From contig JAFGNM010000116.1 in NCBI GenBank assembly GCA_016927015.1, positions 1 to 38,730 of the forward strand: a stretch of DNA of 38,730 nt, in the 5' to 3' direction. Source of the DNA: Candidatus Bathyarchaeota archaeon. GTDB lineage: Archaea; Thermoproteota; Bathyarchaeia; Bathyarchaeales; Bathycorpusculaceae. Both the position numbers and the translations under genes were made by a program. Shown piece by piece: positions 1-38,730 of the stretch (positions are counted from its first letter, which is position 1; each line of letters starts with the position of its first letter). Under the pieces are notes generated by a model. That model searched no databases and was not told the DNA's origin. It was given only the letters and a program-made list of their open reading frames with translations.

Positions 1-63
1 AGGTTTCCATAAAGCTTATTTGCTGAACTCGGTTCACCCTCTCATGTGGAGAGAACAGCGAAA

Positions 64-975
64 ATGCATCTGGCAAATTTCAAGGAGTTATCCGGTAAGC
101 AGCTTAACGCTTTCGTTGACGTGGGCATCGAAGTTAAGTGTAATCCTGAGAATTATCGGAAAGCGTTGGACGCTGAGTCGTTGGCGCTTGTTTTCCAGAA
201 AACCAGCACGCGAACGCGGGTTGCTTTTGAGGTAGCGATGACTCAGCTTGGCGGTCACGCGTTGTACATTGATTGGAGAACAACGAACTTTACGTTGGCT
301 GACATTTACGATGAGACGCAGTATCTGTCGCGGAATGTTGATTGCGTCATGGCGCGGTTGCTTAGGAACGCGGATTTGCAGAGAATGGCGGATGCGTCGC
401 GTGTTCCGGTGATTAACGGTTGCGACGAGAAGTATCATCCAAGCCAAGCTATTGCCGATTTGATTACGATTAAAGAACGGAAGGGCAAGCTTGAAGGCGT
501 GAAGCTGGTTTACATCGGCGTTCACAACAACGTTTGTAACTCGCTGATTGAGGGCTGCACCAAGACTGGTGTGGAGCTTATCACGGTTACGCCACTTGTC
601 AATGAGCAAGCGCGTGATGACGAGCTGATGCAGGTGGCGAAGAAGACGGGTTTGTGGAAAACCACTTTGGACGCGAAGGAAGCGGTTGCTGACGCAGATT
701 TCGTTTACACGGACACGTGGATTGACATGGAATTCTTCACTGACCCGAAGTTCGCGCCGGAAAAAGAGAAGCGGCTGAAGCAGATGATGCCGTATCAAGT
801 CAACAATGAACTGCTGAAAGGCAGCAACGCGTACATTATGCATGACATGGCTATTCACAGGGGATACGAAATCAGCGCAGACGCAATTGAGAACCCGAAG
901 TCAGTGATTTATGAGCAAGCAGAAAACAGGCTGTACTCAGCCAAAGCCATACTGCTAAAACTCTTGAGCACTTAA
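64..975 (+). CDS. Ornithine/aspartate carbamoyltransferase family protein, substrate uncertain
   Basis: The carbamoyl-phosphate half is canonical: STRTR near residue 48, HPSQ near 130, and NNVCNSL in the second domain, which matches ornithine rather than aspartate carbamoyltransferases. The two motifs that normally hold ornithine are altered. The SMG loop position reads DTWIDMEFF, and the HCLP position reads MHDMAIHRG, so the Cys is Asp. The protein therefore may be an anabolic ArgF of a divergent subfamily or may use another amine. I chose ATG at 64 because GGAGAG lies about ten bases upstream and the family begins near this point; an in-frame GTG at 46 is the alternative. Length (303 residues) is normal for the family. 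No other arginine gene is adjacent. Family assignment is secure, the substrate is not. Confidence 0.85.
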   Translation: MHLANFKELSGKQLNAFVDVGIEVKCNPENYRKALDAESLALVFQKTSTRTRVAFEVAMTQLGGHALYIDWRTTNFTLADIYDETQYLSRNVDCVMARLLRNADLQRMADASRVPVINGCDEKYHPSQAIADLITIKERKGKLEGVKLVYIGVHNNVCNSLIEGCTKTGVELITVTPLVNEQARDDELMQVAKKTGLWKTTLDAKEAVADADFVYTDTWIDMEFFTDPKFAPEKEKRLKQMMPYQVNNELLKGSNAYIMHDMAIHRGYEISADAIENPKSVIYEQAENRLYSAKAILLKLLST

Positions 976-988
976 GCGCTCGGAACAG

Positions 989-1047
989 TCTATACCCCCT
1001 TATTTAAAGGAACTAATTTATAGCTCTGAGCCGAGGCGCCGTTGGAT
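989..1047. repeat. Conserved intergenic element, copy 1
   Basis: This stretch shares a block with 30482-30540. Both begin TCTATA, a run of five C, then TTATTTA; both continue through an AT-rich TATA-like section and CTGAG to GGCGCCGTTGGATAGAC (here) or AGCGCCGTCGGGTAGAC (there). The copy is followed by a C-rich run and CTATAGG. It may be a promoter plus the start of a small RNA, or a dispersed repeat. Function is unknown; similarity is by eye. Confidence 0.55.
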
Positions 1048-1107
1048 AGACCCCCTCTATAGGTTTCTGCATTCTATTTCTATTAAGATCCAAATATGAT
1101 TGGCTTG

Positions 1108-1199
1108 GTCAAGAAATCTTGACTAAGAAAAAGCCTGTTAGTCAAGAAATCTTGACTAAAAACGGGTGTTTCGGGCTTGTTTAGTCAAGAAACCTTGAC
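1108..1199. promoter_or_regulatory. Three copies of a GTCAAGA-N2-TCTTGAC palindrome
   Basis: Copies lie at 1108-1123, 1141-1156 and 1184-1199. The first two are identical (GTCAAGAAATCTTGAC); the third has one changed base (GTCAAGAAACCTTGAC). Copy 2 extends to a longer perfect dyad, 1138-1159. Start-to-start spacing is 33 and 43 bp, so the copies would fall on about the same face of the helix. They sit 60-155 bp upstream of the large surface-protein gene, where a transcription factor that binds as a dimer would be expected. The regulator is not identified. Confidence 0.7.
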
Positions 1200-1261
1200 A
1201 AAAACCCTTTTACAGCAGAAACAGTCCAATATTAAGCAGGGCTTTAGGGAGTGTTGGTTGA

Positions 1262-4200
1262 TTGGCATCACCCGATTGGCATGGGAACATCCCGAGAGAG
1301 GGCTGCCTAAAGCAGTGGTTTTTTAAATTTCTCTGCGTTGCATTTGTGTCTTTTCTTTTGTTTTCTCCTTATGCGTTTTTTCAGGCTCATGCAGATCCAG
1401 CATCAGGCGTCCAAATTGTTGATTCGTCTGGTCTGGTTGGTTTGTACGCTTCTCTTGCTTTAGATTCTAGTGATCAGGCTGGCATAAGTTACTATGATTT
1501 TACGAATAACGATTTGAAGTATGCTTCGTGGGCTGGTGCAGGCTGGGATATTCAAACCGTGGACTCCGAGGGGTTCGTAGGCTTACACACTTCTATCGTC
1601 TTTGACTCCAACGATAACCCACACATAAGCTATGATGGAAATAACGCTTTGAAATACGCTTCATGGAACGGCTCCGACTGGAACATCCAAATTGTCGATT
1701 CAGCTGGAGGGGGAAGTTTCACCTCCATCGCGTTGGATAAAAACGGCAATCCCCACATAAGCTACTTTCATCCCGCAAGTGGCGGCCGTTTAAAGTACGC
1801 TCAGTGGACTGGCTCATTTTGGAGCACTGAGATTGTTGATTCAGCACAACTAGCTGGCGAGTTCACTTCGCTGGCTTTAGACGCCGAGGGTAACCCACAC
1901 ATAAGCTACTATGACATTTCGAACGGTAACCTGAAATACGCTCGGCGGGGTGGTTCAGGCTGGAGTATACAGACAGTTGACGCTGCAGGAGATGTGGGCA
2001 CGTTTTCTTCTCTCGTCCTGGACTCAAGCGGCATCGCGCACATAGCTTATTGTGATGTTTCAAATGGCGATTTGAAGTATGCGGAATCAGTAGGGTCAAG
2101 TTGGAACATCAAAGTTGTCGATTTAGGAAAATGCGTTGACAGTTCGATAGCTCTTGATTCTAGTGGCCAACCGCATATAAGCTATGCCGACAATTCAGAC
2201 CACCGCCTAAAGTATGCCTTCTGGAACGGGTCAGATTGGATAATTCAAACTTTAGGTTCAGCGGGATACGTTGGCGAGTACACTTCCATTTCGGAACATT
2301 TCACTTCGCTTGAATTAGACAGCAATGACGTCGCGCGCATAGCTTTGTGTGACTCAAGTTACCGCTTGAAGTATGCTCATGCAGAGAGTCCCGCTGGCTT
2401 TCTTGCAAATTACGTGCAAACGACAGCTACGTTAACGGTGGAGCCAAACCCGATTGGTATCGGACAAGTAGCGTGGATTCACAAATCAATTAGCCCTCTT
2501 CCGCCTCCCTCTGGCGGAACGTTTAGTGGTTATACCCTGACGATAACAAAGCCTGATGGCACTGTCATTGTTGAAGGTCCTTATGCTTCTGCCGTGTATG
2601 AATACTTGCCATCGTCTGTTCTCAAGCCAGATATGCTTGGCACGTACACGCTTCGTTTAAGTTATTCGGGACAATACTTTGACAGCCAAGACGTCAACTA
2701 CCTTCCCAGTCAGAGCGAGACGGTAACCCTTTATGTGCAGAAAGACCCCGTGCCAAAAGTATTGTATATAGATGGTTCGGGTCCCTCACAATTCGCTTCT
2801 TACTCGCAAATTTCACCCGCCATAAGGGGGGCAAATCCAGGAGACACGTTATACGTACGGTCTGGAACGTACCACGGTGGCTTCACCGTGGATAAGGAGC
2901 TAACGTTAATCGGAGAGACTCCTTTGACCACAATAATCAACGGGATTAGTTATCAATTCACGACTGACATAACGATAAGCGCAAACAACGTCAACATGAC
3001 CGGATTCACGGTAAACGGGACACGCAGCCTGCAGGTGATTGGTTCTAAATGCTATTTCTTCCATAACAATTTCATGGATTCTATACAAGTCGTGTCAAAT
3101 TCATTGAATTTTTGGGATAATGGTGAAGAAGGCAACTACTGGAGTGACTACACAGGAACAGACTCTGATGGCGACGGCATAGGCGACACGCCATACATAA
3201 TCGATGCCAACAACATTGACAGATATCCACTCATGAACCCATTTAGCGATTATATCCCTCCTCCCAGGCCTTCATCAAATCCACCTCCATCCCCCACTCC
3301 TGCTCCTACTGCAACTCCAGTTTTTACGTCGGTTCTCCCACAAAAAGGGTTAAAAATACTCCAAGAGGTTGTTGGCCTTGACGTGTCGAGATATTCTGTT
3401 AAGGCAGAAGAAAGCCAATTTAGGGGTCCAGATGGAGTTACGCAGGACACTGTTTTCTACACTCTTACGGCGGACAGCAGCAGGCTAACGGCGCTTCTAG
3501 AATTCACCCATGGAAATTTAATGATGATACAGGTGCTTGATAAGGAGGGACCCTTATACTTGGCTAACTCAAAAACGAATATCAATGCTCTTGAATTGGC
3601 TAAAGCTTTCCTGAAAAGATACCAAACATACACTGGCGATCTCGTTTACGAGCAACTTGCGGGTATGCTTGAAGGCATGTACTTCATCCCCTCAAACTTT
3701 ACCAAGTCATCAGGAAACGCGGTCCTCGAAGTAACAGATAGCGATAGTGAGCGTCCATGTTTTAAATGGTATTACACTGCAAATGGTGCCAGTGCGCCCT
3801 ATTCCAAGTTCATATTCTTAGGCTTTAGAGACGGTTTCTTGGAGGCTTTTGTGGACAAGTGGCAGCTCTACGCGATTGGCAACGATGAAGTGAATATCTC
3901 TGAAAAAGAAGCTATAGCTATTGCGCTGGAAGCAGCCAAGTCTCACAGTTGGAGCCTGAAGCTGGACAACGATACGTTCAGCCCGAAAAATTTTGGCGAG
4001 AAAAACGTGGCTTGGACAGCCCTGATTTTCGACGGCGGATTGGACACGGATGAAACTCACGGCGGAGGGTCATTGACACTTTATCCTGTTTGGCGTGTTG
4101 CCATTGCCTTAAACAAGTGGTATGGTTCTATGTACGGCGTTGAAGTGGACGTCTGGGCAGACACGGGAGGAATTAGATCTGTCAAAGAAGCATGGTCGTT

Positions 4201-4420
4201 GATGCCTTCGCCAGAAGGAAGCGAAACCGCTGGTACGGATTCTTCCTCAACAAACCCATCACCCGATCCCACAAACTCACCCGCAACATCTCCCTCTCCA
4301 CCGCCAATAGGTGTAGCCCCAGAGTTTCCATTACTATGGATTCTTCCAATAGTAATCGTAGCGACGTTAGTGGGCGGGCTAATTTTCAGAAAGAAAAACA
4401 GTAAGGGCGGTGAAGCCTAA
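1262..4420 (+). CDS. Large secreted, membrane-anchored surface protein with propeller-like repeats and a beta-helix
   Basis: A hydrophobic signal segment lies at residues about 19-41. Residues about 45-395 hold roughly eight repeats with a common pattern (W-x-IQ-x-VDSAG ... SxALDSxGxPHISY ... LKYA), consistent with a beta-propeller. An Ig-like section follows (about 400-495), then a right-handed beta-helix/NosD-like region (about 498-660, with GDTLYVRSGTY and GNYWSDYTGTDSDGDGIGD), a Pro-rich linker, a mixed domain of about 290 residues without a confident family, a Ser/Thr/Pro linker, and a C-terminal APEFP-plus-TM-plus-basic tail like archaeal PEF-type sorting signals. The start is TTG at 1262: an in-frame TGA lies just upstream and no ATG or GTG precedes the signal peptide. 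Probably a cell-surface binding or scaffold protein; ligand unknown. Confidence 0.75.
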   Translation: MASPDWHGNIPREGCLKQWFFKFLCVAFVSFLLFSPYAFFQAHADPASGVQIVDSSGLVGLYASLALDSSDQAGISYYDFTNNDLKYASWAGAGWDIQTVDSEGFVGLHTSIVFDSNDNPHISYDGNNALKYASWNGSDWNIQIVDSAGGGSFTSIALDKNGNPHISYFHPASGGRLKYAQWTGSFWSTEIVDSAQLAGEFTSLALDAEGNPHISYYDISNGNLKYARRGGSGWSIQTVDAAGDVGTFSSLVLDSSGIAHIAYCDVSNGDLKYAESVGSSWNIKVVDLGKCVDSSIALDSSGQPHISYADNSDHRLKYAFWNGSDWIIQTLGSAGYVGEYTSISEHFTSLELDSNDVARIALCDSSYRLKYAHAESPAGFLANYVQTTATLTVEPNPIGIGQVAWIHKSISPLPPPSGGTFSGYTLTITKPDGTVIVEGPYASAVYEYLPSSVLKPDMLGTYTLRLSYSGQYFDSQDVNYLPSQSETVTLYVQKDPVPKVLYIDGSGPSQFASYSQISPAIRGANPGDTLYVRSGTYHGGFTVDKELTLIGETPLTTIINGISYQFTTDITISANNVNMTGFTVNGTRSLQVIGSKCYFFHNNFMDSIQVVSNSLNFWDNGEEGNYWSDYTGTDSDGDGIGDTPYIIDANNIDRYPLMNPFSDYIPPPRPSSNPPPSPTPAPTATPVFTSVLPQKGLKILQEVVGLDVSRYSVKAEESQFRGPDGVTQDTVFYTLTADSSRLTALLEFTHGNLMMIQVLDKEGPLYLANSKTNINALELAKAFLKRYQTYTGDLVYEQLAGMLEGMYFIPSNFTKSSGNAVLEVTDSDSERPCFKWYYTANGASAPYSKFIFLGFRDGFLEAFVDKWQLYAIGNDEVNISEKEAIAIALEAAKSHSWSLKLDNDTFSPKNFGEKNVAWTALIFDGGLDTDETHGGGSLTLYPVWRVAIALNKWYGSMYGVEVDVWADTGGIRSVKEAWSLMPSPEGSETAGTDSSSTNPSPDPTNSPATSPSPPPIGVAPEFPLLWILPIVIVATLVGGLIFRKKNSKGGEA

Positions 4421-4440
4421 CGGCTGAAAAAAAAGCACCT

Positions 4441-5475
4441 TTGTACATGGTGACTTGGCGTTGCACACGAAGATGCGTAGGCAACTGCCTGTACTGCAGC
4501 TATACGCCGGAACACGCAGTAGACGCTGAGGTGAACACTAAAACAGCCTACAAAATCGTTGACGAAATCTACTATTTCGGAGCACCCTGCTTCGGTATAA
4601 GCGGCGGCGAACCACTAATCCGACAAGACATCTTTGACATCATAGAATACGCCAAAAAAACTGGTTTCGGAGTAAGCCTGATAACCAGCGGGTTCGCCTT
4701 CGACGAAAAAAGATTGGATAACCTTGTGCGAAACGAAGTTTACACGGCAGTCAGCGTAGACGGCACCAGAGAATCAAACGACAAAATAAGAGGCAAAGGA
4801 AGCTACGACAAAGCCCTATACGCCGTGAAGAAGCTGTCAGAAAACGGAATCCTAGACTGCATAGTCACAACCATGACCAAATACAACATCAAAGACTCAG
4901 AGCACGTTGTCAAGCTCGCAGAAGAATACGGCGCCCGAATGGTCGTCTTTCACAACCTAGTCCCCGTGGGAAGAGCAGGATCTAACATGCCCGATTTGAC
5001 ACCCTCGCCGGAAGAGTACGAAGGGGCATTCAACAACATCTACGACCTGCAGGTTGAGTACGCGGGAAAAGTCCACGTGAACGTTTACGCGCCTTTCTAC
5101 GCCAGAATCGTCCGCCAAAGGAACCCAACTGAGTTTTGGAACTGGTTCCAAAATGGCTTTCTGGGCAAGTGCACGATCGGCGGAAACTACATCAGCGTAA
5201 CCGAGAACGGCGACTACAGGTCATGTGGTTTTAACGAGAATTACAGGCTGGGAAACGTGAAGTACCAGGGCTTGAAGGCAACGTGGGATGAGCTGCAGCG
5301 TTCTGAGTTGCACTTGAAGCTGAGAGACAAAAGCAACATCAAAGGCAAATGCGGCGTCTGCGAGTACCGTGAAATCTGCGGAGGCTGCAGGACAAGAGCC
5401 GAATACTACACGGGAGACCTGTTCGAAAGCGACCCCGCATGCGCATACATACCAAAAGTGCTCCGAGAAAAATAA
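4441..5475 (+). CDS. Radical SAM/SPASM-domain protein (copy 1)
   Basis: The radical SAM cluster motif CVGNCLYC (C-x3-C-x2-C) is near residue 12, followed by GISGGEP. The C-terminus carries an auxiliary-cluster region, CGVCEYREICGGCR, with one more Cys in DPAC. The closest relative in view is the protein at 36141-37223, nearly identical over the last 40 residues, including the ending IPKVLREK. SPASM proteins of this type include the haem-pathway enzymes AhbC/AhbD/NirJ and peptide-modifying enzymes; I cannot choose between them. Odd point: in-frame codons upstream of TTG 4441 (KKAPLYM) match the paralogue (RKGPLYI), yet no usual start codon exists between the in-frame stop at 4411 and 4441. The start is therefore uncertain and may involve a rare codon or a lost start. 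Confidence 0.85.
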   Translation: MYMVTWRCTRRCVGNCLYCSYTPEHAVDAEVNTKTAYKIVDEIYYFGAPCFGISGGEPLIRQDIFDIIEYAKKTGFGVSLITSGFAFDEKRLDNLVRNEVYTAVSVDGTRESNDKIRGKGSYDKALYAVKKLSENGILDCIVTTMTKYNIKDSEHVVKLAEEYGARMVVFHNLVPVGRAGSNMPDLTPSPEEYEGAFNNIYDLQVEYAGKVHVNVYAPFYARIVRQRNPTEFWNWFQNGFLGKCTIGGNYISVTENGDYRSCGFNENYRLGNVKYQGLKATWDELQRSELHLKLRDKSNIKGKCGVCEYREICGGCRTRAEYYTGDLFESDPACAYIPKVLREK

Positions 5476-5560
5476 AGCAAATAGCACCAAGGAAGGCCCG
5501 CGCTTCTTCAGGCAACATCGACTTTCCAGTTTGTTATGCTTGAAACTGTCCAGTGAAAAG

Positions 5561-5603
5561 AACGTTTTTATCTAATTTGTATAATAGCTATTCTTTCAAG
5601 GTG
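5561..5603 (+). promoter_or_regulatory. Promoter and ribosome binding site of the mevalonate operon
   Basis: A TATA-like TTTTTATC at 5565-5572 lies about 40 bases before the ATG of mevalonate kinase. AAGGTG at 5598-5603 is a plausible ribosome binding site. The 135-base gap upstream is the largest between 4441 and 14586, so this is the likely start of the isoprenoid transcript. Confidence 0.5.
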
Positions 5604-5610
5604 CTGTGTA

Positions 5611-6552
5611 ATGGGAAAAGGGTCTGGCTTCGGAAAAGTAATTTTGTTCGGCGAACACTTCGTGGTTCACGGAGTACCGGGTATTGTCTCAGCAATTGAT
5701 TCATCAACAGACGCAGAAGTTAAGAAAATCGAAAAAGGCCTCGTCATTAAGGACGAACGGAAAGCCGCTAAAGGTTACGCTGAAGAGAAAAGGCTTCAGC
5801 AAATCGAATCCATCGAACGAATGCTTAAAACAATGGGGCTCGACCCAAAACTGCCCTTAAACATTTGGGTAGGAGGAAGTCTTCCAGGCTTCAGCGGGTT
5901 GGGCGCTTCGGCGGCAAGCAGCGTCGCCATCGCCAGAGCAATCGCGGAAGAATTATCACTGAATCTTTCAGATGAGAAAATTAATCAAATAGCTTATGAG
6001 GCTGAGAAAGCGTACGCAGGCAACCCGTCGGGCATCGACAACACTGCTGCCACTTATGGGGGTTTGATGTGGTTTAAGAAGAACACTGCTGGCGGACCAG
6101 ACAGCGTTGAACGACTGCGCATACGCAAGCCTGTTGAAATAGTCATCGGCAGCACAGGCAAAGTTGCAAACACGAAAGCGATGGTTGCAGGCGTCGCCGA
6201 ACGCAAAAAGAAGAACCCAGAAAAATACGACCCAATCTTTAAACAAGCAGAAAACCTAACACACGCTGGACGAAAAGCCCTAGAAAGTTATGACCTTAAA
6301 AAACTCGGCGGACTCATGAACGAAAACCACCGCTTACTCCAAGAAATCGGCGTGTCCAGCAAAGAACTTGATCTGCTCGTGGATTTAGCGAGGAAACATG
6401 GCGCTTTCGGCGCAAAACTGACAGGCGGAGGCGGCGGAGGATGCATGACCGCACTGACACCGGGCAAAGAATTGCAGGAAAAAGTTGCCGCAGCCATCAA
6501 AAAAGAAGGATACGAAGTGTTAAAGACAAAAATTGGGATTGAAAAGATATAA
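5611..6552 (+). CDS. mvk: Mevalonate kinase
   Basis: GHMP-family kinase that phosphorylates mevalonate at C5 using ATP. The three family motifs are present: the N-terminal GKVILFGEHFVVHG (residues about 8-21), the phosphate-binding PGFSGLGASAASSVA (about 92-106), and the C-terminal GAKLTGGGGGGC (about 267-278). NPSGIDNTAATYGG near 138-150 carries the expected catalytic Asp region. Length (313) is typical of archaeal enzymes. It is the first gene of the run and is followed 38 bases later by the decarboxylase gene, so products are likely made together. No phosphomevalonate kinase or diphosphomevalonate decarboxylase is nearby, which fits the archaeal variant of the pathway encoded downstream. 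Confidence 0.95.
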   Translation: MGKGSGFGKVILFGEHFVVHGVPGIVSAIDSSTDAEVKKIEKGLVIKDERKAAKGYAEEKRLQQIESIERMLKTMGLDPKLPLNIWVGGSLPGFSGLGASAASSVAIARAIAEELSLNLSDEKINQIAYEAEKAYAGNPSGIDNTAATYGGLMWFKKNTAGGPDSVERLRIRKPVEIVIGSTGKVANTKAMVAGVAERKKKNPEKYDPIFKQAENLTHAGRKALESYDLKKLGGLMNENHRLLQEIGVSSKELDLLVDLARKHGAFGAKLTGGGGGGCMTALTPGKELQEKVAAAIKKEGYEVLKTKIGIEKI

Positions 6553-6590
6553 GGAAAACATTAGCCTATTAAAAAGGAGGATGGAGCTAA

Positions 6591-7898
6591 TTGGGTTTTA
6601 GAAGCTTCTTGGACCAGCTTAGCAAAAACGGAGAATTAACGCGCATAACCCGGGAAGTGTCAACAGAGTACGAGATGGCTGGGGTTATAGAGGCACTCGG
6701 CGAAAAACCTGTGCTTTTTGAAAAGGTGAAAGAATCCTGCATCCCAGTTGTAGCCGGCTTTGTGTCTTCTAAAGAAATAATCGCCCGAGCTTTAAACTTG
6801 AAAAAAGAGCATTTGCTACACAATTTATCCAGTGCTATAGAACATCCTTTGTTCCCACAGGTTGTGGAGAAAGGCGAATGCCAAGAGATAGTTGAGAAAG
6901 AAGTTGATTTAACAAAGCTGCCTATAATGAGGTACACGGAAAAGGACGGGGGAAAATACATCGCGTCCGCAGTCTCTATAGTGCGGGACCCTGAATTGGG
7001 CAGAAACATGTCTTTTCACAGGTTGATGCTGCTGAGCAAGAACCGGTTTGTGGCTCGAATAGTGGAAGATAGAGGAACAGACACCGCCCTCAAAAAGGCC
7101 GGCGGAGAACTTGACATCGCCATTTGCATAGGCAACTCAACCGCTGTTCTCCTTGCTGCTGCTACGTCCTTGCCGAAGGGCGTGGACGAGTTGGGAATGG
7201 CTAACGCGTTAGAGAAAACAGAGTTAGTGAAATGCAAGACCATTGATCTTGAAGTTCCCAAAAACTGCGAGTTTGTACTGGAAGGAAGAATAACCAAAGA
7301 AAAAACTTCAGAAGGCCCATTCCTAGATACGACAGGAACGATCGACAAGATAAGGCAGCAGCCAGTAATAGAAATCAAATGCGTTACGCACCGGGAAAAG
7401 CCAGTTTACCAAACAATTCTCCCTGGAAGGCACGAACACCAATTCTTGATGGGGATGCCTAAAGAGCCAACAATCTTTAACGAAGTGAACAAAGTCTGCG
7501 AATGCAGAGATGTTTACGTTACTCCGGGCGGTTGCAGTTGGCTTCACGCGGTTGTGCAGATAAAGAAGCAGAATGCAGACGACGGAAAGAAAGCGATTGC
7601 AGCAGCGTTTGAAGGACACAAGTCTCTGAAACACTGTATCATAGTAGATGACGACATAGACATTTACGACCCAAACGACGTTGAATGGGCTGTCGCCACA
7701 AGGTTCCAAGCAGACAAAAACGCCGTTATCTTACCTAACCAGCCAGGTTCATCTCTTGACCCGTCTGGAGACTTAACTGAAGGAAAAAAGGCGAGAACGT
7801 GCAAGATGGGCTTTGACGCTACGGTTCCATCTGGGAAAACAGACAAGAGCTTCGCGAAAGAGCGGTACAGAAAAGTTGACTTAAACAGGTTCCTGTGA
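6591..7898 (+). CDS. UbiD-family decarboxylase, probable trans-anhydromevalonate 5-phosphate decarboxylase
   Basis: UbiD-fold decarboxylase of 435 residues. The family region EGPFLDTTG (compare EGPFGD-TG in UbiD) is near residue 242, and PGRHEHQFLMG follows. UbiD enzymes need prenylated FMN made by a UbiX partner, which is not in this window. Placement between mevalonate kinase and the two phosphomevalonate dehydratase subunits supports the role of anhydromevalonate phosphate decarboxylase, which forms isopentenyl phosphate, rather than an aromatic-acid decarboxylase. The start is TTG at 6591: AAGGAGG ends ten bases before it, and the ATG at 6581 meets a stop after six codons. The stop lies five bases before the likely start of the next gene. 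Confidence 0.9.
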   Translation: MGFRSFLDQLSKNGELTRITREVSTEYEMAGVIEALGEKPVLFEKVKESCIPVVAGFVSSKEIIARALNLKKEHLLHNLSSAIEHPLFPQVVEKGECQEIVEKEVDLTKLPIMRYTEKDGGKYIASAVSIVRDPELGRNMSFHRLMLLSKNRFVARIVEDRGTDTALKKAGGELDIAICIGNSTAVLLAAATSLPKGVDELGMANALEKTELVKCKTIDLEVPKNCEFVLEGRITKEKTSEGPFLDTTGTIDKIRQQPVIEIKCVTHREKPVYQTILPGRHEHQFLMGMPKEPTIFNEVNKVCECRDVYVTPGGCSWLHAVVQIKKQNADDGKKAIAAAFEGHKSLKHCIIVDDDIDIYDPNDVEWAVATRFQADKNAVILPNQPGSSLDPSGDLTEGKKARTCKMGFDATVPSGKTDKSFAKERYRKVDLNRFL

Positions 7899-7903
7899 TT
7901 TTC

Positions 7904-9100
7904 ATGTACCTTACCGAAAAAGAAGAAAAAATGCTCAGCGGCGAAGAAGGCTACGCCGTAAGAAAATCCATGGAAATACTCGTTGCTCTAGGCGACATTT
8001 ACGGTGCTGAGCAGCTCATAAAAGTGGGTTCTGTCCAAGTGGCAGGCGTGTCATACCACAACCTCGGCGACGCGGGACTGGAATTTCTAAACGAACTCGC
8101 AAAAGACGGAAAAGTCAAAGTGCTTACAACTTTGAACCCTGCAGGAATGGACTTGGAGAACTGGCGGCAACTCGGCATCAGCGAAGAATTCGCGGAAAAA
8201 CAGAACATGGTGATAGACGCTTTCGAGAAAATGGGCATACTCATCTCATGCACATGCACGCCGTACTTGATAGGTAACCTGCCCCGTTACGGCGAACACG
8301 TTGCTTGGTCCGAATCTTCAGCCGTGACTTTTGCGAATTCGGTTATCGGAGCAAAAACAAACCGGGAAGGCGGGCCGTCAGCTCTTGCAGCTGCTATCGT
8401 TGGTAAGACTCCGTGCTACGGGCTTCATTTAGACGAGAACAGAGCGCCCGACATCCACGTGAAAGTAAACACGCGTTTAGCCAAGTTTTCTGATTGGGGT
8501 GCTCTCGGCTACAGCGTCGGGAAAAAAGCGGAAAACAAAATACCGTACATAACGGGCATAAAAGACGCTGAGGTGGACGAGCTGAAGTCTTTTTGTGCTT
8601 CGGTGGTGACTTATGGTTCAAAACCGCTTTTCTACATGGAAGGCATAACTCCCGGGGCAGAAAAGCATCAGCCGCCAAAAGACTCGGTCACAGTCGAAGA
8701 CGGGGACATCAGAGAGGCGTACGAGAACATTAACGATGAAGTCGCCGACATAGACTTTGTGTGCGTAGGCTGTCCTCACTGCTCAATCAAAGAAATCGCC
8801 GACGTAGCCCAGTTGCTTAAGGGCAGAAAAGTGTCTTTGAACACGGAGTTCTGGGTTGCAACTTCAAGGTTCGCGAAGCAGTTGGCGGACAAACGAGGCT
8901 ACACTGAGGTAATTGAGCGCGCTGGCGGAAAATTCGCCTGCGACACCTGCATGGCAGTAGCCCCATTGAAAGGAAGGTTCAAGTCAGTGGCAACAACCTC
9001 GGCGAAAGGATGCTACTATTCAAGACAAAACAAGATGCTCACGAAGATGGGCAGTTTAGAAGAATGCGTAGACGCGGCGGTGACGGGAAAATGGAGTTGA
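7904..9100 (+). CDS. Phosphomevalonate dehydratase large subunit (aconitase X catalytic domain)
   Basis: Aconitase X family protein of 398 residues that, with the small subunit, dehydrates 5-phosphomevalonate to trans-anhydromevalonate 5-phosphate. It starts MYLTEKEEKMLSGEEGYA, the usual N-terminus of this family, which favours ATG 7904 over GTG 7895. Cys residues suitable for an iron-sulfur cluster occur in SCTCTPY (about residue 120), GCPHC (about 293) and ACDTCMAVAP (about 350). The last ten bases overlap the small-subunit gene, which suggests translational coupling of the two subunits. AcnX homologues also act on hydroxyproline derivatives in bacteria, but the gene context here is isoprenoid. 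Confidence 0.92.
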   Translation: MYLTEKEEKMLSGEEGYAVRKSMEILVALGDIYGAEQLIKVGSVQVAGVSYHNLGDAGLEFLNELAKDGKVKVLTTLNPAGMDLENWRQLGISEEFAEKQNMVIDAFEKMGILISCTCTPYLIGNLPRYGEHVAWSESSAVTFANSVIGAKTNREGGPSALAAAIVGKTPCYGLHLDENRAPDIHVKVNTRLAKFSDWGALGYSVGKKAENKIPYITGIKDAEVDELKSFCASVVTYGSKPLFYMEGITPGAEKHQPPKDSVTVEDGDIREAYENINDEVADIDFVCVGCPHCSIKEIADVAQLLKGRKVSLNTEFWVATSRFAKQLADKRGYTEVIERAGGKFACDTCMAVAPLKGRFKSVATTSAKGCYYSRQNKMLTKMGSLEECVDAAVTGKWS

Positions 9101-9480
9101 AAGGAAGAATCATTTCGAAAGGAAAAGCTCAGGAAGAAGCGTTGGCGACTTCGCAGCCTATCTCGTTTTACGGTGGCGTAGACCCGAACACTGGCGAAGT
9201 AATTGAGAAAGGGCATGAGTTGCAGGGGAAACGCGTGACGGGCAAAATACTTGTTTTCCCGACTGGGAAAGGGTCAACTGTTGGCTCCTACACGCTGTAC
9301 AGGCTGAAGAAAAACGGTGCGGCTCCTGCTGGAATCATTAACCGGGAGTGCGAGACCGTGGTCGCTGTTGGCGCGATAATATCCGAGATACCCTGTGTCG
9401 ACAAGATTGATATTTCCAAAATAGAAACAGGAGATTTAATCCGCATCGAGAACGATGTTGTAACATTAATTAAAAAGTAA
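9091..9480 (+). CDS. Phosphomevalonate dehydratase small subunit (aconitase X swivel domain)
   Basis: Swivel-domain partner of the large subunit, 129 residues. GKILVFPTGKGSTVGSYTLY near the middle is the conserved small-subunit signature, with the substrate-phosphate-binding Ser/Thr cluster. The start at ATG 9091 overlaps the TGA of the upstream gene (9098-9100); the reading frame is open further back to 9010, but those residues do not belong to the family. The protein has no signal peptide and should act in the cytoplasm as a heterodimer. A 40-base gap leads to the kinase gene. Confidence 0.92.
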   Translation: MELKGRIISKGKAQEEALATSQPISFYGGVDPNTGEVIEKGHELQGKRVTGKILVFPTGKGSTVGSYTLYRLKKNGAAPAGIINRECETVVAVGAIISEIPCVDKIDISKIETGDLIRIENDVVTLIKK

Positions 9481-9520
9481 AGGTAACCAACTCTTAAAAC
9501 AAAGTTAAGGAATGTAAGAA

Positions 9521-10321
9521 ATGAGCGATGCAAAACCAACAATCCTGAAAATCGGCGGCTCAGTCATCACCGACAAGAACGGAGAACTTGCCGCGCGAAC
9601 CGAAGTCATAAACCGTTTGGCAGAAGAAACCCAGAAAGCAAACTTGAAAAACCTGATAATAGTGCATGGCGGCGGAAGCTTCGGGCATCCCACAGCCCAG
9701 AAATACGGCATAAAAGAAGGCTTGAAAGACAACGCGCAGAAAGTAGGATTCGCTGAGACCCATCACGTGATGACCGTTCTCAACGGCTTAGTTATGGACG
9801 CGCTGGTGTGGCACAACATTCCAGCTTTCAGCGTGGCGCCATCATGCTGTGTGGTGACTGAAAACGGCAGAATCAAACTGGTTGAAGACGCGGTTTTGAA
9901 GATGCTGCTGAAAATGGGTTTCGTGCCGGTTCTTTATGGCGACGCCGTCTTAGATGAGAAATTGGGGTTCACAGTGCTTTCCGGCGACCAGCTTGTTTCG
10001 TATTTGGCGAGAAAATTCAGCGCTGACAAGATAGTGATAGGCGTGGACACTGACGGCTTATACGACGCAGACCCCAAGTTGGCGAAAAACCCCAAGTTGT
10101 ACGCGCATCTGACGTTGAGTGAACTTGGAAAAATTAGGAAAAAGCTCGGTGGGTCTACCGCGGCTGACGTTACAGGCGGCATGCTCGGCAAAATGGCGGA
10201 GTTGGTTCCAGCCGTAGAGCAAGGCATTCCAGTGGCGATGGTGAACGCTGCCAAGCCGAACCGCGTTTACAAAGCTCTTATGGGAGAAGCGGTAGAAGGT
10301 ACCGTTATAGAGAAGGAGTAA
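9521..10321 (+). CDS. ipk: Isopentenyl phosphate kinase
   Basis: Amino-acid-kinase-fold enzyme that converts isopentenyl phosphate to isopentenyl diphosphate with ATP. KIGGS is at residues 10-14, and HGGGSFGHP near 49-57 supplies the His (residue 56) that distinguishes isopentenyl phosphate kinases from other kinases of the fold. GVDTDGLYDADP and GGSTAADVTGGM are further nucleotide- and substrate-site regions. Length (266) is typical. The stop is two bases before the start of the isomerase gene. It completes the archaeal route, since the upstream decarboxylase yields the monophosphate. Confidence 0.95.
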   Translation: MSDAKPTILKIGGSVITDKNGELAARTEVINRLAEETQKANLKNLIIVHGGGSFGHPTAQKYGIKEGLKDNAQKVGFAETHHVMTVLNGLVMDALVWHNIPAFSVAPSCCVVTENGRIKLVEDAVLKMLLKMGFVPVLYGDAVLDEKLGFTVLSGDQLVSYLARKFSADKIVIGVDTDGLYDADPKLAKNPKLYAHLTLSELGKIRKKLGGSTAADVTGGMLGKMAELVPAVEQGIPVAMVNAAKPNRVYKALMGEAVEGTVIEKE

Positions 10322-10323
10322 GA

Positions 10324-11421
10324 TTGGCAGACGAAACAGAGAAACGTAAGGCAGACCACATCAAGATTTGCCTAGATGAGAAAGCGCAAGCAAGAAATGC
10401 CACCGCAGGATTTGAAGATGTCCAGTTTGTTCATCGCGCCTTGCCAGAGGTTGACAAGGCGAAAATTGATTTGTCCACGACCGTTTTTGACCACGAGTTT
10501 TCTGCGCCATTAATTGTGGGCGCTATGACGGGTGGAACAGCGGAGGCAACACGGATAAACGCTGCCATCGCCGAAGCTGTGGAGCATCTGCATTTGGGAA
10601 TGGGTGTTGGAAGCCAAAGAGCCGCTATAGAAGACTTGGCGCTTGAAAAAACCTTTGCAGTAGCAAGAAAAAAAGCGCCGACAGCTTTTCTAATCGCTAA
10701 CATAGGCGGAGTGCAACTCGTCCACGGATACGGCGTGAAAGAAGTGAAAAAAGCCGTGGAAATGATAGATGCGGACGCCGTAGCTGTACATTTGAACGCT
10801 TTGCATGAAGCGTTTCAGCCTGAAGGGCAAACAACCTTCAAGGGAGTTCTCGCTAAAATAGGTGAAATCGCAGGGGAACTTGACAAGCCAGTTATCGTTA
10901 AAGAAACTGGTGCAGGCATCGCCGCGGAAGACGCGAAAACGCTTGAAAAAGCAGGTGTGCAAGCAATAGATGTCGGTGGAACGGGCGGAACAAGCTTTGC
11001 AGCCGTTGAGTATTACCGCTCAGAAGTAAACAGCGTTCAGCACTTTTTGGGCGACGTTTTCTGGGACTGGGGCATCCCAACAGTTGCAAGCCTTGCAGAA
11101 ACAACTCAAACGGTCAAGATACCGGTGATTGCCTCTGGTGGAGTGCGAAACGGCACAGACATAGCTAAGTCGTTAGCGCTTAACGCCTGTTTAGCAAGTG
11201 TTTCTCAGCCAGCCCTGCAAACCGCAGTAAAAAGTGCAAAAGCCACTGAGAAAATGCTTTCGCTTTTGATGGAGGAACTTAGGAACGTCATGTTTCTTGT
11301 GGGTGCTGAAAAAGTGCGGAATTTGGCAAAGACGCCAATTGTGGTAACGGGTAAAACTGCGGAGTGGCTGAAAACGAGGGGTTTCTACGTGGAGAATTAC
11401 GCCAAGAGAGGAGCGCGTTAG
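10324..11421 (+). CDS. fni: Type 2 isopentenyl-diphosphate delta-isomerase (FMN-dependent)
   Basis: TIM-barrel flavoprotein that interconverts IPP and DMAPP. Family features seen: MTGGT at residues about 68-72, GVGSQRA about 94-100, VDVGGTGGTSF, and ASGGVRNGTDIAK near the phosphate site. The usual catalytic motif LN-x-x-QE reads LNALHE (residues 157-162), so the expected Gln is His161, while the metal-binding Glu162 is kept. The following PEGD is PEGQ. The start is TTG at 10324, preceded by GAAGGAG. Only two bases separate it from each neighbour. The family is certain; the changed residue makes activity worth testing. Confidence 0.93.
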   Translation: MADETEKRKADHIKICLDEKAQARNATAGFEDVQFVHRALPEVDKAKIDLSTTVFDHEFSAPLIVGAMTGGTAEATRINAAIAEAVEHLHLGMGVGSQRAAIEDLALEKTFAVARKKAPTAFLIANIGGVQLVHGYGVKEVKKAVEMIDADAVAVHLNALHEAFQPEGQTTFKGVLAKIGEIAGELDKPVIVKETGAGIAAEDAKTLEKAGVQAIDVGGTGGTSFAAVEYYRSEVNSVQHFLGDVFWDWGIPTVASLAETTQTVKIPVIASGGVRNGTDIAKSLALNACLASVSQPALQTAVKSAKATEKMLSLLMEELRNVMFLVGAEKVRNLAKTPIVVTGKTAEWLKTRGFYVENYAKRGAR

Positions 11422-11423
11422 GG

Positions 11424-12494
11424 GTGGATATTGAAAGGTTTCTTGAAGAAACGGCACCTTTAATAGATAAGGCGATTGAGAAGTACATTCCGAGAGAATT
11501 TTCGGAAAACTCTATTCTCTTCAAGGTTAATCCGTCTAAGTACAGCAGCAACTTGGAAGCTTTGAACAAGGGAATTGCTGAGCCGATTTGGGAACTTCTG
11601 GACAGAGGCGGAAAAAGGTGGCGTCCAGCCCTGTTTTTGCTTATCTGCGAGGCACTGGGCGAAAACTCTGAAGATTGTTTGGATTTCGCTATAATTCCCG
11701 AGGTTGTTCACAACGGCACCCTGATTGTTGACGACCTAGAGGATTCTTCGGAGCTTAGGCGGGGGAAGCCGTGCACGTACAGGATTTTCGGCGTGGACGT
11801 AGCTGTTAACGCTGGAAACGCCATGTATTACCTGCCGCTTTTGCCGCTGATGGAGAAAAAAGCACAGTTACCCGCGGAAACGCTCCGCGACATTTACGAG
11901 GTTTATGTGCAGGAGATGATTAACCTCAGCTTGGGGCAAGCTATGGACATCACGTGGCACAGAGGCATAGCTAACGCGGATAACCTGAACGAAGAGGACT
12001 ACTTGCAGATGTGCGCGTATAAAACGGGCACTTTGGCGCGGATGTCAGCTAAAATCTCTGCGGTTCGGGCAGGCGCCAGCAAGGAATTGGTTGAAAAGCT
12101 CGGGCGCTTCGCTGAGAGCATCGGCGTAGCGTTCCAGATGCAGGATGACGTTTTGGATTTGACGGGTCAGGAGTTTGCGGAAAAGAAGGGCGGTGTCGGA
12201 CAGGACATAACCGAAGGAAAAAGAACGTTGATGGTTATTCACACGCTGAAAAACGCGAGCAGCGCGGACAGGAAGCGGCTCATTCAGATTCTTAACATGC
12301 ACACTTCAGACCAAACTCTCCGCGACGAAGCCATCGCTTTAATGCAAAAATACCACGCCATAGAACACGTAAAAAGCACTGCCACGCGGATAGTTGAAGA
12401 AAGCTGGAGTGAAGTGGATAAACTCTTGCCTACGCCTGAGGCTAAGGAAAAATTAAAAGCGTTCGCTGAATTCTTGATTAAAAGAACCATCTAA
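11424..12494 (+). CDS. idsA: Geranylgeranyl diphosphate synthase (polyprenyl synthetase)
   Basis: All-alpha trans-prenyltransferase that elongates DMAPP with IPP. The first Asp-rich motif is DDLED followed by SSELRRGKP, and the second is DDVLDLTGQEF; both are intact. RGGKRWRP near residue 60 binds IPP. The frame is open back to 11364, but GTG 11424 (VDIERFLEE), two bases after the isomerase stop, is the likely start and gives 356 residues. Chain length cannot be read with certainty; geranylgeranyl is expected because archaeal lipids need C20 chains. It ends the isoprenoid part of the operon, with gltX 18 bases on. Confidence 0.9.
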   Translation: MDIERFLEETAPLIDKAIEKYIPREFSENSILFKVNPSKYSSNLEALNKGIAEPIWELLDRGGKRWRPALFLLICEALGENSEDCLDFAIIPEVVHNGTLIVDDLEDSSELRRGKPCTYRIFGVDVAVNAGNAMYYLPLLPLMEKKAQLPAETLRDIYEVYVQEMINLSLGQAMDITWHRGIANADNLNEEDYLQMCAYKTGTLARMSAKISAVRAGASKELVEKLGRFAESIGVAFQMQDDVLDLTGQEFAEKKGGVGQDITEGKRTLMVIHTLKNASSADRKRLIQILNMHTSDQTLRDEAIALMQKYHAIEHVKSTATRIVEESWSEVDKLLPTPEAKEKLKAFAEFLIKRTI

Positions 12495-12512
12495 CATCAG
12501 AGAGTAGAACAC

Positions 12513-14270
12513 TTGACGCTGGAAAACGATAAAGCCCTCAGAGAACTTGTTCTAAAAGCCGCTTTGCTAAACGCGATACAGCATGGCGGAAAGGCTCAAG
12601 CGGGCGCACTTGTAGGCAGAATAATCAGCGAAAGACAAGAACTGAAAACGAAGGCAAAAGAACTTTCAGGCTTAATCAACAAGGTTGTTAACGAGGTCAA
12701 CAGCCTTTCCGTTGAAGAACAGAAACGACGAGTTGAGGAAAAGTGGCCAGAAGCCCTTAAGAAAGAAAAAGCAGAGGAAGAAGAAAAGCGGCTTCCACCG
12801 TTGCCGAACGCGGACAAATACGAGCAGGTTGTTACGCGTTTTTCGCCGAACCCCGACTGCGTTTTGCACTTGGGTTCAGCAAGAGCCATAATACTGAGCC
12901 ACGAGTACGCCCGTTTGTACAAGGGCAAATTCGTTCTGCGCTTCGAGGACACCGATCCTAAAGTGAAAAAGCCCGTCTTGGAGTTTTACGACCGCATCAG
13001 AGAAGACCTTGATTGGCTAGGATGCAAAGCGGATGAGGAATGCATCCAAAGCGACAGGCTCCCCATTTACTACGAGTACGCCGAGCGGCTTCTGCGGGAA
13101 GGCAACGCTTACGTCTGCACCTGCCAACCAGAACAGTTTCGAAAGAAGTCTCTTTCCAGAGAACCGTGTGACTGCCGAAGCTTGTCAGCGGAAGAGAACT
13201 TGGAACGGTGGCAGCGCATGTTGGAAGGCAGCTACAGTGAAGGCGAGGCAGTAGTTCGCGTTAAAACCGACATGAAGCATCCGAACCCTGCCGTGCGGGA
13301 CTGGCCTGCCCTGAGGATTATTGACGCGGCGAAGTATCCGCACCCCAGAGTCGGAAGCAAATACCGCGTTTGGCCCTTATACAACATGGCTGCTGGCGTA
13401 GATGACCACTTGCTGGGCATTACGCACGTAATCCGAGGCAAGGAGCACTTAACTAATCAGGTTAGGCAGGAGTACATGTACCGGCATTTAGGCTGGAAGT
13501 ACCCTGAGGCTATACATTACGGCAGGTTGAAGATAACAGGCGCTTTTCTGAGTAAGTCAAAAATTGTTCAAGGCATGAGCGAAGGCGTCTACACGGGCTG
13601 GGATGACCCGCGGCTTGCAACTTTCGCGGCTTTGAGGAAGCGTGGGATAACGCCCGGCGCCGTTAAGAAAATGATAGTTGACGTTGGGCCCAAAACTGCC
13701 GATGTGACGTTAAGCTGGGAGAACCTGTACGCCTACAACCGCAAGATTCTGGACCCTGATAGCAAAAGGTACTTTTTCGTGTCAGAGCCCATCGCGCTGA
13801 AAGTTAAAAATGTCCCAAAAGCCTTCAGGGCTAAACTTCCTTTGCATCCAGAGAAGCCTGAACTGGGATTCAGAGAATACACTGTAACGCCTAAAGGAGA
13901 AGACGAGGCGGCTACTTTCTGGGTTGCCAAGAGAGACGGGGACGCCGCAGAGGTTGGGAACACGATTAGGCTTATAGAGCTTTTTAACGTCAAGATAGAT
14001 GGCGTAAACGCCGACTCGTTGGAAGCCTCGTTTGCCAGCGAAGCTTACGACGAAGCGAGAAAGGCTAAAGCCAAGCTTATCCATTGGATACCGAAGAGCT
14101 CTGAGGTTCCCTGCCAAGTAGTTATGCCTGACGCGACCGTGAACGAGGGAATCGCGGAGAACGCCTGCAAAAAGTTAAAGTCAGGCACCGTAATACAGTT
14201 TGAACGGTTCGGCTTCGTCAGAATAGACCAAGTCGTCCCGAAACTGAAAGCGTATTTCGCCCACAAATAG
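12513..14270 (+). CDS. gltX: Glutamyl-tRNA synthetase, archaeal type
   Basis: Class I synthetase of 585 residues that charges tRNA-Glu. The HIGH-type motif appears as VLHLGSARA near residue 116, after RFSPNP; the KMSKS-type motif is LSKSKIV near 350. There is an N-terminal helical region of about 100 residues, rich in Lys and Glu, typical of archaeal and eukaryal enzymes of the GluRS/GlnRS group. Archaea usually use a non-discriminating or archaeal GluRS with GatDE for Gln-tRNA; neither GatD nor GatE is in the window. The start is TTG 12513, 18 bases after the GGPP synthase stop. It probably shares the isoprenoid transcript. Confidence 0.95.
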   Translation: MTLENDKALRELVLKAALLNAIQHGGKAQAGALVGRIISERQELKTKAKELSGLINKVVNEVNSLSVEEQKRRVEEKWPEALKKEKAEEEEKRLPPLPNADKYEQVVTRFSPNPDCVLHLGSARAIILSHEYARLYKGKFVLRFEDTDPKVKKPVLEFYDRIREDLDWLGCKADEECIQSDRLPIYYEYAERLLREGNAYVCTCQPEQFRKKSLSREPCDCRSLSAEENLERWQRMLEGSYSEGEAVVRVKTDMKHPNPAVRDWPALRIIDAAKYPHPRVGSKYRVWPLYNMAAGVDDHLLGITHVIRGKEHLTNQVRQEYMYRHLGWKYPEAIHYGRLKITGAFLSKSKIVQGMSEGVYTGWDDPRLATFAALRKRGITPGAVKKMIVDVGPKTADVTLSWENLYAYNRKILDPDSKRYFFVSEPIALKVKNVPKAFRAKLPLHPEKPELGFREYTVTPKGEDEAATFWVAKRDGDAAEVGNTIRLIELFNVKIDGVNADSLEASFASEAYDEARKAKAKLIHWIPKSSEVPCQVVMPDATVNEGIAENACKKLKSGTVIQFERFGFVRIDQVVPKLKAYFAHK

Positions 14271-14286
14271 CACAGGAGAAAAACCG

Positions 14287-14586
14287 ATGCGTAAACAAGA
14301 CAAAGCTATAATCTGGCCAGCATACTTCGACCAGACCAAAACAAGAAAGAACGGAAGGCGGGTTCCAAAGAGTTTGGCAGTGCAACATCCAAAAATCGCG
14401 GAAGTCACAGTGGCTGTGGAAAGGCTCGGTTTAAAGCACGAGCTCGCCTCTGACGCTGGTTACCCTAAGACGCCTTGGATTAAGACTGGGATGATACTGG
14501 TTGAAAAGAAAGGCTCAAAGGAGCAGGTAATAAGAAAAATCGCGAATCAGCTTTTGAAGTTGCGAAGTGAAACCCCAAAACAGTAG
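14287..14586 (+). CDS. srp19: Signal recognition particle 19 kDa protein
   Basis: Small RNA-binding protein (99 residues) that binds SRP RNA and primes it for SRP54. AIIWPAYFDQTKTRKNGRRVPKSLAV at the N-terminus is characteristic, and WIKTGMILV follows in the middle. The C-terminus is short and basic. It follows gltX by 16 bases and converges with rps8e, whose stop is eight bases away. Confidence 0.95.
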   Translation: MRKQDKAIIWPAYFDQTKTRKNGRRVPKSLAVQHPKIAEVTVAVERLGLKHELASDAGYPKTPWIKTGMILVEKKGSKEQVIRKIANQLLKLRSETPKQ

Positions 14587-14594
14587 TTGGGCGC

Positions 14595-14993
14595 TCAACT
14601 TTTTTCTTCTTTGCCGCTTAGAACAGCGTTTATGACGCCGTCGCCGCCTGGACGAGAGGTAACACGAGCCAGCCCCAAGCTGGTTTCTATTTCCGCGCCC
14701 TTGGTTATTACGCCTCTTCTGTCGTAATCCACGTTGGCTTTGTTTTTGATTACGCGCAAAATCTCGGTTTTCTCGGTTTTGCCGCTTTTCGGGTCAGTCA
14801 CAGAAGCGTATTTGTCTTTTAAGACTTTGGTTTTGAGTTTTCCACCGTAGCCTCTGGTGTTTCTCCTTTTTGTTTCTCCGAGGGTGGTTTCTGCTGGGAA
14901 GGCGCCTTTTTCAAAGTTTCTTTTCACTCTGTAGGCTCGTTTTCTGCCGCCTGTCCGTTTCCTTTTGCGTAAACTTCCATGCCAAACTGACAT
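14595..14993 (-). CDS. rps8e: Small-subunit ribosomal protein S8e
   Basis: Ribosomal protein of archaea and eukaryotes, 132 residues. It begins MSVWHGSLRKRKRTGGRKR, followed by the conserved RGYGGKLKTK and ITKGAEIETSLGLARVTSRPGQ-like section (here ending RPGGDGVINA). The protein is highly basic, as expected for rRNA binding. It is transcribed alone on the minus strand, with a TATA-like TTTATATGATAA around 15046-15058 on the upstream side. Convergent with srp19. Confidence 0.96.
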   Translation of the reverse strand: MSVWHGSLRKRKRTGGRKRAYRVKRNFEKGAFPAETTLGETKRRNTRGYGGKLKTKVLKDKYASVTDPKSGKTEKTEILRVIKNKANVDYDRRGVITKGAEIETSLGLARVTSRPGGDGVINAVLSGKEEKS

Positions 14994-15297
14994 TTCACAT
15001 GTCCCTTTTTTAATGACTAAGTTCGAGTGTTCACTACAACCGTTATTTTATCATATAAACGTATCCATTAAGATAACATCTAACTCTCCGTCACTTGCTT
15101 TTTCCATGTGTGACTGACAGCTAGAGTGAGGCAAAGTGTTGCGGCTTTTCTTAATTAAAGTAAACGTTTTTTTGTATAAAGACAAGTTAAACGGTGCTAA
15201 CGTCAAGTTTCTAGTTGGTCAACCTTTCAGAAAACATGTAGAAACATTTATCAATATCCCGAATGCATCTCTACGCATTGCATCTCCACGGGGAGAA
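14994..15297. other. Divergent intergenic region of rps8e and the synthase gene
   Basis: About 300 AT-rich bases. On the minus strand, TTTATATGATAA (15046-15058) is a TATA candidate for rps8e. On the plus strand, ACATTTATCAA (15243-15253) is a TATA candidate for the synthase gene and would place transcription start near 15275, which is why I do not extend that gene to 15136 although the frame stays open. No other feature was recognised. Confidence 0.4.
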
Positions 15298-16536
15298 GTG
15301 CACAAACAAGCAGAGAAGTGCAAATTGGACATAGAAGATTTCTATTTCAAACTGGCGTTAAAAACTGAGCCGATAATAGATGACACTACGCTTCGAGACG
15401 GAATTCAAATGCCTGGTTTAGCCGTTGGACCCAAGGACGCCGCGGAAATAGCCCAGCTTCTAAGCGAGATAGGCGTGGAAAGAATTGAAGTGTTCCATTA
15501 TCAAGAACCTGACAAGAAAGCGGCGAAGCTAATTCAAAACTTAAACTTGGACATGCGCGTAGCTGGGTGGTGCCGTGCAGTTAAAGAGGATATTGACAGC
15601 GCTCTGCAGTGCGGTTTCAACGAAGTAGGCATTTCACATCCGGTCTCGGACATCCATTTTAAGGCTAAGTGGCCTGAGAGAACCCGCGAGGCGATTCTCG
15701 CTAATTTGGTTGAAGTGGTTGAGTATGCAGCTAAGACGCATGGGTTGAGAGTGTTCGTTCACGGCGAGGACAGCACCCGTGCAGATTGGGACTTCGAGAA
15801 GACACTTGTTAACGCTGCTGCTCAGGCTGGTGCGGAGTGCTACCGAGTTTGCGACACCGTTGGAATTGGGCTTTCAGATGCAGATGCGCCTTTGCCGAAT
15901 GGTATTCCAGCGAAGGTCTGTGCGATTAAGAAGGAGACGAAAATTCAGGCTATTGAGATTCATGCGCATGACGATTTCGGGAACGCTGTTGAAAACACTA
16001 TAGCTGCTATTCGGGCAGCGTCTGGTGTGTGGGATAAGATTTACGCGAGCACTACGTTTCTGGGAATAGGTGAAAGAGCTGGGAACGCTGAAACCGAGAA
16101 GGTTCTTTTGAACTTGTGTCTGCACTATGGGGTTAAAAAGTTCGAGGGTAAAACCGAGAAGCTCAAGCAGACAGCGGATTTCATTGGGAAAGCCACAGGC
16201 TACGTTGTTCCACCCAACAAAGCGATAGTTGGCGACTACGGCTTTGCACATGAGTCAGGTATCCACACGCACGGCGTGTTGAATGACCCGTGGACTTATG
16301 AACCTTACCCGCCTGAGCTTGTAGGTAACACGCGGCGCTTGACAATAGGCAAACAGTCAGGTAAAGGCATAATTAAGCACAAGATAACGGAAATAACCGG
16401 AAACGCTCCAACCGAGCAAACCCTCATGACAGTGGTAGAAAAAGTCAAGGAAATCTACGCGAACGGAAGAAGAGCCTCATTGAAAGAGGAAGAGTTCAAA
16501 AAGATACTTCGAACAGTCGAGCTACTTCGAGAATAA
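15298..16536 (+). CDS. Homocitrate/2-isopropylmalate synthase family protein
   Basis: HMG-CoA-lyase-like TIM-barrel enzyme that condenses acetyl-CoA with a 2-oxo acid. DDTTLRDGIQ opens the barrel, EIHAHDDFGNA gives the metal-binding His pair, and GERAGNAETE follows. GFAHESGIHTHGVLNDPWTYEP and IGKQSGK are the conserved C-terminal subdomain. The regulatory LeuA dimer domain is absent, which resembles homocitrate synthases (LysS, AksA) more than feedback-controlled isopropylmalate synthases. The start is unclear: GTG 15298 and TTG 15325 fit a TATA box near 15243, while the frame stays open to TTG 15136 with unconvincing residues. No lysine or leucine genes are adjacent, so the substrate is open. 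Confidence 0.85.
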   Translation: MHKQAEKCKLDIEDFYFKLALKTEPIIDDTTLRDGIQMPGLAVGPKDAAEIAQLLSEIGVERIEVFHYQEPDKKAAKLIQNLNLDMRVAGWCRAVKEDIDSALQCGFNEVGISHPVSDIHFKAKWPERTREAILANLVEVVEYAAKTHGLRVFVHGEDSTRADWDFEKTLVNAAAQAGAECYRVCDTVGIGLSDADAPLPNGIPAKVCAIKKETKIQAIEIHAHDDFGNAVENTIAAIRAASGVWDKIYASTTFLGIGERAGNAETEKVLLNLCLHYGVKKFEGKTEKLKQTADFIGKATGYVVPPNKAIVGDYGFAHESGIHTHGVLNDPWTYEPYPPELVGNTRRLTIGKQSGKGIIKHKITEITGNAPTEQTLMTVVEKVKEIYANGRRASLKEEEFKKILRTVELLRE

Positions 16537-16600
16537 CAGCCTGCGCACTTCAGCTTGAGCTGCTCGCCCTAAATCGGCTATTCATTCTCTAAATTTTACG

Positions 16601-16903
16601 CTATTCTCTCCGCAGCCTTTTCCCGCTGACCCGCAACAGCGCGTGCATTATCTTTCCATTCTTTAACAGCCTGTGCAAAAGTTCCCCCGCTTCAGTTTTC
16701 TTGTAGAAATAATGATTTGACGTTTGCTGTTCCTCGACAAACTTGTCTTTTAGCAGGAATTCCTCGATCCAGTAATGAAACTGGGACTCAGTCCCAACCA
16801 CCTTAATTAAGTCCCATTTAGAAGCCTTGCCGCTTCTCTCATCTATACAATCCAACAAGTCTAATGCTATTCTAGCGGGCTTTCTCCTAGGAAAAGGCAT
16901 CAA
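16601..16903 (-). CDS. Winged-helix DNA-binding protein (small archaeal regulator)
   Basis: A 99-100 residue basic protein. The predicted helix-turn-helix covers about residues 20-60 (KWDLIKVVGTESQFHYWIEEFLLKDKFVEE), with a wing ending in HYFYKKTEAGELLHRLL, a pattern common in archaeal single-domain winged-helix regulators. It starts at ATG 16902-16900 or the adjacent TTG, with AGGAG a few bases before. It follows the membrane-protein gene by only eight bases on the same strand, so the two are likely co-transcribed. Target unknown. Confidence 0.65.
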   Translation of the reverse strand: MMPFPRRKPARIALDLLDCIDERSGKASKWDLIKVVGTESQFHYWIEEFLLKDKFVEEQQTSNHYFYKKTEAGELLHRLLKNGKIMHALLRVSGKRLRRE

Positions 16904-16911
16904 GCATTCTC

Positions 16912-17244
16912 CTAGGCTTTCTTCAATTCATCTTGAACCTTGAACAACCTTGAATATTTCTTTCTAAGCCTGAAGTAGTTAAGGATTTGAACAGCCCCAG
17001 CAAACAGCATTGCTCCAGCCACAAACAGCGGTATGTAAAGTCGGTCCTGAATGGCGTCTATGTTGTAAATGAGCGTTTGTACCCCGAACAGAATCGTAAT
17101 GAGCCCAAAAAGGAGGTAAGTCTTAACGCTCCAGTAAAGGTCCTTTATGAGGTCTGACGCGTCTGAGATTACATTTTCAAAAATCTCGTTGAGGGCGCCA
17201 ATCTTTTCAACATTATCTTCACCTGTTTGTTCTTTACTGCTCAT
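16912..17244 (-). CDS. Two-helix membrane protein, unknown function
   Basis: A 110-residue protein with a charged N-terminal half (residues 1-40), two hydrophobic segments (about 43-62 and 70-90), and a basic cytoplasmic tail (RLRKKYSRLFKVQDELKKA). I recognise no family. It is upstream of, and likely in an operon with, a winged-helix protein; pairing of a small membrane protein with a winged-helix regulator is common in archaea and suggests a signal-sensing or anti-regulator role, which is inference. Confidence 0.6.
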   Translation of the reverse strand: MSSKEQTGEDNVEKIGALNEIFENVISDASDLIKDLYWSVKTYLLFGLITILFGVQTLIYNIDAIQDRLYIPLFVAGAMLFAGAVQILNYFRLRKKYSRLFKVQDELKKA

Positions 17245-17391
17245 ACTCAGTCACATTCAACAAGTTCCTGTACAAAACTTAAAACATTTATTCTAGAAGT
17301 AACTCCATCCCTTTTTTCAGTCACCGCAGCATGCAAAGTTTTTTCTATCACCTCTCCACAATGAAGCTTTCAGAAACAGGCGGTTGCAAAA

Positions 17392-17631
17392 ATGAATTTG
17401 AGAACTTGGCTGGGACACACAATATTCAACATCGGGTTTTGGACGTTTTTCTGGGGCGCCTTCGAGTTGGCGTATCAGTCTCCAAGCGACCCAATATGGT
17501 CAGGCACCTTCGGATTTCCAATTCCACACCACTACATAATAGGCGCAATACTCGCTTACGTTGGCTACATACTCATCACGTTAACCAAAAACGTAAGAGA
17601 AAGAATCAAAAGAGGCATAAAACCCACTTAG
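17392..17631 (+). CDS. Small membrane protein with two hydrophobic segments
   Basis: A 79-residue protein. Hydrophobic segments lie at about 8-27 (FNIGFWTFFWGAFELAY) and 46-63 (YIIGAILAYVGYILITL), with a basic tail KNVRERIKRGIKP that should stay inside the cell. It starts ATG 17392. A longer overlapping frame at 17331-17654 has no sensible protein character. No family recognised. It stands alone between the membrane/winged-helix pair and trmY. Confidence 0.55.
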   Translation: MNLRTWLGHTIFNIGFWTFFWGAFELAYQSPSDPIWSGTFGFPIPHHYIIGAILAYVGYILITLTKNVRERIKRGIKPT

Positions 17632-17691
17632 CCCTCAATCAACGGCTGATTTAAAAGGTCAGCCGCAAATAACACATACCGTGATTAACAC

Positions 17692-18261
17692 TTGACACGC
17701 GAATTCATCCTCTTTTCACGTTTAGGAAAAACCGACACCGGTTTCCGCAACTTGCATGACGCAGGCCGCTTGGACATCGTTCACGAATGTATTGTTGCAA
17801 GCCTCTTCTTCTCACACGGCTTACGCAGAAACGTTGTTTTCCACGCTGTTCTAACCGGACCACCCAATCCGCCGCTGCACATCCAAATAGACGGCGCAAC
17901 GCTTTATGACGTGCGCACAGACATGGACACTTGGCAAAGCATCCTCAAAAAAGTGATTTCGGGCAAACAGCATCCAGGCATAACCACGAGCAAGACAAGT
18001 TTCGAAGCGCTCTTGAAGGCTAAGGCGAAAACCAGCCGCATATACGTCCTTGAAGAAGGCGGAAAAGACATAGCAAACGCCGAGTTGCCTGAGAACTGCG
18101 TGTTCGTGCTAGGCGACCACGTTGGCTTACCCAAAAAAGCAGAGACGTTCACGCTCCGCTACGGAGAAAAAATCAGCTTGGGAAAACAGCCTTACCTCGC
18201 CGCGTCATGCATAACCATACTTAACTATCTCTTGGACCGCAAAGTCAAATCTTGCTCTTGA
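17692..18261 (+). CDS. trmY: tRNA pseudouridine(54) N1-methyltransferase
   Basis: SPOUT-fold methyltransferase (189 residues) that methylates N1 of pseudouridine 54 in the T loop of archaeal tRNAs. It begins REFILFSRLGKTDTGFRNLHDAGRLD and has the SAM-binding knot region FVLGDHVGLP near residue 138 and LGKQPYLAASCITILNYLLD at the end, as in TrmY. The start is TTG 17692. Its 3' end overlaps the end of thiL by 17 bases, tail to tail. Confidence 0.9.
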   Translation: MTREFILFSRLGKTDTGFRNLHDAGRLDIVHECIVASLFFSHGLRRNVVFHAVLTGPPNPPLHIQIDGATLYDVRTDMDTWQSILKKVISGKQHPGITTSKTSFEALLKAKAKTSRIYVLEEGGKDIANAELPENCVFVLGDHVGLPKKAETFTLRYGEKISLGKQPYLAASCITILNYLLDRKVKSCS

Positions 18262-19273
18262 AGTGCTCCCAACCCCGCTCCTCAACGGGACATTTTACGC
18301 CGTCCACATCCAGCAGCACCTGCCTGTCACGCGTGACCTTGCCAATAGGCAAAAGACGCCCGCCCGAGGCTTCAACAGCCGTTTCCGCGTCAGCCCACCG
18401 TTTGGACTTCACGGTCACCACAAGCTCGTACTCCTCTCCGCCGTGAAGCGCAAGTTCCATCGCGTCAAGCCTGTTGAACTCGGCAAACCTGCGGACCTCA
18501 TCCGCAACCGGTACGCTGTTAACCACGAAGCCCACCTCGCTCATCCGCGCCAGCTCATGTAGACTCCAAGCTAAACCATCGCTTGAATCAATTGAAGCTG
18601 AAACCGCGCCTGAACGGCAAAGCGCTAAGCCTTCGCATAACCGCGCTTTAGGCATGCAAACCGAACTCAAGAGCACATCGCGCAGCTCCTTCGACGCAGC
18701 GTACCCCTCCAGAAGTAGCCGCAACCCCGCAGCAGGCTTGCCGAAAAAGCCCGTAACCGCCACAATATCCCCTGCTTTCGCGCCGCTACGCAGCACGAGC
18801 GCTTTACGCTTAGCGGTTCCAAAAAGCGAAATCGCCACAACCAAGTCCGAAGCCTCGCTCGTATCGCCGCCGATGACGTAGGCGCCGTACTCCTGCGCTC
18901 CAGCATTCAACCCGCGTGCAATCTCCTCCACATCCTTCCGCATAAAATCCATAGGCAACCCCAGCGAAACAAGCAGCGCCGTAGGCGCCACGCCTTTGGC
19001 TGCAAAATCGCTGACGTTCATCACAACCGCTTTCCGCGCCGCCTGCCAAAGGCTCATGCCCCGCGGCACATCAGTCTTGCCTATAAGCATGTCAGTTTTC
19101 AAAACGGCAACTCTCCCCTTGCCGATGTCAACAGCGGAAACGTCATCCCCAAAGGGCACGGGCAAACCGGGCATAACGCTCAAGTGGCTCTGTATGAGCT
19201 TAATTAGCTTTCTTTCGCCCAAATCTTCGCTTGTTCCGCCTTTACTGCCCTTGTGAGCTCTCGCTTTCCTCAA
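18245..19273 (-). CDS. thiL: Thiamine-monophosphate kinase
   Basis: AIR-synthase-fold kinase that converts thiamine monophosphate to thiamine diphosphate with ATP. PFGDDVSAVD near residue 40, LKTDMLIGKTD near 58, and YVIGGDTSEASD near 132 are the metal- and nucleotide-binding motifs; SSDGLAWSL and HGGEEYELV follow in the second half. Length (342) is normal. The start is TTG 19273, with a slightly long basic N-terminus (RKARAHKGSKGG) before the usual DLGERKLIKLI; a later start is possible. No other thiamine genes are in the window. Confidence 0.93.
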   Translation of the reverse strand: MRKARAHKGSKGGTSEDLGERKLIKLIQSHLSVMPGLPVPFGDDVSAVDIGKGRVAVLKTDMLIGKTDVPRGMSLWQAARKAVVMNVSDFAAKGVAPTALLVSLGLPMDFMRKDVEEIARGLNAGAQEYGAYVIGGDTSEASDLVVAISLFGTAKRKALVLRSGAKAGDIVAVTGFFGKPAAGLRLLLEGYAASKELRDVLLSSVCMPKARLCEGLALCRSGAVSASIDSSDGLAWSLHELARMSEVGFVVNSVPVADEVRRFAEFNRLDAMELALHGGEEYELVVTVKSKRWADAETAVEASGGRLLPIGKVTRDRQVLLDVDGVKCPVEERGWEHFKSKI

Positions 19274-19418
19274 TCACATAAGCCTCCACCCAAAAACCAC
19301 TCAAACGTCACGTGCAATGTTAGTTTAGAGGCTTAGCCTTTTAAAATTGACGCTTGCGGCAAAGTGTTTTCCTAACATTTAAAAATGCGTACACATCACT
19401 GATTTAGCGATTGCATGT

Positions 19419-19492
19419 GCCTCGGTAGCTCAGCCCGGTAGAGCGGCTGCCTCGTAAGTAGCAGGCCGCGGGATCAAAGCCCGCCCGAGGCT
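19419..19492 (+). tRNA. tRNA-Thr (anticodon CGU)
   Basis: The cloverleaf folds completely: acceptor GCCTCGG with CCGAGGC, D stem GCTC/GAGC, anticodon stem GCTGC/GTAGC around CTCGTAA, T stem GCGGG/CCCGC. Anticodon CGT reads ACG. The discriminator is T and CCA is not encoded. The T loop is ATCAAAG, so position 54 is A instead of the usual T. A TATA-like TTTAAAAATG lies about 35 bases upstream. Confidence 0.95.
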
Positions 19493-19534
19493 TTTTACAT
19501 CATGGTGTAGTTGTGTTGTTCTCATGTTCAGAAA

Positions 19535-19586
19535 TGTTTATAAAATATTAATAGTACCGATACCACTAAGACATGCACGCGAGGTC
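19535..19586 (+). promoter_or_regulatory. Promoter and ribosome binding site of the zinc-binding protein gene
   Basis: TTTATAAAAT at 19535-19544 is a strong archaeal TATA box, and GAGGTCG near 19580 is a ribosome binding site candidate for the ATG at 19595. Confidence 0.5.
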
Positions 19587-19594
19587 GATGACAA

Positions 19595-19933
19595 ATGCCT
19601 CTTTTCCACTCGCACTCCCACAACGAAAAACTTAGATGCCCCTACAAGGGATGCGAAAAACCATTCGAAAAACCCTCCGTCCTAACCGACGCATCCACCA
19701 TACCGAGGCAGTCATATTACGCTTGTCCGCACTGCATGTCAAAACTCGACATAACCATAGAAAACATGAAAATCACAGGCGTAAAACCCGCCGAATACCC
19801 AAAAGTATTCGAGTCACCAGCAAAATGCGCACACTTCTCCAGCCTACTAAACGCGCGACCACACGATGCACCGTTGCCCGAAGAATGCCTGCTCTGCCCA
19901 AAAGTACTCCAATGCAGCATCCGCAAAAAATAA
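19595..19933 (+). CDS. Small Cys/His-rich protein, probable zinc binding
   Basis: A 112-residue protein with paired metal ligands: CPYKGC (residues 15-20), CPHC (44-47), a Cys-Ala-His (residues 78-80), and CLLCPKVLQC near the end. The pattern suggests two zinc sites. I recognise no named family. It has its own TATA box and ribosome binding site. An overlapping frame on the same strand (19636-20097) runs into the tRNA and is not credible. Confidence 0.6.
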   Translation: MPLFHSHSHNEKLRCPYKGCEKPFEKPSVLTDASTIPRQSYYACPHCMSKLDITIENMKITGVKPAEYPKVFESPAKCAHFSSLLNARPHDAPLPEECLLCPKVLQCSIRKK

Positions 19934-20044
19934 ACGCAACTGACGCTCAGAAACGACTACCCCTCCCTTACTTAAAGACAGAAATCCAATTTGGCTTTTG
20001 GCAAAGACTATGTCTTGCCGTTCAGAGGCCTGTCAGTTGGCTAA

Positions 20045-20054
20045 GGTTTTTATG
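20045..20054 (+). promoter_or_regulatory. TATA-like box upstream of tRNA-Pro(UGG)
   Basis: GTTTTTATGG lies about 60 bases before the tRNA, suitable for a precursor with a short 5' leader. Confidence 0.35.
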
Positions 20055-20088
20055 GTGCATACGAAATTATCTTTCTCTGCCGCCCGTT

Positions 20089-20400
20089 TCAGGATAAACG
20101 GCAAAACACGCGGGGCTGTCGGCTAGCTTGGTCTAGGCTTGTAGACTTGGGCTCTATAGACCCCGGTTCAAATCCGGGCAGCCCCACCATTTCCAGTTTA
20201 TTCTCAGTTGAATTGAAGTTTCTTTGTGAATTGCAATTTGAGAATTGCATCATTAAGTGTTTTAAGTGGTTTTCAAACGTTTTACTCATATTAAAGCCTA
20301 AAGCTTTAGACTTTTCAACAAGTTCTCTGTCGAGATACAATACGACGTTGCCTTTTGTTATCATTGCATTCGCATCCGAGGGCTTGCATGAGGAATTCAT
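20089..20400 (-). pseudogene. Probable N-terminal fragment of an SSV-type integrase, int(N), overlapping tRNA-Pro
   Basis: The frame begins near 20400, or more likely at ATG 20364, reads NVVLYLDRELVEKSKALGF and NMSKTFENHLKHLM, and then runs antisense through the whole tRNA-Pro gene as VGLPGFEPGSIEPKS before stopping at 20089. The integrase of the archaeal virus SSV1 contains a closely similar PPGFEPGT stretch where its attachment site matches a tRNA. SSV-type integration splits the integrase gene and leaves a short N-terminal piece attached to the tRNA gene. The catalytic C-terminal part is not in the window. Alternatively the first 70 residues are an independent small DNA-binding protein and the tRNA part is chance readthrough. 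Confidence 0.55.
20112..20189 (+). tRNA. tRNA-Pro (anticodon UGG)
   Basis: Acceptor GGGGCTG pairs with CAGCCCC. The anticodon stem GTAGA/TCTAT encloses CTTGGGC, giving TGG (reads CCA). The T arm is CCCGG-TTCAAAT-CCGGG. ACCA is encoded at 20186-20189. The 3' half is overlapped on the opposite strand by an integrase-like frame, so this gene looks like an integration target. Confidence 0.95.
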
Positions 20401-20434
20401 ATGTTATAAATTTGGTCATTTCAGAATCAATTGA

Positions 20435-20491
20435 TTTTCTAGTTTCTAAATTATTAACTTTAGGAAAGTAACTTTCTAAAACCTTCAATAG
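20435..20491. repeat. Imperfect repeat A of a TTTCTAA-rich element
   Basis: It shares TTTTCTA-x-TTTCTAA, then CTTTAGGA, then TTTCTAAAA with 21098-21150, in the same order and spacing apart from a small gap. Both copies contain an imperfect dyad (TTTAGGAAAG ... CTTTCTAAA). It lies 70-130 bases upstream of the minus-strand integrase-like frame. Confidence 0.4.
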
Positions 20492-20537
20492 TATATGAGA
20501 ACAGAAATTATAAAGATCAAAAAACCAGCTCACACCT

Positions 20538-20714
20538 TTAGGTAAGTTTTGCTCCGCAGCGAGGGCATTTCAGGTAGCTTGTATCGACTTCCTTAAGCAT
20601 GTCAGCTCCACAGTAGAAACATACGCATGCTTTACATTTTTGGCAGTAGTAGTTTGCGCCTTGAATAATTGTTTTACAGACTGCACAAGGTTTTCCGATG
20701 CATTCCTCAGACAA
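20538..20714 (-). CDS. Small zinc-ribbon protein (58 residues)
   Basis: Starting at TTG 20714, three bases after the stop of the upstream gene, the product carries ten Cys in C-x2-C-type pairs: CAVC, CQKCKACVCFYC and CPRC. That implies two or three zinc sites of the double zinc-ribbon kind. AAGGA lies about a dozen bases before the start. The family is not identifiable beyond zinc ribbon. It is likely co-transcribed with the 83-residue basic protein gene and lies in the integration-scar region, so it may be element-derived. Confidence 0.6.
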   Translation of the reverse strand: MSEECIGKPCAVCKTIIQGANYYCQKCKACVCFYCGADMLKEVDTSYLKCPRCGAKLT

Positions 20715-20717
20715 TTC

Positions 20718-20969
20718 TTATTCCTTTTGCTGTCTCTTCTTTTTCAGATACTTGCCGGAAACGACTCCTGCAACATCAGACAGTGCGTCTTTTTCACCTC
20801 TCTTTTCGACTCTGCGTAATCTCTGGTACTCTCTATTGTAGGCTCTGAGACCCTCGGGGGTACTGGATCTTTTCCTTTTCAAGTCTTCAGCGATGCGTCG
20901 TGCATATTCGTGAGGCAACCATGGATGCCTACGCAGGACTTTACGAATGTCTTTCTCAGTCACGGACAC
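20718..20969 (-). CDS. Small basic protein, unknown function, probably mobile-element derived
   Basis: An 83-residue protein rich in Arg and Lys (RKVLRRHPWLPHEYARR, KRKRSS, and a KKKRQQKE tail) with AYNREYQRLRR in the middle. The start is GTG 20969. Two palindromes sit directly upstream (20970-20981 and 20987-20999), and a TATA-like AGTTTAAATGT is at about 21004-21014. The high positive charge suggests nucleic-acid binding. I recognise no family. It is followed by a zinc-ribbon gene in the same operon. Confidence 0.5.
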   Translation of the reverse strand: MSVTEKDIRKVLRRHPWLPHEYARRIAEDLKRKRSSTPEGLRAYNREYQRLRRVEKRGEKDALSDVAGVVSGKYLKKKRQQKE

Positions 20970-21014
20970 AGTTGATCAACTTGCTGTTGTGTAACACAAA
21001 ATTTACATTTAAAC
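20970..21014 (-). promoter_or_regulatory. Promoter with two palindromes upstream of the basic protein gene
   Basis: AGTTGATCAACT (20970-20981) is a perfect 12-bp palindrome touching the start codon. TTGTG-TAA-CACAA (20987-20999) is a second dyad. The TATA-like box at 21004-21014 places transcription start between them, a layout suited to a repressor. Confidence 0.5.
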
Positions 21015-21097
21015 TATACTAATCAAAGGTCTAATTTAGAATCGTGTGTCGATTAATAGGCAACTATAATCACTTCATGTAACAATTAGATTTCTAT

Positions 21098-21150
21098 TTT
21101 TCTAATTTCTAACCTTTAGGAGGAAATAATTTTCTAAAATTTTAATTTAG
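21098..21150. repeat. Imperfect repeat B of a TTTCTAA-rich element
   Basis: Second copy of the element at 20435-20491. It lies about 130-180 bases upstream of the minus-strand basic protein gene, the same relative side as copy A has to the integrase-like frame. It includes CTTTAGGAGG and ATTTTCTAAAAT. Confidence 0.4.
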
Positions 21151-21195
21151 CTTAGAAATATAAAACAGAAAAATACTTCTCAGCCTCTTGGTAGA

Positions 21196-21411
21196 TTATC
21201 TTTTTCTTTTGAGGACTAATGCGAATACAGTTACAGCGGTAACAAATAACGCTATGGTTGCTGTTAAGGAGACCTCTGGAATGTCTGGGCTCTCTGTGGG
21301 TGTTGGAGCGGGTGAAGGTGCTGGAATTTTTATATAAATGGGGTCATCATCCCAAATGAATGATTTGGGCTTGAGCTTGAGGTTAAGAAAAAAACTTGTG
21401 GAGGTGCATTT
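21196..21411 (-). pseudogene. Remnant C-terminus of a membrane-anchored surface protein
   Basis: The open minus-strand frame has no start codon; an in-frame TAA lies at 21412-21414. It encodes a linker with PAPSPAPTPTESP, then PDIPEVSLTATIALFVTAV and VLKRKR before the stop at 21196-21198. This is the usual end of an archaeal surface protein: Pro/Thr linker, TM helix and basic tail. The body of the gene is missing, so this looks like a truncated remnant beside the integration scar. Confidence 0.65.
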
Positions 21412-21695
21412 TTAGATCTTCAAGAGTTGACTATTGAAGGTGAAGATTGGGGCGAATAAGACGTTCGCCAACACTTATTTTTTTTTAAAAAAAAATACGG
21501 TTGCCCTGACAGCCATTAACCATAGGTCGGAACACGTTTATGCCCAAGCCAGGCAGTCCCATCACGCTTTTAGGTTCAATTGCCGTGGGTACCTGGGATA
21601 TGCGTCTCAGGCTTGATTTTTCTGTTTTTAACCGTTAATCAGTAGGTAAAATTCACAATTCTTTTATCGTGTTGGACTCACTTGTTCTGGAGCTG

Positions 21696-22133
21696 ATGTC
21701 AATGGCGAAGATTGGGGACTTGATGGTCAAGAAAGTAACTACGTTGCAGGCGCACGCCACAATCCATGAAGCCGTGAAGCTTATGAATAAAAACAAAATC
21801 GGCAGCTTGATTATCGTTCGCAACGGGGAGACCGTTGGAATCTTGACTGAAAGAGACCTGCTTGAAAGAGTCCTAGAAAAATGCAAAAACCCGAAGGAGA
21901 CTCGCGTTTTCGAGGCGATGACAAGCCACGTTATTACCGGAACCCCTGACATGGAAATCACTGAAGCCAGCACCCTCATGTTTGAAAACAAAATTAAGAA
22001 ACTGCCCATAGTTGACGGAAACAAGCTGGTCGGCATGGTCACCCTGACAGACATTGCCCGCGCCACAAGCGTTAACGAAGAAACAATTGAACTGGTTCAA
22101 AAACTCTCCAATATGCACCTCCTCGGTCATTAG
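21696..22133 (+). CDS. CBS-domain pair protein
   Basis: About 145 residues made of two CBS motifs: residues 5-60 (KIGDLMVKKVTTLQ ... IVRNGETVGILTERDL) and about 75-130 (EAMTSHVITGTPDMEITEA ... LVGMVTLTDIA). Such stand-alone pairs usually bind adenine nucleotides and regulate a partner. The frame is open from GTG 21669, but ATG 21696 is favoured because CTGGAG lies just before it and TTTTATC at 21662-21668 is a suitable TATA box for a near-leaderless start. The partner is not evident. Confidence 0.88.
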   Translation: MSMAKIGDLMVKKVTTLQAHATIHEAVKLMNKNKIGSLIIVRNGETVGILTERDLLERVLEKCKNPKETRVFEAMTSHVITGTPDMEITEASTLMFENKIKKLPIVDGNKLVGMVTLTDIARATSVNEETIELVQKLSNMHLLGH

Positions 22134-22261
22134 CTTAGAACCCACGACATAACGGTCCACCTGTTTCAGGCGAGAAAGCGATTTTTCTGGCGCGGTGTTC
22201 TGAACTCATTTGGGTTAGGGGAGGGTAACCCCCTGATTGACTTGCAGTTTTCTGCGGTTTT

Positions 22262-23704
22262 CTATAGTGTTATGCCTAATCCGTCTGCTACGCGTTGCCC
22301 GTATTTTGGGTCAGCTTTGTAGAAGATTTTTGTCTGTCGGAGTTGGATTTCTTTATTCGCGTTGCAAAGGTGAGTCACTATGTTGCCTATGAGGTGTTCA
22401 CGGTCCATGTCGGTCATAACGTGGCGGTAAAGATTTCCCGGTTGCACAAAGTCACTGTTCGGGTGTGTGTATGGTTGGCGTGCAACTTTGCCTGAAACTT
22501 CAAACGCTGGCTCCGCCGCTTTAACATCGGGTTCGGGTCCGCCGAAGCTGTTGGGGTAATAGTTTGGTGCATCGCCTTCGTTTCCGTCAACACGCATGTA
22601 GCCATCACGTTGATAGTTATTGACTTTTACGCCTTTAGGTTGGTTAACGGGCAACAACAGATAGTTGGGTCCTAAACGGTACCTGTGAGCGTCATGGTAG
22701 GCAAAAAGGCGCCCTTGCAACATCTTGTCTGGTGAAGCTCCAATGCCTGTCACAAAGTTTCCTGGGGAAAACGCTGCCTGTTCCACTTCAGCAAAGTAGT
22801 TGGCTGGATTGCGATTCAGCACCATCTTGCCAATGTCCATCGGCGGGTAGTCTCCGTGAGGCCACACTTTGGTAACATCAAATACGTCAAAGCGGTATTT
22901 TTCTGCGTCTTTAGCAGGCATTATTTGCACTTGCAGCGTCCATGATGGAAACTCGCCTTTTTTGATGGCGTTACTTAGGTCGCGTGTAGCGTGGTCAGGG
23001 TCGGTTCCCTTCATGTGCTCAGCTTCTTCTCGGGTTAGGTTTTGAATACCTTGGTCCGTTTTGAAGTGGTACTTAATCCAGAAGATTTCGCCGTCATTGT
23101 TGTACCATTTGTAAGTGTGGCTTCCATAGCCGTTCATGTTGCGAAAAGAACGAGGTGTTCCCCTGTCTGAGAACAAAATTGTTACCTGATGAAGCGACTC
23201 TGGAGTTAGCGATAGGAAGTCCCAGAACATGTTTGCGTCTTTAAGATTTGTTCCTGGATTGCGTTTCTGAGTGTGAATGAAATCTGGAAATTTCAAGGGG
23301 TCACGGATGAAGAATACGGGCGTGTTGTTTCCAACAAGATCATAATTGCCCTCTTCAGTGTAGAATTTTACTGCGAATCCTCTGGGGTCGCGTTCCGCGT
23401 CTGCTGACCCTTTTTCTCCACCAACCGTGGAAAATCTTGCGAAGACTTCTGTACGTTTGCCGACTTCTGAGAGGAACTTGGCTTTTGTGTACTTTGTTAC
23501 ATCTTTGGTTACTTCAAAATAGCCTCCTGCGCCAGCGCCTTTGGCGTGTACAACGCGTTCAGGTATACGTTCACGGTTGAAGTGAGCCAATTTTTCAATC
23601 AAGTGGACATCCTGAATCACGACAGGACCATTGTTGCTAACAGTAAGAGAATTTTGATCATCTGAAACAGGAGCACCTTGGTTTGTGGTTAAAGTTTTTT
23701 TCAT
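22262..23704 (-). CDS. katA: Haem catalase (monofunctional)
   Basis: 480-residue catalase that breaks down hydrogen peroxide. Active-site His53 lies in [13 protein letters not shown], the distal Asn in [12 protein letters not shown] (about residue 126), and the haem-ligand Tyr in [14 protein letters not shown] (about residue 334). Length and sequence are those of small-subunit bacterial catalases. The gene is divergent from a Fur-family regulator, separated by 84 bases with palindromes, which suggests peroxide or metal control. A catalase is unusual in a lineage usually thought of as anaerobic, and the bacterial character suggests acquisition by transfer. Confidence 0.97.
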
Positions 23705-23716
23705 AAATTGTTTCCT

Positions 23717-23783
23717 GCTTTAAAATTAAAGCCTGATTAACTTACGGGCGTAAGGTTATTTAAGAATTATTATTACTTAGTAA
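23717..23783. promoter_or_regulatory. Catalase/Fur control region with three palindromes
   Basis: GCTTTAA-AA-TTAAAGC (23717-23732), CTTACG-GG-CGTAAG (23741-23754) and TTACT-T-AGTAA (23773-23783) lie between the two divergent starts. The first overlaps the TATA-like box expected for catalase; TTATTTAAG at about 23757-23765 could be the TATA box of the regulator gene. Confidence 0.55.
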
Positions 23784-23788
23784 AGCCC

Positions 23789-24232
23789 ATGCAAAATTCA
23801 AGAACGGATGCGATGATAATCCAAGCCCTACGCAGTAAAGGCTACAAAGCAACCCCGCAAAGAATAACAGTCTGCAAAACGGCACTGAGCAGCCGTGAAC
23901 ACCCAAATGTACAGAACATTTACCGAGAAGTAAAGAAGACCCATCCCACAGTCAGTTTAGCAACCATTTACAAGACACTTAACATCCTAAAAGAAAGCGG
24001 ATTGGTTCAAGAACTAAATTTTTCGCAAGGACAAACAAGATTCGACCCATATCTTGAGCCACACATAAACATGGTATGCTTACAATGCGGAAAAATCCAA
24101 GATTTAGATGACCCCGCCGTAAAGGAACTTGTTAAAAAGGTGTATGTGAAAGCAAATTTTGCACCCACTACTCAGCGCATAGATGTTTACGGGGTTTGCG
24201 GGCAATGCTCTAAAGCAGCCAAGTTTAAATGA
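23789..24232 (+). CDS. Fur/PerR-family metal-dependent regulator
   Basis: 147-residue Fur-family repressor. The winged helix spans about residues 12-85 (GYKATPQRITVCKTAL ... VSLATIYKTLNILKESGLV), followed by EPHINMVCLQCGKIQDL and a second CGQC pair near the end, which form the structural zinc site. Divergent placement from catalase is the usual arrangement of PerR in bacteria, so peroxide sensing is the leading guess; iron or zinc sensing is not excluded. The 3' end is 23 bases from the convergent flavodoxin gene. Confidence 0.88.
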   Translation: MQNSRTDAMIIQALRSKGYKATPQRITVCKTALSSREHPNVQNIYREVKKTHPTVSLATIYKTLNILKESGLVQELNFSQGQTRFDPYLEPHINMVCLQCGKIQDLDDPAVKELVKKVYVKANFAPTTQRIDVYGVCGQCSKAAKFK

Positions 24233-24255
24233 CTTTTTTAGAGTTTGAATAACTC

Positions 24256-24672
24256 CTAAGTAGCCTTTGATTCTGCTATTGCCTTGCCTACCTCGTCTAA
24301 AACGTCTGTGAAGTCAGCTTTACTTGGCTTCAGCCCTCTCTTGGAGACATTCAATATGTTGATGTAACCTTTCGGTGTAAGTTCCTTCTCCAAGATTTTC
24401 AGGGTTCCGCCTTGCTTTATCGCGTACGTGCAGAACAGAATCGTTTTTTTGCCCGTGCATTCTGGCAAGCGTTTAACGAAAGACTGTACTTCCGGCGCAG
24501 GTCGCATACCCATAACTGGCGTGCCTATGACTAGCAGGTCAAAATCTTGGGTAACTGAAGGTTCAGGCGCAGTGGATATGTCAAAAACTGGTGCCTTCAG
24601 CGATTCGGATATGGCTTCTGCCAAACGTTTCGTATTACCTGTCCGCGAGATGTACAGAACACAAGCCTTCAT
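24256..24672 (-). CDS. Flavodoxin-like protein
   Basis: A 138-residue flavodoxin-fold protein. The FMN phosphate loop is SRTGNTKRLAEAI near residue 8, and LLVIGTPVMGMRPAPEV near 46-62 is the second FMN loop. The start at ATG 24672 (MKACVLYISRTGNT) suits the fold better than the upstream in-frame start at 24687. It may be an electron carrier or an FMN oxidoreductase component. Convergent with the Fur gene and therefore probably not in its operon. Confidence 0.85.
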   Translation of the reverse strand: MKACVLYISRTGNTKRLAEAISESLKAPVFDISTAPEPSVTQDFDLLVIGTPVMGMRPAPEVQSFVKRLPECTGKKTILFCTYAIKQGGTLKILEKELTPKGYINILNVSKRGLKPSKADFTDVLDEVGKAIAESKAT

Positions 24673-24733
24673 GGTTTCATATAGCAACCGCTTGTCTTAT
24701 AATCTTTGTTTCATACGCCCTTCGCTGAACCTG

Positions 24734-25654
24734 CTACGCCGCGGACACGATAGCAAGCAGGTACGCTACTGTGAGCATGTTGAAAACGAACAGCGAAGCA
24801 ATGTTCAACGCGCTGAAACGGTTTACGCTCCGTTTCTGAAGAACGCCTGCGAAACCAACAAGCGCCGCTGTTAAGGGAGCGATTGAAAAAAGAGCCAAAA
24901 CCCCAATGTCCAAAACCGCGGAAGACACCATCCAACTGTAGACAAAGAACAGTACCGTGGCTGATGCCGTCAACGCGAGAATAAGAAGGAAAACGTTGCG
25001 TGCTCCTTTTCGGACAATAAGAGTTTGTTTTCCCCCTTTTCGGTCGATTTCGGCGTCAGGAGCCTCGAGACTAAGGCTGAGCATGAACCCATACATAACG
25101 AAAGGAACCGCGAGGTAGACAAACACTGGACCAAACTGGCCTCTTACCGCCAAGTAACCTATCGCCGGAATCGCAAAGCCGGTTACACACGCCACAGCAG
25201 CCTCGCCGAATCCTCTTGAAATTAAACGCGTTGGAGGCGCCGAGTAAAACCAGCCGACAAGGCTTGCGCCCAAGATGACGATGAAGATTTCGATGGGTGC
25301 CCCAAGAAAAAGAAAAATTGCGACCGCCACAACATTCGCGCCTGCTAGCAGCGAGACCGAAATGGTTTTTGATGCTGACCTGAGGTTCGGGTGGTTAACG
25401 AGGATGGCGCTGCCTGCGAAAAACTTTTTCTGTTCGATGTGTTTGTCGACTTCGACGTCGAAGTAGTCGTTACTGTAGTGAGTTGAGAGGTCTCCCAGAA
25501 GCACCACAACGTACGCTGAAACAGTCAGTGCGGGGTTGAAGTTTCCGCCGTTGGCGAGCGCCAAGAGTGCTCCAAGCGAGAACGCTAGAACGCCGCCTGC
25601 CACAATGTGAACCCGTATTATCTTCAGAATTTTTGTGGCGTTTGAGATGCTCAT
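24734..25654 (-). CDS. UbiA-family prenyltransferase (copy 1)
   Basis: Polytopic membrane protein of 306 residues with about eight TM segments. The first Asp-rich motif is NDYFDVEVDK (about residue 63) and the second is EAPDAEIDRKGGK (about residue 198), typical of the MenA/UbiA group. It would attach a polyprenyl chain to an aromatic or glyceryl acceptor; digeranylgeranylglyceryl phosphate synthase and quinone prenyltransferase are both possible. It is divergent from another UbiA homologue at 25747. Confidence 0.85.
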   Translation of the reverse strand: MSISNATKILKIIRVHIVAGGVLAFSLGALLALANGGNFNPALTVSAYVVVLLGDLSTHYSNDYFDVEVDKHIEQKKFFAGSAILVNHPNLRSASKTISVSLLAGANVVAVAIFLFLGAPIEIFIVILGASLVGWFYSAPPTRLISRGFGEAAVACVTGFAIPAIGYLAVRGQFGPVFVYLAVPFVMYGFMLSLSLEAPDAEIDRKGGKQTLIVRKGARNVFLLILALTASATVLFFVYSWMVSSAVLDIGVLALFSIAPLTAALVGFAGVLQKRSVNRFSALNIASLFVFNMLTVAYLLAIVSAA

Positions 25655-25746
25655 GAGCCTTCTTCTCCTCTTCTCCCATTAATTATGCGAATAGCTTTAT
25701 CTATTAAACACATCCTATAAAATTTGGAACACCTGAAGGCGTCTGA

Positions 25747-26643
25747 ATGAAAGAGAACCTTAAAGCATACATGGACCTCACGCGTTTACACTTCTTTTTT
25801 GTCTGGCCGATACTGTTCTGCGCTGGACTTTTCCTTGCTTTCCAATACCATGACAGCTTTTCTTGGCTGCTCGTGATTAAAGTCGCGTTGATTGGTTTCC
25901 TCGGGTTCGAAGCGGGTCTCGTCTTGAACGACATCGTGGACGGTGACATCGACAAGAAAGATGTGGAGTTTGATAAACTTACAAAGTACTGGCGGGTCTT
26001 CGGGAAAAGGCCTATTTCGCAGGGTTTAATCACGCGGCAAAAAGCCGTCTTGCTCTTCGGCGTGCTTGTGGCAGTTACATCCATTCTGATTTTCACTCTT
26101 CCGTTTCCTCAGGCGCTTTATGTTTTCGGCATCATGACCATGTGCTATTGCCTTGAAGTTTTCTACCAAGTTAAAAAGCGGAACCAGAATTTTCCGTTTG
26201 CCCAGCTGATTGGGCGGATAGACTTCACGCTGTTTCCCCTCGCGGGTTATCTTTGCCTCGGCAGCCCAAGCGTCAACGTACTGCTTTTCGCCTTTTTCTT
26301 CTATCCGCTGGCGCTGGCGCACTTGGGAGTTAACGACATCAGCGACGTTGCGAACGACCAAGTTAAAGAACTGAAAACCATACCCCTGCTATACGGGTTG
26401 AAAGGGACAGCCTACTGGATACTTTTCTTCAGCATAATCCATTTTGTGGCGACAATTCTCTTTCTGAACGTGCTTGGAACAATAGCGATTATCGGTTTCG
26501 CAGTGGGCTTCTCGCTAATAGCCATTGGAAACATCATAATATTGAAGGGAAAAAACGCGGCTTCCGGAATGAAAGCACTGCCAATGTTCCACGTTGCTAT
26601 GCTCATCTACGCAATCACGATAATACTGGAATACGTGATATAG
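25747..26643 (+). CDS. UbiA-family prenyltransferase (copy 2)
   Basis: Polytopic membrane protein of 298 residues with about eight TM segments. The motifs are NDIVDGDIDKKD (about residue 61) and NDISDVANDQ (about residue 198). It is only distantly similar to its divergent neighbour, so the pair is not a recent duplication. A TATA-like CCTATAAAATTT lies at 25711-25722. Substrate is unknown; with the GGPP route in the same window, a lipid or quinone role is plausible. Confidence 0.82.
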   Translation: MKENLKAYMDLTRLHFFFVWPILFCAGLFLAFQYHDSFSWLLVIKVALIGFLGFEAGLVLNDIVDGDIDKKDVEFDKLTKYWRVFGKRPISQGLITRQKAVLLFGVLVAVTSILIFTLPFPQALYVFGIMTMCYCLEVFYQVKKRNQNFPFAQLIGRIDFTLFPLAGYLCLGSPSVNVLLFAFFFYPLALAHLGVNDISDVANDQVKELKTIPLLYGLKGTAYWILFFSIIHFVATILFLNVLGTIAIIGFAVGFSLIAIGNIIILKGKNAASGMKALPMFHVAMLIYAITIILEYVI

Positions 26644-26724
26644 CAACATGCTTTCTCAGAAATTTTTCGCGACCACACAAAAGGACCGCTTTACTTAACT
26701 CAGAAAAAAAAGAAGAGAGGTGGG

Positions 26725-27525
26725 CTATTTTCCGCGTTTTGAGTTCGCGTATAAGCCGACGCCGAGAGCTATTATGACGACGACTACGACGCCAGCGATG
26801 TATTCCATTGGTATGCCAGTGTTCGTTGTTGTTTCTGGGTCTCCGCCTGTTTCTGTTGACTCTGAGATTTCGGCGACTGTCCATGTTGAGAAGTGGTTAG
26901 TGTTGCACACTAAGTAGCCGTTCTGGTCCATGTGGCTTTCGACTGTTTCCCACTCGGCGCGTGTTCTGTTCCAGTACATCCACGTGAGTCTCGACGCGTT
27001 GACTTCTCTGTTAAGCTGCTGCTTAAGCTCTGTCTGGTTGATGTGGAGTCGCAGTTGAGCGTTTAGTTGTAGGGTGGCGTTGGGTTCTATGCCGAAGTAG
27101 CAGTTGAGGGTTTGCTGCATGGTTTGTTCGCCTTCAAGGGGTGAGCCGCTTAAGTTCATGGTTAATGTCATGGTTTGGTTCGGGTCTATTGAAAGCCCGA
27201 AGAGTTGGGGCTTAACTGTTGGGTCTACGGTGACAACTAGGTCGCAGTTTCTGGTGCAGTTCATTAGCATAGTCATGTTTCGGTATTGGAACAGTGCGGG
27301 TTCTCCTGCCTTAACCTGCTCCGTTTGAGCAACAGGTGTCACGTCAGTCTTATTATATTGCACAGCATTGTCAGGGACGCCCGGCACCTCGATCTTGCCA
27401 GCATCGGAGCCTTGTCCAGCACCAGCAGACGCCAGGCACAGCGGCGCAAAATACAGCACCATCAGCAAAGCAATAACGGAAGCGCCGATTTTTGTTCGAT
27501 TTATTGCACGATTGGTTTTTACCAT
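26725..27525 (-). CDS. Secreted, membrane-anchored protein with many N-glycosylation sequons
   Basis: 266 residues. A signal peptide spans about 1-33 (TKIGASVIALLMVLYFAPLCLASA), and a C-terminal TM helix about 240-260 (YIAGVVVVVIIALGVGLYA) is followed by NSKRGK. The outer part has about ten Asn-x-Ser/Thr sites (NKT, NMT, NCT, NQT, NLS, NAT, NQT, NAS, NRT), more than expected by chance, as in archaeal surface glycoproteins. A Cys pair lies in NCTRNC. No domain family recognised. Confidence 0.7.
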   Translation of the reverse strand: MVKTNRAINRTKIGASVIALLMVLYFAPLCLASAGAGQGSDAGKIEVPGVPDNAVQYNKTDVTPVAQTEQVKAGEPALFQYRNMTMLMNCTRNCDLVVTVDPTVKPQLFGLSIDPNQTMTLTMNLSGSPLEGEQTMQQTLNCYFGIEPNATLQLNAQLRLHINQTELKQQLNREVNASRLTWMYWNRTRAEWETVESHMDQNGYLVCNTNHFSTWTVAEISESTETGGDPETTTNTGIPMEYIAGVVVVVIIALGVGLYANSKRGK

Positions 27526-27668
27526 CTCAAATCACCTGACACAATACATGCTAAGCGGTAACTTAAGGGACACTGCGAGAAAAGCATTCCAGAAACAGAA
27601 ACGCTCGTTTCAAGCAAGCTTCAGATCAAATAAATATGTAGAGAATTGAAGCGGCGAGCACCCGGTCA

Positions 27669-28730
27669 CTATTGTTTTTGCCGTCCCGGTCTTAGTGAGC
27701 GCACAGTGGCGCCTGCCCGCCACATTTCAGAGTTACCCATTTCTTTCAGTTCATCAGCAAGCTTCTGCCTGTAGTCTGGTTCCTGACTTCTCTCAAGGAC
27801 GATCCGTGTTTCTTCTCCCGTAGCCACAAGTTCGTAAAGCGACTCAAACAAAGGCTTTGTGCCGTCGCGGAAACGGTTTCTCCACCTAAGCGCACCTATG
27901 CGTGCGGTTTCGCTGCAGTTGCAGTACATCCAGTCCATGCCGTTCTCGTCAACCAGCCTGATTAAGCTTTGAGTGAGCTCTTCCACGGTTTCGTTGAAGG
28001 CTTCGCTGGGGCTGTGTCCATGCTCTCTTAGAGTGTTGTATTGTGCTTCCATTATCCCTGCCAAAGCGCCCATCAAAACGCCGCGTTCGCCTGTCAAATC
28101 GCTGAAGACTTCTTTTTCGAATGTTGTTGGGAACAGGTAACCTGAACCGATGGCTATACCCATGGCTTTAACGCGGTCCTCTGCTTTGCCAGTGTAGTTT
28201 TGGTGCACGGCGAAGCTGCTGTTTATGCCGCTTCCGTCTAGGAAGTTTCTTCTGACTGATGTGCCTGAACCTTTTGGGGCAACCAAGATCACGTCAACGT
28301 TATTCGGCGGAATTACGCCTGTTTGGTCTCTGTAAACTATTGAGAATCCGTGGGAGAAGTAAAGCGCATCGCCTTCTTTCAAAGTTTTCTTAACTGCAGG
28401 CCACATTTCTCTTTGTCCTGCGTCGGTGAACAGAAACATTTTGATTGTTCCCCGCTTTGCGGCTTCCTCCATTGAGAACAGGTTTTCGCCGGGAACCCAG
28501 CCGTCTTCAACGGCTAAATCGTAATATCGTTTGTGGACGCCGCTGTTTTCTTGCCCGATTATTACTTTGATTCCGTTGTCTCGCATGTTTAGGGATTGGG
28601 CTCGACCTTGAATGCCGTAGCCGAGTGAAACGACAACTTCGTCTTTCAATATCTTTTGAGCTTTTTCCACTGTGAATTCTTTTCTTGTGACGACGTTTTC
28701 TTTTACGCCGCCGAACTCTAATTCCACCAT
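27669..28730 (-). CDS. ilvC: Ketol-acid reductoisomerase
   Basis: Branched-chain amino-acid enzyme that isomerises and reduces acetohydroxy acids with NAD(P)H. The Rossmann motif is LGYGIQGRAQSLNMRDNG (about residue 36), FSHGFSIVYRD and VAPKGSGTSVRRNF follow, and the metal-binding section is FSDLTGERGVLMGALAG (about 208) with ETVEELTQS. Length (353) fits the short class I form, though several motifs (DLTGERG for the usual DLFGEQ) are divergent. No other ilv or leu gene is adjacent; the homocitrate/isopropylmalate synthase homologue at 15.3 kb is far off. Confidence 0.93.
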   Translation of the reverse strand: MVELEFGGVKENVVTRKEFTVEKAQKILKDEVVVSLGYGIQGRAQSLNMRDNGIKVIIGQENSGVHKRYYDLAVEDGWVPGENLFSMEEAAKRGTIKMFLFTDAGQREMWPAVKKTLKEGDALYFSHGFSIVYRDQTGVIPPNNVDVILVAPKGSGTSVRRNFLDGSGINSSFAVHQNYTGKAEDRVKAMGIAIGSGYLFPTTFEKEVFSDLTGERGVLMGALAGIMEAQYNTLREHGHSPSEAFNETVEELTQSLIRLVDENGMDWMYCNCSETARIGALRWRNRFRDGTKPLFESLYELVATGEETRIVLERSQEPDYRQKLADELKEMGNSEMWRAGATVRSLRPGRQKQ

Positions 28731-28773
28731 AGCAAATTCCTCAAGTCAGTGTTATGTGACGCATATGAGATAA

Positions 28774-28959
28774 TTAAGAATTACCTTGCAAAAGCGAGTG
28801 GCAGTCCAATGACAGGTGGGTGGTTCTTGGTAAGATAGAGGTGTATGCGGGGGAACACGTGATTATTGGGCTTGAATAGGTTTGTTGCAGATTAACAGTT
28901 TTGAATGTGTCGTTTGCCGTAACTGTTGCTTGCTTCATTTTGAAGATGGAAGAAACCAA
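28774..28959 (-). pseudogene. In-frame continuation after the pilin stop: possible broken surface-protein domain
   Basis: Directly after the stop of the pilin-like gene (28962-28960), the same frame stays open for 61 codons. ATVTANDTFKTVNLQQTYSS resembles a beta-strand module often seen in archaeal secreted proteins (V-x-T-V-N-L-x-x-T-Y). It has no good start codon of its own other than TTG at the first codon. It may be the severed distal part of the pilin gene or a decayed neighbour. Confidence 0.35.
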
Positions 28960-29364
28960 TTATGCAGTGGCTGTGTAAATGAACCTGTTGCCTTCAGTTG
29001 TCTGAAACGCTAATTGGTAGGTTGCTCCTGGAATGAACGCGGTTGCTACTCGCAGGACGGCGGATTCTCCGTTGTTTATTTGGCTTGACCCAACAATGTA
29101 AACTACTGTGGCAGGTTGAGAGTTTACTGTGACGCTTTTTAGTTTCACGCTTTGTGTTCCATTGTTGTATAGAGTAACGTCAACGTAGGTGCAGTTTGGT
29201 CCCCATTGATGGTTTGTCGGCTGCAGGTTCTCGGTGTGCATGTCTGGCGTGGGTAAGCCGTTTATCCATGCTAAAGTGGCTAAAGAAACTGCGATTGCTA
29301 TGCATATCAAAATTCCGCTGGACATTACTGGAGTTAGAGCCTTTCTTGCGTTGCGTTGAAGCAT
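28960..29364 (-). CDS. Archaeal type IV pilin-like protein
   Basis: 134 residues. The N-terminus RNARKALTPVMSSGILICIAIAVSLATLAW is a basic segment followed by a hydrophobic helix, as in archaeal pilins and archaellin-like secreted proteins with class III signal peptides. The rest is a beta-rich domain with NCTYVDVTLYNNGT, containing sequon-like sites. No pilus assembly ATPase or prepilin peptidase is nearby. The downstream in-frame open stretch raises the possibility of an internal stop. Confidence 0.65.
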   Translation of the reverse strand: MLQRNARKALTPVMSSGILICIAIAVSLATLAWINGLPTPDMHTENLQPTNHQWGPNCTYVDVTLYNNGTQSVKLKSVTVNSQPATVVYIVGSSQINNGESAVLRVATAFIPGATYQLAFQTTEGNRFIYTATA

Positions 29365-29601
29365 AGCGGAGCTTTAGGTAAAATTAGTGGATATTGTTTA
29401 TGAATTCATAATCAACATTGTGCGTCAGCAACGTTTTCAGAGCAACGCTGGCAACTGAGCAAACATTGTGCAAATGACTCGTTATTCTGGTGAAAACGCC
29501 TTTACGTATTCGCGTGACGGCTTTGTGGGAATGAAACGAATAACTTGACGAGTTAAAATTAACTAAAATTTTATATGCTGTTTTTCAGAGAATTATTGCT
29601 G

Positions 29602-30369
29602 ATGTTGAGTTCTGGGAAAGCTGTTTTGCTGCAGAGCCTGAATGTTCTTGCTTTTGCAGTGACAGTTGTAGTTAATGGGTTGGCGAGTTCTCTTGCGTTA
29701 AATGGCAGAACTACCGCTGAAGTTTCAGACTTGTATTTCACTTTGGTGACACCTGCAGGATACGTTTTCTCAATCTGGGGCGTAATTTACGCGCTACTGC
29801 TGATTTTCGCAGTTTTCCAAGCGCTGCCTAGTCAGAGAGAAAAACCGTTTCTCCAAAAAATTAACGTTTTCTTTATCTTGAGCGGAGTTTTCAATGTGGT
29901 GTGGCTTTTCCTTTGGCACTATGACCAAATTATGCTGTCCGTAGTGCTGATGTTTGCTTTGTTGGCAACGTTAATTGCGGTTTATCTGCGGCTTGGAATA
30001 GGCAAAACCAGTGCAACGCTGAAAGAGAAAGCGTTTGTACATTTACCGTTCAGCGTCTACTTGGGCTGGATTACCGTAGCCTCAATCGCGAATGTCTCTT
30101 CAGCGCTGGTTTCCATCCAGTGGAACGGATTTGGCTTGGCAAATGACACATGGGCTGTGCTCGTGATTGCAGTAGCCTTGATAATCACGCTTGCAGTCAT
30201 TGCTACAAGGAAAGATGTTGCTTACAGCCTTGTGCTGGTTTGGGCGCTGATTGGCATAGCCGTTAACCAAAGCAGCTACCAAAACATCGTAACAGCAGCG
30301 ACAGCAAGTGCAATCATCATAGTGGTTGCGTTGGCTGCGGTTCTTGTTTGGTCTAAGTTGAAGAAATGA
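29602..30369 (+). CDS. TspO/MBR-like polytopic membrane protein
   Basis: About 255 residues with seven or so TM segments. FSIWGVIYALLLIFAVFQ near residue 57 and NVVWLFLWHYDQ near 98 resemble the tryptophan-rich TspO/MBR family in its long form. The frame begins at ATG 29575, but ATTTTATATG at 29567-29576 looks like the TATA box, so ATG 29602 (MLSSGKAVLLQ), about 25 bases later, is a better leaderless start. Ligand is unknown; TspO proteins bind porphyrins or steroids. Confidence 0.75.
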   Translation: MLSSGKAVLLQSLNVLAFAVTVVVNGLASSLALNGRTTAEVSDLYFTLVTPAGYVFSIWGVIYALLLIFAVFQALPSQREKPFLQKINVFFILSGVFNVVWLFLWHYDQIMLSVVLMFALLATLIAVYLRLGIGKTSATLKEKAFVHLPFSVYLGWITVASIANVSSALVSIQWNGFGLANDTWAVLVIAVALIITLAVIATRKDVAYSLVLVWALIGIAVNQSSYQNIVTAATASAIIIVVALAAVLVWSKLKK

Positions 30370-30625
30370 AGTTTGCAGCCTTAATTTCGGGTTTCTATTG
30401 AAAAAACAAATTGGTAACTTTTAGTTACTTTTTGTCGTCTGGAGCATTCTGGTATGGGTGTGGACTGGCGCGCGATTTTTTTCTATAGCCCCCTTATTTA
30501 TACTATAAATAGGCGCTGAGAGAAGCGCCGTCGGGTAGACGTTGCGGTGCATGTTAACCCAGAAGATTTAAGTTTAATCAGCGCATTGAAGACTTTACCG
30601 TTTAAAACTCGTCGTCCAGCAGGTT
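30370..30625. other. Spacer between the TspO-like gene and tRNA-Pro(GGG)
   Basis: Contains the conserved element at 30482-30540, followed by a TATA-like GATTTAAGTTTAATC at about 30565-30579 that could drive the tRNA. No coding frame is convincing. Confidence 0.4.
30482..30540. repeat. Conserved intergenic element, copy 2
   Basis: Matches 989-1047 (see copy 1). This copy contains a clean hairpin, GGCGCT-GAGAGA-AGCGCC, at 30512-30529, just after a TATA-like ACTATAAATA. The first copy lacks a perfect hairpin there. It lies about 85 bases upstream of tRNA-Pro(GGG). Confidence 0.55.
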
Positions 30626-30704
30626 GGGGTCGTAGTCGAGCTTGGTCCAAGATTCACGCCCGGGGCGCGTGAGAACCTGGGTTCAAATCCCAGCGGCCCC
30701 ACCA
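30626..30704 (+). tRNA. tRNA-Pro (anticodon GGG), with odd features
   Basis: Acceptor GGGGTCG pairs with CGGCCCC except for a T-G wobble at the fifth pair. The anticodon stem CACGC/GCGTG encloses CCGGGGC, giving GGG; position 33 is C, not the near-universal T. The T arm is CTGGG-TTCAAAT-CCCAG, and ACCA is encoded. The D stem is weak (G-A at the last pair). It may be functional or partly decayed. Its 3' end is duplicated at 33062-33088. Confidence 0.85.
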
Positions 30705-30706
30705 CC
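30680..30706 (+). repeat. Direct repeat (attL-like), 3' end of tRNA-Pro(GGG)
   Basis: A 27-base stretch from the T arm through CCA repeats at 33062-33088 with one mismatch (G here, A there). The two copies bracket 2.36 kb that carries the ABC exporter pair. TTGCGGGAGA occurs just inside both ends, at 30758 and 33034. Confidence 0.7.
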
Positions 30707-30883
30707 AAACCCAGAGACACCCTTTTCAGTTAAGTCGAAAGAAAAAAGGGGGAAAAGTTGCGGGAGAAAACTCCATTCTTGTCTTGATGTGACCGTGATG
30801 AACCGCTGTCAAACTGAATAAAACTACTAAGCGTGCGCTTTTTAATGTCATCCCACGATTATGGACAAGGGTAAAAGAGTTCC

Positions 30884-32041
30884 TCAGGTTTTTCCATACT
30901 TCCCGTACAATATAATTCCCAATATCAATACAACTAAACTGTAGAGCGCAACCACCAAAACGTCAAGCAATATTGAAGGACTCGTTACAGGCGCGCCTCT
31001 TAAGAAAAGCGACGTTAATGCATCCGTCACATAGTAGCCGGGCACAAATCTTCCAGCTTCTTTCGCAATTGCCGACAAACCAACCGAAACAAACGTGCCC
31101 AAAAGCATCTGTGGCATTATGAAAACAAATGCAATCCCAGTGGCAGCCCCAGAAGACTTTGCCAAAGTCGCAGCAATCAAGCCAAAACCAACGCAGCAAA
31201 GTGAAAAGATGGCCAAAATCAGGAAGGCCGAAACAAAGCTGGTTGCGTCGCCCAATGGTCGATAACCCACAAGAATGGCAACCGCGAAGACTATAGCAAC
31301 CTGAATCATGGCAGTGATCATGTTGGAAACGGTATGGCTTGCTATGAATTCGCTTGAGGAAGTCGGTGTCGTTCGTATCCTTCTGAGTAGGCCTTTCTCT
31401 CGTTCAAAAATAAATGACTGAGAAACTGTCATTATCAAAAATATGGCGAAAAAAGCGAAAAAGCCAGGCGCAAAGTAATCAAATGTAGTCAGCGTGCTAA
31501 CTTCAACTAAAGAAGGACTGCCAATGTTGACTGGCCCAGAGATTTTGGTTTGTTGGCTTCCATAGATCGATGTTGAGAGCGTTTGCTGGATGATGGGTGG
31601 AATCGCCCGAGTTGCGAACAGTGATCCGCTGTCCAAATACAACGTAACCGTCGTGTTTATCCAAAGGTTAGGATCCGTTGGCGACGCCCAATACGAATCA
31701 CAACTTGATCCAAAATCTTCAGGAATAATAAGAACCGCTTGGATTTTACCCTGAGACAAATCGCTCTGTACGGCATTGCTATCCGAATAATTCTGGACAT
31801 TTAGAATCATAGTTTCGGAGAGATTCCCAATGAGATGCCGTGACCAGCTTAATTCTGACAAATCTGTGTTCACTACACCAATCTCATACGTTGATTGGCC
31901 ACTGTCTGTGGTTCCGAACGCAAGACCAAAAGCCATGGTGGCAATTACTGGAAAGAGAATGAGCATGAAGAGTGCTCCAGGGTCTCTGATTAATAACAGG
32001 AGATTTTTCTTGGTAAGGGCTGCAACGCGTTGAAGTTTCAA
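30884..32041 (-). CDS. ABC-2 type transporter permease
   Basis: 385 residues in the usual ABC-2 layout: one TM helix near the N-terminus (LFMLILFPVIATMAFGLAF), a large extracellular domain of about 150 residues, then five TM helices from about residue 180. FEREKGLLRRIRTTPTSSSEF is the conserved cytoplasmic loop. It begins at TTG 32041, directly after the stop of the ATPase gene, so the two are translated together. Such pairs export drugs, lipids or peptides; the substrate is not readable. It lies inside the tRNA-flanked segment. Confidence 0.88.
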   Translation of the reverse strand: MKLQRVAALTKKNLLLLIRDPGALFMLILFPVIATMAFGLAFGTTDSGQSTYEIGVVNTDLSELSWSRHLIGNLSETMILNVQNYSDSNAVQSDLSQGKIQAVLIIPEDFGSSCDSYWASPTDPNLWINTTVTLYLDSGSLFATRAIPPIIQQTLSTSIYGSQQTKISGPVNIGSPSLVEVSTLTTFDYFAPGFFAFFAIFLIMTVSQSFIFEREKGLLRRIRTTPTSSSEFIASHTVSNMITAMIQVAIVFAVAILVGYRPLGDATSFVSAFLILAIFSLCCVGFGLIAATLAKSSGAATGIAFVFIMPQMLLGTFVSVGLSAIAKEAGRFVPGYYVTDALTSLFLRGAPVTSPSILLDVLVVALYSLVVLILGIILYGKYGKT

Positions 32042-32788
32042 CTATACTTCCTCCCTTATTCGTTTGCCCGTGAGCTGTAAGAAGACTTCCTCCAGATTTT
32101 TAGCCTTAAACTGTCTTTTTAGCTGCTGCGGAGTATCAAGTGAGATAAGCTTGCCATTGTCGATTATTCCAACTCTATCACAGAGTTCTTCAGCTTCTTC
32201 CATGTAGTGAGTCGTCAGTAGAACAGTCTTGTTTTGTTTTCTGAGTTCTCTGATGAAGTCCCAGACGGCTCGGCGAGACTGAGGATCCATGCCGACTGTA
32301 GGTTCGTCGAGAAAGGCGATCTCTGGATCATGCACCAACGCCATGGCGAGGTTTATTCGGCGCATCATTCCCCCGCTATACTTTCCCGCGCGTCTCTTTG
32401 CTTGGTCTCGAAGACTTAGCTTTTGCAAAAGGTCATCAACATTTCTATTCCGTTTCTCTTTGGGCATAGCATGGAGATTGGCGAATAACTCTATGTTTTC
32501 TTTGCCTGTTAAGTGAGGGTAAACAGCTGTTTCTTGTGGGGAAACTCCTATCAATTCCTTGATTTTGCCTGGCTCTTTTAGAGCATCATAGCCACCTACC
32601 TTAACTGAACCGGTTGTTGGTTTAAGCAAACCGCAAAGTATGTTTATCGTCGTTGTTTTTCCAGCGCCGTTTGGTCCAAGCAACCCGAAGAGTTCTCCCT
32701 TTTCTACGACAAGGTTGAGTCCATCAACGGCAGTGGCGTCTTCAAATTTTTTGGTTATGTTCTCAATGATTATTGCAGCCTCTTTCAA
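32042..32788 (-). CDS. ABC transporter ATP-binding protein (DrrA-like)
   Basis: 248 residues. Walker A is GPNGAGKTT (about residue 38), Q loop SPQETAVYP, signature YSGGMMRRINLA, Walker B IAFLDEPTVGMD and H loop LTTHYMEEAEEL, all intact. With the permease downstream it forms a two-gene exporter. Upstream lies about 270 bases without a gene before the second tRNA-Pro fragment, so the promoter is inside the integrated segment. Confidence 0.95.
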   Translation of the reverse strand: MKEAAIIIENITKKFEDATAVDGLNLVVEKGELFGLLGPNGAGKTTTINILCGLLKPTTGSVKVGGYDALKEPGKIKELIGVSPQETAVYPHLTGKENIELFANLHAMPKEKRNRNVDDLLQKLSLRDQAKRRAGKYSGGMMRRINLAMALVHDPEIAFLDEPTVGMDPQSRRAVWDFIRELRKQNKTVLLTTHYMEEAEELCDRVGIIDNGKLISLDTPQQLKRQFKAKNLEEVFLQLTGKRIREEV

Positions 32789-33061
32789 TGTTCACAACAC
32801 GCTTCCAATATAGAAATCAAGAATATAGTTCTGTTTATTACTTATGCTTATAGATACGGGCAAGTTTGCACGATATATGTCCGGTTTCAGGGTTTTTTCT
32901 TTGCTATAGCATGCGTTCACATCTTACTCTTTGAGATAAGGTTTATGTTCTTACAATTAATCAAGATTCAGCAAACTCTGGCTTAAGATGGTGCGGTTCA
33001 GTTTCTTAGAGTCTACGAGAAAAAAATGGAGTTTTGCGGGAGACATCTCCACTTGAGGTGT
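32789..33061. other. Upstream region of the ABC operon, right end of the tRNA-flanked segment
   Basis: AT-rich, with no coding frame of note. A hairpin GGAGA-CA-TCTCC (33039-33050) and ATGGAGTTTT (33026-33035), which is the reverse complement of a sequence at the left end (30767-30776), lie near the right boundary. Confidence 0.4.
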
Positions 33062-33088
33062 GGTTCAAATCCCAGCGACCCCACCACC
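33062..33088 (+). repeat. Direct repeat (attR-like), displaced tRNA-Pro 3' end
   Basis: Second copy of the tRNA 3' end: T loop, T stem 3' strand and acceptor strand CGACCCC with ACCA, but no 5' half. CGACCCC pairs perfectly with the GGGGTCG of the tRNA gene 2.4 kb away, so this is probably the original 3' end moved by integration. Confidence 0.7.
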
Positions 33089-33216
33089 GCAATCGCACAC
33101 GCTATTTTCATTCCCATAAGTGTGTTACAAAAAAGTGTGGTTTTAGTGATTAGTTTTGTTGGGGTTTGATTGTACAAAAAATTAGGGGAGAACTATTCTA
33201 TAGTTCAGCGTTGATT

Positions 33217-33639
33217 CTATTTCTTTGAGAGTTTTATCTCTATTATTGAAACGTTTCTTGACCTGTTGTCGCCTTCTCTTGGGGGCATCTCTTCTGTTCC
33301 GATACCTATAGATGTGACTGTTAGATCTTTCATGAAACGGTTGCTGGTTATTTCAGCCACGTCCACAGCAGTGGTTATTGCTTTGCCTCTGGCCTTAAGC
33401 GTAATTTCAGTAATAGCACCTGAAGATAGCGCAGTCATGACCGCCATCACATAGCTCATGGGCGGTTTGTTTCCGACGAAAATAACTTCTGGGTTTTTCT
33501 CTACCGTTTTCTTGGTTGTTTTCTTTGGTTCTTCAGCGACTGTTTTAAGGGTGGATTTTTCTGAGTCCTTAGCTGCTTGTTTGGGCGTTGATTCTTCTGC
33601 CTTTTCGGCTACAGGTTTAGGGGTTGTTTCTTCCGTCAT
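33217..33639 (-). CDS. Alba-family DNA/RNA-binding protein with a basic N-terminal tail
   Basis: 140 residues. The C-terminal 90 are Alba: [16 protein letters not shown], then [24 protein letters not shown], with the usual end [11 protein letters not shown]. The first 50 residues are a low-complexity tail of Lys, Thr, Glu, Pro and Ala ([32 protein letters not shown]), absent from typical Alba proteins of about 90-100 residues. AAAGGAG lies eight bases before ATG 33639, which I prefer over GTG 33648. It packages DNA or binds RNA as a dimer; the tail could add contacts or carry modifications. Confidence 0.92.
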
Positions 33640-33911
33640 TTTTTTCACTCCTTTTTTATTGTTGATTCTAGTCTATGCAATATTCCGCGTCCAAGTAGAC
33701 ACTGAACATCAGAGTTAAACATAAACAAACAAACTAATAAACGCAACAAGCGCGCTATCGCAACCTCTTGAGTCATATCATAAAATTAATGTTACGTTCT
33801 CGCTGTTTTTCACCGTATAAAATGTAACCATGAACTATCTTACATACGGAAAAATAGCCGTGTGTGCCCACCACAATTTAACCTCGAAAGTTTTTGGCGG
33901 CAAATACCCTT

Positions 33912-34568
33912 TCATGGTTGCTCTTGCTTTACATACTTTCGCAAGGGTAGACAGAAATGAACTTGCTTCTTGTACTCTGTGAATTCTCGCCCGAGTTTCT
34001 TTTCAAGCCTTTTAGTTTCTCGTGAAGCTGAAACCGCTAGAAACGACAAAATATACGCTAAAGCAAGACCCGCAGGCACAACCAAATACCAACTCGCGTG
34101 CAGAGTAACCGTTAACGTTAACCCGGAAACAAAAAGGTAAACTCCGGCATAAAGCGGGTGCCGTATGTATGAGTATATGCCGTGGGCAACAAGTTTGGGG
34201 GCGTCCATGCAGAACCCCGTCCAGGTATGGTGCCTTGAAAGGTCCCATTTTGCCTTTACTACGAGAGCTGTGCCCAGCAGAGTCAAACCAAAACTAAACA
34301 AGTCAACGGGCAATACCCCGTTCAAAGTGATGAGTGCATAAGCGTAAACAACCAATGGAGCCAGAAGAGACAGCTTTAAAACATAAGTCCATTTCTCGCT
34401 GATTAGCGGAACCATGCCTACTTTTCGTTTAAAATCAGAAATAAAAACGGCGAAAGTAATGGCTACAATCGCTTGGCAAAACTGGAAAGCAAAGAGTTGT
34501 TCCACGTTGCAGATCGCCTTTCTAACAAGAGATGCTGGTCTGCTATTTAAGAGTGCAGAATGGTTCAT
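33912..34568 (-). CDS. Isoprenylcysteine carboxyl methyltransferase/PEMT-family membrane protein
   Basis: About 218 residues with around five TM helices. The conserved C-terminal part, HGIYSYIRHPLYAGVYLF with ETKRLEKKLGREFTEYKK, is the SAM-binding region of the ICMT/phospholipid methyltransferase superfamily. In archaea the substrate of these proteins is seldom known; a lipid or small thiol is as likely as a prenyl-Cys protein. The start is uncertain: TTG 34583, ATG 34568 and GTG 34505 are in frame. It stands alone on the minus strand. Confidence 0.8.
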   Translation of the reverse strand: MNHSALLNSRPASLVRKAICNVEQLFAFQFCQAIVAITFAVFISDFKRKVGMVPLISEKWTYVLKLSLLAPLVVYAYALITLNGVLPVDLFSFGLTLLGTALVVKAKWDLSRHHTWTGFCMDAPKLVAHGIYSYIRHPLYAGVYLFVSGLTLTVTLHASWYLVVPAGLALAYILSFLAVSASRETKRLEKKLGREFTEYKKQVHFCLPLRKYVKQEQP

Positions 34569-34654
34569 CAAAATTTTATTCAATGATTTCTAATAGTTAT
34601 TTTTAATTCCCAAAGCTTTTCTTTTAAAATAACGTTACACATATGTTGATTCAG

Positions 34655-34771
34655 ATGCCAAAAAAGCCGCCTAGAAAACGAGTCAAGATAAAAAGCCATT
34701 ATTACAAAGTTAGACAACGTTCCACAAAAAAGGGCAAAAAAGGAACCATAATGGGCAAATGGAAGCAGTAG
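34655..34771 (+). CDS. Very small basic protein (38 residues)
   Basis: ATG 34655 (an in-frame ATG at 34643 is the alternative) opens MPKKPPRKRVKIKSHYYKVR, and the frame ends KGTIMGKWKQ before TAG 34769-34771. About 40 percent of residues are Lys or Arg. TTTTAAAATAA at 34622-34632 is a good TATA box. Composition is like a ribosome-associated or nucleic-acid-binding peptide. I know no family, and the frame is too short to be secure on statistics alone. Confidence 0.5.
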   Translation: MPKKPPRKRVKIKSHYYKVRQRSTKKGKKGTIMGKWKQ

Positions 34772-34836
34772 CTAACCTTTTAGTTCTATTACTTCGTTCA
34801 GCTTTGCTATTGAGGTTTGTTTCAAATCCCCGCATG

Positions 34837-35586
34837 CTACTCTAGTAGCAGAATCAACAGCATCATAGCAACACCAAGAGTGATGGATACTACCTGCAAC
34901 GCTGATTTTTTCAGGTCAGGTTCGTCTTTGCGGAGTTCAGGAATCAAATCTGAGCCTGCAATGTAGATGAAGTTGCCCGCTGCGAAAGGTATCAACAGTG
35001 GAATAAACCCTTCTAGCGCAGTGCCCGCAACGAATGCGATGACAGCTCCGAGTATTGCTGTTAACGCCGTCAAGAGATTGAACCAAACAGCTTTTCTCTT
35101 GTTGAAGCCGCCGTGAATTAGAACGCCGAAATCTCCGAGTTCCTGAGGAATCTCATGGAATATCACTGCAAGCGTCGTGGATATGCCTATGGGGATGCTA
35201 ACCAGGTAGCTGCCGCCGACTATTAACCCGTCTATGAGGTTGTGCACCGCATCTCCAAAAAGGTTCATGTACGCGAAAGAATGAGGGTGCTCGCTTGAGG
35301 TTGGTATGTGGCAGTGCCTCCACTGAAGGAATTTTTCTACAACAAAAGAAAAAAGAATGCCCAACAGGATTAGCAGCGACACGGAAATTCCGAAGCCGCC
35401 TTCTTCTATTGCCTCGGGGATGAGATGGATAAACGCGTCTCCGAACAGTCCGCCCACAGAAAAGCTGACCAAGTAGAGGAGAATTCTTTCCAGCTGTTTG
35501 TCTTTTAACCATAAAACTAGTACGCCTGTCAGGGAGATTGCGCTGATGGCGATTACACTTGCTAAGCCTAATATCCACGTGATCAT
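34837..35586 (-). CDS. ZIP-family metal transporter
   Basis: 249 residues with about eight TM helices. The metal-site motifs are HNLIDGLIVGG (about residue 114) in TM IV and FHEIPQELGDFG (about 142) in TM V. GHC- and His-containing residues (RHCHIPTSSEHPH) in the middle loop form the variable His-rich loop. ZIP proteins import zinc, iron and sometimes other divalent metals. Divergent placement from NikR, across an operator-like inverted repeat, suggests the ion here may be nickel or that nickel controls it. Confidence 0.92.
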   Translation of the reverse strand: MITWILGLASVIAISAISLTGVLVLWLKDKQLERILLYLVSFSVGGLFGDAFIHLIPEAIEEGGFGISVSLLILLGILFSFVVEKFLQWRHCHIPTSSEHPHSFAYMNLFGDAVHNLIDGLIVGGSYLVSIPIGISTTLAVIFHEIPQELGDFGVLIHGGFNKRKAVWFNLLTALTAILGAVIAFVAGTALEGFIPLLIPFAAGNFIYIAGSDLIPELRKDEPDLKKSALQVVSITLGVAMMLLILLLE

Positions 35587-35618
35587 ATGATGTTCCTGAA
35601 ACGTTGTAGGTTAAACAT

Positions 35619-35650
35619 GTTTATTAATTCTTCCGTATTTTTTAATAAAC
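35619..35650. promoter_or_regulatory. Candidate NikR operator, 9-bp inverted repeat
   Basis: GTTTATTAA (35619-35627), 14 bases, then TTAATAAAC (35642-35650) form a perfect inverted repeat with half-sites about two helical turns apart. It lies between ZIP and nikR, adjacent to the nikR TATA box (TTTATATG, 35652-35659) and over the region where the ZIP TATA box would fall. E. coli NikR uses the same kind of spaced half-sites. Confidence 0.7.
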
Positions 35651-35670
35651 CTTTATATGTGAAAAGGAGG
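35651..35670 (+). promoter_or_regulatory. nikR promoter and ribosome binding site
   Basis: CTTTATATG at 35651-35659 is the TATA box and AAAAGGAGG at 35662-35670 is a strong ribosome binding site 13 bases before ATG 35684. Confidence 0.6.
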
Positions 35671-35683
35671 ATTCTTAATAATT

Positions 35684-36073
35684 ATGAGCATTGTAAGTCT
35701 TTCAATTCCGAAAAGCCTACTAGAAAAAGTTGACCACTACATAAAAGAACAAGGGTTCGCAAATCGATCCGAGATAATCAGACAAGCCTTAAGAGCTTAC
35801 ATGTCTGAGAGCAGAAAGCTCAGTGAACTTCAAGGAAGAATAACCGCAATTATAACGATTGCATACCGACGGGAGGCTAAAAGGGGGCAAATAACAGATA
35901 TCCAACACAGCTATGTTCCCGTGGTCCTAACGTTTCTTCACACACATATCGAAGAAGGCAACTGCATAGAAATAATCGTAGCCCGAGGAGACGCTCAAGT
36001 AATAAAAGCTCTAGTTGAAGCCTTGAAAGTCAACGAACAGATATCTGAGGTTAAAGTCACAATACTAAGTTAG
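35684..36073 (+). CDS. nikR: Nickel-responsive regulator, NikR family
   Basis: 129 residues. An N-terminal ribbon-helix-helix (IVSLSIPKSLLEKVDHYIKE ... RSEIIRQALRAYM) is followed by the ACT-like NikR domain. The four nickel ligands are all present with E. coli spacing: His in QHSY, then HTH 11 residues on, then Cys six residues after the second His (HIEEGNC). Nickel-loaded NikR represses or activates metal genes. It probably controls itself and the divergent ZIP transporter. Confidence 0.93.
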   Translation: MSIVSLSIPKSLLEKVDHYIKEQGFANRSEIIRQALRAYMSESRKLSELQGRITAIITIAYRREAKRGQITDIQHSYVPVVLTFLHTHIEEGNCIEIIVARGDAQVIKALVEALKVNEQISEVKVTILS

Positions 36074-36140
36074 AAACTCAGGATGCTTCGCAACGTCGGC
36101 TTCAAACGTAATCAGTTAATGCCACTTGCGTCTACACTTG

Positions 36141-37223
36141 CTATTTTTCACGCAAGACTTTAGGAATATAAGCGCACCTCGGGTCTGACCCGAAAACATC
36201 GCCCGTATAGAACTCGGCCGCAGTACGGCATCCACCACAGATTTCTCGGTACTCGCAAACTCCGCACTTGCCTTTCAGGTTGCTTTTGTCTCTAACTTTC
36301 GAGAAGAACTCAGAAGACTGAAGCTCATCCCAAATCGTCTTAAGCGCCTTTTCTTTGACGTTCCCGAACCTGTACAAGTCGTTGAAACTGCAAGGTATGG
36401 CGTCTCCGTTTTCTGCTATGCTCATGAACTTGCCGAAGAAGCACCTGCCCAAAAAGAAATGATTAAACCACTCGTCAAAATCTGGCAGCCCCCGCTGTTT
36501 AGCTATGCGGGCGAAGAACGGGCAGTAAACGTTGATTTCAGGCTTCCCCTTATACTTCGCGCGCAAATCGTAGAGCTTGTTCCAAGCCCACTCATACTGC
36601 TGCGGCGACGGGTCCGCCTTCAAACTGTTCTCGTCTCTGCTGTACGGAATAAAACCATGATAAATAACCCACCGCGCATTGTACTTCTCCGCCAAATCAA
36701 GCACATGAGTAAAATCCCCCTCGTTAACGTTCGTGCCAGAGCCGCCGACATTGGCAAACGTGTACACAAGACAGTTCAGCAGCCCTGCGCCTGACAGCCT
36801 CTCAATCGCGGAAACCGCTTTCGCATGTGAACCTTTCCCTCGAATCAAGTCGTTCATTGTTTCTGCGCCGTCAATGCTCACGGACACGCGCACTTCGTTC
36901 TTGACAATGTTCTCAAACGCTTCATCGTCAAGCAGGTGCCCATCCGTTATGATACTCGCGTTCAAACCAGTTTTCCTAGCGTACCCTATTATGTCGAACA
37001 GGTCTTTGCGCAACAGTGGTTCTCCACCGCTTATTCCAAGCCAGCTTGCCCCAAAATCGTACACTTGATCCACAATCCGCATGGCAGTTGCAGTGTCCAC
37101 TTCATCAGGAAACGGCGACTTACCCGCAGAAGCACAATGCGCGCAGTTGCTGTCGCACGCAAAAGTGCATCGCCAAGGCAAAATGTACAAAGGTCCTTTA
37201 CGCTTCAACGAATCAAACTCCAA
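36141..37223 (-). CDS. Radical SAM/SPASM-domain protein (copy 2)
   Basis: 360 residues. The cluster motif is CDSNCAHC (about residue 23), with GISGGEP following and an auxiliary-cluster C-terminus, CGVCEYREICGGCR ... DPRC. The last 110 residues match the protein at 4441-5475 very closely (both end IPKVLREK). The enzyme family is the SPASM branch that includes AhbC/AhbD/NirJ haem enzymes. It lies 70 bases downstream of a metallo-beta-lactamase-fold gene on the same strand and may belong to its operon. Substrate unknown. Confidence 0.88.
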   Translation of the reverse strand: MEFDSLKRKGPLYILPWRCTFACDSNCAHCASAGKSPFPDEVDTATAMRIVDQVYDFGASWLGISGGEPLLRKDLFDIIGYARKTGLNASIITDGHLLDDEAFENIVKNEVRVSVSIDGAETMNDLIRGKGSHAKAVSAIERLSGAGLLNCLVYTFANVGGSGTNVNEGDFTHVLDLAEKYNARWVIYHGFIPYSRDENSLKADPSPQQYEWAWNKLYDLRAKYKGKPEINVYCPFFARIAKQRGLPDFDEWFNHFFLGRCFFGKFMSIAENGDAIPCSFNDLYRFGNVKEKALKTIWDELQSSEFFSKVRDKSNLKGKCGVCEYREICGGCRTAAEFYTGDVFGSDPRCAYIPKVLREK

Positions 37224-37293
37224 TAAACCTCTGGGAAAACGCTATTTAACCCTTCACGAAAAAGCCTGCGAAAGGCTTGTCTCCGCGGGTTCT

Positions 37294-38289
37294 TCAGATT
37301 TTGTAGAGGTTTCCAACACTGTTCCATACGAAAGCCTCAGGAAACGTTTTAGCTATGGTGCACATCGCTTTCCACCCCGTGCAATGCGAGGGCACAATCA
37401 ACTCTGGGTTTATTCGTTGCAGTTCTTCGATGGTCGGTTGGATTCTGTTTTCGAAGGTTTTTCCGGCAAGGTGAAAACCTCCCAGCACGGCGTGCACCTT
37501 TTTTGTTCCCGTGATTTGCTGCGCGTAAGTTACGGTGTTGATTATGCCTGCGTGGGCACAGCCAGAAAGAACCACCAAGCCTTTTCCTTTGATGTTGACT
37601 GCGACTGCGCGTTCATCCATAATCAACGGGTCAGACTTCCACGCGCCGCTTACGAAAGCTTTGTGTTGCGTGTAGCCTGTTTCAAAACTTGTTCTCCGCG
37701 GAATCTCACCCGTTACGCAAACCATGCCATCTGCTGTTAGAGACGGCTGTTTCGTGCTTACGAGCCGGGCTGGATTTAACTCTGCTTCGGTTGGGAAATC
37801 TGGGTATTGCCGAACTTTTCCCTTAGCGTTGGTTGACCCTCTGGTTTTGAACATGTTTTCGTGGACGATTATGGGTAAATCAGTTTTGCCGACAGCTTTG
37901 ACTGCGGCTGCGAGTCCGCCGAAATGGTCGTAGTGCCCATGAGACAGGACAATGCACTCTACTTCGCTTAGGTTTATGTTCATGCGCTCCGCGTTCTCCA
38001 CCATTCCCATAGGGCTTCCGCCCGTGTCAAACAAAACACAGCTTGACTTGTCGCCGCTGAAAACCCTGATGAGCACTGAAAACCCGTGCTCAGCAAAAGG
38101 CAAATCCATATGCGTTGCACCCCACTCTTTACCGTCACGTTCACGTTTCCACTGCCTAAACGACTGGACTTGTTGCTTGTTGACGGCGGATAGGAAATCC
38201 ACGGAGTTATCTACCAAGCTAAGTATCTCTACACCATCGGCTTCCTTAACCTTGAATTCCCTGTTTTGCTTCGTGCTTGTTGCACACAT
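37294..38289 (-). CDS. Metallo-beta-lactamase-fold protein, dihydropterin synthase-like
   Basis: 331 residues. The zinc-binding motif is SHGHYDHFGG (about residue 116), followed by SGCAHAGIINT (about 245), GGFHL and a final SHCTGW. This pattern and length match the MBL subgroup that contains the methanopterin-pathway dihydropterin aminobenzene phosphate synthase homologues. It follows the regulator-like gene by 15 bases and precedes the radical SAM gene. A pterin role is a family-based guess; hydrolase function is not excluded. Confidence 0.88.
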   Translation of the reverse strand: MCATSTKQNREFKVKEADGVEILSLVDNSVDFLSAVNKQQVQSFRQWKRERDGKEWGATHMDLPFAEHGFSVLIRVFSGDKSSCVLFDTGGSPMGMVENAERMNINLSEVECIVLSHGHYDHFGGLAAAVKAVGKTDLPIIVHENMFKTRGSTNAKGKVRQYPDFPTEAELNPARLVSTKQPSLTADGMVCVTGEIPRRTSFETGYTQHKAFVSGAWKSDPLIMDERAVAVNIKGKGLVVLSGCAHAGIINTVTYAQQITGTKKVHAVLGGFHLAGKTFENRIQPTIEELQRINPELIVPSHCTGWKAMCTIAKTFPEAFVWNSVGNLYKI

Positions 38290-38304
38290 GTGAATGTTCC
38301 TCTG

Positions 38305-38730
38305 TTAGAGTGGACCTTTGTAGTGGCTTGTTGTTGGGCAGCCAACGCATTTTTGGTTTTCGTAACGGTTACATGGGACGCATTCTACGCTGCATGGTGT
38401 AACGGTTTTTTCCTTGTGTGCTAGGTTTTCTCTTATTTGAAGGAACGGTGAAAAATGCGTGTCACTTATTGGGTAGAATTCAGACCTGCGTATTCCTTTG
38501 CTGCATCTTAATGAGCATTTCTCGGTTGATATGCTTTCGAGAGTATCTTGGGTTTCCGCCACGACAAGGGCGATTAGGTTGTAGCCGCCTATCGTTTTGA
38601 AAATATGCACAACACGGGGGCAGTCTTTGAACCGTTCAATTAAGTTTTGCATGGCTTCGGCGCTTTCCATTTCCAACATTACGATTGCTGGGTGAAGTTT
38701 TAGCGCGTCTGGATTAATCAACGCTGACAC
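38305..38730 (-). CDS. Lrp/AsnC-type ligand-binding domain with a Cys-rich tail (partial)
   Basis: The frame is open to the window edge, so the N-terminal DNA-binding part is probably outside. Residues 8-75 (LHPAIVMLEMESAEAMQNLIERF ... GGYNLIALVV) are an Lrp-type RAM domain that binds a small effector. The C-terminus CSVECVPCNRYENQKCVGCP is unusual: four or five Cys in pairs suggest a metal site added to the regulator. It is first in an apparent operon with the MBL-fold and radical SAM genes. Confidence 0.75.
   Translation of the reverse strand: MSALINPDALKLHPAIVMLEMESAEAMQNLIERFKDCPRVVHIFKTIGGYNLIALVVAETQDTLESISTEKCSLRCSKGIRRSEFYPISDTHFSPFLQIRENLAHKEKTVTPCSVECVPCNRYENQKCVGCPTTSHYKGPL

Follow-up and report, generated by a model that had tools for sequence, protein, structure and literature searches.

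To understand why a copy of the 3' end of a tRNA-Pro(GGG) gene lies some 2.4 kb downstream of the gene itself, a stretch of 38,730 nt from a Candidatus Bathyarchaeota archaeon (contig JAFGNM010000116.1; genome G000), referred to here as the window, was analysed together with related genomes. Positions 30626-33088 are very probably the decayed remnant of a virus- or plasmid-like element that was inserted into tRNA-Pro(GGG) by a tyrosine integrase. The observed basis of this reading comprises the repeat itself, a conserved motif at the expected spacing from it, identical integrase-bearing layouts in relatives, and the absence of an integrase here. The features concerned are as follows.

30626..30704, plus strand: tRNA-Pro(GGG), the presumed integration target (ARAGORN)
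30680..30706, plus strand: putative attL, the tRNA section from the T-loop to the 3' end, acceptor strand CGGCCCC (repeat family D1)
30740..30776, plus strand: imperfect second copy of the att motif, 53 bp past the tRNA (repeat and motif searches)
30884..32041, minus strand: ABC-2 type permease, possible cargo (PF12698, E 1.3e-37)
32042..32788, minus strand: ABC transporter ATPase, possible cargo (PF00005, E 2.5e-32)
33018..33052, plus strand: conserved att motif AGAAAAAAATGGAGTTTTGCGGGAGACATCTCCAC, distal element end (dispersed family, 137-copy profile, adjoins displaced tRNA ends)
33062..33088, plus strand: putative attR, the displaced former tRNA 3' end, acceptor strand CGACCCC (repeat search; T-loop 12 nt past the motif; decayed orthologue in G002)
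33217..33648, minus strand: Alba gene, flank beyond attR (PF01918; kept beside the decayed scar in G002)

The tRNA end is repeated across a segment without an integrase

The two copies, GGTTCAAATCCCAGCGGCCCCACCACC at 30680-30706 and GGTTCAAATCCCAGCGACCCCACCACC at 33062-33088, lie on the same strand with a start-to-start distance of 2382 and are identical at 26/27 positions, the lone difference being 30696 G / 33078 A. A sequence-only reading of this DNA had reported a 27-base copy of the tRNA 3' end with one base changed, and the repeat proved real, with strand and coordinates in agreement. A 27-mer repeat with one mismatch is not expected to arise by chance in 38.7 kb, and the match between the distal copy and its tRNA extends over all 27 nt, including 3 nt beyond the CCA. 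The segment thus has an intact tRNA at one end and a displaced fragment in the same orientation at the other. Displaced fragments are established as markers of island ends (Islander, PMC4383910). Such islands carry a regenerated tRNA at one end, the displaced fragment at the other and, in intact cases, a tyrosine integrase, whereas the segment in the window has no integrase, and next to the fragment the Bathyarchaeia family carries a motif conserved across the order.

The segment between the tRNA and the displaced end measures 2.36 kb. Its ABC permease and ATPase pair, already noticed from the sequence and now assigned to PF12698 and PF00005, is possible element cargo. The earlier observation that an integrase is missing was also borne out, since a tblastn search of the segment with 27 family integrases detected no integrase remnant (best E 0.12); nor is there integrase coding at either segment end, as an SSV-type split integrase would leave. 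Because no integrase lies inside, the segment is regarded as a remnant and not as an autonomous element. Of the proposed "remnant or passenger element", the remnant stands, in line with the decaying loci of G003 and G043.

A conserved motif adjoins displaced tRNA ends in Bathyarchaeia

Directly 5' of attR lies a motif (consensus AAAAAARGGGnTTTGCGGGAGAYATCTCCA) that the sequence-only reading had missed, as it had the imperfect copy near the tRNA. With at most one mismatch, its 18-base core is present in 38/61 genomes including the window's own, which has 2 copies, and reaches a maximum of 21 per genome; the reversed core pattern, used as a control, gave 0 matches in the 61 genomes. Exact motif matches occur in 67 stretches of a one-genome-per-species collection, mostly Bathyarchaeota, and the bacterial ones are without the A-tract and about as numerous as expected by chance, a figure obtained by hand arithmetic. 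The motif is dispersed and restricted to Bathyarchaeia. Nearly all copies lie between ORFs, and in a profile of 137 copies the conservation reaches from about -14 to +19 relative to the core and no farther.

A tRNA end follows the motif at 34/179 distinct sites, against 0-2 per control (25 tRNA 3' ends and 9 reverse-complemented 5' ends); ends were counted at a match of at least 17/20 nt to a reference set of 78 distinct tRNAs, so these counts are lower bounds. At 24/25 of the 3'-end sites the T-loop begins 11-12 nt from the motif, a spacing shared by the window site with its offset of 12. Motif and integrase counts per genome correlate (Spearman 0.45, p 0.0003). The motif is a putative arm-type binding site of the integrase. 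For most motif and tRNA-end sites on long contigs, the set checked after leaving out several sites at contig ends, the cognate tRNA is absent within 30-90 kb. The pair alone is therefore no proof of an element, and sites of this kind may reflect rearrangement, secondary integration sites or loss.

The imperfect copy at 30740-30776 shares its adjoining arm with a site in G011 that resembles a tRNA-Glu 5' end, suggesting that more than one element may have visited the locus; with this second copy present, the history is not that of one clean insertion.

Other roles for the motif were considered and rejected. As a linker coding for part of an integrase (common frame WGRWDLNPTPSGDVSRKTPFF), it would not have its frames broken nearby or be conserved at the DNA level, third codon positions included. 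As a minus-strand terminator or small RNA, it has no promoter signal, folds no better than shuffled sequences and shows a weak gene orientation bias. Split-tRNA halves or a tRNA minihelix were set aside since intact tRNAs with integrases, together with exact copies, account for the fragments; a search of Rfam at the distal fragment returned nothing. Cas1 is absent from G000 and G010, and was rejected as the mobilizer of the motif family.

In G028, five or six motif copies follow one another in a single orientation, separated by genes (L111, G028:C43:1400-9700; L076, G028:C3); such runs look like serial insertions. Integron-like cassettes, an idea raised by such one-orientation clusters, received no further support.

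Intact elements in relatives and a decay series at tRNA-Pro(GGG)

Intact elements in relatives follow the order tRNA, about 30 bp, tyrosine integrase, cargo, motif, and displaced tRNA end. In G010, about 32 bp separate tRNA-Pro(GGG) (contig C9, 197939-198017) from the end of a gene for a tyrosine integrase of 410 aa (PF00589), and this 12.1-kb element closes with the motif and an exact 25/25-nt copy of the tRNA's own CTACCCC-type end. The 3'-type element at tRNA-Phe of G010 (10.8 kb) has the same layout with an integrase, and that at tRNA-Pro(GGG) of G013 spans 6.2 kb with a 25/25 copy; an integrase occupies the corresponding place in G010, G013, G015 and G032. The integrase gene of these relatives is uninterrupted and ends about 30 bp from the tRNA, unlike the split gene of the SSV (suicidal) type.

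Under the model drawn from these layouts, a tyrosine integrase would have inserted the element into tRNA-Pro(GGG) by a crossover at the T-loop, placed there because identity begins at this point in G010, G013 and the window. The element would have supplied the part of the tRNA from the T-loop to the 3' end as attL, pushing the host's own 3' end to the far side, where it would now be attR at 33062-33088 beside the distal motif. The integrase would later have been lost by deletion. The reading of the locus as a scar of integration that displaced the tRNA 3' end, proposed from the sequence, is strongly supported by the layout found intact in G010 and G013 and decaying in G003 and G043.

In a survey of 223 kb, a displaced 3' copy was found in sense orientation within 13 kb downstream at 9/25 tRNA-Pro(GGG) loci, with 0 in antisense. 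G003 keeps only 62 aa of the integrase beside the tRNA, and G043 has the motif and displaced copy 3.1 kb downstream with no integrase match; the window's segment, at 2.36 kb and without an integrase, belongs at the late end of the series running from G003 through G043. In the sister species G002, the orthologous tRNA (98% identity across 97 bp) and the Alba flank (81% identity) lie on either side of a decayed motif with its displaced end, CAGCGACCCATCA, indicating that the insertion happened before these two species diverged. Among the relatives no empty site turned up; the flanks are rearranged in G030 and G003, and G001 is incomplete.

One integrase family is found at both tRNA ends

The G010 tRNA-Pro is flanked on its other side by a related integrase of 417 aa, which stops about 27 bp short of the tRNA 5' end. 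Farther out, 13.5 kb upstream, a motif in inverted orientation lies against a 29-nt sequence that repeats this 5' end exactly. Mirror-image pairs of this kind, at both ends of one tRNA and each with its own integrase, are present at G010:C9:184430-210100 (Pro GGG) and G010:C4:409316-425780 (Phe), and 5'-end elements also occur in G031 (Pro) and G008 (Thr). Relatives of the integrase were found in 52/61 genomes. In a tree of 27 integrases, whose bootstrap values are not fully settled, the 3' and 5' modes are interleaved and the well supported branches require at least two changes; the 5'-type integrase at tRNA-Pro of G010 is sister to the 3'-type at its tRNA-Phe (96/99). Judged from sequence comparison, the family appears to insert both at tRNA 3' ends (T-loop) and, in mirror image, at 5' ends (D-loop), with at least two switches between them. 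In general terms, one lineage of archaeal integrases sharing a conserved att arm probably uses either tRNA end. It would have switched between them repeatedly, in some cases occupying both ends of the same tRNA, and would have left numerous att remnants scattered over Bathyarchaeia genomes.

The viral contig IMGVR_UViG_3300035688_000062 has the integrase stop (711 in L156) and an inverted motif (772-789) about 60 bp apart, the arrangement expected of attP, and its ORFs resemble structural genes of head-tail viruses as judged by eye. The same adjacency is seen in decayed form in another viral contig (L377), and in further ones the integrase neighbours tRNA-Leu 3' ends or tRNA-Ser(GCT) 5' ends. 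Some described viruses of Bathyarchaeia likewise encode integrases (PMC10848311), which may or may not belong to the motif family carried by the viral contigs here; attachment sites were not found in the accessible text of that paper.

Archaeal integration is said to favour the tRNA 3' end, and pTN3-like integrases have been called unique for recombining with the 5' half (PMC8371274). The 5' D-loop elements of Bathyarchaeia resemble them in that respect, whereas the family as a whole acts at the T-loop on the 3' side as well as at the D-loop on the 5' side, and its tree intersperses the two modes. Integrated elements of Thaumarchaeota (PMC6563490) also target mostly tRNA 3' ends, with one 5' case, tandem occupation of one site and casposons; in the portion of the paper at hand no common distal motif is described, unlike in Bathyarchaeia, where G010 has mirror-image elements at both ends of one tRNA. 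In the literature covered, which included few subscription papers, neither the motif nor a single family acting at both tRNA ends was found described. The motif together with a displaced tRNA end allows element ends and decayed remnants to be found directly in fragmented Bathyarchaeia genomes, and one integrase family acting on both tRNA ends provides a natural series for how integrases change their target sub-site.

Acceptor stem and origin of the local tRNA end

The 5' strand of the acceptor stem, GGGGTCG, is fully complementary to the distal CGACCCC and forms one U5-G68 wobble with the local CGGCCCC, as the sequence-only reading had it. The forms surveyed were GGGGTCG/CGACCCC, GGGGCCG/CGGCCCC and GGGGTAG/CTACCCC. 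Fully Watson-Crick stems were found in 20/23 tRNA-Pro(GGG) genes read in register (a survey that leaves out G024 and G032, called with a shifted start), and the GGGGTCG/CGGCCCC wobble occurs only in G000, G002 and G030. If the crossover fell at the T-loop, position 68 would derive from the element at the tRNA and from the host at attR.

That the element brought its own attP half to the tRNA and moved the original end to attR had been proposed from this pairing. The scar holds, given the relatives' layouts, and the chimera is supported in part: the wobble is confined to 3/23 genes and the distal CGACCC is common to the window and G002, and G030 speaks to the contrary. A relative with CGGCCCC and no insertion had been named as evidence against the proposal, and G030 is formally such a relative, as its tRNA-Pro(GGG) (G030:C26:15247) has the U5-G68 wobble and is followed by host-like genes with no displaced copy in about 9 kb. 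Either an older element lost from G030 or a later A68G mutation is possible. A local tRNA with a host 5' part and an element-derived 3' part is accordingly supported by the sequence comparisons, not proven.

A different account of the wobble, to which we give somewhat less than an even chance, contests the chimera and leaves the insertion untouched. The element would have carried the same end as the host (CGACCCC), the local A68G would be a later point mutation, and the distal copy would preserve the ancestral base. One transition would be enough, and the wobble is common to G000, G002 and G030, the last without a visible insertion; however, in the tRNA-Pro(GGG) loci of G013 and G015 that carry an integrase, GGGGCCG normally pairs with CGGCCCC, which makes a donor available. 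The locus also suggests that part of a host tRNA can be overwritten by an element, the change outlasting the element's decay.

Alternatives to insertion by a tyrosine integrase

The distal fragment might instead belong to the dispersed motif and tRNA-end family as a stray member, its place near tRNA-Pro being accidental and unrelated to any insertion into this gene. Sites without a nearby cognate tRNA are indeed common, CGACCCC types in G017, G024, G026 and G028 among them, yet the own genome has few copies (the 2 at ≤1 mismatch) and this one sits 2.4 kb downstream on the same strand, matches the window's own tRNA past the CCA, and has counterparts at tRNA-Pro(GGG) in eight other genomes, all of which makes a stray origin very improbable.

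Least credible, and already contradicted, is a Cas1 (casposon-type) target-site duplication at the tRNA 3' end in place of tyrosine-integrase attL/attR, for even though a casposon-like element is present at the orthologous tRNA in G002, the casposon marks (Cas1, terminal inverted repeats, a ~14-bp duplication) are missing from the window segment: no Cas1 was found in the window or the whole genome, an inverted-repeat search found no terminal inverted repeats at the segment ends, the repeat is 27 bp from the T-stem and not ~14 bp at the extreme 3' end, and the displaced end in G002 lies outside the casposon.

A casposon-like element in G002 and other observations

The casposon-like element of G002 lies at the 3' end of the orthologous tRNA-Pro(GGG) (~3435-12449 of L029, G002:C23:24500-39500). 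It has a divergent Cas1 (PF01867), perfect ~65-bp terminal inverted repeats, a 14-bp target-site duplication, CCCACCACGATTTC, and OLD-like and HEPN-like genes; the ORFs scanned include no family B DNA polymerase. Its relative in G060:C27 shares Cas1 (67%) and three more genes. The literature search found no paper joining Bathyarchaeia and casposon.

Elsewhere in the window, an ORF at 20089-20400 (minus strand) with a CcdA/ribbon-helix-helix-like start overlaps tRNA-Pro(TGG) (20112-20189); it runs antisense into the tRNA and ends ...LPGFEPGS..., resembling the N-part of an SSV-type integrase, and in G010 the displaced tRNA end is likewise read through by a similar ORF (G010:C9:209979-210347). 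Positions 1105-1205, upstream of a long ORF at 1262, hold a palindromic repeat of ~25 bp, TTAGTCAAGAAATCTTGACTAA, in three direct copies. Inverted radical-SAM-like paralogues are located at 4441-5475 (plus strand) and 36141-37223 (minus strand), their 3' ends being 70% complementary over 294 nt.
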